Position numbers and translations under genes: made by a program. From Haliotis asinina (lineage: Eukaryota > Mollusca > Gastropoda > Lepetellida > Haliotidae), in assembly GCF_037392515.1 (NCBI RefSeq), contig NC_090290.1, positions 23,581,753 through 23,645,752 of the forward strand: a stretch of 64,000 bases of DNA, written 5' to 3'. Each line of letters starts with the position of its first letter. The first letter of the stretch is position 1. The notes beneath the pieces were generated by a model, which worked only from the letters and a program-made list of their open reading frames with translations, was not told the DNA's origin and did no database searches. This document shows, one piece after another, positions 1-64,000 of this stretch.

Positions 1-147
1 GCAAGAGGCAAGAAGAATATGAAAACATGGGCAAGACATCCCAACGACATGAAGGGAAGTGGTGTGCCACTGGATATTCCAAGTTGGCCAGTAAGACGTC
101 CAGATGAAGAAGAGAACCTGAACAACACAACTGAATATGACTCTTGA
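1..147 (+). CDS. C-terminal end of an unrecognised gene (3' partial exon)
   Basis: Frame 1 is open from the first base for 48 codons and stops at TGA 145-147. The peptide is hydrophilic, contains PSWPVRRPDEEEN and ends in an acidic, Asn-rich tail (TEYDS). A poly(A) signal AATAAA at 333-338 follows about 185 bp after the stop, as expected for a terminal exon. I do not recognise the family; it could be a host gene or a transposon gene whose body lies left of the window. Confidence 0.5.
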   Translation, partial: ARGKKNMKTWARHPNDMKGSGVPLDIPSWPVRRPDEEENLNNTTEYDS

Positions 148-360
148 AAGAGACTTTGGAATTATGACTTTGAAATATATTTTTCAAAAGGGAATAAAAA
201 GCACAGGATATGTTATTTTTTAAATGTGAATTTTGTATGGTCACATCATGGAGCTGTTTGGGGGAAATATTTATGTATTTTTAGTGCTTAATTAATGTAT
301 GCGTCCATAGCTGTTGAAATTTGTTGAATGATAATAAACTTTTCATGACTTTAGGTTCTG
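148..360 (+). other. probable 3' UTR with poly(A) signal
   Basis: AT-rich noncoding sequence after the stop at 147. AATAAA lies at 333-338, preceded by ATAATAA. No repeat family recognised here. Confidence 0.45.
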
Positions 361-477
361 TTCTGTTGTTGTTATCCTAAAAGATTTTACCATTATGCAA
401 CAGTATAAAATACCCGGTTTGGTACCTGTGAGACATGAAACAACCTCGGTGGAGCGGGTAAAGGATCGGCATAAGTA

Positions 478-765
478 AGTTTCAGTTTCATGGAAACTAG
501 GTTGGAAACTAGGTTGGAACCTTCAATAAACTCATACATGGAAACCAGGTTGAAACCTTCAATAAACGCAATACATTGAAACCAGCTGGATCCTGCGTGG
601 AGGAGTGGAAAATGAAACTAACTGGAAACCACCCTGAAATGGTGCAGTTTCAATTGCATGGAAACTACAATGAAACTATAGGAAACTCCCTGAAAACCAA
701 CTGGAAATGTAGGTTTCCGTGACGTTTCCTCTCAGTTTCAGTGTTCCGGAAACCAGCTTATTTTT
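478..765. repeat. degenerate GGAAAC-rich direct repeats
   Basis: The motif TGGAAAC (or TGAAAC) recurs about every 13-25 bp. Longer repeated blocks include CATGGAAAC followed by AGGTTGAAACCTTCAATAAA. Toward the right end the motif also appears reversed (GTTTCC, GTTTCAG), so the block has both orientations. I do not recognise the family. Confidence 0.55.
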
Positions 766-784
766 GTAGTGTTAATGATAATAC

Positions 785-1125
785 AAGGTTGAAATGTTCT
801 ATAACAGAGGCATAAGTAGATCGATTGAGTCAATCAGAAAATCATTTTGGATTAAATCAACGCCCGTTGCTTTATTCCTTTTTAATTGTTTTATCGCAAA
901 TTCTATTTCTTCGCGTGAAATATCGCTGTTACTGGTTTCAGTATTGAAAGTATATGTCTCAGTCAATTTCTCGTCCAAATCAACCTCGTTTGCTTCAAAT
1001 TCCTCACCTATTCCAACAAAATAATTATAAAAAAGTGTCAACATCGGGATTATTTTCAATTTGTTTACCATGCGCTTTGTTGAGCATTTTCCAATATTCT
1101 CTGCTGTTGTGTAAGTATCACTGGC
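785..1125 (-). pseudogene. LINE reverse-transcriptase relic (start of RT region)
   Basis: On the minus strand 799-1071 reads through IEFAIKQLKRNKATGVD, the typical entry to a non-LTR reverse transcriptase, followed by IDSIDLLMPLL. Upstream, in a shifted frame, SREYWKMLNKAHGKQ extends the match to about 1125. Neither end of the element is visible. The same LINE type appears at 14640-15240 and 19865-20870 (compare MIDSVDILAPF there). Clade not assigned. Confidence 0.75.
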
Positions 1126-1769
1126 CTCTTCATGTTTGTGTTGGATTCCATCAAGTCAATTACCATCATGTTGTTTTAGTGCATTACTGGCCGCATGTTT
1201 GCATTGTTTGTTCATTCCTCAACGTTGTAAAACATGTGTTCTTTGTAGTGCCTGTAATTCACCAGATGAAGGAGCAGGCATACGCTCCAAAACGTCGCTT
1301 TATTCACAATAAAGAAGCTGACATCCATGAATCTTGCTTTTGTTATCTGTGTAATCGACAGACGATAGATTCAGAATACTCAAGGGCATTAGGTGATTGC
1401 TTCACATTGTCAGTACTGCATGGATACGTCTCATACACGCCGATCCTAAATCAGCCTTAAATGTCCGCTTGCTAATGTCGCACCGAATCAGGTGACGACA
1501 GGCGACACCACCTGGTACTTAGGCAAATGATTAATTTGTTTAATTGGGAAAGGTTTTTCGCTTGACTTTGTAAATATCATGAGTATTTGAGTGGTGCCTA
1601 CGCGTTATTTCGGGTAGGGAATGACAGGATTTGTACGTTCATGCACGAATTAAGGGTTTGTATGACTTGGGATAAAAACGACCTCACTTGAAATCACCAC
1701 TCCATTTCGCCACAGGTAATTATAACCAGCACACCATACCCAGGTAATTATTGGTAATTTACGGGGGAA
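1126..1769. other. no supported gene
   Basis: A chance open frame crosses 954-1460 on the plus strand, but its left part is antisense to the LINE relic and the rest has no recognisable motif. Nothing else seen. Confidence 0.4.
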
Positions 1770-1926
1770 GTGAGTTTTGTTTTAAGCCGATTTTAGCAAT
1801 ATTCCAGCAATATCACAGCTGGGGACACCAAAATGGGCTTCACACAGCGTCTCCATGTGGGGAATCGAACCCGGGTCTTCGACGTAACGAGCGAAGGCTT
1901 TAATCACTAGGCTACCCCACCGTCTC
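1770..1926 (-). mobile_element. SINE-A copy (tRNA-derived head, ACTC tail)
   Basis: On the minus strand the head carries pol III box A TAGCCTAGTGA and box B GGTTCGATTCC, then the family body (GTGTGAAGCCCATTTTGGTG) and the tail ending in CTCAC. Nearly full length but without an obvious target-site duplication. Confidence 0.8.
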
Positions 1927-2621
1927 GTAATTTGCTGCTGATTGACGAACGTCTGGATTAATACATACATCATTTTACACATACATATTTTTCATTCTAA
2001 TTCTCCCTCAAATGAAATTTAGAAATATGCAATATAATCATATACAGATAGGAAAGATCACGTGAGCTAACTAAAATTGTAAAGGTTGTTGAACACTTGT
2101 ACTCATTACCCACGTCTTTCAGCGTTGCTCATTCATTAACATTCCGACGGTTGTTGGTTTTGTTTTGAAGTCAAGAATATTTGTAAAACCTTTCAAACAA
2201 TGTGATTACGTCCTTTGTTAAATAGTGGTTGCACTGCAGATGGATCTCGTAAATGGTGTATTCTTTGGTCCAAACCTATTGTGTCGTGTCGTAAACAATG
2301 TTCCAACAACGTTTTACACGTTTTTAATTATCGTCAGTTACATTACGCATTGGCTTGGATGGATAATAGGCTTTGTCTTGTGAGCTATGTAATTAGCTGA
2401 AGTGACGGCAGTGCGTTTTAACTTAAGTGGATAACGATGTGAGAATGAAAAACACTGCGACTTCGTGAGCCAAAATGGGATTTGCCTTGTTCAACTTCCT
2501 TCAATGTCAGTTACCTTGGCCTTAAGTCGTTCTGTCCCAGATTTGGATAAACCTGTATGAATCGTACAACCAATCTGAGTGAAGAGTTTGTTCAACAACC
2601 TTATTTACATCTTACACACCT

Positions 2622-2786
2622 GGGGCGGTGTGGTAGCCTAGTGGTTAAAGCATCCGCTCGTCACACCGAACATCCGGATTCGATTCCGGAATAGGTATAG
2701 TGTGTGAGGCCTATTTCTGGTGTTTCCCACTGGGATATTGCGGGAATATTGCTAAAAGCGTCGTTAAGGCATACTCTCTCACTCAC
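2622..2786 (+). mobile_element. SINE-A copy
   Basis: Begins GGGGCGGTGTGG, has box A TAGCCTAGTGG and a mutated box B (GATTCGATTCC), and ends in a short ACTC tail. Full length but diverged in the tail. Confidence 0.8.
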
Positions 2787-3112
2787 ACGGAGAAAGTATC
2801 TGGGCTCCTTTGTCATATATTGTATGAATATAAACTGACGAACAAACGAAAGTACACCGGTGTAAGTGTTGCTGCAATCCCAAGTTTGCGTTCCAACTAA
2901 TGAAATTACTGAAGAATGATTGTATAGAACTCAACCATCATGCTCCATTTGCAAAATGCAACCCAAACTATTTGTGCGCGTTTTGCACGCATTTTCGCAA
3001 AATTGTGATCATTGTCACATGCACGAGCGCTTCTCGTACAGAGGGTATAAACGCTGTTTTTCGTGAAAACTGAACAATCACTGGACAAATAACTAACGAG
3101 AAAAAGCCAGGA

Positions 3113-3510
3113 ATGACGTCGGCGCATCGAGAGCGGGCCACAGGAAGAAATGGGTGCTTCAAACAGCAATATTGCAAGGACATCGTATTTTGGCTGTTTA
3201 ACCGTTTCAATATGGCAGGCCAGGCGTGTCATCGACCCAGAAGTGAACATCTCAGAGTCACAACATCCAAACAGGATCGCTATTTGCGGGTTATTCACCT
3301 ACGCAACCAGATGTTGATGGTGATGTCATCAGTACCCACATCACTGGGTCATTGCATGAGCCGATTCCAACTGACAAGACGACTTCGTGCTGCTGGCATA
3401 CGGGCTTACCGACCGCTGTGTGGAACAACTTTGACCTTCCACCATGGTAGGTACCGTCTGCAGTGGTCATCACTACATCGTTGTTTATTGATACAATGTC
3501 ATTTTGCTGA
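3113..3510 (+). pseudogene. Tc1-like transposase, N-terminal relic
   Basis: The frame gives MTSAHRERATGR, then after a degraded stretch HRPRSEHLRVTT, QDRYLRVIHLRN and RRLRAAGIRAYRP, followed by RYRLQW. This is the DNA-binding half of Tc1-like transposases (paired helix-turn-helix with the RVTT..QDRY link). The catalytic half is missing and no terminal inverted repeat was found. Complementary in content to the C-terminal relic at 55205-55830. Confidence 0.75.
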
Positions 3511-3870
3511 TAAAACACGTGTATTGTAGTGTGCTTCAACATACATTTTCCATTTCATCAAAATGGTTTAGTTATTTCTATCTTATTGGTAGAAACACAA
3601 CCTGTGTACTTTCCTTTGCTCGTCAGTTTACGATAGGAACCGTTGATTACTGTAAATATGTTGATCTAAGACACTAGGTCCAAAAACCAGTGGGTGAGAA
3701 ACGTTTGTGTGATCACTTGTATGAAACATAGTTTTCATGTCGAAATCCAGGTCCGTGATTGGTTACTCTCTGGTGATGACGTTACCTCAGGTTAAAATGT
3801 CTGCTCTCCTGACTGCAATTTACTGATATGTTACTCGTTTATCGGAAAAAAACGTATTTTCGTCCCTGCT

Positions 3871-4097
3871 GAGATTAATTTCACGCCGCCCTCAGCAATA
3901 TTCCAGCTATAAGGGGGCGGTCTGTAAATAATCGAGTCTGGACCAGACATTCCAATGATCAAAATCATAAGATTCGTTCTACGCAATTGGGTTACGATGA
4001 CATGTGTCAACCACGTCAGCGAACCTGACCATTCGATCCTGTTAGTCGCCTCTTACCACAAGGATAGGTTACTGAAGATCAGTCCTAACCTGGAATC
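3871..4097 (-). mobile_element. SINE-B copy
   Basis: Orientation is set by the family 3' tail, which lies on the left. It holds the body motifs seen in every SINE-B: GGCGGTCTGTAAATAATCGA, CATGTGTCAACC and GTTAGTCGCCTCTTA in plus-strand reading. The poly-ACTC tail is lost. Confidence 0.8.
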
Positions 4098-5145
4098 TGG
4101 CCGTAGGATGAACGTTTCTAGTTTTGTCAATGCAGAATGTCTTTGTTTAGTTTATTGTTTGGGGTTTCCAACAGACAATCTGTAAAAATAAATATTCTGT
4201 TGTATCCCCAGTCAAAGATCTCCCGGAGAGAACGCCGGATCTCAGCTGAATATCACGCTTTTAGTAATAAGAAGAGCATGAAGTAGGTTTTGTAGCACTA
4301 TTGAATATTTGCTTGCGAATTCATCACCGACTACTTGTCCATTGACTGACCTCGGTTGGAAACTACCGACTAGTTGCATAGTTGCATGACGCAGCTCTCA
4401 GCGCTACAACTGCGGAGTAACGAAGGTATTTACTTGAAAGCGCCTATATTTTCCCTTTGTGGACACGCGTTTCTATTCTATTTTGTCAAAAGAGTATTAA
4501 TGTATTAAAAGATGCAGTAAGGCACTGTCGGTAATAGACAAAAAAGATCCAAAATCCAAAAATCCATTCCTCAGTGTTAGGGAGGAGGAAGGTAGGAAAC
4601 GCATAAGGCAACTTTACTTAGGAGATGTTAGTGTAGAAATAATCAATGGAGGCTTTTTATGATCAATGTAGGTTTTTAAGTCCAAAAGTCCAATATAAAA
4701 TTAGGCTTATCTTCGATATGAACGATTGCTGGCGTAAAAAAGTAATAACTCTAATATTGAAACTATGAAGATTGTGCCTACCATGGAATCTAACTATCAC
4801 TATCAAAACATATGTAATGGCTCGGTTAACCATCATTTGAAAGGACATTGGATATTTAGTTTTTAGGCTTCTCGGAGACAGAACAGGATGAAGTGTACTT
4901 AACCATTATATTATCTACTCGTATCTTCTGCACAATACCCGTGAAGATCAGGGGTAGACTTTCTCTTCAGTAACCCATGGTTGTCGTATAATGGACACCT
5001 CACATTCCCCACATCTATTGTTTAAAGATTGTACGTTAAGGCATACTATTGCAAAAAACCCATCAGTTTTCAAACGTGTTCAGCTCTTGTCCAAATGTTA
5101 AGCAATGTGGGTAATGAAGGCTTCACAGTTAAGACTTTTGATGTA
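4098..5145. other. no gene seen
   Basis: About 1 kb of AT-rich sequence with only short, unsupported open frames and no repeat family I recognise. Confidence 0.4.
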
Positions 5146-5510
5146 CTAGTATTCAATGGGTGTCGTGACAACAGTGAGCAACAGGTTTTTCTCTTCTATG
5201 ACTCTCATCATGGCAGCGGTACTTTCTTCTCTTGGGAGCAAGTCTGTCCCTAGATTCGAGTGGTTGATGACGAGTTCAGTGTCTTCTTTTTCAGTCTTGA
5301 TCAAGTCGAGGAATTTGTATATGTTTGGATGGCCGAGCTTCTTCATTCCCCAGTGCAAGCCTTCCATGATTGGTTGTTCTTGGTCCCACAGTGGCGAAAT
5401 GGTTCCAAATTTCCCTGTCACCATTAACCCACTGCAGTGCGATGTAGCTTGCAACCTGGTCGATTTGGGGGTCTTCTGACTCAGGTTGTTGTATGGCATA
5501 AAACCAGGTA
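5146..5510 (-). pseudogene. MULE transposase C-terminal fragment
   Basis: The minus-strand peptide contains EGLHWGMKKLGHPNIYKFL and EESTAAMMRVIEEKN. It aligns by eye with the C-terminus of the FLYWCH-type MULE transposases at 29601-30179 and 47068-47535 (EGWHNKIKKL..HPNIFEVI). No terminal repeats seen, so this is an old fragment from a different subfamily. Confidence 0.6.
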
Positions 5511-5842
5511 TCTCATATGTCACATGGTCGAAACAGGACAAGGGCACAGGAATGGCCATATGTAATTTAGATGAGCTAGTTTCTGTCAAAACGACAAGCT
5601 ATGATTAAATCTCAGTAAATTTAGGGGTTCTATTTCAAATAAACATTACCTCATGCCCTATCAAAACAGTCCACAATTTACAAGTGAGCTGATTTCTCCA
5701 ATTGGCCTAAGCTACCTTCTACTGATTGTGAGAAGTGTTAACCAGTGATACTAATTTAAAGGCACCATAGTCCCACTCCACAGTCCATTAACCTCCTAAT
5801 TCTTTATCCAAACATTCACATCAGGGGAAAGTGAAATTAAAT

Positions 5843-6030
5843 CGCCGTAAGAGGGGACGGGTGGTCCGTCTAGCTGACTTGGTCGACACGTCATCGGAAT
5901 CCAAATGCTTAGATCGATGCTTATGATGGTTCTCACTGGATTGTCTGGTCCAGACTCGTTTGTTTACAGACTGTCGCCATATAGCTGCAATACTGCTGAG
6001 TGCGACGTAAAACTAAATTCACTCACTCAC
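5843..6030 (+). mobile_element. SINE-B copy, 5' truncated
   Basis: Runs from CGCCGTAAGAGG through GGGTGGTC, TGACTTGGTCGACA, GGATTGTCTGGTCCAGACTC and CATATAGCTG to AACTAAATTCACTCACTCAC. The tail is intact and the head is shortened. Confidence 0.8.
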
Positions 6031-6551
6031 TTTTTGCAGAGACACTGCTGCTTCCTTGTATTTCTCACATACCCTGTAGGCTGCGCAGTGATGTGCTCCA
6101 CAATTACATATCCGGGATATATTTCCAATACAGTTTCCCACTTCGTACTCAACACTGTACCTATGACATGAAGCATTTTCCAACGCATCCATTCCCGTGT
6201 AAGAACTGGTCTTTCAGCAGTCTCAGCACTTCTTGGGATAAACATAACGAACACTCTAAAATGGGTAATTATCACCACTTGATACAGACTAGGTACTGAT
6301 ACCGTCATCAGAGGCTCAATAAAGACAAAACAAAAGAGTTAGTGATAAAATGCAAATTCCTACAATTAATTTTATTTGGGTGACCATTTGTTTGGTAATT
6401 TTGCATTTCTGCTATGTTCAGTGAAATAATCTGTCCCTCCATGATGACATACAAAAACAGATGTTGCACTTTAACCATTTGTGTGCAGATATGTTGTATA
6501 TCAAAATTGGTGATAGTTAACCTAAGGACTACAGGGACATTCTCGATTGTG

Positions 6552-8853
6552 TCAATAATATCGCAGCAACGTGAAGACGAAATGAAACGTCGGTGCATTT
6601 TTTAAGGTTGTTGGGGTATCTGGCCACCTCCCTCTTTCAGTTACTGGATCATATACCAGCACTGGTCCGCAGTTAGAGTCGTACCACCAACCTGCCCCGT
6701 AGAGAGCTGCACACCCATATGGATCCTTGTCGTAAGTGCTGAATGGAACACCCACGAGGCTGCCTGATCCAATAGAGGGGTTGGCAGCAAACCCGTCAAT
6801 TAAGTTGCTGAGGTCTGCCCTGAAGGTGCCGTAACTGAAAGAGTAACCTTCAGCCTCGCTACTCACGTTGAAGTCATCATAGACAACCTGTAAGCCGGTG
6901 ATACTATTTGGTTTAATCGTCAATCTGTACTCCCCTTGGCTTGTAACGGCATGCATTGCCTCCAGACCCATCCATGAGGCGAACTTGACGAAAAAGCCAT
7001 TTTTGTATTCTTCGTATGTTTTGTTCAGGTCGCCTGGATTTATTCGTGAGACGAAGTATCCAACAAGAAGGTTCTGCTGTTGCTGACAGACAACAAGAAG
7101 GGCTTTGTCGTAATTCTTTGGTTGTATTGCCGAGACGATAGACCCAGAACCTTCAAGTTCTATACAGTCTGAAAGGGGAAAGTATTATAACCTACGTAAG
7201 TGGGAAATACTCTATTTGCTTTCTTTCGTATATCTCTTAAATTTCTTAAATTGTCTTCATCGTGTATGCTTCATGTTCGTGTCAGTGTTCAAAGCTGAAT
7301 TTTTCGCACCCCCTATAGTACTCAGTGACACCGACCCGAATTGCGAAGTTTAATCACACTGGCCAAACAAAAACAAGGGCGAGTAATTTGTACTGTTTGT
7401 TGAAAGGCGTGCGACTCAATTCACACGCTACGTGTATTTGTTTGAAAAGCTGACACGGGTTCGAATCCCCACATCGGTAGAATGTGTCAAGCCCCTTTTT
7501 GGTGTCCCCCGCCGTGATGTTGCTGGAATATTGCTTAAAGTGGCGTAAAATCAAATTCAGGCAAACAGTGTGTCATAAACGAACGCAGAGGTTTGAATGT
7601 TCTTTTTCTCTGATTTAAAGACATTTTCACTGTATCATTTCCGTAGTGTAACACAGGTAGATTCACCTAGGGGTATTGTTAGACTGACTTACCGTAGCGG
7701 TATCTCTGACAGAATGTGTCATACCAGACCCCGGGGCAGGTGCAACTGTACCCATCGGGATTCAGAGTGCCACCATTTTCACACGGGTTTGCCTTTTACA
7801 AAATCACAAAAGTAATTTTAACACCCTCAACAAATGATATAAAAAATGTTTTTAATGTTCTAAGTAATATGCTTCCCCATTTTCTGGCATCACAGGATGA
7901 CAGGTTTACTACTGAAACATACGTAAAGTATTCTTACAATCACCTGATTTAGCTGTGCAGATAATGCTATACTTTTGGTGATGCCTTCAGATTTCTCCGC
8001 TGTTATAATTTGATATTTTGTTGCAATGTGAATATCAGTTGTTTAAAAGTATAGTGACATGATTGTTATCATTCTTGAAACTGTTTCTTTACTTTAATAC
8101 GGCCGGTATTAAGCTCGTTCCCGGCTCCCTGTGCTAACCCCTGGTACTGGATTTCCTGTGACAAGCCTGTCCAACAACTTGTTCCAAACTGCGCGACCGC
8201 TAGATATGACTATACCAGACCTAGGCAAGTGTACAACAAAGCTGGGCTGTCAAAGTTGTTAACAATCTTACTAGTTAGGTAAGTAATGGCAGGGTGATGA
8301 CATGGACAAATTGTTATTCCTGGAAGGATTATCGGTTCCATACTGTCATCCGACGACCATTCAAAATGGTATGACACGTTGTTTGTCACCGGAAGTGCTA
8401 AGGTGATGACCTACTCATGGGCCCAATTCGAATACTTCCATTATGCCACATATATTCACCGAGACAAAACTAAATACCACAAATCTAAGTAACATGGTCA
8501 GTCGCCTTCATATGGTCAGACTGTTGTTAAGTATGAATATAATTTGATATACTTACGATTTTAAAAGAAGAACACTTTTCATTGGTTGGTAAAACACCAC
8601 AGTCTCCCAATGGCCAATCAGATCCCAGAGAACACAACTCACTGCCATCATCATCCTGGCAAAACTGTCCTGATTTGCACTGAGAGTGTTTCAGGCACTT
8701 GGCTCCACATTGAATTCGGCTGATGGTGGGGACAGTGAGCAACGTGGTGTTCACCGACTCTCTCTTAGCACATGCGACGAAGTTCTCCTGGGTAATCTGT
8801 TGACTCCTGACTAAGAGCACCATGGCCACGTTGAACAACTTCATCAAAAACAT
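6552..8853 (-). CDS. secreted PAN/apple-EGF-fibrinogen-like protein, three exons
   Basis: Exons on the minus strand are 8853-8557, 7792-7693 and 7168-6552; introns have GT donors (GTAAGT at both) and AG acceptors. Phases join exactly and give 337 residues with a stop at 6552-6554. Exon 1 starts MFLMKLFNVAMVLLV (signal peptide) and encodes a cysteine-rich PAN/apple-like module (CGAKCLKHSQCKSGQFC). Exon 2 is one EGF-like domain (NPCENGGTLNPDGYSCTC). Exon 3 is a fibrinogen C-like domain (NKTYEEYKNGFFVKFASWMG, YGCAALYGAGWWYDSNCGP). In molluscs such proteins are secreted lectin-like recognition molecules; role here is inferred. The extreme C-terminus departs from the usual fibrinogen ending, so the last beta strands may be divergent or the gene may be decaying. 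Confidence 0.85.
7440..7562 (+). mobile_element. SINE-A copy, 5' degraded, inside intron 2
   Basis: Box B GGTTCGAATCC is intact, followed by CCCCACATCGG, the GTGTCCCCCGCCGTGAT body and a tail truncated at AAATCAAATTCA. The head is not recognisable. It lies between the EGF and fibrinogen exons of the host gene, antisense to it. Confidence 0.7.
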
Positions 8854-9404
8854 CTCAGCTGCTGGTCAACCCTTATGGCTGTGCCCAATATCTAATAAAG
8901 TGTCCTTCCTATGTTGAAGTATCTGTGTTTAGTGTGGAAGTACTCATTAAATAATACGAGTGTAATTTCACTAATAAGGTTTTCTTTCACCGTGAGTTTG
9001 GCCGATCAATACACATGTGTCTAACTTATATAACTGTCAGTAACTGTTCAAGCAGTATGTCTGCATCCACCTGGAGAGCACGTTTCCAATCATGAGACAC
9101 GTGTGGACGCAGTGTGCTTAAACTATGCATGTGTGTAGCTTTGAACGAACAGTATGAACGGAGCTATGTTCAGTCCATTGGCTTTGTTCACTCAACAGGT
9201 CTCAACTCAATCCACACGGCTGATTTCAGCAAGAGTTCCACTCTACAATCATACTTAGTGTTCATTTAGTGTTCATTGACATTCACCATCAACGTTTCTT
9301 GTATTCTGCCTCCACTTGACATTTCTGTAAAGAAAAATGCCGCAGATATGAATAAATAATTATATATTCAACTAAAATAGGAACGCATGGGTACTTCTGT
9401 AATA
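8854..9404. other. presumed upstream region of the fibrinogen-like gene
   Basis: Lies directly upstream (minus-strand sense) of the ATG at 8851-8853. No convincing TATA box or repeat recognised. The region may include the 5' UTR and promoter; this is inferred only from position. Confidence 0.3.
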
Positions 9405-9656
9405 GTGAGTGAGTTTTGTTTTAAGGCGCACTCGGAAATATTCGAGTTATATGGTGGCGGTCTGTAAATAATTGAGCCTTTACCATCGAAAGATCAACAG
9501 AAAGAGCATTGATCTGCGCAACTGGGAAATGATGACGTGTAAACTAAGTTAGCGAGACTGACCACTTGAGCCTGTTTGTCGCCTTTTACGTCAAGCATAG
9601 TCCCCTTTTCTGGCAAACATGGGTTGTTGGTTTCCACCCCGAATCTTCACGGATCT
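9405..9656 (-). mobile_element. SINE-B copy, near full length
   Basis: Begins on the plus strand with GTGAGTGAGTTTTGTTTTA (the reversed tail) and ends in CCCCGAATCTTCACGGATC (the reversed head). All body motifs are present but diverged. Confidence 0.8.
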
Positions 9657-10295
9657 ACGATTGTAATAAATATATCAATCTAATCAGCTCAATAAGAAAT
9701 AGATTTGATCAAAGGTGACCTTCTTGAGAGTGCTGGGGTTTTTTTTGAAAGTATGCAACAGAACCGAGAGAGATCCGGTTGTCATGGGATTTTTAATTTA
9801 CTGTCAATTTGTGTATCTCTCAAGGAATTACCATTCCCCGGAGCATCACATAGGCTGGATCATCTGCTTGAGGACACTGAACATTCATTGTTGTGTTTCC
9901 TATCGCCATGGTCACAAGATAGCCAAGGGATTAACCCATACAAAGGGTATTCAATTGACTGTCCATCAATAACCCTTTTCAGCCCCTCGGAAAGAAAATG
10001 TAGAAACGTCACGATCGCAAAACAGCCAGAAAACATCGCCTTGAAAAATTGTATTTCGGTTAAGTGGCGTGCTTTTAGCGAGAAAGGAGGATATAAAGAC
10101 CGTTCTACATCTTAAAACAATTGTGTTTGTGCAAATTCATGCGTACCTTTTCAGGGTTTTAAGCATTTCGATTGGAACCATCACTGCTAACTTCTAAAAC
10201 TTATCGTACACTTCCAAATGTCAATATTTTGTCTCTTCAAATTGTAAACAACGGGACATCCTCAGTTATCCAGCCTACCATCCCCATTTTCTCTG
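9657..10295. other. no supported gene
   Basis: A 136-codon open frame at 9705-10115 (plus) has no recognised motif and no splice context; a second overlapping frame competes with it. I do not call it a gene. Confidence 0.35.
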
Positions 10296-10451
10296 AGTGA
10301 GTGTGCTTTTAGACAGCTTGCAGCAATATTCCGGCAATATCACAGAGAGGGACATAAAAATTGGTCTTCACACATTGTTTCCAATAGGGGAATGAAACCC
10401 GGGTCTTCAGCACATCGAGAGAACGCTTAACCACTATATTAACCCCCGCCC
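10296..10451 (-). mobile_element. SINE-A copy, degraded
   Basis: Minus-strand reading gives a diverged box A region (TTAATATAGTGG), a diverged box B (GGTTTCATTCC), the GTGTGAAGACC body and tail GCAAGCTGTCTAAAAGC. An old copy. Confidence 0.65.
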
Positions 10452-11092
10452 ACCCCACCTTCATATTTCCCTTTAGTGTGTATGTTTGTATGATAGACTG
10501 TATACTATAAATGTATACTGTAAATCGACCGTGATGGTGAGTTATGTAAAATGTCATGCTGACAACACACTTCAGTAAATGACATTTTTGTATTCCTATT
10601 CATTCATACTGACTACAGTGGCTATAGCATGACAAATTTGAAGGGATCGGATGAAAAAGCATGCATTGAAAGAAGATCCGTCAGTAATGGTTCGCAAACG
10701 GAAACATTTTCCGTTATAATGTGACGATAACAGGAAACTCTTTTGATAACCGTTAAACAACATATCTGTCGTGTAATAAAGAACACATTTTTATCTTCAA
10801 AGAAGAATTTGTTCCTTTGCTTAGATCAAGAGAGAGTCAATAAATGGCAACAACATAGCTAAAGCCATAGCTTATTCCAAATGTGACTTCAGCAAATTTG
10901 TCCAGTTACTTTTTCAATCTATCCACCTTCTTCATAGAAACTTTGTATATCGGTGTATGTATGTATTCTTCAATGTAACTTTTTATGGCATTGTATGATA
11001 TGCTGTACATCAAAACTTGAAACTAAAAACGTATTTGTTATTGGTAAAATGTTATTCATAATGTTTGTCAATATTGTACTTCCACTTACCCT
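10452..11092. other. no gene seen
   Basis: AT-rich sequence without recognisable coding or repeat signals. Confidence 0.35.
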
Positions 11093-11186
11093 CTCCTCAG
11101 ACTCGCTAATATTCGCGCGGCTGGTTGAGTCCGAGCTCGTTAGGCCGAGGACCCACCCAGCTGCGTGAATATTGGCGAGTGAGGAG
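11093..11186. repeat. imperfect inverted repeat / foldback
   Basis: Left arm 11093-11124 and right arm 11155-11186 are near-complementary; both contain the core AATATTC with flanking CTCGC and CAGC/GCTG blocks. The spacer is about 30 bp. It could be a small foldback element; no flanking duplication seen. Confidence 0.6.
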
Positions 11187-11696
11187 TTTATTGCTCTTAA
11201 ACCTAAATCATACATATTGGCGCCCTAGGGTTGCTTGTGCAATGTCTTTTGTCACTCAAAATACATTTTCCGAAGCTTCGAATGGAAGCATTTCGAGTGT
11301 CAGTTCTGTCAGGGTCTGTCTGAAAGGTGACAAAAATATGTAGATGCAGTTGTGAATGGTTCTTCTGATGAGGATTTACTGCGAGAGTCATTTGACCAAA
11401 TGAATAGTTGAGCAGAAAATGAACCGATGCTTGCTTCTTAACAGACAGAAAATGAAAGTGCACCCCTCAAAATACCAAACGTTTTGGCAAGCCTCTCAGT
11501 TTCTGAATATCAAAGCTTGGAAACTCTCGCAAAAATAAAGTACCGAAAAGAAAAGCAATGAGCAATGCGGATTTTCGATTCCTGGCAATATGAAAGGGAT
11601 GGGTGTAAATCCCAATCAGACAGCAAAATATTACGTATATCTGAAGATCTGAATAGGACACTGAGTCTGTCACAGAGGTAAGGACTCAAAGGGGTG
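11187..11696. other. possible decayed coding relic, unassigned
   Basis: In plus-strand frames the segment 11340-11650 yields peptide-like stretches in alternating frames (EDLLRESFDQMN, LASLSVSEYQSLETLAKI), suggesting an old coding relic with several frame breaks. I do not recognise the family. Confidence 0.25.
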
Positions 11697-11935
11697 AATG
11701 GGTTTAGTTTTACGCCGCCTTCAACAATATTACAGCTATATGGCGGCGGTCTGTAAATACTCGAGTCTCGATCACACAATCCAGTGTTCAACAGCACGAG
11801 CATCGATCTGCGCAACTGGGAACCGATGACCTGTGTCAACCAAGTCAGCGAACCTGACCACCCGATCTCGTCAGTCGATTCTTACGACAAACAGGGGTTA
11901 CTGAAGGCCAATATTGCAACCCGGGCCTCACGGGT
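11697..11935 (-). mobile_element. SINE-B copy
   Basis: Plus-strand reading runs from GGGTTTAGTTTTACGCCGCC to CCGGGCCTCACGGGT, with all body motifs. The ACTC tail is lost and the tail/head order shows minus orientation. Confidence 0.85.
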
Positions 11936-12257
11936 AGGGAACCAAAGGGGAGGCCAATACAAGGGCAACATAATTCACGAGATTGTTATTTCAATGCAGA
12001 AATTCTTGCGCCAAAGTGGTCGATGTAAACCTCACCATCGATCTCGCTTTTATGAGTTCAAGTTGTCCATACAGACTTGACCAAAGGTCACTGAGGTCAA
12101 TAAATACTATGGTGATTGCTTAAAATCTTAAATTTAAAAAGAAAATGAAATTCATATCGTTTTTCTTTTAAAAACAACAACAACAAACAAAACAAACATG
12201 ACGACGGCTACAATGCAACTTGTATGCAATGTATGTACAACGTGATAGCAGATTATT

Positions 12258-12325
12258 GGGCTGTGATGCTTTGGGACTCGAACCCGCGCCGCAGACACTA
12301 TAACCAGTAGGCTACCTCACAGCCC
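12258..12325 (-). mobile_element. tRNA-like SINE head (family C) with closed acceptor-like stem
   Basis: The minus strand begins GGGCTGTGA and ends TCACAGCCC, a perfect 9-bp stem. Between them are box A TAGCCTACTGG and box B GGTTCGAGTCC. Total length of 68 nt is short for a tRNA and the arms are irregular, so I call a tRNA-derived SINE head or tRNA pseudogene rather than a working tRNA. It lies 7 bp from the TA where the mariner element starts. Confidence 0.6.
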
Positions 12326-12334
12326 ATACACGTA

Positions 12335-13618
12335 CGAGGGGATGTCAATATGTTTTGAGCCTTGCATAGAAAAACACAAAATATTGGTATGAACCACTTT
12401 TATTTTTCAACATAGTCCCCTTGTGAGTGAAGACACTTGTTCCATCTTTTCTGCCAGTCGCTGATGCCATCTCTGTAGAAGGCGCCATTTCGGTCCTCAA
12501 ACCACGCCTCAGTAGCAGCAATAAGCGCATTATCATCCTGAAATCTACGACCATGCAAGTGTTTCTTGAGATTTGGGAATCACTTGGTGCCAGGTCTGGA
12601 GAGTAGGGTGGATGCGGCAAGATTCGTACCTGCATTCATGGACAACAGCGGCTGCAACGCGAGACGTGTGTACTGGAGCATTGTCTTGATGTAGAAGAAT
12701 ACCACGTCTGTTCTTGCCCCGGCGCTTCTCCTTGATTGACTGTCGCACTTGCCTCAACAAGTTAGCGTAATATTCCCCATTCATTGTTCTTCCTTTTGGT
12801 AAGTAATCTATGTGGATGACGCCTTTGCTATCCCAGAAGACTGTCGCCATTACCTTCTGCACTGATATGGAGGCTTTGAACTTTTTGGTCCTGGGAGAAG
12901 TGACATGTTTCCATTCCATGGATTCTTGTTTGCTCTCAAGATCATAGTGGTGGATCTGGGTCTCATCACAGGTTACTAGCCTAAAGTGAAAATCTTCTGG
13001 ATTCTTGTTGTATCTGGTTAGCATGGAGTTGCTGATGGTGACCCTTGTTTGCTTCGTTTCATCTGTAAGCATTCTCGGCACCCATCTTGCGCACACCTTA
13101 GACATGACGAGATGTTCATGAAGAATTGTCTCGATGGATCCGTGTGAAATGCCTGTGGTCTCCTCTAACTCGTGGAGTGTGATTCGACGATTTTCCAGCA
13201 CAAGTCTGTGCACTCTGTCAATGTTTTCCTGACTAGTGCTTGTTGTTGGGCGACCTGGGCGGGTGTCATCTTCAAGACTCTCTCTACCATGCTTAAATTC
13301 ATTGACCCATCGTTTGATGGTAGCAGATGAAGGGGAAGACTTCCCATAAACTGCTGAAAGCCTTTCTTCAATGTTCTTCGCCGAGTTTCCTTCAAGAACT
13401 AAAAACTTAATTACTGCTCTATACTCAATTTTATTCATTTTCACTGCCGTGAGGGGGGTCTCTTTCTGTCAATGTGAGCTGTTCAATAACTTCTGAGAGC
13501 AGGATACCAAAACTTATATCTCACATCAGCTACACCCCAAGGTTCAATGTCGTACCATAGGCTGTGACACCTGGGTATGAAAAATGCTCAAGGCTCAAAA
13601 CTTATTGACATCCCCTCG
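12335..13618 (-). mobile_element. mariner DNA transposon, near full length
   Basis: Terminal inverted repeats begin CGAGGGGATGTCAATA at both ends and extend about 31 bp with few mismatches. The insertion is flanked by TA on each side (12333-12334 and 13619-13620), the mariner target. Length is 1284 bp, normal for the family. The transposase lies on the minus strand. The element separates two oppositely oriented tRNA-like SINE heads. Confidence 0.92.
12385..13444 (-). pseudogene. mariner transposase, frameshifted
   Basis: Starts MKMNKIEYRAVIKFLVLEG with the N-terminal helix-turn-helix region (SPSSATIKRWVNEFKHGRES). The WVPRMLTDE motif is followed by catalytic aspartates in TCDET and HQDNAPVH. 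The third, PYSPDLAPSD (the DD34D motif), is read only after a frame change near 12635. Another change near 12580 is needed to continue into KKHLHGRRFQ and QKRWNKCLHSQGDYVEK. At least two frameshifts, so no working enzyme from this copy; otherwise well preserved. Confidence 0.9.
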
Positions 13619-13620
13619 TA

Positions 13621-13728
13621 ATTAAGTGAGGTATCTTAATGGTTATAATGCCTGCGGCGCGGGTTCGATTCCCCGCAAAGGGACAAAGTGTACAGCCCAT
13701 GCGTTGTTCCCCGTTATACTGCTGCTAA
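13621..13728 (+). mobile_element. tRNA-like SINE head (family C), degraded
   Basis: Diverged box A region (TATCTTAATGG) and box B GGTTCGATTCC share GCCTGCGGCGCGGG with the minus-strand copy at 12258-12325. A short body continues (ACAGCCCATGCG, GTTATACTGCTG) like a worn SINE-A tail. It starts right after the mariner. Confidence 0.55.
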
Positions 13729-14128
13729 CTTTGTACACATTTGGAACGTGGCGGTGCTAGAGTGGCATTTGACATGCAATGAATGGATGAAACGCCAATA
13801 TACGAACACCTCACACCAAAGATACTGGCATCCTGTTCTGTCCTTATTGGAGGGATATGTTGTGGGTTTTAGGTTTAAATCAGGTTATGTAATATTGTAA
13901 TATAGCAAAGATTCACATTCAGTGTAAACTTTGTAGCGTCCAAATCTTTATCATAAGCCGTTAATGTGACATGAATGTCGTTACACACAGTCAGTGTTTG
14001 CAGTGTAACTCCAAATTACCTGTAGCACTAAATAAGCTAAACTGGAAAATCACTGTAATTTGTAGAAGTACAATCATACGGAAATATGATTTTAGTTGTT
14101 ACTGTTATAAACTAGAAGTAGGACATGT

Positions 14129-15947
14129 GTTACGACTTAAATTGTAATAAAATCGCAAATTGTAATAAAAATGTGTGTACATTGTTATACGTAAATTGTA
14201 ATAAATTGACGGAAACTGTAATTATTTTATAGTTGCGGTAAAATGTAATTACTACTAACACATTAAGTGTAATAAACGTTTTAACCACACGTTAATACAG
14301 TTGGATGGTACAATTACACACAGAAAGGTGAAAATAAACAAATGGTATGCTGAAAAATTAAACTGAAATATAGAATGTTGAAATAGATTATTTTGAGCAA
14401 TGAATATGATTAACCATTTGATTTAACATATTTATTCCTGAAAACGAGTGGATAGGCAAACAAGCTAGAAGCTTACTTTAATGCCTCTCCAATGCACTTT
14501 ACAAAGGTAAATAAACCAACGTTCTAATAAAAGATAGTCACATGACAAACCACACGGTTAATACACATGACGCTAGTTGATGGTTAATGTTTCAAAAGCA
14601 ACCAAAATATTTCTTAAATCTAATAATTCTCAACCATATTTAGTATCAAATCTACTAGAAGCAGTGACGAAGACGTAGACGGATTTTAATATGGCTAGAT
14701 TATCAAGATCAGATAATTCACTATATCCATACAAGATTGTCTTTAAGCTGTATCCATGTTTGTAATATTCTGCATCATTCCTTAGTAAAGTGTAGTTAGG
14801 AGTACAGACAAGTAGATGTTTGGTATCTTCGCAATGAGCGCCACAAGAACAGGAAGCATCGTTTCAAAGATGTCTTTCAAATTTATGATAGTTCAAATCA
14901 CTACAGCCTACACGAAGCCTGCAGTGAATAATTTATCAAAATCGACTTCCATAATTCAGATCAAATCCAAATGTATCCAGGCTGGGGGTTATTGTTTCAA
15001 TAAATGATTTGGGGGATTAGATCATTTTAACTTCATTTGGTAAAGCATTCCAAAGAATTGCTGTAAAGGATCTTGAAAAAAGAATTGTTTTTACGCGAAT
15101 GTTTTGTAAGTTTGGTGAATCTCTTAAGTTAATTACTGAATGAATTACTGGCCGAAACGCTGTCTGGGACAAGAGTACATAAGTAGTCTGGTGCTTTGTC
15201 GTTTATCATTTTATGGAAGAGGGTTATGTATACGTCTAACCATTTAACATTTATCATCATTTGCTTAACATATTTACAGATATGTTCAAGGCCACTAATG
15301 ACGTACGTTACATAGTAGATAGACCCGTTAAAACCCCTTCATCTGTATATGTGTATACAGATCATAACCTGAATAGACACATGCCGAAAAAAACCTCAAT
15401 TAGAAACGTTTGGATTTATCCATTGAAAAAATTAATTTGAAAATAAAGTTATAAATGTCTTTGATTAGATTAAAAGAGTATTTTGCAGACTGTAAATGTA
15501 CAACCTTAAAACGAATGATACAAGGGACAGTTGACGACCGGATATCGATTTTATTTCAGGACGAATATCAATGAAGTCATTTAGCAAATAGCACATTTGT
15601 TTCCATAATTATCTATCAATTTGAAGGTCGCCCAATTCAACTCGTGTCCTCACATCTTCACAAGGCACCCTGGTACTACTTGTAGTAAAAATCTGTCAAT
15701 TCGCCCTTGAGTCACCGGGCTAGCGATTTTGTTTTCGCTTGTATGATGTATGAAATCAGCGAAAAAGACGCGTGTTTACTGTTATTACAATGTACGTAAA
15801 TATTTGTTACATGTACCGCAACTAAACTTGTTCCTGTTTAAGTCAGTTTTTATATGATTTACTGTTTTATTAAAATTTACGTCAAAGGTTATTACAATTT
15901 GCCGCAAGTATTACAGTTTACGTTTTAATCACAGTTTATGTCGTAAC
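14129..15947. mobile_element. inverted-repeat element with subterminal motif arrays
   Basis: Ends GTTACGACTTAAATTGTAAT on the left and, read inward from the right, GTTACGACATAAACTGTGAT (few mismatches). Inside both ends, degenerate copies of AAATTGTAATAA and ACGTAAA recur for about 150-180 bp in mirror orientation, and TTGCGGTA appears in both arms. No target-site duplication found and no transposase, so it looks like a non-autonomous DNA element. A LINE fragment occupies its middle. Confidence 0.6.
14640..15240 (-). pseudogene. LINE ORF2 C-terminal relic
   Basis: Minus-strand frames read KMINDKAPDYLCTLVPDSVS, then RSFTAILWNALPNEVKMI, then LRVGCSDLNYHKFERHL and CSCGAHCEDTKHLLVCTPNY, ending SELSDLDNLAILKSVYVFV. 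This is the region after the reverse transcriptase in many invertebrate LINEs (NALP motif, then the Cys/His-rich end). At least three frame or stop breaks. Same LINE type as 785-1125 and 19865-20870 is likely. Confidence 0.8.
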
Positions 15948-17428
15948 AACCTGGTATTTTTCAACACATGGATACAGCAACATAAAACCAAACTAAGCTT
16001 GTAAATTCATTGTTTAGACGTTTGTCCTAATTGTTGTCTCTGTATACGAAATCTGATACTTCAACCTAAACACTCACCTGGACCTTTGGGAATTAGTAAG
16101 AACTGGACGAGCGTGGTCAACGCACGATGAATCGTTGTGGTGGTTGATTTGTGACTGTTGAGCATTCAGACAAGCGGTGTCGTTGTAACGTCACTGAAGA
16201 TGTTACCTGATTGTCTCGCTCGCTAACCAAGCGTTGAAGAAAGGATGCTTTCAGTGTTTCTGCAAGATGGCTGTTGTCGAAACAATAGGTCTATTTCAAT
16301 CCCAGCAGCAACAAAACTCTTCTGTTTCTGTGTATCGATTTTTCGCGGGGAACGTGAAACACATGCACCCTGCTGCTTTGATTCAGTTGCTGTTGACGTT
16401 ATTCTCAGTCAGAGATTTAATGACTGAAAACAACATTAAAGCTGCAATCTCATTATGCTTTGGGATATTCATCAACCTTTAGCCATTTACAAAAGTCGCG
16501 AGCCATACCTTGACTATTGTGGTGGTGTTTATCATCATTGTTAGGAAAACAGTTGGAGATAAGCTTACTATTCTTGGGACATGTCTCTACACTGTCACTT
16601 TCGTGTTAGTTTCCATCTTTGACATGCAGGAGGTTTACTCCAGTTCTTTGTCATGCTGCTAGCATATAATTGATTTTGAAACAGGTGAAAACAGTAAGCC
16701 TTGGGTATTTCCTGCCATTCCGAAAAAGTGATTACTGAAAAATGATAAAGACGAAAACAATGTCGATAATACTTGCTTTTTGTTTTTCTGTTCCGATGTT
16801 CACTATCCATTTCCATTACGGTAAGTAAACACGCAGGTGTATTACATGTGTTTTGCAAAATTCGTCAACATATTTCTCGTCCTTCATTCAAACGTGTCCA
16901 GGCGTTTAACAAGTTGACAACAATAAAGTCAGTTGTCATTTATTGTCTGGCTGAGTGGAAAAACAAAAAGGGTTGTGGTCGCATGTTTCTCATTCTTGAT
17001 GTGATGAATGGTCTGTATATTAAACTATACACATTCATTGTTTACTAATGATCCAGATGTGATCTCAGTTGTTAGACAGAGCGTCTGCTTTGAAGAAGAG
17101 TAGCTTCATGTCCTTGATCAAGCAGAACTTGTAGATCGAGCAGTGTGCTTAGTTTTACGGAATGTGTAACGGAATAATGGGGTGCGAGTGATGGCAGATC
17201 GACACCAAGCCAATTCAACGCCAAAGTGGACGGAACCACCTATCATCCAGAAGGTTGGCATGGTAAGACGAACAAGAATTTTTTTTACCCCCAAAAGTAT
17301 CCAAGTTCCTCATTATCCTCCAGAACAAGTTCAGTCTCCTCGGAAGAGGGAGGGCCACTTTCAGCATAAGACAGACCATATCCAGGTCAACATCAAGACT
17401 CCATTGGACTATGCAGAATTCCGTATCG
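15948..17428. other. no supported gene
   Basis: Several short frames (16234-16482, 16773-17048, 17182-17436 on plus) have no recognisable motifs; 17182-17436 is somewhat less AT-rich (RRTRIFFTPKS, PPEQVQSPRKRE). None supported by splice sites or homology I can recall. Confidence 0.3.
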
Positions 17429-17470
17429 GTGGTTGAGTTTGGTTTTTAGAAAGCCGCTTTTAGAAATATT
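17429..17470 (-). mobile_element. SINE tail fragment
   Basis: GGTTGAGTTTGGTTTTTAG followed by GCCGCTTTTAGAAATATT matches the reversed 3' tail shared by SINE-A and SINE-B. Only the tail remains. Confidence 0.5.
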
Positions 17471-17919
17471 AAAAGGGGACCCCTAGAAAAACAAATCAAT
17501 CATAATTTCATAAGCATTTCCACTCAGAAGAAAGGTTAAAATCCTAACTGAGTTATTTTGAATACAGGACATAAAGCGTACAGATTATCTAAGTCTTTGT
17601 TAATCTGATGTTAGGCTCAGGTTCAGCGCTGTATTGTAAACCTGTATCTTAAGCTCATTAGTTTCACTTCGGCCGATATGACATTATCCACAATATAATG
17701 TAACTGTAGCTGTAACGCTATTCTGATCGATTGACTAATTGCTTTTGCCCTACAACTTGGCATCCATCAAGGCTTTGTCAATAAACTACATTGTCAGTCA
17801 AACATAATTAGATTTAACAACCTCACTAAACATTATCTTTTTAATAAACAAAATTTTACTGGCACAATTAAAGGCACAGTGTCACACATTTTCCACATTA
17901 TTTTGGCGTGATACATTCA

Positions 17920-19130
17920 GTTTTTTGGGATTAAAGTCTACTTTCCTTTTTTGGGCCCACTTACTTATTTCAAAATCATCGTTTAACATACTGGAAGATA
18001 AAATTGGGTCATCACATATACGGATGTATCATCGGCAAATAATTTAATATTACTCTGTGTAGCAGTGACATTTCATGTTGTATTTAATAATTTCTTTTAT
18101 TTATAATGTCAATAAAGAAACATACGAAAACATTTCTTGGTGTTATACAGTTTTGTGGCCAACAGTATTTTTTTCTTCAGGGTAGGCCAGATTAGTCGGC
18201 ATTTTCACGTGCATTTCATGTTTGAGAATCTTTGCCCACACGGAAGATTTTGATTGGTTGATTGGGTGATCTGCTTCAATATGATCATACCTCGTGTCTC
18301 GTGGTTTTCACTGCATTCTGAGAGCTGATGATGAGAGCTAGAGTTTGAGAAATCACAGACAAGTCATCTGACCACGGGTCACCGTCAGTCATCACACCTA
18401 GGGGTAGCTTCGTCTTATAGATATGTGAGCAGTTATTAAGTATAAACATAAACTTGTGAAATAGATTTTGTTATTAAGTGAAACCAATATTGATGAGTTT
18501 GTTTCAAACACCTTGTGGTCATATTTGTGGAAAAAAACATAGAAAAGTCATGTTATCAATGCATTTATTATTTTATCATTGTACTGTGCATATTCGTGTG
18601 ACCATGATTTACATGTATTTAGTTATATCCCTTCTCTCATAAATGGTGTAAAGTTGAACCTGTGATAGATATCATTGTAATAATTACACATTGTGATTAT
18701 ATTCATCAACTGTTTACAGGGTATTTGTCTTGCTCCCTGTCACATGAATAAACAACGGATTCACACCCAACAGCGAGTGGGGAGTTTCTTTTTTTTAAGA
18801 GTAGCTTGTGACATCTGTATATCTTCAACAGTATCATTGATATAAACCAATAAGAGTAAAGGTCCTAAGACTGATCAATGGGACGCCAGCTTCAATTTAT
18901 TTAACATTTGACTTATACCTATTTATTACTGAGAGCTGTTTCCTATTATTTAGATAATTTTCAAACCATAATAGGAGAGATTTACAGATTCCACTAGCCC
19001 ATAACTTGCAAAAGACCCTTGTTCCAAACCCTATCAAACGCTTTGCTTATATATATCACAGAATGCGGCGCGTATCTCCTTGCCACTTTCCACCGCCTTG
19101 GCTATATAGTCTTACAAATGACTGAACTGG
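17920..19130 (-). pseudogene. CR1/Jockey-like LINE reverse-transcriptase relic, interrupted
   Basis: Minus-strand pieces, in shifting frames: KAFDRVWNKGLLQVMG (RT motif A region), a worn SVLGPLLLLVYIND (motif B), then after an insertion SNIKLFADDTSVYV (motif C, FADD). The order and spacing fit a CR1/Jockey-type reverse transcriptase different from the I-type LINE at 22011. Several stops. A 736-bp insertion splits motif B from motif C. Confidence 0.85.
18072..18807. mobile_element. unclassified 736-bp insertion in LINE relic
   Basis: The insert is bounded by GTGACAT at 18065-18071 and 18808-18814, a 7-bp direct duplication of LINE sequence. Its ends (TTCATGTTG and AGAGTAGCTT) are not inverted repeats. 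It has no coding frame of note. Family unknown. Confidence 0.6.
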
Positions 19131-19864
19131 TATGATGCAGAAATACCAGTCGTGAACATGACTGAAATGAAGTGATTACCTATCATTATCTACGAAAAAC
19201 AATTACACAAGTGATGTTACAACCTCCATTTCTAGACCCAGTGACGACAGTGGACAATGTTCACTCCAGTCTCTGAGCTGATCGGAGTGCACACTTGTTC
19301 GTTGTCTGTCAGGGCCTGAAGTCACTTTGAGATAACCCACTGATGGTCGTGACTTGTTACTCCCTTACTAAAACAACACCAAACACTAAAGACAAACTGA
19401 ACGTCACCTTCATGCGAATTGGAAATTTTGGAGAGTCGACGTCCTGAGAATACCGCGTAGTATGCGTGAAAACTGATAGTTAGTATTGTTGCGAGCAATG
19501 TACTATTCATTTGTCGAAAAGTGTGGTGTGAAATAGCGCCTCTAAATATGAGGAAATATCTTTTAAGAAGTGTTTTTCATGGAACCAATTACAAACTTTC
19601 AAAGATCGAGTTGCAGGTCTGCATCTGCGTTTATTGTTAATCGACATGAGTATTGAAGAAATATCTTAGGAAAGAATTCCGAGTCTTCCCACTTCCCATT
19701 TACTTTGAAAGGGGTCGCAAATGATCACTCTCATGCCCCAAACCCTCACCAAGATTCTATACCGAGACCTAAACATTTCAATGTTGAAAGAAAAGTTGAA
19801 TATCGACAAAACATGAAGTAAATAGACTTACAGACCTTGCACATCACTCGTTATCCAACCACGC
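19131..19864. other. no gene seen
   Basis: No recognisable coding or repeat signal. A 62-codon minus frame at 19322-19510 lacks support. Confidence 0.35.
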
Positions 19865-20870
19865 AGATTTGTTGATCATAGACATGTTGTCGCATAGTCT
19901 CATGCACGTGCTAGTTAACGCCGTGCTAGAAAACATTCGGAACGAGAAGACACGCGTAAAAAATCAGCCTAAAAAAACCCAAACAAACCTTGGTTCAGTA
20001 AAGAATGTAGACGGTTTCGCCGCCAATTCAATAAAGCTAAACGCAGAGTTAAGAAGCTAATACCCCTACCATTGTTAAAAGACTGTACAGAATCGAAAAC
20101 TTACAAACGTGTTTGGATAAATATATACGAATCCATAAAACTGCACGCCAAAGAACGTGTAGAAATAAGTTAAAGACATCACCAAAGCTATACTGAAATA
20201 CCCTGAAAAGTAGATGTTTCACTAGAAATAAAAAATGTTCTACTATCTATTCTTTTTATGATTATTATAAAGCTTCAGATGTCAACGACCAAGATGACGA
20301 CGACAGAAATGAGTCTACACGCAAAAAGCAGATTTTAATTACGATTGTAGCATATTAAATAAAGATAGCAGTCGAGAAGAATTAAAGAGAACTGTTACAA
20401 AACCGAAGAGTTAAAGCCACTGGATTAGATAATGTTGAAAATGATTATATGATTGACTCAGTGGATATGAAAATGTTGAAAATGATTATATGATTGACTC
20501 AGTGGATATACTAGCCCCATTTTACGCCCACTGCTTCAGTCTTACACTTTCCGCTTGGAAACTTCCCGAATCCTGGCTAACCGGTATTATAAAACTAGCA
20601 TACAAAAATAAAGGCGACCAAAATGACCCCAATTCATATAACAATCTTGAGTTGTGTGGGAATTTTTTCACATGTATTTTAAATGCTAGACTTTCGGAAT
20701 TTCTAGAAACAAACAATTTAATTACCCCCGCACCTTCGGGTATCATAAAGACCTTTACAACAATAGATATCATTATTGTTTGACATATACTTGCTAATAT
20801 AATGTCAACTCAACAACAAAACCTCATCTGCCCGTTTATCGATTTCACAAAAGCTTGCGTGAAGAGATGA
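19865..20870 (+). pseudogene. LINE ORF2 relic (linker and RT start)
   Basis: Plus-strand frames read KKTQTN, then worn NKAKRRVKKL-like text, IDSVDILAPFYAHCFSLTLS, SWLTGIIKLAYKNKGDQNDP, LNARLSEFLETNNLI and PFIDFTKA. This is the start of a non-LTR reverse transcriptase up to motif A. Several frame breaks. A 38-bp segment at 20431-20468 is repeated at 20472-20509 (41-bp period), a local duplication that itself shifts frame. Confidence 0.85.
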
Positions 20871-21996
20871 ATAAGTCTTATAACCGTGAGGGCTTTGGCA
20901 GCATGCATTTATGTCGACCTCATCTCCACCATCCTAATGGCTCTTTCTCTCTCTTCAGCTGTTAATCGTGGCTTACCTCTCACACCTGTGTATCATATCA
21001 TGCATTTTAGTCTCTCTTACTTGAAATAGATGCAAATACTGATTGAATATGCCAATGTTTTTTTCGGCTGATATTGCCATGTGTACAAAAAATAGAAAAA
21101 CTCTTAACACGGATAATTCTGAATGTTCCTGAACACTTGTCCACTTGTTTTCACTAATGCAAATCAGCAGAAAATGGTTTGAAAAACTGAAATCATAGGA
21201 ATGATTCTGTTACTAGTTTGCACACTCTGCAACAGCTGTTTCTTGTTTGAATAGTTACAAATGTGTCTTTAAACGGTTTATCTTTGACTCAAAGCAGAAT
21301 TCTATTTCAACTTTTCTTTTGGGCATCTAAATCACTGTTATCGGTTTATGTCGGCATGGTCGAAATAGGACTATTTAAGTCTTCTGTAAAGATGCATTTT
21401 ACATAAATATGAGAATTTTGTTTAGTGATTTGCAGAAAGCTGTGTTGTTCAGCTTTCTTGTAAACTAATTCATTAACATATACTTTTTCGGTAATTCATA
21501 AAGGCGTTTAGTGTATATTATTCGTAGGAGAAATACATACACGGGCTTGCAATGCAGTCAAAACCTGGTCACAAGATATATGCTGTCACTGACGGGGTCT
21601 TGAAACTATACATGAACAAAGGGGTGTTACTAGACTTGCAGACGTCTCTGAGGTAATGTTTTTATAGTTTAAATGATAATTTCCGAAAAAAAACAACTAA
21701 AAATATCCCATAACAGACTGGCGTCTTATACTATCCGTTTATCTAGACTTGCGCCTTTAAAGGATAGAATTACTAAACAATATCCATACACGGCCTAGCC
21801 TAGGGTCTGACCACCAGTACGAATTCAACTATGCCCACAGAATACTGCCCTATAACACTATGAGGACCCCCCAAGTACTGCTTCGATCTATGGGTTATAT
21901 CTCATTTTGTAGATAAATCTATTGGCTTGAAATGCGTGTGTATTCGCTCTCATAAACCACGTGACGAACACGTGAATCCGTTAGTAGAACGCAATG
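20871..21996. other. no gene seen
   Basis: AT-rich sequence up to the LINE target-site duplication. No convincing gene or repeat. Confidence 0.35.
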
Positions 21997-22010
21997 GCAT
22001 TGTTGCTTGA
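21997..22010. repeat. target-site duplication, 3' side of the LINE
   Basis: GCATTGTTGCTTGA here is identical to 28069-28082 on the other side of the LINE. It abuts the (GTGA)n end of the element. Confidence 0.92.
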
Positions 22011-22487
22011 GTGAGTGAGTGAGTGAGTGAGTGAGTTAGAATTTAACGTCACGTCGGCAATATCTCAGCCATATCGTGACGAGAACACTTGAATGAACAC
22101 TTAAATGAAATATATGCATATTGTAAAAATCTGTCAACGAAGGACAGTAAAACAACTAGCATATCACAATTTTAATTAAAACTAGTATGGAAAGTTAAAA
22201 CTAATAGCACTATTTAGACAATACAATATAAAAACAGACTATAGATCGCCAACAACTGAAGGTAGATCACCACACTAGGGACCATGGGGACTTACAGTAC
22301 CTTTGCTACCTACATGGACCCTAGTTGGATTTACATCATCCCTTCAGCTGCTGGCGATTGTACGAAAGGTTAGCCAAAATTAAAACAACAAGAATACTAC
22401 AATTAAAAACCTGGTAGATTTACTAGTTACTCAAGTTACTAATATAAACTACCAATCATTAAAATACATGTTTACAGCACATACTAA
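22011..22487 (-). other. LINE 3' UTR with (ACTC)n tail shared with SINEs
   Basis: On the minus strand the UTR ends GATATGGCTGAGATATTGCC, then GACGTGACGTTAAATTCTAA and seven ACTC units. SINE-A and SINE-B end in a similar block (ATATTGCTGAGTGCGGCG, TAAAACTAAACTCACTCAC). A related tail is at 53717-53830. Confidence 0.85.
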
Positions 22488-25400
22488 TCATAGTTCAACC
22501 AAGAAATCAATTTCTTTTAAAAAACCAATGATTAAATGAGAATTAACAGTGTTAAAAAGATCCTTGACAGTTTTGACATTGAAATATTTATCCCTTGTGA
22601 TGGAGAATTCAATACAGTCAAGCAGGATATGCTTGACCGTGATTCTCTCATCACAAGGGATACAAAACGGAGGATCCTCACTTTTTAACAAGTATACATG
22701 AGTATATCGTGTATGGCCAATACGACATCGTCTTAAAATAACCTCTTCAAATCTGGATTGACAACCCAAGTACGTGTAACCAATATATGGTTTTATTTCA
22801 TGTAATTTATTTATACCTACTTGAGTGTCCCACTTCTTCTGCATCAGATCACGGATGTAAGTTCTAATGCTAGCTTTGTAATCACTGTAAGGAATAGGCA
22901 GTGGTGTCACAGATTTGTTGAGTGCTGCTTTAGCAGCAAGGTCAGCCAATGTGTTACCAGAGATCCCTACATGGCTGGGTAACCAACAGAAGACGATGTC
23001 GTATTGGCCAGTTGCAAGAGCATTATACAATTCAATAATTTCAATTAAAAGTGGATGTTTACAAGACATATTTTTAATAGCCTGAAGACACGAAAGAGAG
23101 TCGGAATATATTATATACTGTTTACGTTTCGGGTGTCGTTGAATATATTTGAGGGCTGTTAATATGGCATTAGCTTCAGCTGTAAAAATAGAACTATTGT
23201 CTGGTAATCTAGAAGATATTGTTCTGGATCCAATGACAGTGGCACAAGCAACTGCAGCACCGTCCTTGGACCCATCTGTAAATAAGGATTTATAATTGCT
23301 ATATTTATGTTTTAATTGATTATATTCTTGTTTGTATTGTAATTCATTGGTTTCTGATTTCTTAAATGTGGTCAATGTTAGGTCCACTTGGGGCCTGACC
23401 AACTGCCAAGGAGGAGAAGAAAGAAGACGGGAGGTAGCTATGTTTTCCAGCTCAATGCCGGCAGCAGAAAGAAAGGGTTTAATTCTATGTCCTAGTGGCG
23501 GGACAAGAGAAGACTGTTTGTTGTATAATTCCTCATAAAGGGAATTGAAAACACAATTATATGCAGGGTTAGATTCATTAGAGTATAATTTAGTAGTGTA
23601 CTGTAAAGCTAACTTTATACGGCGCTGCTCAAGAGATGGTTCATCAGCCTCAACATAGAGACTGTCAACAGGCGAAGTTCTAAAAGACCCAAGACAAAGT
23701 CTTAGACCTTGATGATGGACACAATCTAATAGTTTTAAGTTGCTTTTGCAGGCCCCACCATAGACGATGGAGCCATAATCAAGTTTAGAACGCACGAGAG
23801 ATCGATGTAGATGGAGAAGGGTAGCTTGATCCCCTCCCCATTTAGAATTTGAAACCACTTTCAATAAGTCAAGTGCTTTCAAGCATTTAGTTTTAAGGGA
23901 TTTAATATGGGGTAAAAAAGTTAAGTGTGAATCAAAGATTAGACCCAAGAACTTAGCTTCCTTAACAACTTTAACTGGCGTGCCATCAAGAGATAGTTCA
24001 GGGTCTTTATGTGGTTGATATTTACGACAAAAATGTATGCAGTTAGTTTTCGATTTAGAAAATTTAAAGCCGTTTTCAAGACACCATTTATTAATCTTGT
24101 TTAAACACAACTGTAGTTGTCGTTCAATGGTATGCATATTTTTACCACGACAAGAAATATTAAAATCATCCACAAATAACGATCCATCAATTGAATCGCT
24201 TAAAACCTTCGATAAACTGTTTATCTTTATACTAAAAAGTGTGACAGACAAAATACTACCTTGTGGAACACCCTGGTCCTGATTGTAATGATCAGACAGG
24301 GTAGAACCCACACGGACTTGAAATTGTCTGTTATTTAAAAATTTGGCTATGAATTCAGGCAAACGACCTCGCAAACCAAAATCATGTAAATCTCTCAGAA
24401 TGCCATACTTCCAGGTTGTGTCATATGCCTTCTCAAGATCAAAAAAGATAGACACAGCATGTTGTTTATTGATCAGCGCGTTTTTCACAAATGATTCTAA
24501 ACGCACTAAGTGATCAAGAGTACTTCTGTTTTTACGGAAACCACATTGTATATCTGTGATAAGGTTATTTGTTTCCAAGTACCAAACAAGTCGATTATTT
24601 ATCATGCGTTCCATGGTCTTGCAAACACAGCTAGTTAATGAAATCGGACGATAATTGGATGGATCCGCTTGATCACGTCCAGGTTTAGGTATTGGTACTA
24701 CTATAGCATCACGCCATGAAGAAGGAAATGTCCCGGAAGTCCAAATATCATCAAAAATTGATAAGAGCGTTTCTAAACAGGATTCTGGTAAATGCTTCAA
24801 GAGTTGATAATGTATGTTATCAGCTCCTGTAGCAGTGTCATGAGCTTGATCAAGGGCAGTATGGAGTTCATGAATAGAAAAAGTTTCATTATAATCTTCC
24901 CCATTATCAGAATTGAAATTAATAATTTTCTTTTCTTGCTGTTTTTGATATTGCTGAAATTTAGGTGTATAATTAGAAGAGGAAGAATGTTTAGCGAGAG
25001 TTTCGCCCAGTTTATTAGCAATATCTGATTTATCAGTAAGTAACTGATCTCCATGTTTAAGATGATGGACAGCAGATTTAGTACCTTTACCTTTAATTTT
25101 CTGGACCATGTTCCATACCTTGGACATGGGTGTCCGAGAATTTATTTTGGATACATAATTTTGCCAAGATTGGCGTTTACTCTGTTTAAATGTACGCCGT
25201 GCTTTAGCATTTAAAATTTTAAATTTATTTAAATTATGCACCATAGGATGGCGACGGAAATAATGTTCTGCTTTTTTCCTTGCCTTCCTAGCTTGTTTGC
25301 ATTCATGGTTAAACCATGGTTTCCGGATATGTGGAACTGCAGAGGACTTTGGTATACAGTCATCAGCTATGTAATTCAGTTCATCAGAAAAACATTTGAT

Positions 25401-26198
25401 AGCATCAGGAACATCAATAAAAAGTTCAGGTTTAAGTTTGTCAAGACACAATGTCTCATATAAATGCCAGTTAGCCTTTTTAAAATTCCATCTTGAACAT
25501 GGAGGAACATCAGATGGAGTTACAGATTTCAAAAAAGTAGGAAAATGGTCACTTCCACAAAGATCATCGTGGACTGACCATTCAAATTCATTTAGTACGC
25601 TGGAGTCAGTTATTGACAAATCAAGAGCTGAATATGTTCCTGTACCAGGATGTAAATACGTGTCTGCACCATCATTGAATATACATAATTCATTACTTAA
25701 AATAAAATCCTCTAGAATTTTACCTTTTGTGTTTGTGGTTGTACTCCCCCAGAGTGGGTTGTGGCCATTCAAATCACCCACGAGTGCACATGGTTTTGGT
25801 AGTTCATCATAGAGAGATTGAAGATCAGCCAAAAGGAGAGTCGATGATGGCGGAATGTACAATGAACACAGAGTAAGTGTAATGTTCAAAGTAAGGCGCA
25901 CTGCAACTGCTTGGAGATTTGTTTTGAGCATCACAGGGCTGTGGATAACGCCATGTCTTACAAGAATGGAGGATCCACCAGTGGCTTTATCACCTGGGGG
26001 AGAATAACAATGATATGTGTTGAACTGACGTAAGTTTATAGAATCTGTTTGTCTCAGATACGTTTCTTGTAAACAGATCGCAGATGGTTGAATATCCTGG
26101 TCTAGTAGATGAAGTTCATGAATGTTATTTTTAAGGCCTCTGCAGTTCCACTGTAGAATGGTTGAAGAAACTATTTTTTCGGAGGATTTATTGGGGAC
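22488..26198 (-). CDS. LINE ORF2: endonuclease, reverse transcriptase, RNase H
   Basis: Open for 1236 codons, from just after a TAG at 26199-26201 to the stop at 22488. The first ATG (25934) is well inside the endonuclease, so I start the frame upstream: QWNCRGLKNNIHEL and SAICLQETYL are the endonuclease N-terminus, followed by GDLNGHNPLWG, SALDLSIT and GSDHFP. Reverse transcriptase motifs: FDLEKAYD, QGVPQGSILS, FVDD (near residue 675), then KFLGLIFD. RNase H: FTDGSK (near residue 972), TAEANAI, YSDSLSC, LPSHVGISGNTLAD. A CHC-type end (RRCRIGHTRYTH, PPFCIPCDERITVKHILLDC) follows. The protein nicks target DNA and copies the RNA into it. No in-frame ATG precedes the endonuclease; it overlaps ORF1 by 28 bp in the -1 frame, pointing to coupled reinitiation or frameshifting. 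Confidence 0.95.
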   Translation of the reverse strand, partial: VPNKSSEKIVSSTILQWNCRGLKNNIHELHLLDQDIQPSAICLQETYLRQTDSINLRQFNTYHCYSPPGDKATGGSSILVRHGVIHSPVMLKTNLQAVAVRLTLNITLTLCSLYIPPSSTLLLADLQSLYDELPKPCALVGDLNGHNPLWGSTTTNTKGKILEDFILSNELCIFNDGADTYLHPGTGTYSALDLSITDSSVLNEFEWSVHDDLCGSDHFPTFLKSVTPSDVPPCSRWNFKKANWHLYETLCLDKLKPELFIDVPDAIKCFSDELNYIADDCIPKSSAVPHIRKPWFNHECKQARKARKKAEHYFRRHPMVHNLNKFKILNAKARRTFKQSKRQSWQNYVSKINSRTPMSKVWNMVQKIKGKGTKSAVHHLKHGDQLLTDKSDIANKLGETLAKHSSSSNYTPKFQQYQKQQEKKIINFNSDNGEDYNETFSIHELHTALDQAHDTATGADNIHYQLLKHLPESCLETLLSIFDDIWTSGTFPSSWRDAIVVPIPKPGRDQADPSNYRPISLTSCVCKTMERMINNRLVWYLETNNLITDIQCGFRKNRSTLDHLVRLESFVKNALINKQHAVSIFFDLEKAYDTTWKYGILRDLHDFGLRGRLPEFIAKFLNNRQFQVRVGSTLSDHYNQDQGVPQGSILSVTLFSIKINSLSKVLSDSIDGSLFVDDFNISCRGKNMHTIERQLQLCLNKINKWCLENGFKFSKSKTNCIHFCRKYQPHKDPELSLDGTPVKVVKEAKFLGLIFDSHLTFLPHIKSLKTKCLKALDLLKVVSNSKWGGDQATLLHLHRSLVRSKLDYGSIVYGGACKSNLKLLDCVHHQGLRLCLGSFRTSPVDSLYVEADEPSLEQRRIKLALQYTTKLYSNESNPAYNCVFNSLYEELYNKQSSLVPPLGHRIKPFLSAAGIELENIATSRLLSSPPWQLVRPQVDLTLTTFKKSETNELQYKQEYNQLKHKYSNYKSLFTDGSKDGAAVACATVIGSRTISSRLPDNSSIFTAEANAILTALKYIQRHPKRKQYIIYSDSLSCLQAIKNMSCKHPLLIEIIELYNALATGQYDIVFCWLPSHVGISGNTLADLAAKAALNKSVTPLPIPYSDYKASIRTYIRDLMQKKWDTQVGINKLHEIKPYIGYTYLGCQSRFEEVILRRCRIGHTRYTHVYLLKSEDPPFCIPCDERITVKHILLDCIEFSITRDKYFNVKTVKDLFNTVNSHLIIGFLKEIDFLVEL

Positions 26199-27457
26199 CT
26201 ACCCCTTGCCTTTCTAGAGGGCGACAAGCTATGTGCCCTGTGGGGGATGTTTTCGGACACATCCATGTCCTCCAACGATCCATATTTGTTGAACAGCTGG
26301 ATTTTATTTGTTGAACCTTTCGAGGCTCTGCCACTTTGACATTTTTGTGAAGATACATTTCTTGATTTCACTGGCTGCTTTGCAATGTCTTTCACATTTG
26401 GTTCAGAATCAAATTTAGAATGTGACTGGGATTTAGATGCCTTAGATATAGATGCATCCTGAATACGGGATGGCTCTGGAAGTACTTCCGCAGTCTGAGT
26501 GGATATTTCGGGTGACAGAATCTGAGGGGAATCAGTATTTATCCATGTCCAGTTAGTTTGACAGCTTATAGACATTTTGGTTATTTTGGCTGTATCAGAT
26601 GGTGACCGAGATACGGAAGCATACGTTTCCTTGAGTTCAGATTTTTGCACTTGTTTTTTGGCTTCAGCAAAACTAATGTCTTGTGTAAATTTTATTTTGT
26701 TGATTTCCATTTGCTGTTTCCAAATGGGACACTCCTTTGAGAAAGATGAGTGATTTCCTTCACAATTGGTACATTTTTTGAAAGTGCTGGTGCAGTCATC
26801 CGTCGTGTGAGTTTTCTCACTACAGTGAGCACATGTAACCGATGATTTACATGTATTGACACCATGGCCGTATCTTTGACATTTAAAGCATCTTAAAGGA
26901 TTAGGAATGTAAGTATCCACATTGATGTTACAGTAGCCAGCCTTTATTGATTTTGGAGCAATCGGACACGAAAAGGAAAACAGGTATGTGTTTGTTTGTA
27001 CGGTTTCATTATTTCTACGACTTTGGAATCGCTTAACATAAGTGACTCCTTGATCCTTCATTTCTGACACGATATCAAATTCTGTCATGTCAGCAAACAA
27101 GTGGTCACGGTCTCGCACTATTCCTTTACTGGTGTTCAAGGTTCTGTGTGCTGAGACCAACACAGGAATGTTCACAAACGATTCAATCGCCATCAGGTTC
27201 GTGGCTTGCTGCCGTTTACTGCATTCAACAAGTAAAGCACCTGAGCGCAAGCGTCTGATGTTTTTTACTTCACCTGCAATTCCTTGTATTCCCTTAGGTA
27301 CCGCAAAAGGGTTGAGTTTCAATGGTGTCTTATCCAGAGTCTCAATTACGACAAAGCGCGGCCAGTAGTCAATTGATTTAGTGGATCTGTGTGCAGTATT
27401 ATCAGAATCAATGTCAAGTGGACGTTTTGTCTTTTTGGTAGGGGTTTGGTATTCCAT
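26171..27457 (-). CDS. LINE ORF1: RNA-binding protein with zinc knuckles
   Basis: 428 residues starting MEYQTPTKKTKRPLD, with a good context (AACC before ATGG). The N-terminal half is a probable RNA-recognition fold (KGIQGIAGEVKNIRRLRSG, GALLVECSKRQQATNLM). Three CCHC zinc knuckles follow around residues 195-255 (CFKCQRYGHGVNTC, CAHCSEKTHTTDDC, CTNCEGNHSSFSKEC). The C-terminal third is Ser/Thr-rich and probably disordered, ending SPINPPKK. In I and Jockey-type LINEs this protein coats the RNA. Closely related to 59112-60330 (DKTPLKLNPF, LRSGALLVEC, NPLRCFKCQ). Confidence 0.93.
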   Translation of the reverse strand: MEYQTPTKKTKRPLDIDSDNTAHRSTKSIDYWPRFVVIETLDKTPLKLNPFAVPKGIQGIAGEVKNIRRLRSGALLVECSKRQQATNLMAIESFVNIPVLVSAHRTLNTSKGIVRDRDHLFADMTEFDIVSEMKDQGVTYVKRFQSRRNNETVQTNTYLFSFSCPIAPKSIKAGYCNINVDTYIPNPLRCFKCQRYGHGVNTCKSSVTCAHCSEKTHTTDDCTSTFKKCTNCEGNHSSFSKECPIWKQQMEINKIKFTQDISFAEAKKQVQKSELKETYASVSRSPSDTAKITKMSISCQTNWTWINTDSPQILSPEISTQTAEVLPEPSRIQDASISKASKSQSHSKFDSEPNVKDIAKQPVKSRNVSSQKCQSGRASKGSTNKIQLFNKYGSLEDMDVSENIPHRAHSLSPSRKARGRSPINPPKK

Positions 27458-28068
27458 GGTTAGTATTTATTGGTTCATCATCCGGGCCCCCCACCCACCA
27501 CGGAGCACCACAAGGACAATGCCAAAAACAAGCGGATCTCCAGCTTGCAGCACCAAGGACACCCGGATGACACACTCCAGCAGAAAAATCAATAGATTAA
27601 TAGTTCCACCAGACCGGCCCACGAGCCACCGCCCTCCGGGTATACGACTCTAGGCAAAAAGATACATAAAATGATGCATGTGAAATTACAAACTCAAAAT
27701 AACCAAGCATGAAAAAGCAAATTAACAGTTTCATAAATTTTGAGCATAGCTGTAGCTCAGGGCTTGGCGTGACCAGCCGATTGATAGAACTGGGCCAGTT
27801 CTACCACCCGTCTAGGTGAAGTAAGGACCAAAGTGGTGTGTTGAGCAGTAAGAGCAAAATGGTTCAGTCTCCCACTGCCCTCAACCACCAGACTACCGTC
27901 CTCCACCGACACGGGACGCAACCCACGGCAAACAGGTTGCCCAATTTGGTCGCCTCTTACGACCAGCAATGGGGTGCTGTGGACACATTCTGTCCCGGGT
28001 CCACACGGGAGAAGAGCACTTAGCGTTACCCAGCACCCACCACGAGGAGGTGGCTCTTCATGGGTGCC
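27458..28068 (-). promoter_or_regulatory. LINE 5' UTR (likely internal promoter region)
   Basis: About 610 bp between the element start and the ORF1 ATG. LINEs of this kind carry an internal promoter here; the exact motif is not evident. The minus-strand segment at about 28012-27950 (CCCGTG, CCGGG, AGAAT, CAGCA, CCCA, TGCTGGTCGTAAGAGGCGAC) matches the head of SINE-B in order, with about 70 percent identity by eye over some 64 positions. Confidence 0.6.
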
Positions 28069-28082
28069 GCATTGTTGCTTGA
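28069..28082. repeat. target-site duplication, 5' side of the LINE
   Basis: GCATTGTTGCTTGA, identical to 21997-22010. Confidence 0.92.
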
Positions 28083-28117
28083 TATCACATTGGTATGATC
28101 AGTCATCATAAATCAGA

Positions 28118-28387
28118 GACCCGTGAAGGTCCCGGGGTACAATAGCCCTTCAGCAACCCATGCTTGCCATAAAAGGTGACTATGCTTGTCGTAAGAGGCG
28201 ACTAACGGGATCGGGTGGTCAGGCTAGCTGACTTGGTTGACACATGTCATCGGTTCCCAATTGCGCAGATTGATGCTCATGTTGTTGATCACTGGATTGT
28301 CTGGTCCAGACTCGATTATTTACAGACCGTCGCCATATGGCTGGAATATTGCTAAGTGCGACGTAACACTAAATTCACTCACTCACC
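28118..28387 (+). mobile_element. SINE-B, full length with target-site duplication
   Basis: 270 bp from GACCCGTGAAGGTCCCGGGG to the CACTCACTCAC tail, flanked by CATAAATCAGA at 28107-28117 and 28388-28398. The head carries an internal duplication of about 25 bp (TGCTTGCCATAAAAGGTGAC, then TGCTTGTCGTAAGAGGCGAC). Inserted 35 bp beyond the LINE's 5' target duplication. One of the two best-preserved copies in the window. Confidence 0.93.
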
Positions 28388-28436
28388 CATAAATCAGATG
28401 GCAGGCGTCTGTAGTTTCACAAACACCCCGACTGAG

Positions 28437-28545
28437 CGTTGAGGCACCAAAGATAGGCTTCACACATTGTACCCAAGTGGACAGTTAAACCAGTGGTTTC
28501 AGCGTAACGATTGCGCGTAACCACTAGGATAACTCGACCACTAGA
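28437..28545 (-). mobile_element. SINE-A copy, 3' truncated
   Basis: Minus-strand reading has box A TATCCTAGTGG, a mutated box B region and GGGTACAATGTGTGAAGCC. The tail is lost. Confidence 0.65.
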
Positions 28546-28621
28546 AAGGTACGGAGAAAGATTACATAACCCCTGAAGATGCTGATGGTAACTAGTCATC
28601 AACAAAACATGTTTGATGTAA

Positions 28622-28683
28622 TAGTCGACTAGCGGCTGGGATGGTCAGGTTCTCTGATTTGGTCAACGCATAGCATCATCCAA
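28622..28683 (+). mobile_element. SINE-B internal fragment
   Basis: GTCGACTAGCGGCTGGGATG, then GTCAGGTTCTCTGATTTGGT and CATAGCATCATCC match the middle of the family only. Confidence 0.55.
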
Positions 28684-28766
28684 GGCTATGTACAGAGTTT
28701 ACAGCTAGAGTGAGACTTTAGCCAGAAACCAACGAAAACCAACATCCTTCTGTATTCAAAATATAC

Positions 28767-28931
28767 GGGGGCGGTGCGGTAGCCTAGTGGGTAAAAGCGT
28801 TGGCTCGTCCCACTGAAGACTCAGGTTCGACTCCCCACATGGGTATAATGTGTGAAGCCTATCTGAGGTGTCCACTGGCATGATATTGCTGGAATATTGC
28901 TAAAACCGTCTTAAAACAAAACTCAGTCACT
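28767..28931 (+). mobile_element. SINE-A copy with likely target-site duplication
   Basis: Starts GGGGCGGTGCGG, box A TAGCCTAGTGG, box B GGTTCGACTCC, tail AACAAAACTCAGTCACT. Flanks CAAAATATAC (28757-28766) and CAAAAGATAC (28932-28941) differ at one base. Confidence 0.85.
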
Positions 28932-29103
28932 CAAAAGATACCTGTTTTCCGAAGTAGTAGATTGACGTTCGAAATGCCAATCAGTTGATTGTCTGGCTAA
29001 GAATCGATGTTTAATGACCGTTATCTAAAATTTAGTTTAGTGCGGCGTTATACAACACAAAACAATGCTTTAGCTACTTTTATAGCGTTTTGCTATATAA
29101 ACG

Positions 29104-29268
29104 ATCAGCTACTAATTCTCGAAATGTGGCTTTCCCGGGCTGTAACCTACACAGGTCTGTGGTGTACCCTGTCGTGATATCGATGGACTGTTGCTGAGAG
29201 CGGCATGAACCGTATTGCCTCATATGGTTACAGCCCGGGAAAGCCACATTTCGAGAATTAGTAGCTGA
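29104..29268. repeat. 44-bp inverted repeat made from the MULE end
   Basis: 29104-29147 and about 29225-29268 are perfect reverse complements (core CGAAATGTGGCTTTCCCGGG). The right arm is the true 3' end of the minus-strand MULE at 29226-30309. The left arm is an extra inverted copy of that same end. The spacer holds a worn SINE-A piece (29156-29207). Confidence 0.85.
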
Positions 29269-30309
29269 TTTTGGTGTGGCTCTCGCGGTAATAGTTACGG
29301 TCAAGTGATTACAGAATTTGGCTTTCGCAGGGTATGTTGTCAAAACAAACCGGACGGTGCTTATAACTATCGTAGTAAACACAACAAATATCGTGGTCTC
29401 ATTCTCTTTCTTTATTTAGATTACAGTGTTTGGGGTCATTTGAAATAATAATGAAATAATAAAATAAATACTAATAAATAAACAAATAATTATGATTTGA
29501 TCAGCTGTGTGCTTATAGCCACTGTAATAGTCACTTCACTTCACTCAAATCACTTCATTGCAGATGCAGAAGGTCTCCCACATGGTCTGCATACGTTATC
29601 TCATTGAGACTGGTTTAATAGCTTTTGCTTCAAAGATGCTATACGTGCATCTATTGCACGATATCTCCTTCGACGTGAAGGTTCTTTGGGCTGATGTGAA
29701 AGTCTGAGTATGGTGACCTCTGTGAGGGACTGTTCCCGTTGGAAGAGCTGGATTACTTCGAAAATGTTCGGATGGGACTTTTTCAAAAGTTTCTTGATTT
29801 TGTTGTGCCATCCTTCCAAATGATTATTCGTTCGGTGCCCTTGATTTTCAAAGTGATACCAGATTTCTGGAATGAAAGCCTGGCCTTCAACCCAGCTTGT
29901 GGTTACGTAGTCCATGAAGGCAGTGACCTTAGGACTGGCAGGAGATTCCGCAACGGCATCGAGCCACACGTCTTCTATCTTGTCACAGGGCACCAGGGCC
30001 AAGGCAGCAGCTCGTCGCACCAACTTCTTGACTTCCCCATCTTCTTTGTAGTCACTAACCAGGCCTTCTTTCTGTACCCTCCTCGATATGCATTGCGTAT
30101 AGTGAAAGAAGCACCCTCTCACAGAAGCAGCTGGAAATACACCTCTCACTGCATTGTGAGCTGCACGTTCAAAGTCCATACCGAGACGCTCTAAAAAAAA
30201 AAAAAGACGGGACGCTCTTTTACAGGTAACGGTAATCGGATTAGGTAATTAAGGTCCAGAGTAGGTGATATGCAATCAACCGTAATTGTGGCTCTCGCGG
30301 GGTGACACC
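29226..30309 (-). mobile_element. MULE copy 1 (FLYWCH-type), internally deleted
   Basis: Left end GGTTACAGCCCGGGAAAGCC, right end GGTGACACC, the terminal signature seen at 46281-47875. The 5' half of the gene is deleted, leaving CCCGTCTTTTTTTTT next to the C-terminal coding part. The octamer CCTGTGTA follows the right end (30310-30317). Its reverse complement TACACAGG lies at 29148-29155 beside the inverted extra end, implying an inversion of the left junction. Confidence 0.85.
29601..30179 (-). pseudogene. MULE transposase, C-terminal part
   Basis: 192 codons reading FERAAHNAVRGVFPAASVRG, CFFHYTQCISRRVQ, then NNHLEGWHNKIKKLL and HPNIFEVIQLF. This is the C-terminal half of a Mutator-like transposase (GCFFH, NNHLEGWHN). 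The FLYWCH finger and first catalytic Asp are missing. The surviving frame is open, so the loss is by deletion rather than decay. Confidence 0.85.
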
Positions 30310-30319
30310 CCTGTGTATA

Positions 30320-31084
30320 CTAAATGAATATTTTAGAGACGCTTCAAATGAGTTACGCTGTTAAACATTGTTTTCAAAGGGCCCTGATTTTTATATATAT
30401 ATTTCAAGTAATTTCAAGTGGTAGTAAATTTTTAAAACTAATATATACCATAAGCCCAGGTTACACATGGATAATTACAGAGTGCGAAAGAATGTTATAG
30501 TGAGCACTGTCTCAGTAACATAGTTGAATAAACTGATAAATTCTGGGAGATGCATGGATTGTATGATTGCATATTAGATTGTTGGATGTTCATAAAATTG
30601 TAAAGGAATGGACACACCTCGCAATGATTGATATTTATGACAAATAAGTAAAAAGTGATACTCATCTTCTCTATATGGCAATTTTCAGATATTAATTACA
30701 TACATGTAATCTGGCTTTTCTAGACACTCAAATATACCTCCAGTTTCTATTCGTGGAGTATGCTATTAGAGTATGAGAGCCTGATCTAAACTGCGCAAGA
30801 GCACGTCGATTCTTAAAATAGCTGACTGTGAGGATATGCGATTCAACACCGAAAATAGTTTTGAAAGAAAACAAGTACCCGAGTGTCTTTTGGATACGAA
30901 ACTTTGAGTCTACCTGAAGATTCATCTGAAAATAATGCCTCCGCTCGAGCCATCTGTTCCAAACAAATTCATAGACTTGTAATGTATGCTTTATCCTAGA
31001 TGGCCAGTTCTTACTACCCGTACTTCACATTTGTACAAACATATTATTACTTTTCCTTTCATAACGCTTATTTTCATTATTTTA
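30320..31084. other. no gene seen
   Basis: AT-rich, with no supported frames or recognised repeats. Confidence 0.35.
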
Positions 31085-31097
31085 CACCAATGTTTGA

Positions 31098-31363
31098 GTG
31101 AGTGAGTTTAGTTTTACGCCGCACTCAGCAATATTTCAGCTATATGGCGGCGGTCTGTAAATAATCGAGTCTGGACCAGACACTCCAGTGACCAACAACA
31201 TGAGCATCGACCTGCGCACTTGGGAACCGATGACATGTGTCAACCAAGTCAGCGAGGCTGACCACCCGATCCCGTTAGTCGCCTCTTACGACAAGCATAG
31301 TCACCTTTTATGGCGAGCATGGGTTGCCGAAGGCCTATTCTACCCCGGGACCTTCACGGGTCC
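31098..31363 (-). mobile_element. SINE-B, full length with target-site duplication
   Basis: 266 bp bounded by the 13-bp duplication CACCAATGTTTGA (31085-31097 and 31364-31376). Plus-strand reading runs GTGAGTGAGTTTAGTTTTAC to ACCTTCACGGGTC. Carries the same head duplication as the copy at 28118. A recent insertion. Confidence 0.95.
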
Positions 31364-31949
31364 CACCAATGTTTGATGGAACGTTTGATGGCATAAATAT
31401 GCAAAGGATACCTTTCACATTCAACTGGCACAAGAGGATTACAAGCTGTTACATGTACAACTTCTATTTCGTCATGATAAACTTACGGGAGAGTATTATT
31501 AGATTCAGGAAGGTATAATTTCTTTGTTATATACAATATTTGCGGTTCAAGAATAGTATAATGGCGAATGTATACACACCCATGCATTGTTATGTGCCAT
31601 GAAGCACAAATTGTAACCTCCGAATCAGAGATATCCTGACAATGACTTTTTATTGTTTCATTTGTTTGTTAGATGGTTTGCATTTTTCTTATTACACTAA
31701 CAGATCACAATGCCTGATTCGTTTGACCTTTGTAAATATTTTATCGGATTTAACTTCATCTAGAAGTACACGCATGCAACACTAAATCTGTTTGAACATG
31801 TACTTAATACTTCGGCATTACCTTATAATTTTACATTCAATGCGGACAAAAATAATGGACTTTGAAATTTGACCTTATTTTACATACAACAACCAGTGAA
31901 AGCAGAGACTACAGAAAGAACTTGTCGTTTGTCCACGGTGCGTGATTTG

Positions 31950-32310
31950 CTGAATGTTTAGCCAATGTGGCGAGCACCTGAGTGCTAATGATCACCAGAG
32001 TTCCATGAGGTAATGTACGAACTTGACCTCCGGCATGCACTAAGCACTAAGCTCCTTCTAGTAACAACTGGAGCTCCATTAGGTAAGCACTTGGTCACCG
32101 GGATACCGTCAGCACTAGAGCCCTATGTGGTACATACTGGAGCTCCATAATGCTAGCATTATGCACTGCAGCTCCATCTAGGTAAATACTGTCCCAGAGC
32201 TCCATCAGATAAGCATTTGAACTGTGGCATACATTACAAACTAGAGCTCCATCTGGTAAATACTGGAGTTCCATAGGACATGCACTTGACCACCTGCAGA
32301 TACTAAGCTG
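31950..32310. repeat. GAGCTCCAT degenerate tandem repeat, left block
   Basis: Worn units with GGAGCTCCAT, GGTAAATACTGG and GCATGCACTTGAC in order. Period is near 60-70 bp but irregular. Same family as 33271-33510 and 39882-39960. Confidence 0.7.
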
Positions 32311-33270
32311 TAACGGTTTACTGGGGTAAAATGAGAAAGTTATTCTTCAGTTACGTTCTAGTTTAAGTAGCCTGCTGGTTCTGTGGATCACTCTCACTTT
32401 ACCCTGTTAATTACAGTTTTTACTGATTAATAAATAACTTGATCACAAATGATTGAAACAATGAACAAGAATTTAGTACATATAAATTTATCTGAATTAA
32501 GAATGACAAACATTAAAGATGACGGTTTCCCCAAAACGAAACACCAAGATTAGTTTTCAATTTCTACAGTCAGTCATAGAAGATTTATGGGACGCTTCAC
32601 TAAATTAATATCGACGAGTGTAAACGTCTATGAATAAAGGTCTCAAGCAAAGCTTGGGCAGTAAAACACTTACATTCGTAGTGTTACACTCGGTAGATAC
32701 CGACAAAAATACATCTCCTCAGCGGAGAAACCTCTACTTGCATGCACCGCAGTTAGTCAACAAGTACCAACTGTCAAGAACTGCTAACTGACGAGAATTA
32801 CGTCACAGTCCTCTTAACGTAATTTGTTTACATAAACAAGCAAAATATTTTCATTTCCTGTTGGTGCAGTACTATTACATGTAGAGCGTTATGAGTCTCA
32901 ATATAAATACGGAAATGCCTTTTGATGCTCAAAACATAGAATTTGCAAAAGTAATTTTGTCAACGAACTGTGCACACATAAACGCATGACGTCATCATCA
33001 ATATGGCCGCCTCCATGGATAACATTGCCGAAGCAATAGCTCTGACAAAACGGCAGTTAAATATAAGTTTTTGTCAGGTAACAAAGATATGCATTAGAGT
33101 GTACATAACACTGAATATCTATTGAATGTCATTCAAACTGTATTATCTAAAGACTGAGGATAAATGCGATGACGCTCCCTGCCACTATGTCAATATGGGA
33201 AAACTCGTCGCATGCAAGCACCTGCGAAATTATTCCGAGGCCAAATGTTAATTTGGGTTGTATATTACAA
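32311..33270. other. non-repeat interval within the satellite, no gene
   Basis: About 960 bp that interrupts the GAGCTCCAT satellite. It may be another insertion, but I see no terminal repeats or coding frames. Confidence 0.35.
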
Positions 33271-33510
33271 AGCTCATGAGCTGCATCTGGTAAGTACTGG
33301 GGCTCCACTGGAGCATGCACGTGACATTCGATCATAAAGTATGCACTGCAGCTCCATCTGGTAAATACTACAGCTCTACAAGGCATGCACTTGACATTCA
33401 ATCATAAAGTATGCACTTCAGCTCCATCTGGTAAATACTGGAGCTCCTCAAGGCAAGCACTTGACATCCGATCACAAATGTTGAAGTGCAGCTCCATGTA
33501 GTACATGCTG
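33271..33510. repeat. GAGCTCCAT tandem repeat, 70-bp units
   Basis: About four units with starts near 33280, 33351 and 33421 (period 70-71 bp). Each has GCTCCATCTGGTAAATACT, AAGGCATGCACTTGACATTC and ATCATAAAGTATGCAC. It runs straight into the left end of the 6.4-kb transposon. Confidence 0.85.
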
Positions 33511-33692
33511 TACGCTCGTTCTCAATAACTGGGTGCAAATGCTGTCGCCGTCATGCCTCTCTCAAATTTCCTTAACAAATATAATTATCAGTATGACTGA
33601 ATACTGGTAGTACCATGGCCTACATACATCATGCATAAACAGTCCAAAATACTCAAACGTATACTTGTTGTAGCTTCGATAACAGATCAATT

Positions 33693-34936
33693 TGAAATGT
33701 TCGTTACTGTCGCCGGTAACAATACCTCACCTTGCAGTTTAATTCACTGCTCTTTGGTGTTCATATACCCGGATATCTTTACATTGGGATATTATCATCG
33801 GTCAAAAGTATCCTCTCTGAAAACTGTGAAGCCACTGAGTTCTCCGTACGTAAATAATTTCATTTTAATGTCATGTCGCCAGTTTTGGAGAAATTTGCGT
33901 GATCGACTTTCAGCTTGGCATGTACATGTGTAAAACAAATCAAAATCTTACTCATTTACTTTAAATGAATACACTTTATGTTTAAATTAATGGTGTTTGT
34001 CATTATTTAGGGCTCAGAACATCCCTTTGCATGACATATCGCAATACATGCAAAATACCCCATGCATAAAGATAAGAGTGAAATCTCCGTTACCACTCAA
34101 AAGTTGGGGAATTAAGATATTTATCACATATTTTAAGTTACATTTAAACCATGAAGCATGTCAGGTGGGAAGGGGTAAAGAACATTCAAAACGGGTATGT
34201 AGTAATGGGAATTTCCTGATGTATTAGCCATATTATGTAATGTTCGTTACCAGTTTATTCGAAACTATGGCTTGAGAACTTCTGGTACCATTTTTCAATA
34301 CCACGTGGCTTTATGACGTCATGTTGATCTTAGAGGACCGCCATTTTATGAAATCAGGCTTCACGGTAATAAGTTCACCTATCCTAGCACTATGCATGTT
34401 ATATGATACATTGAACATGATTTCATCTAGTGTTTTTTATTTGATGATCGTTAAAGCCAGTGTTGATATAAAACCCGTTTCATTGCCTTTTCAATAGTCT
34501 AATTTGAGAACGAAAGAGGTTGAAATGTTCGTTACCAGAGGTAACGAACATTTCATAAAAGTTCGAACAATTTTTTTCTCAATCAACATTCTTTACACAA
34601 AAGAGTTTAAGCAAAGTTTGTTCATTTATAAATGATCAATTGTATTATGTACAGTTAAGACTGATTTTGAACCAGATAATAGTTGTTTTATAGACAGTTC
34701 TTAGCACATTGTTTAAACTATTATGGTTGTCTTTTTAACATTAAATCCAGTACAGGTTTTGAGGAGTGTATGCCAAATATCTGAATCAGATGAAGATAAC
34801 CTTATTGAATGGATGTTGAATAACAATGAAACAACTGGATTACCGAAACATATAACTTTTTAAGAAAAGCAATCACATGCTGTCATCATTTATTCTAGGG
34901 TAACGAACATTTCACAAAATGGTAACGAACATTTCA
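33693..34936. promoter_or_regulatory. left array of the GTAACGAACATTTCA motif
   Basis: Six copies: 33693-33707 (reverse), 34236-34250 (reverse, one mismatch), 34521-34536 (reverse), 34540-34555 (forward), 34899-34914 and 34921-34936 (forward, 22-bp period). The pair 34521-34555 is a perfect palindrome around AGA. The last copy ends about 52 bp before the transposase ATG. Probable transposase-binding or regulatory sites, inferred from copy number and placement. Confidence 0.8.
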
Positions 34937-35163
34937 CACGATGGATTGCATCAGTTACTGTTGGATCTTTACTAATTCAGGTATTGCAATGGGGAAAACA
35001 ATGGCAGAGATCTAAAAAGCTTACCGGGAGAGACTGAAGGCAAAAAACTACGAAGAATACTTGGCTAAAGAAAGAAAAAGGAGAAGCGATAGCTATGTAC
35101 TATCAGCCCAACTATCAAGGAGAGATCGCTTACGCCGGAACTTAAGAAACAAGGAAACCTTAA

Positions 35164-36439
35164 AGGTCACATGCAACCAAAAAATCAAACATAATTAAAA
35201 CACATTTATCACATATTCATGACATATAATATACACTGCTGCTTTTAAAAAAACAAATAAACACAATTATAAGCGTACAATCGCGATTCAAAAGTGCAAT
35301 ATTTTGTACTTGGGCTTACTTCCCCCGAAACGAAGCCCTCGGGAGACCGAACCCAGTCATAGCGGGTGGATATGCACTCAAGTGAAACGACGGCTTCCGA
35401 TTGGCTGTTTCATTTGCTGATATGCTAGGTTTCATTGTGTGTACAGAAAGATGATCTGTGTGATGGGTATTTTAGAAGTATAGCCAGTCACCAGAAAGTA
35501 AAATTCTTTATGGATAACATCTTCTTTTAGTGTACTTGATCCGTCGTTTCAGTATGGATTCATATACTGTTGTCAAACAAAATCATATACACTAAAATAA
35601 GTTGTTATCCATGAAGAATGTATATAGAGATGTTGGGTTTGGAAAATACATATTCTCTGAATTTGCGCTCGGTCCAATAAAAAGATCATGTCAGTAGAGA
35701 TAGTAAACTACTGCGCGGCTGGAATTTGTCATTCGTCCAAGTACAAAGCAGGACTTGAAACTGACAAGAGTTTGCACCAGTTTCCGTCAGATCCAGTCAT
35801 CCGAAAGAAATGGATGTAGTTTGTTTGCAACCCACAGACATAAAAACATGTCATGTGTATCACACGTGCCTAATTACATAATGTGGCGGACACGGGACTC
35901 GGGTGCACGAGTCATAAATCAGCTTATTTTCTTTATGTCGTATAGTCTGATAGGTGTTAAGTTCAAATCGCACGTGGTCAATGATTGAAGCTGTGTATTG
36001 CATGTTGTCTTTAGCAGACAGGCAGGCAGACATATAGGTGTGAATAAACCAGACACTGAGCTTTCTCTGTGACAGAGACTGCTCACCACAATCAACATGG
36101 TTTTTTTACGTAACGAGTAGATTATTTACTTGTTTGTGTACACAACCACGATTAGACTACTGCTCACGACCTCAGTATGCATACTGTTTCAAGCTCCGCG
36201 AATCTATTCACTGCGCATGCGTTATGGACGCAGCGCAGCAGAGCTGTTGAAACCAGTTTTCCCCCCAGCGCTGGGGGGAATTTAGTGAAACGTTTGAACT
36301 CCGATTTCGCAGGCTTTTTTTTCATCGCGTTTTTTTCAACTTTACAGATTGAATTGGCATTTTTTATGATTTGTTTCGGTAATTGCATACCAAAAGGTAC
36401 CAGAATCTGCAAAGTTGTGTTTTACGTTGCATGTGACCT
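35164..36439 (+). mobile_element. Kolobok-like non-autonomous element with TTAA duplication
   Basis: Terminal inverted repeat AGGTCACATGCAAC at both ends, flanked by TTAA at 35160-35163 and 36440-36443. It carries a THAP-type zinc-finger remnant. TTAA target plus THAP fits Kolobok better than piggyBac. Internal inverted repeats include 35499-35535 against 35589-35625 and the perfect palindrome at 36259-36280. No transposase catalytic domain seen. Confidence 0.85.
35688..35819 (+). pseudogene. THAP zinc-finger remnant
   Basis: 43 codons from ATG 35688: VNYCAAGICHSSKYKAG, then LHQFPSDPVIRKKWM and a stop, with FVCNPQ readable just beyond it. C-x4-C, the HxFP motif and RKKW are hallmarks of the THAP C2CH finger used by P-element and Kolobok transposases for DNA binding. 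The second half of the domain is lost. Confidence 0.75.
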
Positions 36440-37045
36440 TTAAGGAGGCATAGACAGAGAAAGAGAGCTATTGCACAACATGATGATGACAGAGCTCCAG
36501 CTCATGATTTGGACACAAGTGGGTATGACAGTCTAACAGATGGATCAAAGGCTCCACTTCTGGTGCAGATGCGATTCCCAAATCGAAGAAATGGACCCAG
36601 GAAACGGATAAGTCATGCTCTGGCTGCTAAAACTAGACAAGTCAGCAAGCTGAAAGACGATTTGCATAATCTCAAGAGGAAGTACAAGACTGTCCTAAGG
36701 AAGCTGCAAAGGAGAGGTAAAAGTGGTCCATCACCACCATCTCCACAAACACCAGGAAGACAGACAGCAGCACAAATTAGAAGAATGGGACTTACAAAAG
36801 ATCAACAGACGCGAGTAAAGAGACAACTGTTGCTTGGTAATGTTCTCTTGAAGGAATTGGCAACTGCGAGATCCAGTATCAAATCATCAAAGAGGCAAGC
36901 AGTTCACAATATCGTTGCTGGCAAGATTGTAAAGCGATACCGATGTATTAACATGTTGAGTCAAAAGACAGGTTTGAGTAGGAACAAGTTGGGCAAAGTC
37001 AAGTCAAAGACCATAGATCCTGTGCAATAGAGGCGGTTTCGAGAA

Positions 37046-38752
37046 GTGATGAGATTTCGAGAAGATGTCCTTCAGTTCATGAATAGAGATGATAACAGCA
37101 GAAATCTCCCCGGGAAAAGTGACAAAGTGAGCTCAAACACAGGAGAGTACGTACAAAAAAGAATACTAACAGATTACCTGGCTAATCTCCATCAAAAATT
37201 CCTTACAGAACATCCAGTCAAACTTTCTTTGGCTTCTTTCTGTAGAATTAGACCCAAACACATACTTACCACAGCCTTCATAACACGTGACTGCTGTTTA
37301 TGCACACGGCATCAGAACATGGCACTCATTCTGAAGTCTCTCAAGCTTTTTTATCCGGAGATCTCCCTGAATCCTGAAAAGTATTCTGAAAATCCTCGAA
37401 TCGATGACATCAAAGCAAACTTACCACATCCAGAGTTCACATATGGGCAATGGAAGAGAGTGCCTGTGGAAATAAAGGGCAAAACAAAAATGATTATGAA
37501 AATAGTCCAAGTCACCGAACCAAAGACAGTATTCTTTGAAACACTGAAACTTCAAACACTTGAATTCATCGATCATGTATCTCGGCTGAAAACTCAGTAC
37601 TCACAAATACGTGAATTGAAACAAAATCTTCCCCTGCATGAAGCTATTATTCAAATGGACTTTGCTGAAAATTACAATTGTAAGTCTGTTGAGGAAATAC
37701 AATCCGCCTACTGGAACCAGACCTCTGTAACTCTTCACCCAGTGGTAGTAGTATATACTCGACCTGTCGATGGCTCTGACCTGCGACATCAGAATTTCGT
37801 CCTGGTGTCCGACGAGATGAACCACAACTCCACCACGGTACTTACCTTTCTTAAATACATCATCCAGAAGGTGAAGCAGCTGGATCCCGAGTTGAAGCAT
37901 GTACACTACTGGACAGACAGTCCCACCAGCCAATACAGGAATAAGGCCATATTCAACTTAGTGGCTAATCATGAGGACGTGTTCAACATCACAGCTACCT
38001 GGAATTATTTTGAGGCCGGCCACGGCAAAGGGCCATGTGACGGTCTTGGAGGAACAGTAAAACGTATGGCTGATCAAGCCGTGAACGCTGGGAAAGCTGT
38101 CATTCAGGATTCGAAAGATTTCTTTGCCTGGTCTCAGTCACAAAACTGCTCCATGCCAAATGTGAATTTCCTCTTTGTGTCTACTGAAGAATGTGGAGCT
38201 ACTGCAGCATCACAGGCAAAGCTGAAGCTGAGGCCAGTGAAGGGAACCATGAAGATCCATGCTGTCAAATGCCAGGGCAGTGGGCGCATACACGTTCGTG
38301 ACACAAGCTGTTACTGTAACAGCTGTTTGGGTGGTACTGTGTGTGACACCTGGCGGGAGGAGACCACAGTCACCCAGGGCCAAGAAGACCGCAGTGTTCT
38401 GACAGAGACAGACGTGTCAGGTGTCACCTCTGCAGTTGTAAAGATGTCAGATAAAGCTGGGGTCTACGCAAGGCCAGAATACAATGTAGGAGATTTTGTA
38501 GCAGCGCTGTATTCTGGAAGATGGTATATTGGAAAGGTCGAGACTGTGGATCCGGAGGACTCTGAGTATGAGATCAATATCATGGAATCAAAGAAGTCTA
38601 ACTTCCAGTGGCCTGCACATGAGGACGTCATCTGGTGCAAGGAAAGTGATGTCATATGTCACATCAACACTCCTGTTCCATCTGGGAAGTCAAAGAGGAT
38701 GTACACTATCTCCAAAAGTGACAGACTTAAAATTGAATGTCATATGAAATAG
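37046..38752 (+). CDS. open catalytic part of the novel transposase
   Basis: 568 codons from an ATG that lies just after the in-frame TAG at 37028. A helical segment (KRILTDYLANLHQKFLTEHP) and a CxxC/H patch (RDCCLCTRHQNM) lead to the catalytic core. Putative triad: D205 in IIQMDFAENY, D291 in HYWTDSPTSQYRN, E323 in NYFEAGHGKGPCDG (DD31E spacing). A Cys-rich strip follows (TSCYCNSCLGGTVC). The C-terminus (YNVGDFVAALYSGRWYIGKV, FQWPAHEDVIWC) resembles a Tudor or chromo-barrel fold. Acts in the nucleus on its own ends, by inference. The protein made from this ATG would lack the N-terminal DNA-binding region. Confidence 0.85.
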   Translation: MMRFREDVLQFMNRDDNSRNLPGKSDKVSSNTGEYVQKRILTDYLANLHQKFLTEHPVKLSLASFCRIRPKHILTTAFITRDCCLCTRHQNMALILKSLKLFYPEISLNPEKYSENPRIDDIKANLPHPEFTYGQWKRVPVEIKGKTKMIMKIVQVTEPKTVFFETLKLQTLEFIDHVSRLKTQYSQIRELKQNLPLHEAIIQMDFAENYNCKSVEEIQSAYWNQTSVTLHPVVVVYTRPVDGSDLRHQNFVLVSDEMNHNSTTVLTFLKYIIQKVKQLDPELKHVHYWTDSPTSQYRNKAIFNLVANHEDVFNITATWNYFEAGHGKGPCDGLGGTVKRMADQAVNAGKAVIQDSKDFFAWSQSQNCSMPNVNFLFVSTEECGATAASQAKLKLRPVKGTMKIHAVKCQGSGRIHVRDTSCYCNSCLGGTVCDTWREETTVTQGQEDRSVLTETDVSGVTSAVVKMSDKAGVYARPEYNVGDFVAALYSGRWYIGKVETVDPEDSEYEINIMESKKSNFQWPAHEDVIWCKESDVICHINTPVPSGKSKRMYTISKSDRLKIECHMK

Positions 38753-38763
38753 AAAGTGACAAT

Positions 38764-39680
38764 GTAACGAACATTTCACTCCTAAACCAAAAATTCACAC
38801 CACTATTTGCTGTTAAGTTTTTTTTTCATGTTTCAGGGTTTATCAAGTATATGCACTGTGTATTTCATACGACAGACTTACAACTGAGCAAAGAAATAAT
38901 ATTGCAACATTAGTGACGATAATAACGAACATTTCATTCAAGTAACGGATATTTCTGACATTTCTATTCGATTAAATCAAGCAACTGTCCCATAATTTCC
39001 ATCATGTTTTGCTTTTAGTCTCATGTTGATTAGCCACAGTATTATTATTTGAAAGTCATGTCCCCGAAAAAACTGAATGATAAACAGTAAAATAATCTAT
39101 AGTGCACTTTCCCGCAATTTTATATTTAAAAATGTCTGAAAATAATGTCAATTTTGGTTTGGTTAAAAGAAACAAACATGCTTTTGATGCTCTTTACTAT
39201 TGTTTTTAGTTATTTACAGCTTTTAATATCTGGAATATGTTCAGTTGATGTTTATCTGAGGACAAGTTAGTGTTTCTGAAAACATGGCTTTGTCTGAAAT
39301 GTTCGTTACTTTTATAGTTGTTTGTATTTAGTGGTTAGAAAATTAGTAAATTTTGTTTCCTACTCAAAGAAACGACACGTTTGTTTAAAGAGTGAACAGT
39401 CAGAATCGTCGCGAGTATTTTTTCATTTCATGGAATTTTGCTTTATGTGTTTACTTCGTTCCTAAAGTTTGCTTGATGAATTTTGCTCGATATTTTCGTA
39501 TTTGGTATGTTGTATCCTTCAGTGTACTTGCTGGGAACAAGCCAGTCCACGTCGTAGGCTCACAGTTACGATGTTATGGAAACATATGCTTCCTAGCTCT
39601 GTAATGAGGAGAATGATTGCATCGTATGTGGTGTTTTCATTGACATAGTGGGTTATCCCTTGTTATAACGAACATTTCGT
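38764..39680. promoter_or_regulatory. right array of the GTAACGAACATTTCA motif
   Basis: Copies at 38764-38778 (forward, 11 bp after the stop codon), 38922-38936 (forward, one mismatch), 38942-38956 (forward, about three mismatches), 39295-39309 (reverse, exact) and 39666-39680 (forward, two mismatches). Together with the left array they bracket the gene; none seen inside the coding frame. Confidence 0.75.
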
Positions 39681-39881
39681 CTTCAGTATCTTCTTAGTGT
39701 TCACCTATTTGATAAGCTTGTGAAAATTTCAAAAGTGTTCAATTCTTGTTGAATTCCTGTTGGTTTTAGGCAGCCCAGTATGCCACCTATGCAAAATAAA
39801 TGCGTTCACTCAAATACAACTTGTTTTATTTTTCAACTTTTATGAGAGCCATTTGCACCCCGTTATTGAGAATGAGCGTGG

Positions 39882-39960
39882 AGCTCCTCAAAGCAAGCAC
39901 TAGTAAGTAAGCAATAGAGCTCCACCTGATACTTACTGGGATTTCATAACGTAACAAATT
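39882..39960. repeat. GAGCTCCAT satellite, right of the transposon
   Basis: GGAGCTCCTCAAAGCAAGCA followed by TAGAGCTCCACCTGATACTT. Continues the repeat cut by the transposon (compare GGAGCTCCTCAAGGCAAGCA near 33441). Confidence 0.75.
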
Positions 39961-40439
39961 AAACGTAAAATCCATTATTGTTATTTTTAAGAAATGGATT
40001 TAACTGACAAATTCTGATTAATATGTTTTGTATATAGATGTAGTTCTGATTTAGATTCACTTTAGTGTTTGGTACCGTACTTCGGACCTAAAGGTCTATA
40101 GCTCAAATACACTAGCTCCAGTTAAATACACGTGGTGGTGGTGACATTTCTAGGATTGAAAACATATTTTAAATACATTGCAATAGATTTCATAAGATCA
40201 ATATTCGTAGAATTTAATAGACTGGACAATATTTGTTTATCTCTGATAAAGACTTACCTCTTGAATCTGAATACTTGCTGCACACACATATTAATTACCT
40301 GACATCCACTTCAATATTACCTGTATTACACGTTTTACTCATGGATTCATCACTATTATTATTCGAAGCCGTAAACCCTGGATTTGCGAAAATGGGGAAT
40401 CATGAAAAAGCACTACTAAATTTAATAGAAACATCTTGA

Positions 40440-40940
40440 CAGTGACTCCCTAAGACGCCCAGAGGCCCAGGGGATGTTCTATGAGACCTTCTATAAACGG
40501 CTAGAAGGTGACTCAATAAAACGTCCAGGAAGGGTTTCTTTCATGCCTTCTATTAACGTCCAGAGAATGGCTCACTAAAACGTCCAGGTGAGTGGCCCTG
40601 TGGGGCGTTCTATATAGAACCGTCCTGGGAGTTACTCTCTAAAACGTTCACGGAGCGTCTCTGTGAGACCTTCTATAAAGGTCCAGAGAGTGGCTCACTA
40701 AAACGTCCAGGTGAGTGTCCCTGTGAGACTTTCTATATAGACCCGTTCTGGGAGTGACTCTCTAAAACGTTCACGGGGCGTCTCTGTGAGACTTTCTATA
40801 AACGTCCAGAGAGTGACTCTCTAAAACGTCCAGAGAGTGACTCTCTAAAACGTCCAGGTCTCTTGAGGCCTTCTAGAAACGTTCAGAGAGTAATTCCCTA
40901 AAACGCCCAGAGAGCATATCTGTGATACCTTCTAGACCAG
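40440..40940. repeat. 59-bp minisatellite, left block
   Basis: Units of about 59 bp: GTGACTCTCTAAAACGT, CCAGGGAGCGTCTCTGTGAG, ACCTTCTATAAACGTCCAGA. Roughly eight diverged units. Near 40801-40860 a short 28-bp partial unit is repeated. Confidence 0.85.
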
Positions 40941-41385
40941 CATTCGAAATAACCGCCGGTCTGGAGGTCCAGCGCCGGTTGTTATTGTATCGGGTTGGCA
41001 CTTTGAAATATGTGCTGGTTCTTAGGGCCGTTTGTAAATTATCTATCAATTATCTTTCAAGTGGAATGTTTCCCAATATGTTCTTAACTAACGTTCGGGA
41101 ATCCTCCACGACCCATCATGTTACGATAGCTTACAGTTCCACTTACTGGTATTTCAGCGCACTGGCGTTGGGATGTCAACACCAGTCTACAAACATACAA
41201 ACATTAACTCCTCTGTATTCCATAGGCTTCGCTTGAAACTGTGGACAATGTAGTCTGTTTTGTTTTTTGGGTTTGTTTTTTTTGTTTGTTTGGGGTTTTT
41301 TAATTTGTTTTGTTTTTTGTTGTTGGTGTTGTTTTACTTTAATCAAATGGACCTGCAGATTTCATTCAGGTAGATTTTGAAGCTA
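40941..41385. other. non-repeat insertion splitting the 59-bp minisatellite
   Basis: About 440 bp beginning CAGCATTCGAAATAACC, unlike the minisatellite, with a GTTTTG-rich stretch at 41258-41335. The start resembles the CAGNGTTCGAAAT ends of some hAT elements, from memory. No matching right end seen. Confidence 0.35.
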
Positions 41386-41640
41386 GAAATGCCCAGGGAG
41401 CGTCTCTGTGAGACCTTCTTGAAACGGCCTCGGAGGATCTCCTTAAAACGTCAAACGTGTGTTTCCGCGACACCTTCTAGAAACGTCCAGAGAGTGACTC
41501 TCTAAAACATATAAGGAGCGTCTCTATGAGACCTTCTAGAAATGTACAGGGAACGTCTCCCTAAAACGTCCAGACAGTATCGACATGAGATCTATTCCAG
41601 AAGCGTCCAGGAACCGTCTTTATGAGACGTCAATAGGTCT
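41386..41640. repeat. 59-bp minisatellite, right block
   Basis: Continues the same unit (GCCCAGGGAGCGTCTCTGTG, AGAAACGTCCAGAGAGTGAC) for about four more diverged copies. Confidence 0.8.
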
Positions 41641-41930
41641 TCCTAACAGCTCTAGGACCATCACTATATAGCCTTTTATTTATTCAGAACGTCGATCTTA
41701 AACTTGTAACCCAAATATGGACTGTTTAGTTAATAATATTTATTATTGCCTGACCCGACCGGGCGTCAATGTCTCAAGCAAATGGTGTGTTTGTACAGTA
41801 CAGTGTCTAGAGAAATTTGTACCATTAACGGCATTTAAATTTGTGTTGTCAACAAATTCTGATGAACCCATGACCCTGGGTAGCGATGTGGGGGCAGTGT
41901 TACAAGCTGAAGGAAATATAGGCGGAACTG

Positions 41931-42072
41931 TGGGCGGTGGGGTAGGCGAGGGGTTAGAGCGTTCACTCGTCACCCCGAAGACACAATGGGCACAATATGT
42001 GAAGCCCATTTCTGGTGTCCATCCGCCGTGATATTGCTGGGATAAAAGCGGCATAAAACTACACTCACTCAC
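41931..42072 (+). mobile_element. SINE-A copy
   Basis: GGGCGGTGGGGTAGGCGAGG head with a worn box B, then CAATATGTGAAGCCCATTTC and tail AAAACTACACTCACTCAC. Confidence 0.8.
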
Positions 42073-42475
42073 AGATAACGTTTTTGTTTGAGAGGGTACA
42101 GTCTGCTTCCACTCGGCGGGTTATATCGCCAACGGTGCTTTCACAATTTGATTCGTCATTCATTGATATAAAACAGCAAAATATAGTTAAGGCCCTGCCA
42201 ATACCACACTAAAACCAAATGGTGAACACTGATGCCAACACTTACGGCTTAAACACGCAGCCACCAACACGCCTCTCTCCGTCTTTTTCCTCCAGTTGCT
42301 GTCAATTACAGATCGTCGTCTTTATATAGATGAATCTTATTGTAAATTGCCAGATTAAACACAAACGTTGAATCTGCACAAGAAAATAAAATAATAAAAA
42401 TAATAAATATATTGAATATAAAAAGTTAAAATAATATATTCCTCTGATATCACCCTTCCTGTCTGTGTATTTAGT

Positions 42476-42537
42476 TTATATACACACACACATACACATA
42501 CATATATACTTACATATATATACATATATATACATAC
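42476..42537. repeat. ACAC/ATAC microsatellite
   Basis: Alternating TATATACACACACA and CATATATACATATATA blocks. Simple sequence. Confidence 0.85.
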
Positions 42538-42811
42538 TCTTGTATCACCGTGAGAAATTAAACTTGTCTTGTCTTTTCATATTTCCACTCTTTCACTTTA
42601 ACTGTGGATCCTGTTTTTCCTTACTTTTCGATGTAGTTTGTGAAGTAAATTTCGCACAGTTCAAAGGATGTTATGTTCACAGCTAAGGGTAATATCGTCA
42701 TCTATATGTGCAATGGATATACTTGTATTCACATAACAGCAGTGAAGCATCTCGCTTTATATATGTGCTTTCATATCGCATGTATAACATCTTTCCCTGT
42801 TGTAATAAAAA

Positions 42812-42983
42812 GGGGCGGTAGGGTAGCCTAGTGGTTAAAGCGTTCGCTCGTCACGCCGAAGACCCGCGTTCAATTCCCCACATGGGTACAATGTGTGAAG
42901 CCCATTATCTGGTGTCCCCAGCCGTGATATTGCTGGAATATTGCTAAAAGCGGCGTAAAACTAAACTCACTCACTCACTCACT
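42812..42983 (+). mobile_element. SINE-A, full length, with likely target-site duplication
   Basis: GGGGCGGTAGGGTAGCCTAG head, box A TAGCCTAGTGG, a box B with one change (CGTTCAATTCC), complete body and a CTCACTCACTCACTCAC tail. Flanks CTGTTGTAATAAAAA and CTGTGGTAATAAGAA match at 13 of 15 positions. Confidence 0.9.
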
Positions 42984-44490
42984 GTGGTAATAAGAAGTGT
43001 AACGCATTAGCATGAATACTCTGAATTAAAACATTGCGATTGTCAAACTAGCAACTGGTCACAAGTAAAATTCAATAACGTCACGTACCTCTCCATGACA
43101 TAACAGCCATGTTGAGTTTGTTGACAACGACTACATACTACATGGAACTATCTGAATGTATTTTCTCATCTCACCTTCTCATTTCCCTCCGCTTCTCATT
43201 ATTGCTGTGTATCGTTCATAGTGAAACTAAAACAACTTTTAGCTAATCCAAAAATTTATATGATATAGATGTCACCGCCAGTGCAATTTACTACTTTATG
43301 ATGAACAATGTGACGGCCAGTCAGTAAATGGTTTGTACATGAGTTTAAGGCAAGGAAAATATTGATATACCACGGGTTACGCAGGCACATGCTGGCTAAA
43401 TTAGATTTATCAATACTGTATAACCCACCTGTTGGTCATATAAAAGCCAGCAAACAAGAACTGCAAATCTCACGGCTTGATGCACGTAGATAACGACATC
43501 ATCATAAATGTACGGATATGCAAACCAATATCATTCCACTTACTCTTGTTGTTATCAATGTATTCATTTCTATGTCTAGAGGTCATCCCGGATGTGGCCA
43601 TAGTTGCCACAGCCTATCCAATCAAAATTTATTGATGTGGTATAGTCGATTTCACAGCTTAGATGTATTGTGAAGCAATTCACATGAGGTACCTGACAGA
43701 ACACACCTGGTGTTGAAAGGAAAGAGATATGTTGCGAGCGAGGTTGAAATGGCTGTTTCCTATGGTAGTTATCTTTTTCGTTGGTCAGATATTCGTCATG
43801 GTTAATCATCTTCAAAGTATCTATATTTGCGGTGAGTGGAAATTTAGCTTTGATTAATAGTCAAATACTAATTAATTGTATAGTTAGGGTTAAATCTTTC
43901 GGGTTAAAATTGAGGAAGTATGTGGAACATGTACAACCTACATGATCTAGACGATATATCAGAGAGATCGCAAAATCGAGATTTCTTCCAACAAGAAGTT
44001 CGTGTAGATTCTAAAGACTGCTGATATTTAGATTGAATTAGATTAGGTTAAACTGTGAATCCCACTTCGCTTCATCGAAGTAATATAAAGAAACTCACAC
44101 AAGCAATAGATGTATCAAAATGCGGTGAAACGTGGATGCAATAATTCCAGTAGAGTGTATCTTGTAATTCAGGCATAAATGTTAGTGCCTTATTACATGT
44201 AGACAATCTTTCTGTTAAAAGTAAAAAGAAAACAATTAGTTTTCTGAAAGGAAAAGTGTTTTTCGCCAGAGGAGACATTGTAGATATTCTATCTTCTTTA
44301 ACTTTTTTAAAGTTTTATCCAAAAAAATATGTTCATCCTGTTAGCATAAGCCCATGAACATAGCACGATGGATTGTGTCAAATGTTTTGTATGACACTAG
44401 CCACGGTGCGTTAGAAATGGGTTTGCAGAATTATAATGGGCCCTTTATATCACTTATCAATACTTTCTACTTGTACTTATGTTTGTTGAC
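42984..44490. other. no supported gene
   Basis: 1.5 kb of AT-rich sequence. Short frames at 43576-43815 and 44072-44278 (minus) show no family motifs. Confidence 0.35.
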
Positions 44491-44716
44491 CCATGAAGAT
44501 CCGGGTTAGAATTGATCTTCAGTAACCCAAGCTTGTCGTAAGAGGCAACTAATGGGTCGGGTGGTCAGGCCTGCTGACTTTGTTGACACATGTCATCGTA
44601 TCCCAATTGTGTAGATTGATGTCGTTGATCAATGGCTTGTCTGGTCCACGCTAGACCGCCACCTTATTCACAGAATATTGTTCAGTGCGGCGTAAACCTA
44701 AACTCACTCACTCGGT
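44491..44716 (+). mobile_element. SINE-B copy, short-head subfamily
   Basis: Starts CCCATGAAGATCCGGGTTAG, has a single CTTGTCGTAAGAGGCAAC (no head duplication), full body and an ACTCACTCACTC tail. Confidence 0.85.
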
Positions 44717-44827
44717 CAATCACTCATGTCTGTTTCTTACACTTCACAGCTCTGAAGAAAAATGGTTCCGGATCCTTTGAGACCAGTCACGGGGTACGTG
44801 TTGTCATGTTCTTAGTCGTCGTTTAAT

Positions 44828-44905
44828 GAGTGAGTCGGATTTTACGCCGCCTTTAGTGAGCGGGTGAGTTGCTTTTGACGCCGCCTACAGTAGTATATCA
44901 CTTAC
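44828..44905 (-). mobile_element. two SINE tail fragments in tandem
   Basis: GAGTGAGTCGGATTTTACGC and then GGGTGAGTTGCTTTTGACGC each match the reversed shared SINE tail. Confidence 0.5.
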
Positions 44906-44910
44906 ATAAC

Positions 44911-44976
44911 GGGGACGTTGGGGTAGCCTAGTGGTTAAAGTGTACGCAAGTAACACCGAAGATCCGAATATCATAG
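44911..44976 (+). mobile_element. SINE-A head fragment
   Basis: GGGGACGTTGGGGTAGCCTA with box A TAGCCTAGTGG and a worn box B. The body is missing. Confidence 0.6.
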
Positions 44977-45201
44977 CGTGCCAGGGTTATATAGGAGGGA
45001 AACTGAAGTGATGCAGGTACAATATTGTTAATAAATTTCAGACGTATCAATTTGGTGGAACACGTGTACAGATGCAGGCATGGTCCTACGAGGCTCATTT
45101 TAAAAGGAAGACCCCCCACTCCCCATCCCCCACCCACTCAGTGTCAAGCTTGAACCTCGTTATTTTGAAAGAAACACCTGACGACACTAGAACAGAGATC
45201 T

Positions 45202-45222
45202 CCCCCCCCCCCCCCCCCCCCC
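45202..45222. repeat. poly-C run (21 C)
   Basis: Uninterrupted C tract between GATCT and TCAAAG; likely length-unstable. Confidence 0.9.
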
Positions 45223-46272
45223 TCAAAGCTCCTTTGCCTCCGTTGCCTGCTCTTCCCGACAATGCAAACTGATGAACTATATACATACACAAGAACGATA
45301 GAGTTAATGTTTATTTTCAGTGTCAGTTCATGCTATTTCAGGCTTTCTAATTGGTTGGTTTGAGGCAAACAAGTCAGCCATTGTGTTATTCTAAATATGA
45401 ATGCATACGAGTTTGTATTTTAATTTCAAGAAGTTGTGTTATTGACTTGTTTCGTAGTATAGATATGTCATTGTGAATGTCAATTTCTTAAGCAAACATG
45501 AAGGACATGGTAGTGTGATACCTGTCGTGTTTCAATAATAGGCTATGTTCTTTTAAAAGTGGCTTTTTGTTCTTGCCGTTTTGTATAAATTTTCATTATA
45601 CAAACAATTTGATGCAATTAGTTTTCACTCTTGTTGTTCAACCTGTTTTCTCCATGGATTTCAGTCGTTCGTATCGAGCGTATTTCAGTGTTACACATTC
45701 AGCAGTCACTACATCCATACTCATTCAAAATAACATTCACACTTGGAGACCTACATCTTGCAATAGTTTAAGTTTTAATCACAATACATACCAAATAAAC
45801 ATTAGTATTGTTTCACATATTTCATTCTTTAAGCTTCATAGTCGATCCATCTTTACAAGATGAATGCTTTGTCTAAATATCTTGATTATGTTACGACAGT
45901 GTATTTTCTGTAAATTGTATTGTTGATTAAGTAATAAGCATTTTTGGGTCCCAATGTTCAGGGTTCGAGTGATAGTTGTTATGGGTCACCTATCATGAAT
46001 GTTCACTGCTTTTCGTACTTTGGCAGCAGGCTCCAGGGTAGCGCTTTAAGGTTACCTCCCTTTTAGTGTGTGTTTTGGTTAGTTGTGCGTAGTTCCGGGA
46101 GGCTATGAGAAAGTTAATGACAATGGCCGTATTGTGTATTCAAGAATCCGTGACTTGGTGTATAAAGGCTGGTTGGTGTGTTGACACACGGACACACACA
46201 TGTATTAACTGGAGTACATCATTCGGCTATCATCAATCTTTGTCAAGGCTTGACCTACATAACCGCTGCCTG
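45223..46272. other. no supported gene
   Basis: A 98-codon plus frame (45567-45863) lacks motifs. Closer to the MULE a TATAAAGG box lies near 46161; its meaning is unclear. Confidence 0.3.
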
Positions 46273-46280
46273 ATCGCTCG

Positions 46281-47875
46281 GGTGTCACCACGGGAAAGCC
46301 ACATTTTAAAAATGGCATATACCACGAGAGCCACATTTACGCTTGATTGCATTTCACCTACTCTTACCTAATCCGATTACCGTTACCTGTAAAAGAGCGT
46401 CCCGTCTTTTTTTTAAAGAGAGTCTCGGTATGGGTGATTTCAAATGAAAATATCCTGTTGGGAGTAAGTAATGAGTTAGAGATCAAACATTTTCTTAATT
46501 GACATTGAGTCATGGGTGATTTCAAATGAAAACATCCTACTGAAAGTAAGTAACGAGTTAGAGATCAAACGTGTTCTTAATTGACATTGAGAATATCCTG
46601 TTAGAAGTAAGATATATAAGTGACATTGCGCTCACTAAGTGTCACAATCATGGCAAATGCACAAGTTGAGATCAAATTCATCGAGATTGTTAGAGGTGGT
46701 GTACATTTGTACTATGACGGCTTCAAGTTTCGGTGCAGAAGTAGTCGCCAGGGGAAAAGGTACTGGTCTTGCGTTGTGAGAGAATGTACTGCCAGGCTCA
46801 CAACTGAGGGCGAGATACTCTATGCCATAGAGATTTTTGGACACTCCCACGACCCACTTCCCTTCGAGTTTCAAGTCGACACCTTCAAAGCAAGACTGAT
46901 GGAGAGAGCAAGGACAGAGACGACTCCCATACCTACTATGTGTACTGCAAGCACCGTATTTTGTGATGGTACGTTCTATACATGTCCTAAATTGTTTGAT
47001 CAGATATATTGTGCACATGCTGAGGTGTTTTGTCACATACAAAGAAGATGGGGAAGTCAAGAAGTAGGTGCGACGAGCTGCTGCCTTGGCCCTGGTGCCC
47101 TGTGACAAGATAGAAGGCGTGTGGCTCGATGCCGTTGCGGAATCTCCTGCCAGTCCTAAGGTCACTGCCTTCATGGACTACGTAACCACAAGCTGGGTTG
47201 AAGGCCATGCTTTCATTCCAGAAATCTGGAATCACTTTGAAAATCAAGGGCACCGAACGAATAATCATTTGGAAGGATGGCACAACAAAATCAAGAAACT
47301 TTTGAAAAAGTCCCATCCGAACATTTTCGAAGTAATCCAGCTCTTCCAACTGGAACAGTCCCTCACAGAGGTCACCATACTCAGACTTTCACATCAGCCC
47401 AAAGAACCTTCACGTCGAAGGAGATATCGTGCAATAGGTGCACGTATAGCATCTTTGAAGCAGAAGCTATTAAACCAGAGTCTCAATGAGATAACGTATG
47501 CAGACCATGTGGGAGACCTTCTGCATCTGCAATGAAGTGATTTCAGTAAAGTGAAGTGACTATTACAGTGGCTATAAGCACACAGCTGATGAAATCATAA
47601 TTATTTGTTTATTTATTAGTATTTATTTTATTATTTCATTATTATTTCATTATTATTTCAAATGACCCCAAACACTGTAATCTAAATAAAGAAAGAGAAT
47701 GAGACCACGATGTTTGTTGTGTTTACTACGGTAGTTATAAGCACCGTCCGGTTTGTTTTGACAATATGCCCCGCGAAAGCCAAATTCTGTAATCACTTGA
47801 CCGTAACTATTACAGCGAGAGCCACACCAAAATCAGGTACTAATTCTCGAAATGTGGCTTTCCCGGGCTGTAACC
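46281..47875 (+). mobile_element. MULE copy 2 (FLYWCH-type) with 8-bp target-site duplication
   Basis: Ends GGTGTCACCACGGGAAAGCC and, inward from the right, GGTTACAGCCCGGGAAAGCC, both continuing ACATTT. ATCGCTCG flanks both sides (46273-46280 and 47876-47883), as expected for Mutator-like elements. Subterminal CGAGAGCCACA appears at both ends in mirror orientation. 1595 bp. The gene is internally deleted, so the element is non-autonomous. Confidence 0.92.
46650..47535 (+). pseudogene. MULE transposase with FLYWCH finger, internally deleted
   Basis: From ATG 46650 (MANAQVEIKFIEIVRGGVHL) a FLYWCH zinc finger runs through YDGFKFRCRSSRQGKRYWSC and ends at FGHSHDP. Then VFCDGTFYTCPKLFDQIY is the first catalytic block of the MULE transposase. 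Coding jumps at about 47020 to the C-terminal part (EDGEVKK, a stop at 47066-47068, VRRAAALALVPCDKIEGVWL, NNHLEGWHNKIKKLL). The middle, with the second and third catalytic residues, is deleted. Nearly identical to 29601-30179 where they overlap. Confidence 0.88.
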
Positions 47876-47883
47876 ATCGCTCG

Positions 47884-48502
47884 CCCTGTTTTATTCAGTG
47901 TAGCTGTTTCTCACTTTCAAGCCAAGACTTTGGTGAGTTGGCATTATATTTGTGACCCATTACTTTATATTTGACTCAGTGTCATTGTACATGAAACCTC
48001 CATTGTGAATATTTGTATCTTGGCTTTGTTTTTCTGCTCAATACAAAATTATTGAATATTTTAGACTTGTCTGCGTTATATTATTCACCGTAACAATTAA
48101 GGTAAATAGATTATGTGACTGGTCGTCTCTGAGAATGTTTAAAAGTTAATATATTATAACTGCCAATACAAATTAATATCAGATAGTTTTAAAACGCATT
48201 CAAGAGCAAAGAGATGTACATTGACCGTATGTGTCCCGGAAAAGAAACCAATCATATTGCAGCATTTATGGGCGTAATCAGGTATCACCGACCCAGCTCA
48301 CGAATCACATTATTGATCGCGTAGAACTTGGTCAGAGTGACAATTACGCAGGCTTCACATGCTGTTTGCAATAATGAAAAGATAATAGATACCACTGACA
48401 TTGCATATCAATTCCTTTATTCCAGACTGTTTGGGATCACATATACACGAAGATGTCGACAAACTGTCGTTACAGGTTACACAACACTAAATGTTTTCAG
48501 TG
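47884..48502. other. no gene seen
   Basis: AT-rich flank of the MULE; nothing recognised. Confidence 0.35.
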
Positions 48503-48662
48503 GTGGTTAGGCTCGCCGACGTGGCATGTCATCCTATCCCAATTGCGTAGATATATGCTCATGCTGTTGATCACTGGATTGTCTGGAAGAGACTCAGATC
48601 TCCGCATTATTGATGGAATATTGCTGATTGCGGCGTAGTCTAAAACTAAACTCACTCACTCA
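48503..48662 (+). mobile_element. SINE-B copy, 5' truncated
   Basis: From GGTGGTTAGGCTCGCCGACG through GGATTGTCTGGAAGAGACTC to CTAAACTCACTCACTCAT. The head is lost. Confidence 0.75.
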
Positions 48663-49439
48663 TTGTTCTGCTGCCATAATATATATATTTTCTTGTAAGT
48701 GTTTTACAAGACTTTGCGTCTCATTAACAGGCCAAATTCTGCGTGAGAAGCCCTATACCTTATATTAAATGAAACATATCATGCACTTCTTTAAATTTAT
48801 GAGATTTCAAAGGGCATATGAATATGATAATACATTAATTATGTTATGATTATAAGGTGAAAACGATAAAAAAAAACAATAAAAACTTTGCAAAACTATA
48901 CAATGACAGAAATCTATCTCAAAGTACTTGGCTACTGCATATTATAGATATTCTAGAAAACTGTGGATAAACGCCGCTGTCTTCAATGACTGTGTTGTCT
49001 CATTCTCAGTTATGCTCACATATGACTTGCAGTGAAAAGCTATGGTAACAGATGTTTGCCAAAACGAGATCATTGTTCACCGCACCACATGTATCAGTGA
49101 TAAACTAATCAAATAGACAACAAAAAATTAACAAAAATCTATAACATATGTTTTCAGACAAACACCAAGACGGAAATTCAGGCAAAGTTATTTTGTGGTC
49201 GCAACGCAGACTATATTTCATTTATACTACTTTTTTTTTTAACCATCAAATCTCTTATATACCGTGAATAAATAGTTAAGCAACACCCAGTATATTTTGC
49301 AAAACATATAGTTTGGCACATAGGAAATTTTTCAGAAAAAGTCGCCTGGCTTGCAATTGCATGATTGAGTGTCATGTTTCACCGGGATCTTTGATCATGT
49401 TTAATGCTGCCATCACTAACTGGCTCTTCCTATTTGACA
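48663..49439. other. no gene seen; intronic by position
   Basis: AT-rich sequence upstream of the sulfotransferase terminal exon. The missing first exon could lie here or further left, but I see no signal-anchor frame. Confidence 0.3.
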
Positions 49440-49510
49440 TCCTATAAACCGCCTTAAAACAGCTGGAATATTGCTTCGTTTAATATTATTCACTCACTCA
49501 CTCACTCACT
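49440..49510 (+). mobile_element. SINE tail fragment
   Basis: CGCCTTAAAACAGCTGGAAT and then five ACTC units. Only the 3' end remains, about 80 bp before the sulfotransferase splice acceptor. Confidence 0.55.
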
Positions 49511-49586
49511 GAAAGGAAACTTTGTATTATTAGTTAGAAAATCATGTGCCACAACAATGAGTTGATACTCCGTCATTTCATTTCAG

Positions 49587-50744
49587 GAAACCACCCTGCC
49601 TGAAAAACCATTTCTCTTGAAGCAAACTCGCACGCTGTTATCCCTACCTACAGTCAAACCCATGACGTCTAACCAACTTAACAAACACAATCTGGTGCAA
49701 AATGTACAGGATTTGCGACGTCACCAGCTTGAGAGCACATGTTCTGATGACATCATTGGTTCTGTAGACCGGGTAATTCAGTATCACAATATCTCCTACT
49801 GCGTCACGCATAAGGTAGCGTCTACGTACTGGGTCCGGATTTTTAGATATCTTTTCAACGACACGCATACAGGGCATGTAAAAAGTCCCTTTGAAATAAG
49901 CAAATACGACACTCATTTGCTTAAGTACAAATACATTAAGGAGATTCCTCTCATTCCAGCGACTGAAAACGCCATAATGAGCACTTTCCGCTTCATGTTT
50001 GCTCGTGAACCATACACTCGACTTTGGTCAGTATTTGTTGATAAGTTTGTACTTCCTGATAACTTCTTTTGGCGGCAATATGGTCCTGAAATAAAACGGT
50101 CTAGAAAAGACGGCACAGAAGGGAAATTGTGCGATCCTGTTTCGTTTCAGGAATTTCTCCGGTATATTGCAAATTACGGAACTGAAAATGCTGCGAAATT
50201 AGATGACCATTACCGACCTCTTCATTACGGATGCAACCCATGTACATTAAAGCCAAATTTTGTAGGCAAACTGGAAACAATGGGTGCCGACAGTCGATAC
50301 ATCCTCGAAAAGCTAGGAATATCTTGGATCTCGGATATACATAATCATGAATCAAGAATTAAAGAGGAAATGAGCATGTTGGTTAAGTTTAACTATAAGG
50401 TCCACCGCCTGCTGTCATCGTGTGTGTCATATAGCGATTTAGCTGCAAGACTGTGGAAGGCGTTTCAAATCAATGGCTATATCCCAGCCAATGCTGAAAT
50501 GACTTTAACAGGCGAGGCATCAAAAAAGGAAGACTCGTTTTTTGCCCATGTGTGGAAAGTTTTTAAAGAGGGAAATAGAACATCAAACGAGATGGCGATG
50601 CAGAAAACAGCAATGAAGCTGCAAGCTTATAAAGACGTCCCCATCGACGTTCTGAAGGGAATTCAGAGGGTGTTCAAAATGGATTTTGAATTATTTGGAT
50701 ATGACCCCGAACCGGCGGATATTTTTAGAGATTTGAGACAATGA
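49587..50744 (+). CDS. carbohydrate sulfotransferase (CHST8-14 type), terminal exon
   Basis: The exon begins after a pyrimidine-rich acceptor ending TTTCATTTCAG and is in phase 0: ETTLPEKPFLLKQTRTLL. It encodes 385 residues to TGA 50742-50744. PAPS-binding motifs are clear: 5'-PSB loop THKVASTYW (about residues 74-82) and 3'-PB FAREPYTRLWSVFVDKF (about 138-154). The family signature DDHYRPLHYGCNPC and NFVGKLETM follows. Enzymes of this family move sulfate from PAPS to glycans such as chondroitin or GalNAc in the Golgi lumen; substrate not predictable here. No signal anchor is present, so it must lie on an upstream exon. No in-frame ATG near the start, supporting a spliced exon. Confidence 0.9.
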   Translation, partial: ETTLPEKPFLLKQTRTLLSLPTVKPMTSNQLNKHNLVQNVQDLRRHQLESTCSDDIIGSVDRVIQYHNISYCVTHKVASTYWVRIFRYLFNDTHTGHVKSPFEISKYDTHLLKYKYIKEIPLIPATENAIMSTFRFMFAREPYTRLWSVFVDKFVLPDNFFWRQYGPEIKRSRKDGTEGKLCDPVSFQEFLRYIANYGTENAAKLDDHYRPLHYGCNPCTLKPNFVGKLETMGADSRYILEKLGISWISDIHNHESRIKEEMSMLVKFNYKVHRLLSSCVSYSDLAARLWKAFQINGYIPANAEMTLTGEASKKEDSFFAHVWKVFKEGNRTSNEMAMQKTAMKLQAYKDVPIDVLKGIQRVFKMDFELFGYDPEPADIFRDLRQ

Positions 50745-51025
50745 GTTGCATGAAATTTTTTATTTCTTTTTCTCGTGTTCTTTCAAACGTTATAAACATC
50801 ATGCTATATCGTCTGAAATATTAATTATCATTGTTATGTTTGTCACTTATGGAATAATCTTGGCGCCGTGATCGATTTGTTAGTTTTCTAGCTTTCCAGT
50901 GATATGACACTGTGTCAATAACTCAGTGTCGGACACTTCTCGAGGCCTTCGGGATAGGATGGCGAGAAATCAAGTCGCCGAGCCTGACCACCCATCAATT
51001 AAATAGCCTCTTCCAATAAGTATAA
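50745..51025. other. downstream region with a SINE-B scrap
   Basis: No clear AATAAA after the sulfotransferase stop. 50971-51018 (AGTCGCCGAGCCTGACCACC) is a minus-strand SINE-B fragment. Confidence 0.4.
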
Positions 51026-51172
51026 GGGGCGATGAGTAGCCCAATGGCTGGACCGTTCACACGTCATGCTTAAGACCCGGGTTTGAATCCCAACATGGGT
51101 ACAATATGTAAAGCCATTTCGGATGTCACCCACTGTGATATTGCTGGAATATTGCTAAAAGTGGTGTAAACT
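51026..51172 (+). mobile_element. SINE-A copy
   Basis: GGGGCGATGAGTAGCCCAAT head, box A TAGCCCAATGG, box B GGTTTGAATCC, body, and a tail shortened to GTGTAAACTCA. Confidence 0.8.
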
Positions 51173-51217
51173 CAAGATTACAACAGGTATATGGAGGCGT
51201 AATTTATCATCTACGTA

Positions 51218-52517
51218 CAGTGTTCCCAGAAATTATTGAGAAAATCTTTGGTTTTTTTTCTAATGATGCTAAGATTGGAAAAAGGGCTTTCACTATGCAC
51301 TAAGCATACTAAATAAGGGAGACAACCAACTCTTGAAGGCTTAGAAGGCAGCTCATTACGTCAAGAGTTATCTCCCTTGTCTGAGCAGACGGCTTCCTAT
51401 GTTGACGTGGCAGAATTTACAGCAAGAGAGAAAAGAAAGCTCATTCTAGATGATTTTGAAAGGGGTGAGGCTGATGCTAAAGTGTTAGCTTGTAGACATG
51501 GTATTCTTCTGTCTACAGTATACAGAACTTTGAAGAATATTCAAACAGGAACCGGGATAGAGCACAAAGCAGGGGCAGGTCGGCCTAGGAAATTCAGTGT
51601 TGTGGATCGCCGAAGACTTGGGCAGATTGTGAGTACGGGCAAATTGAAAAGTGTTGAGAACATCAGAAATGAAATGATTAGCAGAGGAAGTCCTCAGGTA
51701 TGCAATGAAACAGTTAGGCAGGAATTACAGAGACTAAATTGGGTGAAAAAACGTGGAATTCCCTCGCGGTTGATGAAAGATGCACAAAAGGAAAAACGTT
51801 TAACCTGGTGTCGGGCTCATGAAAATCAAGATTGGGATAATGTTTTCTTTTCGGATGAAAGTTCTGTTTGGCTTTTCCCTAATTGTGTGAACATTTGGAC
51901 CAAAGATACTGTCACACCTATCTACCAGCGACCAAAATAGCCCGAAGTTTCACATGTGGGGTGTCATATCGGCTCGCGGAGTGACGCCATTGTGTGTTTT
52001 CACGGGAAACTTGACAAAAGAAAGATACGTTGACATTCTAAATGGTCACCTTCTTCCGACAGCACAAACATTGTATGAAGATGATTGGATTTTCCAGCAT
52101 GATAATGACCCAAAACACACTGCGCGCTACACAAAACAGTGGTTGTCGGGCGAAAATGTTCAAGTTTTAGACTGGCCCAGTTACAGCCCAGACCTAAACC
52201 CAATTGAGAATGTGTGGGGAGTCATGAAGGACAGAATAAACCAAAAGGGACTGAGAAATATTGAAGATATGAAGGCCGAGGTGGTCCAATATTGGGATAC
52301 CCTGTCACACGATTACCTACAAACTTTGATGGGTAGTGTGCCTAGGCGTATTCAGGCATGCATTGCTGAGCGAGGAGGTCTAACAAAGTACTAAAACAAG
52401 ACTGAGACTGTATAAGGATGATGTTTTAACATGTTTATGTAAGTAAAACGCCAGAAGTTAATAAACGTAATGAGTTACATGACGCAACATGATTCTCAAT
52501 GATTTCTGGGAATACTA
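51218..52517 (+). mobile_element. Tc1-like DNA transposon, nearly intact
   Basis: Inverted ends share TTCCCAGAAAT and ATTGAGAA with few mismatches (left starts CAGTGTTCCC, right TAGTATTCCC read inward). TA flanks both sides (51216-51217 and 52518-52519). Length 1300 bp. It holds one transposase gene. Confidence 0.88.
51377..52394 (+). pseudogene. Tc1-like transposase, one frameshift
   Basis: N-terminal helix-turn-helix (REKRKLILDDFERGEADAKV, HGILLSTVYRTLKNI) with GRPRKFSVVDRR, then VFFSDESSVWLF (first Asp), QHDNDPKHTA (second Asp) and SYSPDLNPIENVWG (Glu, DD34E). It ends RGGLTKY at 52394. One base appears to be missing near 51937: the first frame ends at TAG 51938-51940, and SPKFHMWGVIS continues in the next frame. 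No in-frame ATG occurs at the expected start. Otherwise complete, so a young copy. Confidence 0.9.
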
Positions 52518-52545
52518 TAGAAGATACTATAAATTGTTCAATGGT

Positions 52546-52633
52546 AGCGAGGGGTCCATGGGCTCATTTACACTCCAGGCTTGTTTATTTATAAACAAAC
52601 CTTGAGGGTACATGAGCCCATGGACCCCTAGCG
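52546..52633. repeat. palindromic hairpin
   Basis: Arms 52546-52587 and 52592-52633 are about 85 percent complementary, with the core AGGGGTCCATGGGCTCAT repeated in inverse as ATGAGCCCATGGACCCCT. The loop is only a few bases. It lies 26 bp beyond the Tc1-like element. Confidence 0.8.
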
Positions 52634-52646
52634 ACCAGTGAACAAA

Positions 52647-52996
52647 GTATTTATCTTACCGAACACCTGAATTTTAATTTTGAACCTCTTGAAGCACTTC
52701 TGTTGAATGCGAGGCGAATCGCCATTTTGCAGACCACAAAGGGTAAACAGATTTAGAGTTATCTCCCTTTCATCGATTTTCAATCGCAAAACATCGGTAA
52801 TTTCCTTGCTTGATGCGTGATTCGATGTTATTCGAGACAAAAAAAAAGTACTACCATGCAGCACCAGAAGAGTTCGGAATTCCCAGCGGTGTACACTGAA
52901 AATATTACGCTGCCTGTAAGCAGGGTACATTGAAAATAATAGAATAGCGCTGAGCCAATCAGAAAGCGCCATTCATGTGTGAGGTAAGATACTTAC
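52647..52996. mobile_element. possible MITE with short inverted ends
   Basis: GTATTTATCTTACC at the left and GGTAAGATACTTAC at the right are near reverse complements, bounding about 350 bp with no coding frame. No duplication proven. Confidence 0.35.
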
Positions 52997-53009
52997 ATAT
53001 ATGTTTGCT

Positions 53010-53256
53010 TGTTGTTTAAGGCAACATTCAGCAATATTCCAGCTATATGGCGACGTTTTAAGATAATCGAGACTGAAACAATGGATTCTGAACAAGACAA
53101 TCCAGTGACCAACAGTATGAACATCGGTCTACGCAAATAGGATACGATGACGTGTGTCAACAAAGTCAGCGTGCCTGACCACCCGATCTCGTTATTCGCA
53201 TCTTGCGGCAAAGGTGGGTTGCTGATGAGCAATTCTAACCCGGATCTCAACGGGCC
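53010..53256 (-). mobile_element. SINE-B copy, near full length
   Basis: Plus-strand reading from TTGTTTAAGGCAACATTCAG to CCCGGATCTCAACGGGCC, with all body motifs. Short-head form. Confidence 0.85.
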
Positions 53257-53425
53257 ACCGACATATGTGTAGACGATACATACATCGGGGAATCAGTTCT
53301 CTTAGCAGAGGTACTGAATGTGCACAACTTACACAACACAGCAAAACACAGTGCAACTCAGTACCTGGGTATATATACTGCGAACACATCCAGCGAATTG
53401 TTTATATACAACTGGTCATATATAG

Positions 53426-53427
<2 letters not shown>

Positions 53428-53504
<77 letters not shown>
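53428..53504. repeat. CA dinucleotide microsatellite
   Basis: About 38 uninterrupted AC repeats. Confidence 0.97.
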
Positions 53505-53506
<2 letters not shown>

Positions 53507-53716
53507 TGAAACATTTCCAAGAAATATGTTGTCACTTTTTCCCTTAATATCTCTTCATCATCTGTTACCTTCTTGACGTCATCGTATGCGTTTTATCCAA
53601 TATCCCCTACTTTAATGGTATATTTTAAGGTACACAACGTAATACAACGCGTTACTGTGATTGCACAGAAGACCCACCACGCTTTATTTATCAGTGTAAC
53701 TAACATGTTACCCTAG

Positions 53717-53830
53717 TGAGTGAGTGAGTTAATAGCTCAGCCAGGGGCGTGACGAAAACAATTTATAGAAGAAAAATGAAAACATTTTGAAGAATATAAC
53801 CTATCACGATGGACAGTAAAATACTAGTGG
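53717..53830 (-). mobile_element. 5'-truncated LINE tail, same family as 22011
   Basis: GTGAGTGAGTGAGTTA, then AGCTCAGCCA, CGTGACGAAAAC and GATGGACAGTAAAATACTAG match the 3' end of the LINE (AGGACAGTAAAACAACTAG there). An old, dead copy. Its left boundary is the GTGA repeat. Confidence 0.65.
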
Positions 53831-54277
53831 ATCACAGATATGGATATAAATCTATTACCCGACTGAACACCCACGAATTTTATACAGTATACATAGCTAC
53901 AGCACAATACACATTCAAAACTGTATATAAGTGATTTAATTGAATGTTTGGCAGCATGATGGTCGAATATGTATATCTGGCCTTTTCTAGTTTTGCAACT
54001 TGCTGAAATCATAATTATGATTAAAAAAAATTAAATAAATTTAATTTTACAAACTTTTGACACATCGTACATTGTTGAGTGTTCAGATAGTACCTCAACA
54101 GAGACATGTCAACAGTGACACTCAAACAACACGACTAATTAGCAGAGTGATTGCATATGGCACAAACAGACCCAGAACTATTCTGGATTATTCGAGAATA
54201 TACGGTAAACAAGTCCATAATTCGACACTAGATAACATCACCTAAGCAGAGTATTATACGTAAGTTTAGACAGTGGT
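53831..54277. other. no gene seen
   Basis: AT-rich sequence, possibly more worn LINE 3' UTR. Nothing certain. Confidence 0.3.
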
Positions 54278-54502
54278 AGGTAATGTCTACGTAATGTAAG
54301 TGTGGTCTACGTAGATGTACGTATCTTCTACTTTGATAACAGTATCTTCCACGTAGATATACATACATTCTACGTAATGTAAGTATAGTTTACATAGATA
54401 GTAGTATCGTATACGTTGATAACAGTATCGTCTAAGTAAGGTAAGATCGCCTACGTAGATGAAAGTATCTTCTACTTTGACGAAAGTACATTCTACGTAG
54501 AT
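54278..54502. repeat. CTACGTAG-type degenerate tandem repeat
   Basis: About ten diverged units of 20-22 bp of the type GTATCTTCTACGTAGATAAC. The hexamer TACGTA inside is palindromic. A single related unit lies near 61480. Confidence 0.75.
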
Positions 54503-55204
54503 GATAACCATATTTGACATTGTGGCCTTCATGCTTTTCCATAGGATTATCGTTGAAATATTCCAACTCAGATTCCCAATTGAAAGGGACAACATCTGTT
54601 GTTGTCAAAACTGGAGATGGCAACAGCTAATCCTATACCATGATTGTCTCCGCGCCAAAGACAAACACGCAGTTTATTGGAACGTAAGTGTGAATCAACA
54701 ACAAGAGCAATCAAATGTGATGTTATCGACTGATATTGACAAGAGTCATGTCTGAGCACAACGTGGTACTTCGACAGCGCAGAGGGACCATTTCAAATGT
54801 ACAGTGCCGGATAAAATTTTAAATCCCTTAACATTTAGGGTTAAAGTCCTCAATAGCTCTCTCAGTTTTCCATCCCATAAAAATTATCTTACCTTTGTTA
54901 TCAGTGTTTTTGACTGTAACTTAAGAAAGTAAGAGCACCAAATGTTGAACCTCGCCTGAATACTCGTTTTAAACAAAAGCCTACCGAATAGTAAATGTTT
55001 TTGTCATTTTTTTAGTGCCATTCTTAATGACTCTTTGGTTTAAGGGGACGAGGAGGATGTCTCAAAACTTCCGGTTATTTACATTGAACTTTTTAACTGG
55101 CAATCAGTCAATATGGTTAAAAATACCGTATAAACAATTACACGTACGTACCGACTGTCGTGTTTTCCAGTAGCTCGCAATTGGATTGTTTGAAACATAA
55201 CTAT
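54503..55204. other. no gene seen
   Basis: No supported frames or recognised repeats. Confidence 0.3.
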
Positions 55205-55830
55205 ACTGCTCACAAAAAGATAAGCAACACAACTTTTAGTGTCATTTCAATTTCATTGATTGAAATTGCAAATCATGGAACTGTGCCATAGAAAGTTGAA
55301 ACATATGTACACACGATTAACAAAATTAAATGAAATGGTATTGAGCTATAAAAGACTTACAAGTCATCTAAATCATGTACCCGAGAAACAGTCTTGCAAA
55401 ACGTGCTGCGGTGATGGAGCAAACTGTTAACATTAACGTTCAAGTCAGTTTCGGACAGTGAAGCAGTAACGCATATGTTATGGCCACTATGAGCACAAAT
55501 GCAAATTTCTACACGTCTTTTCTTTGACCAAATGAGCCTTGAAAGTTGCGGATGTTCTGCCATTCTCGCGGTACCACCTGCTCACATTCATCCAGAGTCT
55601 GTGAGTGAACATGGACATCGTAAACACGACTTCCAGTAATGCCTCAAGCATGTTCAATAGGATAAAAATCAGGTGATCTGGCAGGTCAGTCCATATGTGT
55701 GATGGTGATAATTTAAACAACATATTTAACAACATTTTCAGGCATCATGATCCAGCCATGGACGGGCATTATCATCCATCAAAATGAAGTAAGGACCCGT
55801 ATGTTGTGTCAGGGTACTGATAGGTTTACT
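55205..55830 (-). pseudogene. Tc1-like transposon relic, C-terminal half
   Basis: The left end TACTGCTCACAAAAAGATAA resembles the ends of Tc1-like elements I recall. Minus-strand frames read FILMDDNARPWLDHD (second Asp block), worn DLPDHLIFILLNMLEALL (from SPDLNPIEHAW), LDECEQVVP-like text and AEHPQLSRLIWSKKRR. Many stops and shifts. The right end is not found. Confidence 0.75.
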
Positions 55831-57019
55831 CCGATCACGGTACATGTGAAGACTGAGTCAAGACTGGAGCATATTCATGACAGACATTTTGGATGTTTCT
55901 TTCTTTTGATTATTTTTTTATCTATTTATTTATTTTTTTACCTTACATATCACATAAAACTTGTCTTTACAATGAAATGAGGTGGCAAAAGTTGATACTT
56001 AAACAGCTTGCTGTAAGGAACCTCCAGTCTCATAAAGTCTTCAAATGGAACATCCAAGAAACCATCGGGTACCCCTCCCAGCATAAAAACCCTTTTGACC
56101 ACCAGTCAACAAAGGCATTCATATCAGTAACATCAAAACTTCTTTTCTTTCAAGCGGCCGTACACCAGTTAGTCGAATTTCTAATCTGAGAGTAGTAACA
56201 TTCAGTCAACGAATGAGCGCTGTGAACTTAGCTGTTTATTCATTTGTTAGATGTTGGAACATGCAAAAAAGGTACAAGTGACCTTGTGTACACGTGACCT
56301 TTAATTACTTTGTGTATTTTCATTCTCTTTGCGTACTTCTATACGTATAAACATAAGCATCTTCAAATCTTACCTAAACATACTGACTGAACCTCAAACA
56401 TATTCGCCACACTCCAAGCAGGTGTCCAACACAATCTACATAGGCTATGACTTTATTTATGAACTTACCTTCACTTAGCGCGTATACGCAGTCTGTTGCC
56501 CGCTTGAGAATAGAACGGTTGTGATTAAACCGCCCAAGTTTAAGTTTTTCAAAAGTCGACGAATTCGGCCGTAATTCTTTCAAGCATCGTGATAGGCCAT
56601 AATTTATGTGCTTGACAATGCCATTTGCTCTTCTTTTACTCTCACATTCACCAGAATTCATTTCGTGGTCACCTAATCGTTTTATCTTTCATTCTGTCAG
56701 AGCATGTTTCCATATATTCAGTGTACCATGTTGTTTGATCAATGCATACCTGTTCACATCCTTTCTGGCAGATATTTATCTCAGTACTGACTTAGTCTCC
56801 ATTTGCTGTATCCTCTCAGTGATGAAGCCATTCATGTCACATATTGATGATATGACAGAACGATCAACGTAGACTGGCAGCAGGTTGCGCAGGTCATATT
56901 TCTAGTAAGTCAAAGCATACTGAAAAGTGGAGATTTCTCGGATATATTGTGTAACTGAGATACAGCTCAAACCCGTATACGCTGAATTTGCATTTTTTTT
57001 ATTATTTGTTACTGTAAGT
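55831..57019. other. no supported gene
   Basis: A 95-codon minus frame (56374-56661) and an 88-codon plus frame (56606-56872) overlap in the opposite sense and show no motifs. Confidence 0.3.
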
Positions 57020-57078
57020 CCACACCAAAGGTATCATAATCTGCAAAGTTGGGGTTTTTTGAGTTGCATGTTGACCTG
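57020..57078 (+). mobile_element. end fragment of the Kolobok-like element family
   Basis: AAAGGTATCATAATCTGCAA, then AGTTG and GAGTTGCATGTTGACCT match the right end of the insert at 35164-36439 (AAAGGTACCAGAATCTGCAA, GTTGCATGTGACCT). 57190-57250 (TTTATGGATAACAACTTCT) resembles its internal repeat. Confidence 0.55.
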
Positions 57079-57110
57079 CAAACACAACCCCTTACCCCTC
57101 ATAGGTTTTC

Positions 57111-57200
57111 AGGGCGTTGGGTAGCTCTGGTTTCAGTGTTGACTCGTCGCGCGGAAAACAAAGGTTCAAATCTCAAAGTAAGTACAATACATGCCATGTT
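57111..57200 (+). mobile_element. SINE-A relic
   Basis: GGGCGTTGGGTAGCTCTGGT and GGTTCAAATCTC fit a worn head with boxes A and B. The tail is absent. Confidence 0.4.
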
Positions 57201-57599
57201 TTATGGATAACAACTTCTGTTTCCTTTTTATACGACGTTTCAGAGGTAACTCTGGCTCCTTCATCAGTTGAATACTGACTCAGTACACAGAGTGAATATA
57301 TATACAAAAAGCACATCGTTTACATGTAATATATCTTGCATGTGACATATTATCCATGAGAACTACAGGCACAAAACGGAGATTTCGGCTTTATATTAAT
57401 GTAACTGCATCTGACTGATGAAGAGAACAATTTTCAAAAGTTAAAATCATGTTTTAAGTAATAGGTGTTTTTCCCTATTCATCGTCCTGTGCGAACAGCC
57501 AGGTACCAATTCTGTATTTCAGTCATCTGCATCCTTCTTGTTTTATGTGTGAAAGGTTGATTTACAGATGAGGAACTTGATTTTAGAGTGTTATAACAA

Positions 57600-58440
57600 G
57601 GACATCAGACAATTAGACCCGAGGTGCATGTAATGGGTTGGATGAAAAGTCGAGGAATTCCACCACCGACCATGAAACCTGAACAAAAGGAGTGAAGACT
57701 GAGCTGGTTCTTACAGCATAGATATTTAACAGGCACAATCTGATTTTCTCAGATGAAACTTCTCTGCGGCTGTTTCCAAACACACTGAAATCCTGGACCA
57801 AACAAACTGAAAAACCTTTGTATCAGTGCCCAAGGTACACTCCGAAATTTAGTGTGTGGGGTACTATATCTGTGTTCGGACAACGCCCCTCTGTGTATTT
57901 GAAGGGAATATGAACAGTGAGCGGTACACAGATGTCCTCGAGGGACATTTACTTCCATCTGCTCACGTGTTCTAAGGACATTTTTGGATTTTCCAGCAGG
58001 ACAAGGAGCCCAAACATCTTGCAGAGCATTCGCTAGCCTCATTTCGGACCCAACATAATTTATGACATTATCAAAATGGCGAAGCTATAGCACTGACCTA
58101 AATCCGGTAGGAAATGTTTCGGGTCTTATGAAGGAAAGTGTCAATAACAAACATCTGGCAAGCATTGCTGAAATGAAAGAAGAGGTGGCCAGATATTGTG
58201 ACAGCATGGACCGCGATTTTCTAACTTCTTTGATCGGTAGTATGCCCCGCCGTTTTGAAGCCTGCATTGCTGCCCCTGGTGACTTGACAAAATACTAACT
58301 GTTCACGTGTCTTTGACTCATGATTTATGTTATGCTAATACACACATTTAATATGTGAGTAATGAGTGAAAACAAATATAAAAAAATACAATTGTTAAAT
58401 TCTCAATAATTTCTGGTTATACTATATATAAAGGCTTCCT
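57600..58440 (+). pseudogene. Tc1-like transposon relic, related to 51218-52517
   Basis: Frames read GWMKSRGIPPPTMKP, worn DNLIFSDETSLRLFP, FQQDKEPKHLAEH, then SYSTDLNPVGNVSGLMKES and DFLTSLIGSMPRRFEACIA ending at 58298. The right end (TTCTCAATAATTTCTGGTTA) matches the inverted repeat of the younger copy. Stops and shifts throughout. The Glu of the DD34E triad is changed (NPVGNV for NPIENV). Confidence 0.85.
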
Positions 58441-59077
58441 TAGTAATCAGAGCAAATATATTAAAATTTAAATCACTCTAAACATGTAAGAAGATATCTG
58501 TTATGAAAAATCTCAGTAATTTATGTTAGTTCATCATGAAAATTGTAAAATCTTCTGGTTAATATTATTCCGCCATAATATCATCATTTATTGACATTTG
58601 TACATTTATCTCATATACCGATGATATCGACCTGTGCGTAATACAGTGCTGTTCCGTCATTTATTGTATGGACCATTCCTATTTCATTAAGAGGGAGCAA
58701 GCATGAGATTAGCTGTGCACTCAACCAGGCAGTGTGTTGTTTTATGCAGTCTGACTGTTGGGATGTCTGACTAACGGGACGATACCCTTCGAAAGAGCTC
58801 TGATGAAGAAGACACACCCCTAACCAAAGCTTCTTTTGCGATACATTGACGAAACAAGGAAAATAAATTATTACACAAACTTCCTCCACAACAAAATAAG
58901 AAATCAGACCAGCAGCTAACAACAAGATACGTTATTACACAGACCATTAATGGTAACCAGACTCGCACTTGAACTTGGGAGTTATCACTTCGATGTTTCG
59001 ATATAAAACATGCCTCCGTCAGTGTACTGATATCCGCGACAGCGGAAGTTAGATTTTGTTCAGAAAACGGTAAAACG
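58441..59077. other. no gene seen
   Basis: No supported frames. A short complementary piece may be 5' UTR of the next LINE. Confidence 0.3.
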
Positions 59078-59111
59078 GGGAGGTCGGATGACGAACTATT
59101 GGAAATTAACC

Positions 59112-60330
59112 ATGGCTTATGAAAACCCTCCTAGAAAAACCAAACGACAACTAGACACTGATCCAATTGAAACTGATCAAAGACTGCCCACGTCAATTGA
59201 ATACTGGCCACGATTTCTTGTAACTGAAACTGTTGACAAGACTCCATTAAAGTTGAACCCTTTTCCCATATCCAAGGGTATACAGGGCCTTGCAGGTGAT
59301 GTCAAGAATATTAGACGTTTGCGTTCCGGTGCTTTGTTGGTTGAATGTGGGAAAAGGCAACAAGCCACAAACCTTATGAGCACAGAATTGTTTGTCGGCG
59401 TTCCAGTCACGGTTACGGCTCATAAAACACTCAATACGAGCAAGGGAATCATCAGAGATCGTGACCGATTGTTTGCGGATATGACAGAGCTTGACATCAT
59501 CTCTGAGATGAAAGATCAGGGTGTACTCAATGTAAAACGTTTCACAATCCGGAAGAATGATGTTATAACTAACACCAATACTTACATGTTCTCCTTTTCC
59601 TCACCAACTGTTCCAAAATCTCTTAAAGCAGGTTATTGTAACATCAATGTGGACATGTACATTCCAAACTCTTTGCGGTGTTTTAAATGTCAAAAGTTCG
59701 GTCATGGCGTCAGTACTTGCACATTGTCTGTTGTATGTGCTCACTGTGGGGAATAGACACATACAACAGAAGATTGTGACAGTAATGTTAAAAAATGTAC
59801 AAACTGTGCGGGTGACCACTCCTCCTACTCTAAAAGGTGTCCTATTTGGAACATCAAGTGTTGCGGAAGCTAAAAAGCTAGTTCAAAGCTGAGAACATAA
59901 GAAGAGCTATGCTTCTATCACCAGAACATCGTCAGAAGCAGTAACAGCTAAAACAACAACGTCATCTGTATGCTGTCAGACAAACCTGACCTGGGTTAAA
60001 ACGGAATCTCCTCTGATATTCTCACATGCAATATCTACCCAAACAACAGAATCAGTTCCTAGTATATCTCAAAGCCAATGTGAAACATCCTCTGATCTTA
60101 ACGCATCATCTCAGCCTACAAAGTCTAAACAACTCTCTATAGGCAAAGGTACAAAGTCAGATTCTTTGAAAACACTTAGTGGTAGAGCCCCCAAAGGGTC
60201 AGACAATAAAATCAATTTATACAACAAATATGGATCCCTTGAGGACATGGACGTGACTGAAAACGTCCGCTCCAGGGCACACAGCTTGTCGCCCGCCAAA
60301 AAGGTACGGGGAAGTTCCCAATAAATCCTC
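59112..60330 (+). pseudogene. LINE ORF1 relic
   Basis: Starts MAYENPPRKTKRQLD and matches the intact ORF1 (DKTPLKLNPFPISKGIQGLA, LRSGALLVECGKRQQATNLM, NSLRCFKCQKFGHGVSTC). A TAG at 59754-59756 interrupts the second zinc knuckle, and later text (NKINLYNKYGSLEDMDVTEN) needs frame changes. At least three breaks. Confidence 0.88.
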
Positions 60331-60354
60331 CCAAACGATAGATTATTATAATCC

Positions 60355-60620
60355 TATTATATAATGGAACTGTAAAGGACTAAGGAATAATTTCCATGAA
60401 TTACAACTTTTAATCCAAGATTTATCACCCTCAGCGTTTTGTCTGCAGGAGACATATTTGAAAGAGACAGATGTTCTTAACCTACGTTCGTTCAGTGCAT
60501 ACCATTGTTTTTCGCCTAAGGGTGACAGGGCCACTGGAGGGTCTTCCATTCTAGTTAAACAGAACGTTATCCATAGCACAGTTACACTTACTACTAATCT
60601 TCAGGCGTTTCTTTAACGTT
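60355..60620 (+). pseudogene. LINE endonuclease start, truncated
   Basis: Frames read WNCKGLRNNFHELQLLIQDL, SAFCLQETYLKETDVLNLRS, then YHCFSPKGDRATGGSSILVK and NVIHSTVTLTTNLQAF. Equivalent to the first 95 or so residues of the intact ORF2. Confidence 0.85.
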
Positions 60621-60651
60621 TCTTTATCGAATTCATCTTACCTCTATAAAA

Positions 60652-60785
60652 GAGGCTAATTCAATGAGGTGGTCTGGCTCGCTGACTTGGTTGACATCGC
60701 ATGCCAATTTTTATGCATGCTCATAATGTTGATCACTAGTCCGACTTGATTATGTACAGGCCGCCGACATATATCTGGAATTGTG
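60652..60785 (+). mobile_element. SINE-B copy, truncated
   Basis: GAGGCTAATTCAATGAGGTG, TCTGGCTCGCTGACTTGGTT, then GATCACTAGTCCGACTTGAT and CCGCCGACATATATCTGGAA. Directly follows the LINE fragment. Confidence 0.75.
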
Positions 60786-61163
60786 CGACGTTAGCTATCA
60801 GCCAGTGTTATATCGAACACAAAGTAGAACGATCCTCATTGGTCTCGAACCGTCACCGTTGTCGCTACATATTTATATTTAGGATAACTGATGAAACAAG
60901 AGTAGCCTCCCTTGTAATGTTGTGCCAACATTTGTACACAGCTGATCAGATTTTACTGGCGACTCTAGAAGTTCGACAAGCATGATTTGTTCAGAATGAG
61001 TGTTTAGACTTCGTGCCGTTATTAGAAATACATGTATTACCACAATGCACGTGACCCCTGGATACTTGGTTGGTTGGGTTGTTGTCTGACGTATCATCTT
61101 TTACGTTTTCTGAAAAAGAATACATGCATCAGAATCTCTTCCATACAACAGGACAGTAGCACG
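60786..61163. other. no gene seen
   Basis: Short frames only; no motifs or repeats recognised. Confidence 0.3.
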
Positions 61164-61300
61164 TTTGGTTTGGTTGGTTGTTAAACGCCGCACTCAACAA
61201 TGGTCCAGACAATCCAGTTCCCACCAACCTTACTACTTAACTTGGGTACGATGACATGACTGTGACAACCGTGTCAGCGACAAGCATGGTCACTTCACCA
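61164..61300 (-). mobile_element. SINE-B relic
   Basis: Plus-strand pieces GTTAAACGCCGCACTCAACA, GGTCCAGACAATCCAG, TACGATGACATGACTGTGAC and GTGTCAGCGACAAGCATGGT keep the family order, with internal deletions. Confidence 0.65.
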
Positions 61301-61652
61301 ACGGCGCCACCTCACCGCACTGACGTTCAAACATAATATATCTTGAGATTGTATCAGTATATCAAATAAAATAAGTTCTGTTTCTTAGACCAAATGGCAA
61401 ATAAAGACCAGCATGCCACCAAACATTGAAATGATAGATGGATGGATGGATTTGTATATAACATGCGGAGATGAGAAAGTATCTTCTACATAGATGTAAG
61501 ACGTCCACATCCACAAATGAAACATCCAGGTCATGGCCAGCGCTCAGATCTGAACGTCACTGCACTGGGAGACGTTTACGTGAACGTCAGAACGAACCCA
61601 CCACTTTCAGGGAACCCGGCACTGATCTGAGTGATGAGGAAAATGAACACGA

Positions 61653-61811
61653 ATGAGTGAGTTTCCTTTTACGCAGCTTTTAGCAATATCTTGCACCATA
61701 ACGACGGGAGAAACCACAAATAGGCTTCACACATTTGACCCACGTTGGAATCGAATCCGTGTTTCCGGCGTGACGAGCAAACGTTTTAGATACTAGGCTA
61801 CCCCACGGCCC
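61653..61811 (-). mobile_element. SINE-A copy
   Basis: Plus-strand reading GAGTGAGTTTCCTTTTACGC to AGGCTACCCCACGGCCC. Minus-strand box A TAGCCTAGTAT and box B GATTCGATTCC are nearly intact. Confidence 0.8.
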
Positions 61812-62454
61812 ACGAGTTAAAATCACCATTGCGACTCATCAGAAATACAATTTCGCGCAAGTCTTGTAAAAAGTTGGTTTTAGACTACGTTAGTGACGTC
61901 GGCTCTTTATGTATTAATCAGACGGTATGTTTTGATAATTCCCACCATCTTCCAAGACCCGGTTCGATTCTCGACATTGACTCAAAACCTTTGTTCGTGT
62001 CCGTTGACATGTGTCCATGGACGGCTTGCGACTTAAAACCATATTCGCTTCACGTATTGTCCCTTCTAAGGTATCTTCTGTGGTAATCTGCCGCGCAGAA
62101 AATGCTCAATTCGTTCCAGATCTAGTTAGAAACGGTACTCATACTTTCGACCACAGGTTCGCAACCACACACTGATTCACTGCGGGTTAGGCTCTCCGCT
62201 ATCGATTACTTCTGTCGTCTTTGTCAAACTAAAAGAAAGAGTAACGGATATAAACATAATTATTAGAATTCTGAAAAATATCTTTGACGCCAACCCGACG
62301 GCAGACGTAAATCACGTGCCGTTAAGTCTGACAACAGATAGTAGATATGAACTCAACGTCATTGGAGAGGGAGGCCTGCAGAAAATAACACAGAAAATAT
62401 TCACCCACAAAACGATGCGATTTCAATATTTAAACAATGTTTTTGTTTTTGTTT
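61812..62454. other. no supported gene
   Basis: An 85-codon plus frame (61829-62086) has no motifs I recognise. Confidence 0.3.
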
Positions 62455-62665
62455 GTTTCTTCTCATACGCCGCACTCATCAGTATTTCAACTATGTGGCG
62501 GCGGTCTGTCAATAATCAAGTCTGGAGCAGACAATCCAATGATCTATAGTATTGACATCAATCGACACACTCGTGTCAAGCAAGTCAGCGAGTCTGACCA
62601 CCCGATCCCGTTAGTCGCCTCTTACGACAAGAATTGCTTGGATTCCAATCCGGATCTCCACGGGT
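62455..62665 (-). mobile_element. SINE-B copy
   Basis: Plus-strand reading TGTTTCTTCTCATACGCCGC to CCGGATCTCCACGGGTT. Short-head form with an intact body. Confidence 0.8.
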
Positions 62666-62962
62666 TAAAGAATACAGTTTAGTCGTATCCTGAATGAACC
62701 ATTTCACATTCCTCTTGACTGTTACCTTTCATGTTTTGCGCGTACAAGGGCTGAACCTCTGGTTGCGTTTAGGCGTGGTTTTATGCAACCTTTCCCATCA
62801 CCTTCATTCTTTCAGTTTTGTTTTTGTCATTGCCCAACCTTTTTTAAGCACCATATCAGTTACACATTCATAAGCACGTTCCTCGACTGTTAACCACATA
62901 GCCAGAATACTCAGTCCCACTGTATGCACGTGGTGATGTTTCACAAACAACATACATAATCT

Positions 62963-63047
62963 GGCCCGTGAAGATCTGGATTGGAATTGATCTTCTGTAA
63001 CCAATGCTTGTCGTAAGAAGCGACTAACGGGATCGGGTGGTCGGTGA
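62963..63047 (+). mobile_element. SINE-B head fragment
   Basis: GGCCCGTGAAGATCTGGATT, GATCTTCTGTAACC and TGCTTGTCGTAAGAAGCGAC, ending at GATCGGGTGGTCGG. Body and tail missing. Confidence 0.7.
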
Positions 63048-63437
63048 TTGGGTTGTCTTAAAGGTTGCTTGACTAATGGGGGTTTTGGTATGTCTGGTTT
63101 GAGAAGAATTTCCGACCACACTGTCAGTAATCGATTGTGTGAAGTGGGGATTCGACCAAGAAGGCCAGTTGTTATCAAGTTTTGAGAGACTTCCATCAGC
63201 GTGTCCGGAACCTTAGAAACTGAAACATCTGTAAATAAATGTAGATCAAGCTGATTATAGACTATTGGGTGTTTTTCAAAAATGTCAAAGGGTAAGGGTA
63301 TTTTTTGTATGACATCAGAGGGAAACGTCCATCAATCCAAGGGGAAGTGAGATTAGAAAAGCCTTTGTTTTTTCACTTAGGAATGAAACTTCAGGGGGGA
63401 GAGGGATGTGAAACAATGAAAGAGGGTACGGACAGCA
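63048..63437. other. no gene seen
   Basis: Short frames without motifs. Confidence 0.3.
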
Positions 63438-63497
63438 TATCGCTCATCACTGGATTGTCTGGTGCATACGCCACTATTTACTATTGCCATGTGGCTG
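63438..63497 (+). mobile_element. SINE-B internal fragment
   Basis: ATCGCTCATCACTGGATTGT, then CCATGTGGCTGGAAACC matches the middle and near-tail of the family. Confidence 0.5.
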
Positions 63498-63503
63498 GAA
63501 ACC

Positions 63504-63717
63504 TCTGAAGATCCTAGTTACAACTGTTTTTCAGCTACCCATGCTTGTCGTAAAAGGTGACTAACGGGATCGGGTGGTCGGACCCGCTGACTTGGTTGAC
63601 AAATGTCATCATATCGCATTTGCGTAGATCGATGCTCATGGTGTTGTTCAGTGGATTGTCTAGCCCATACTTGATTAATTACAGAACACCTTCATATAGC
63701 TGGAATATTGCTGATGT
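63504..63717 (+). mobile_element. SINE-B copy, tail replaced by satellite
   Basis: CTGAAGATCCTAGTTACAAC head, TGCTTGTCGTAAAAGGTGAC, full body to AGCTGGAATATTGCTGATG. Where the tail should start, the 53-bp satellite begins. Confidence 0.8.
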
Positions 63718-64000
63718 TTCACAAAGCGATCGTAGTACTACGACTGTTGTAAACCTATGTTAGAGCATGGGAGTTACGATCACCTTAGTGCTACGACTGT
63801 CGAAAACCTATGTTAGAGCATGGGAGCTACGATCACCTTAGTGCTACGACTGTTGTAAACCTATGTTAGAGCATGGGAGTTACGATCACCTTAGTGCTAC
63901 GACTATTGTAAACCTATGTTAGAGCATGGGAGTTACGATCACTTTAGTGCTAAAACATGGGAGTTACGATCACTTTAGTGCTACGACTGTTGTAAACCTA
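63718..64000. repeat. 53-bp tandem satellite, continues past the window
   Basis: About five units of 53 bp: CTATGTTAGAGCATGGGAG, TTACGATCACCTTAGTG, CTACGACTGTTGTAAAC. Starts at 63754 and 63807 give the period. A unit near 63945 is shortened. Units differ by only one or two bases, so the array is young. Confidence 0.93.

Follow-up and report, generated by a model that had tools for sequence, protein, structure and literature searches.

What kind of mobile element lies at positions 33513-39878 of this window (the whole stretch of 64,000 nucleotides of Haliotis asinina DNA that was analysed), and what might be the role of the short motif that recurs through it and its relatives? What lies here is a cut-and-paste DNA transposon in a decayed state, and it is of a known kind; the motif array, in contrast, was not met in the literature searched, where queries on the motif, the ends and Sola subterminal sites did not find it. 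We think it probable, when all parts are taken jointly, that this is a decayed Sola2-like copy in which an element-encoded protein would recognise 15-bp sites, and that the spacing of these sites has been selected. To our knowledge, Sola is among the least studied of the eukaryotic transposase superfamilies. The portions of PMC10741241 and PMC3627910 available to us give no Sola biochemistry.

The element, its copies and its gene

The element measures 6.37 kb, including a nested insert, and its 29-bp terminal inverted repeats, at 33513-33541 (plus strand) and 39850-39878 (minus strand), differ by two mismatches, which bears out the first-pass annotation in its description of a DNA transposon with matching ends of about 29 bp; the bounds that it gave, 33511-39881, held the right element and were 2-3 bp too wide on each side. 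In the flanking sequence, the target duplication (unstranded) reads TGTA on the 5' side (33509-33512) and TGGA on the 3' side (39879-39882), one mismatch apart, and the likely uninterrupted site is the tandem-repeat unit adjoining the element at 33438, which reads CTGGAGCTCCTCAA. When a pattern of 30 positions from the ends was searched in the 1.14-Gb genome, allowing up to three mismatches, there were 12 matches as against none with a reversed control. Eight of them pair into four copies (6.37, 3.93, 3.95 and 2.57 kb) and the other four are single ends; the proposed look for other copies by way of both ends thus yields three genome-wide beyond the one in the window. In addition, the transposase protein has at least 97 match places in the genome, where related families carry similar ends. 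Copies within some of these families are 97-99.96% identical, the top value holding over 5.1 kb, and the relatives of our element have been copied recently.

The single large gene that had been annotated is indeed one gene, but not an intact one. Its N-terminal part (34989-35162, plus strand) resembles the start of the family C protein and carries a premature in-frame stop, TAA, at codon 9; an insert foreign to the element (35164-36443, unstranded) separates it from the rest. This insert has TTAA on both sides (35160-35163 and 36440-36443), stems from a very abundant family and is missing in the C8 and C4 copies. The remainder (36443-38752, plus strand) is in one frame, broken by a TAG at 37028-37030, and contains the open reading frame 37046-38752. 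The Tudor-like C-terminus that had been read here, a putative Tudor/Agenet-like domain at 38456-38749 (plus strand), is weakly supported. The open frames of relatives (832 aa in family C, 864-868 aa in L026, L028 and L030) specify a single transposase of some 830-870 aa, which has a basic N-terminus, Cys-rich strips and a putative Tudor/Agenet-like C-terminus. Among other loci, L035 has a middle insert that looks OTU-like by eye, for which Pfam and PDB gave no supporting match, and its repeated 12-mers are a tandem array within its frame; in L039, one word is repeated 22-fold.

Catalytic core, target duplications and superfamily

The catalytic blocks of the earlier reading were found as quoted, but its DD31E triad holds up less well, and its Glu is probably not catalytic. 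The triad is more probably D205 (MDFAENY, codon at 37658-37660), D291 (YWTDSP, 37916-37918) and D332 (GPCDG, 38039-38041), all on the plus strand, giving a predicted DD40D arrangement that draws on conservation and a low-confidence model. In one alignment of six sequences (A3), the second and third Asp are invariant and the Glu is not, and in lineage E all three loci (L039, L040 and L055) keep the Asp and have Ala at the Glu position, which carries less weight in that these copies are decayed. In a single-sequence AlphaFold model of the trimmed core, of low confidence (mean pLDDT 43.5; the full-length model is poor, at 34.6), strands and helices follow each other as in RNase H (b-b-b-a-b-a-b-a), with the first Asp after strand 1, the second after strand 4 and the third opening the last helix, which is where RNase H transposases have their third acid. 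An RNase H-like DDD core is therefore probable as a model. A Foldseek comparison of the core with the PDB returned no match at E <= 0.001; its weak rows include herpesvirus terminase nucleases and HIV RNase H/reverse transcriptase among many unrelated folds. That the third catalytic residue is instead the Glu of YFEAGHGKG (DD31E) seems to us quite doubtful, despite some evidence in its favour: this Glu is found in loci of families A, B, C, C2, F and D, and the rival Asp varies in an alignment of seven sequences (A1), where L028 has Gly, and is also replaced in L029 and L046 (Gly), L031 (Asn) and L054 (His), L028 and L029 being recently copied.

The flanks had been proposed as a guide to the length of the target duplication, and this length is 4 bp: exact 4-bp duplications flank 11 of 19 insertions, as against 10 of 342 mispaired flanks, and are mostly AT-rich (TATA, ACAT, TCAT, ATAT, TTAA, ATTA, CATA, TAAT, ATAT, TGTA and TTCT). 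The remaining eight comprise two with 5 bp, the copy at 33513-39878 with its one mismatch, and five with neither. This count omits L031 (ends not identified), L026 (one end truncated) and L033, L036, L037, L038 and L040 (ends absent or ambiguous), and in it the ends of single- and two-copy families were placed by hand, an end was shifted by a few bases in L023 and L039 with the flanks in view, and the partner end taken for L025 lies 12.9 kb away; in families A and B, where several copies fix the ends, 6 of 13 are exact. Tc1/mariner, which is characterised by a TA duplication and a DDE_3/DDE_1-type domain, was rejected on finding no excess of 2-bp duplications (3/19 versus 59/342 mispaired) and no Pfam transposase match. 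The hAT, MULE, P, Transib and Zisupton groups have duplications of 5 to 12 bp, and these too were rejected, with 5 bp in 2/19 and 6-8 bp in 0/19 over lengths to 8 bp. The MULE length is placed in this range in the part of PMC10741241 available to us. Kolobok and piggyBac share the 4-bp length but are TTAA-specific (PMC9587614, in the part available), and were ruled out by the presence of TTAA in only 1 of the 11 exact duplications.

So to which superfamily does the element belong? The first-pass annotation had found this DDE/D-type transposon hard to place, and so it proved: no Pfam transposase or DDE/integrase model matched the two window proteins at E <= 1 or the seven alignment members at E <= 0.5 (best row for the latter DUF5614, E 0.0077, under its cut-off), consistent also with its remark that the blocks are unlike familiar signatures. 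A PDB sequence search with the window protein gave three rows, the best at E 0.08, with no transposase named; a literature search on the peptide blocks gave no match, and no relative turned up in two motif scans each of viral and prokaryotic collections, which could let distant bacterial relatives escape. The first-pass suggestion of Sola or an unnamed group fits the evidence. On mechanism-type features and exclusion, rather than by comparison with a Sola reference protein, we place the element most likely in the Sola superfamily (reportedly that of Bao et al. 2009), and by the same kind of features probably nearest to Sola2, because the probable DDD type, the varied AT-rich 4-bp duplications and the 832-868-aa protein all fit. 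According to the accessible parts of the sources, Sola has a DDD transposase, a 4-bp duplication and mostly elements of 2-9 kb (PMC10741241), while in Sola2, with Sola2-Fanzor elements in Dictyostelium and Polysphondylium, the transposase has 888 aa and the 4-bp duplications are AT-rich, ATAT among them (PMC3627910). Here, besides the duplications, we find 29-bp ends (11-1124 bp in Sola), a length of 6.37 kb with relatives mostly of 4.8-6.1 kb, and open frames of 832 and 864-868 aa against about 890 aa for Sola2.

It is rather unlikely that the element belongs to an unnamed DDD/E group outside Sola that shares the 4-bp duplication by chance. Such a group would account for the lack of any Pfam transposase family in the two window proteins and the seven members, but no Pfam model for Sola is known to us, so this absence says little, and those Sola features that show in the DNA itself are present, with the DDD triad favoured. 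It would also account for the failure to find a viral or prokaryotic relative, Sola being reported from bacteria too (PMC10741241, in the part available), but our scans respond only to close matches of the motifs, and bacterial relatives at a greater distance would go unnoticed.

An array of 15-bp sites at recurring distances

The 15-bp motif GTAACGNACATT(T/A)CA occurs 9-12 times per element in five families, outside the coding part (at up to two mismatches, 12 sites in A, 12 in C, 11 in C2, 10 in F and 9 in B, against shuffled means of 0.02-0.10). In the window, a site at 33693-33707 (minus strand) lies 181 bp from the 5' end, a position (180-181 bp) shared by A, C and C2, with none listed there in F and B; it is followed by sites at 34079-34093 (minus, two mismatches) and, 157 bp past that, 34236-34250 (minus). 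An inverted pair at 34521-34555 (unstranded), with a start-to-start distance of 20 bp, has perfect 16-bp arms and a 3-nt spacer, and 359 bp beyond its second site comes a direct pair at 34900-34936 (plus; 22 bp start to start), just upstream of the start codon. The 3' non-coding part has sites at 38764-38778 (plus), two at 38922-38956 (plus; one mismatch at 38922, two at 38942), one at 39295-39309 (minus), whose distance to the 3' end is about 570 bp (547-576 across the five families), and one at 39665-39679 (plus), for which it is 200 bp (198-200 in A, C, C2 and F, and 190 in B).

Across the genome, the exact motif has 100 matches as against 29 for a reversed control: 55 have a protein or end match no more than 6 kb away, 15 fall into five clusters and 30 are single. 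Of the two clusters inspected, one is a decayed C2 copy and the other holds a C2 5' part. The genome-wide excess is thus largely located in these elements. The motif also varies by family, with position 7 being A in 10/12 sites of A and T in 12/12 of C, 9/11 of C2 and 9/10 of F, and position 13 being T in 11/12 of A, 12/12 of C and 11/11 of C2, and A in 7/10 of F, where the motif is near-palindromic and the strand of the sites less certain, and in 8/9 of B. Family B is mixed at position 7 (A 5, T 3, G 1), its sites are degenerate (one at one mismatch in L028), and it has no repeated 12-mer above the shuffled level; in families D and E the motif was not found.

Several distances between sites recur from family to family, at 155-157, 320-322, 20, 359-360 and 21-23 bp. 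Strand-matched distances are shared 64 times, whereas 2000 random placements gave 10.0 on average and 23 at most. In 15 of 19 interval pairs the identity of the intervening DNA is about at the shuffled level, with lengths agreeing to 0-2 bp in most. For example, C and C2 have an identity of 0.278 versus 0.279 shuffled over the 342 bases of I3, and C and B 0.285 versus 0.272 in I1, which C2 and B enter with weak sites (475 and 729, respectively) at three mismatches. Intervals I1-I3 were picked after their agreement in length had been seen, and so show divergence inside them rather than an unbiased sample. Some intervals deviate (285 rather than 320-322 bp in A; 348 rather than 359-360 in F), and 4 of the 19 pairs exceed shuffled identity (z 2.2-3.0). 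From these comparisons, several inter-site distances appear to be held by selection.

What the sites may do, and how they compare

In the mechanism that we envisage, the transposase would cleave the element at its ends and open AT-rich target DNA with a 4-bp stagger. The transposase or another element-encoded protein would also bind the 15-bp sites, which lie some 180-200 bp inside the ends and in the array ahead of the gene. Bound sites could serve to build a synaptic complex, to control the element's own promoter, or both, and the held distances suggest contacts between the proteins bound at adjacent sites, perhaps in one rigid assembly. Our tentative proposal, held with rather less than even confidence, is that a family-encoded protein binds an oriented array of 15-bp sites in which the spacing is selected and the sequence in between is not, a DNA ruler for a rigid transpososome or promoter complex across 1.4 kb. 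We know of no geometry-only conservation described in a eukaryotic DNA transposon.

Could the recurring distances instead reflect a hidden feature, such as a second gene or a structured RNA, or simply slow insertion and deletion? We think this improbable, but it does draw strength from the common ancestry of the families, which means that shared distances are not independent, as well as from the intervals that differ and from the four pairs with raised identity; the near-shuffled identity of the other 15 argues against coding or conserved RNA sequence, and the 64 shared distances far exceed the random placements. Alternatively, the sites might be targets of a host transcription factor in a promoter or enhancer array. 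The densest array lies ahead of the gene, several families have a splice-acceptor-like CAG preceding the start codon, which suggests a spliced leader, and the mixed position 7 of family B would suit a host factor. We nevertheless regard this as unlikely: the motif excess is mainly in these elements, the 30 unassigned single matches compare with 29 in the reversed control, positions 7 and 13 differ by family, and further sites lie about 200 bp from the 3' end.

Our preferred reading is thus one of sites for an element-encoded protein at selected distances. Several families in one genome, some with near-identical copies and open frames, have a clear candidate recognition site that varies from family to family, and this makes DNA recognition and the co-evolution of transposase and site directly testable; should spacing alone be under selection, few examples of selection on DNA geometry would be as clean. 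The AT-rich 4-bp duplications including ATAT, the short inverted ends and the one long, probably DDD transposase are all like Sola2 as presented in the available part of PMC3627910, whereas that part mentions neither an array of spaced 15-bp sites nor a Tudor-like C-terminus. The array itself has its closest likeness elsewhere, in elements whose transposases and duplication lengths are other than those found here. En/Spm (CACTA), the P element and Sleeping Beauty encode proteins that bind repeated subterminal sites, which in Sleeping Beauty are about 165 bp apart in each end. In our element the protein binding is inferred; its sites, unlike theirs, extend 1.4 kb inward, and several of the distances match to 0-2 bp between families although the intervening DNA is mostly unrelated.

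A decayed copy and its relatives

The element at 33513-39878, which we call family A, is genuine but decayed, and belongs to a group of cut-and-paste transposons with recent activity. Its inverted ends (33513-33541 and 39850-39878) are 29 bp long with two mismatches, and the end pattern, allowed up to three mismatches, found 12 matches in the genome (1.14 Gb, 159 contigs) against none for a reversed control. Eight of these 12 make up four paired copies, on contigs C11 (the window), C8, C4 and C2 (a contig name here, distinct from family C2 below); the other three are 88.6-98.6% identical to the window copy over the aligned pieces, and differ from it by internal deletions.

The gene of the window copy starts at 34989, meets an in-frame TAA at codon 9 and runs to 35162, to resume at 36443 after a nested insert of about 1.28 kb (35160-36443) that has TTAA on both sides and ends reading AGGTCACATGCAAC. 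The C8 and C4 copies of the element lack this insert, which is itself a member of a very abundant family, possibly piggyBac-related, its end sequence having 5,236 genome matches and none in the control. The open frame at 37046-38752 reported in the first-pass annotation is indeed present, but it is only the later part of this gene, preceded by an in-frame TAG (37028-37030) and by the start at 34989. With a TAA, a TAG and an insert in its gene, the window copy would not be expected to yield a full-length protein. Relatives carry open frames: L021 and L022 have 844 aa each (832 if counted from the start codon aligned with that of family B), L026 has 865 aa, L028 864 aa and L030 868 aa, the L numbers denoting genomic loci that match the window protein.

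At least 97 places in the genome match that protein, and around family A we recognise family B (L024-L030, L034 and others, 97.1-99.6% identical to L028 over 4.0-4.9 kb), C (L021 and L022, 99.96% identical over 5093 bp), C2 (L023 and decayed copies), D (L035, L036, L038), E (L039, L040, L055) and F (L032). The near-identity of the copies shows recent copying in families B and C. The window protein is 52% identical to that of C, 50% to C2, 51% to F and 44-46% to the longer B matches, while the family C protein shares 38% identity with B (L028), 51% with A, 59% with C2 and 27-29% with L035, L040 and L037. The family ends are related too, starting CGCTC, CACTC, CACCC/GATCC, CGCCA, CACCA, GAGTC and GCGTC/GAGTC, and most families have CAATAA or a variant at end positions 11-16. 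Two members have features of their own: a family E copy carries in its 3' part a tandem array with a period of about 19 bp (L039:5873-6292), in which one 12-mer occurs 22 times, and the 1070-aa family D protein (L035:3722-6931) has additional sequence separating its catalytic core from its Tudor-like end, for which an OTU-like reading made by eye found no support in Pfam and PDB searches.

Exact 4-bp target-site duplications flank 11 of the 19 insertions with both ends readable, two have 5-bp duplications and six have neither, against a 4-bp match in 10 of 342 mispaired left and right flanks used as a control. In families A and B, where several copies fix the ends, the exact 4-bp count is 6 of 13 (A 2/4, B 4/9); in the remaining families it is 5 of 6, the ends of L023 and L039 having been set with the flanks in view. 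The window insertion, flanked by TGTA and TGGA, is among the six with neither. Tandem repeats lie at 33279-33497 (70-bp unit) and 40478-40914 (59/123-bp units), with the transposon at the edge of the first. Since a unit of this adjoining repeat reads CTGGAGCTCCTCAA and the right flank at the corresponding place TGGAGCTCCTCAA, TGGA was probably the original target site.

An oriented array of 15-bp sites

Within the window element the 12-mer AACGAACATTTC occurs nine times, and 12-mers of the AACGTACATTTC type occur 10-11 times in C and six times in C2 (at most two in shuffles); in L028 of family B no 12-mer rose above the shuffled level. Counted without overlap at up to two mismatches, the site GTAACGNACATT(T/A)CA is found 12 times in A, 12 in C, 11 in C2, 10 in F and nine in B (L030), against means of 0.02-0.10 when consecutive dinucleotides are permuted. 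The 13-base core at one mismatch gives 12, 12, 10 and 9 in A, C, C2 and F, one in B (L028) and none in families D and E. All sites at up to two mismatches are non-coding, bar one in B (4145-4159) that overlaps the last five bases of the gene (ending at 4149).

In the 5' parts the sites start at 181, 567, 724, 1009, 1029, 1388 and 1410 in A; 180, 377, 567, 722, 737, 1059, 1079, 1439 and 1462 in C; 181, 320, 490, 812, 832, 1192 and 1214 in C2 (a weak one at 475); 554, 710, 725, 1045, 1065 and 1413 in F; and 385, 574, 743, 1254, 1432 and 1453 in B (a weak one at 729). In all five families these 5' sites keep one orientation through the first half of an inverted pair and take the opposite one from its second half onward, with the caveats that B lacks the inverted pair and strand is less certain in F. 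From the last site to the 3' end is 200 bp in A, 199 in C, 198 in C2, 199 in F and 190 in B. Across families, 64 strand-matched distances agree to within 2 bp, whereas 2000 random placements gave 10.0 on average and never more than 23. For example, one inter-site interval (I1) measures 157 bp in A, 155 in C, C2 and B and 156 in F; a second (I2) 322 in C and C2 and 320 in F; a third (I3) 359 in A, 360 in C and C2 and 348 in F.

These lengths are kept where the sequence has mostly diverged, since interval identity, ungapped or with one gap, is about the shuffled level in 15 of 19 pairs, the exceptions being C-C2 in I1 (0.394 vs 0.285, z 3.0) and all three I2 pairs (z 2.2-2.7), and BLAST of the 5' parts (E <= 0.01) finds no match between B and A, C, C2 or F, nor between A and C2, and for the remaining pairs, among the matches listed, stretches of 15-52 columns, mostly at sites. 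Selection on site spacing is thus likely rather than proven, because the families share descent and some intervals differ, A having 285 bp where others have 320-322. In our view this oriented array with its recurring distances is the part of the finding that deserves follow-up.

What might read the sites? Family A has A at position 7 in 10/12 sites, whereas T stands there in 12/12 of C, 9/11 of C2 and 9/10 of F, with B mixed (five A, three T, one G); position 13 is A in 7/10 of F and 8/9 of B, and T in 11/12 of A, 12/12 of C and 11/11 of C2. These differences by family indicate that the sites inside most elements have changed in concert. Genome-wide, the exact pattern has 100 matches against 29 in the reversed control. 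Of the 100, 55 have a listed protein or end match no more than 6 kb away, 30 are single, and 15 group into five further places; two of those five were read together with one place from the assigned set, and all three align to C2, one over its 5' part only. Given the concerted change, and little motif excess beyond these elements, an element-encoded protein would be the expected candidate binder, and a general host factor less so. In several of families A, B, C, C2 and F the alignment also places a splice-acceptor-like CAG shortly 5' of the start codon, which suggests a spliced leader exon inside the array.

The catalytic core and C-terminal domain

Most of the loci fetched keep the MDFAENY and YWTDSP blocks, which hold D205 and D291, or close variants. 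The third acid could be either of two residues: the Asp of GPCDG (D332) or, as the first-pass annotation proposed in a DD31E triad, the Glu of YFEAGHGKG. One alignment (A3, six sequences) shows no variation at D476 and D518 of L035, which correspond to D291 and D332; the Glu varies, and so does the first Asp, L040 being broken there. Lineage E has Ala at the Glu position in all three loci and keeps the Asp. Counting against the Asp are Gly in L028, L029 and L046, Asn in L031 and His in L054, the last two loci containing stops, and in a second alignment (A1, seven sequences) the second Asp alone is invariant, L028 having Gly at the third. L028 and L029 (contig C12) are family B copies 99.6% identical to one another. 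The Gly in both suggests either that an inactive variant was copied in trans, so that these two may have been moved by the transposase of other copies, or that the third Asp is non-essential. A single-sequence model of the core, of low confidence and so given little weight, predicts strands and helices in the RNase H order. It puts the three Asp at residues 11, 97 and 138, begins the last helix at 136 and leaves the Glu (129) in the loop after strand 5.

As for the Tudor-like C-terminus noted in the first-pass annotation, a profile of six such domains matched 12 PDB sequences at E <= 5, nine of them PHF1, PHF19 or PHF20L1 chains and two DUF724-like and Agenet proteins, at E 0.034-1.3, with SAKe6FE as the top row (E 0.013); Pfam Tudor_4 matches one of seven members (E 0.11). 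The matched PHF regions are Tudor domains. Each match is weak singly, but together they are consistent with a Tudor-like domain.

Placement among known transposons

PMC10741241 describes Sola elements as of DDD type with 4-bp duplications, and the duplications, size and end length seen here, along with the probable DDD triad, agree with that description; for Sola2, PMC3627910 lists a transposase of 888 aa and 4-bp duplications that are AT-rich. The group is probably Sola2, a placement made from these described features. Evidence that the genome comes from an abalone or close relative is given by six matches to the Pfam egg-lysin family, every one on contig C14 and above the curated cut-off, whereas 14 control genomes have none; the family is not known outside such snails. 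A mollusc survey (PMC10294476) reports Sola as apparently restricted to bivalves among the molluscs analysed, a statement that would need widening if this is an abalone genome and our group is Sola. What we have here, then, is a new member of a kind of transposon that is already known.
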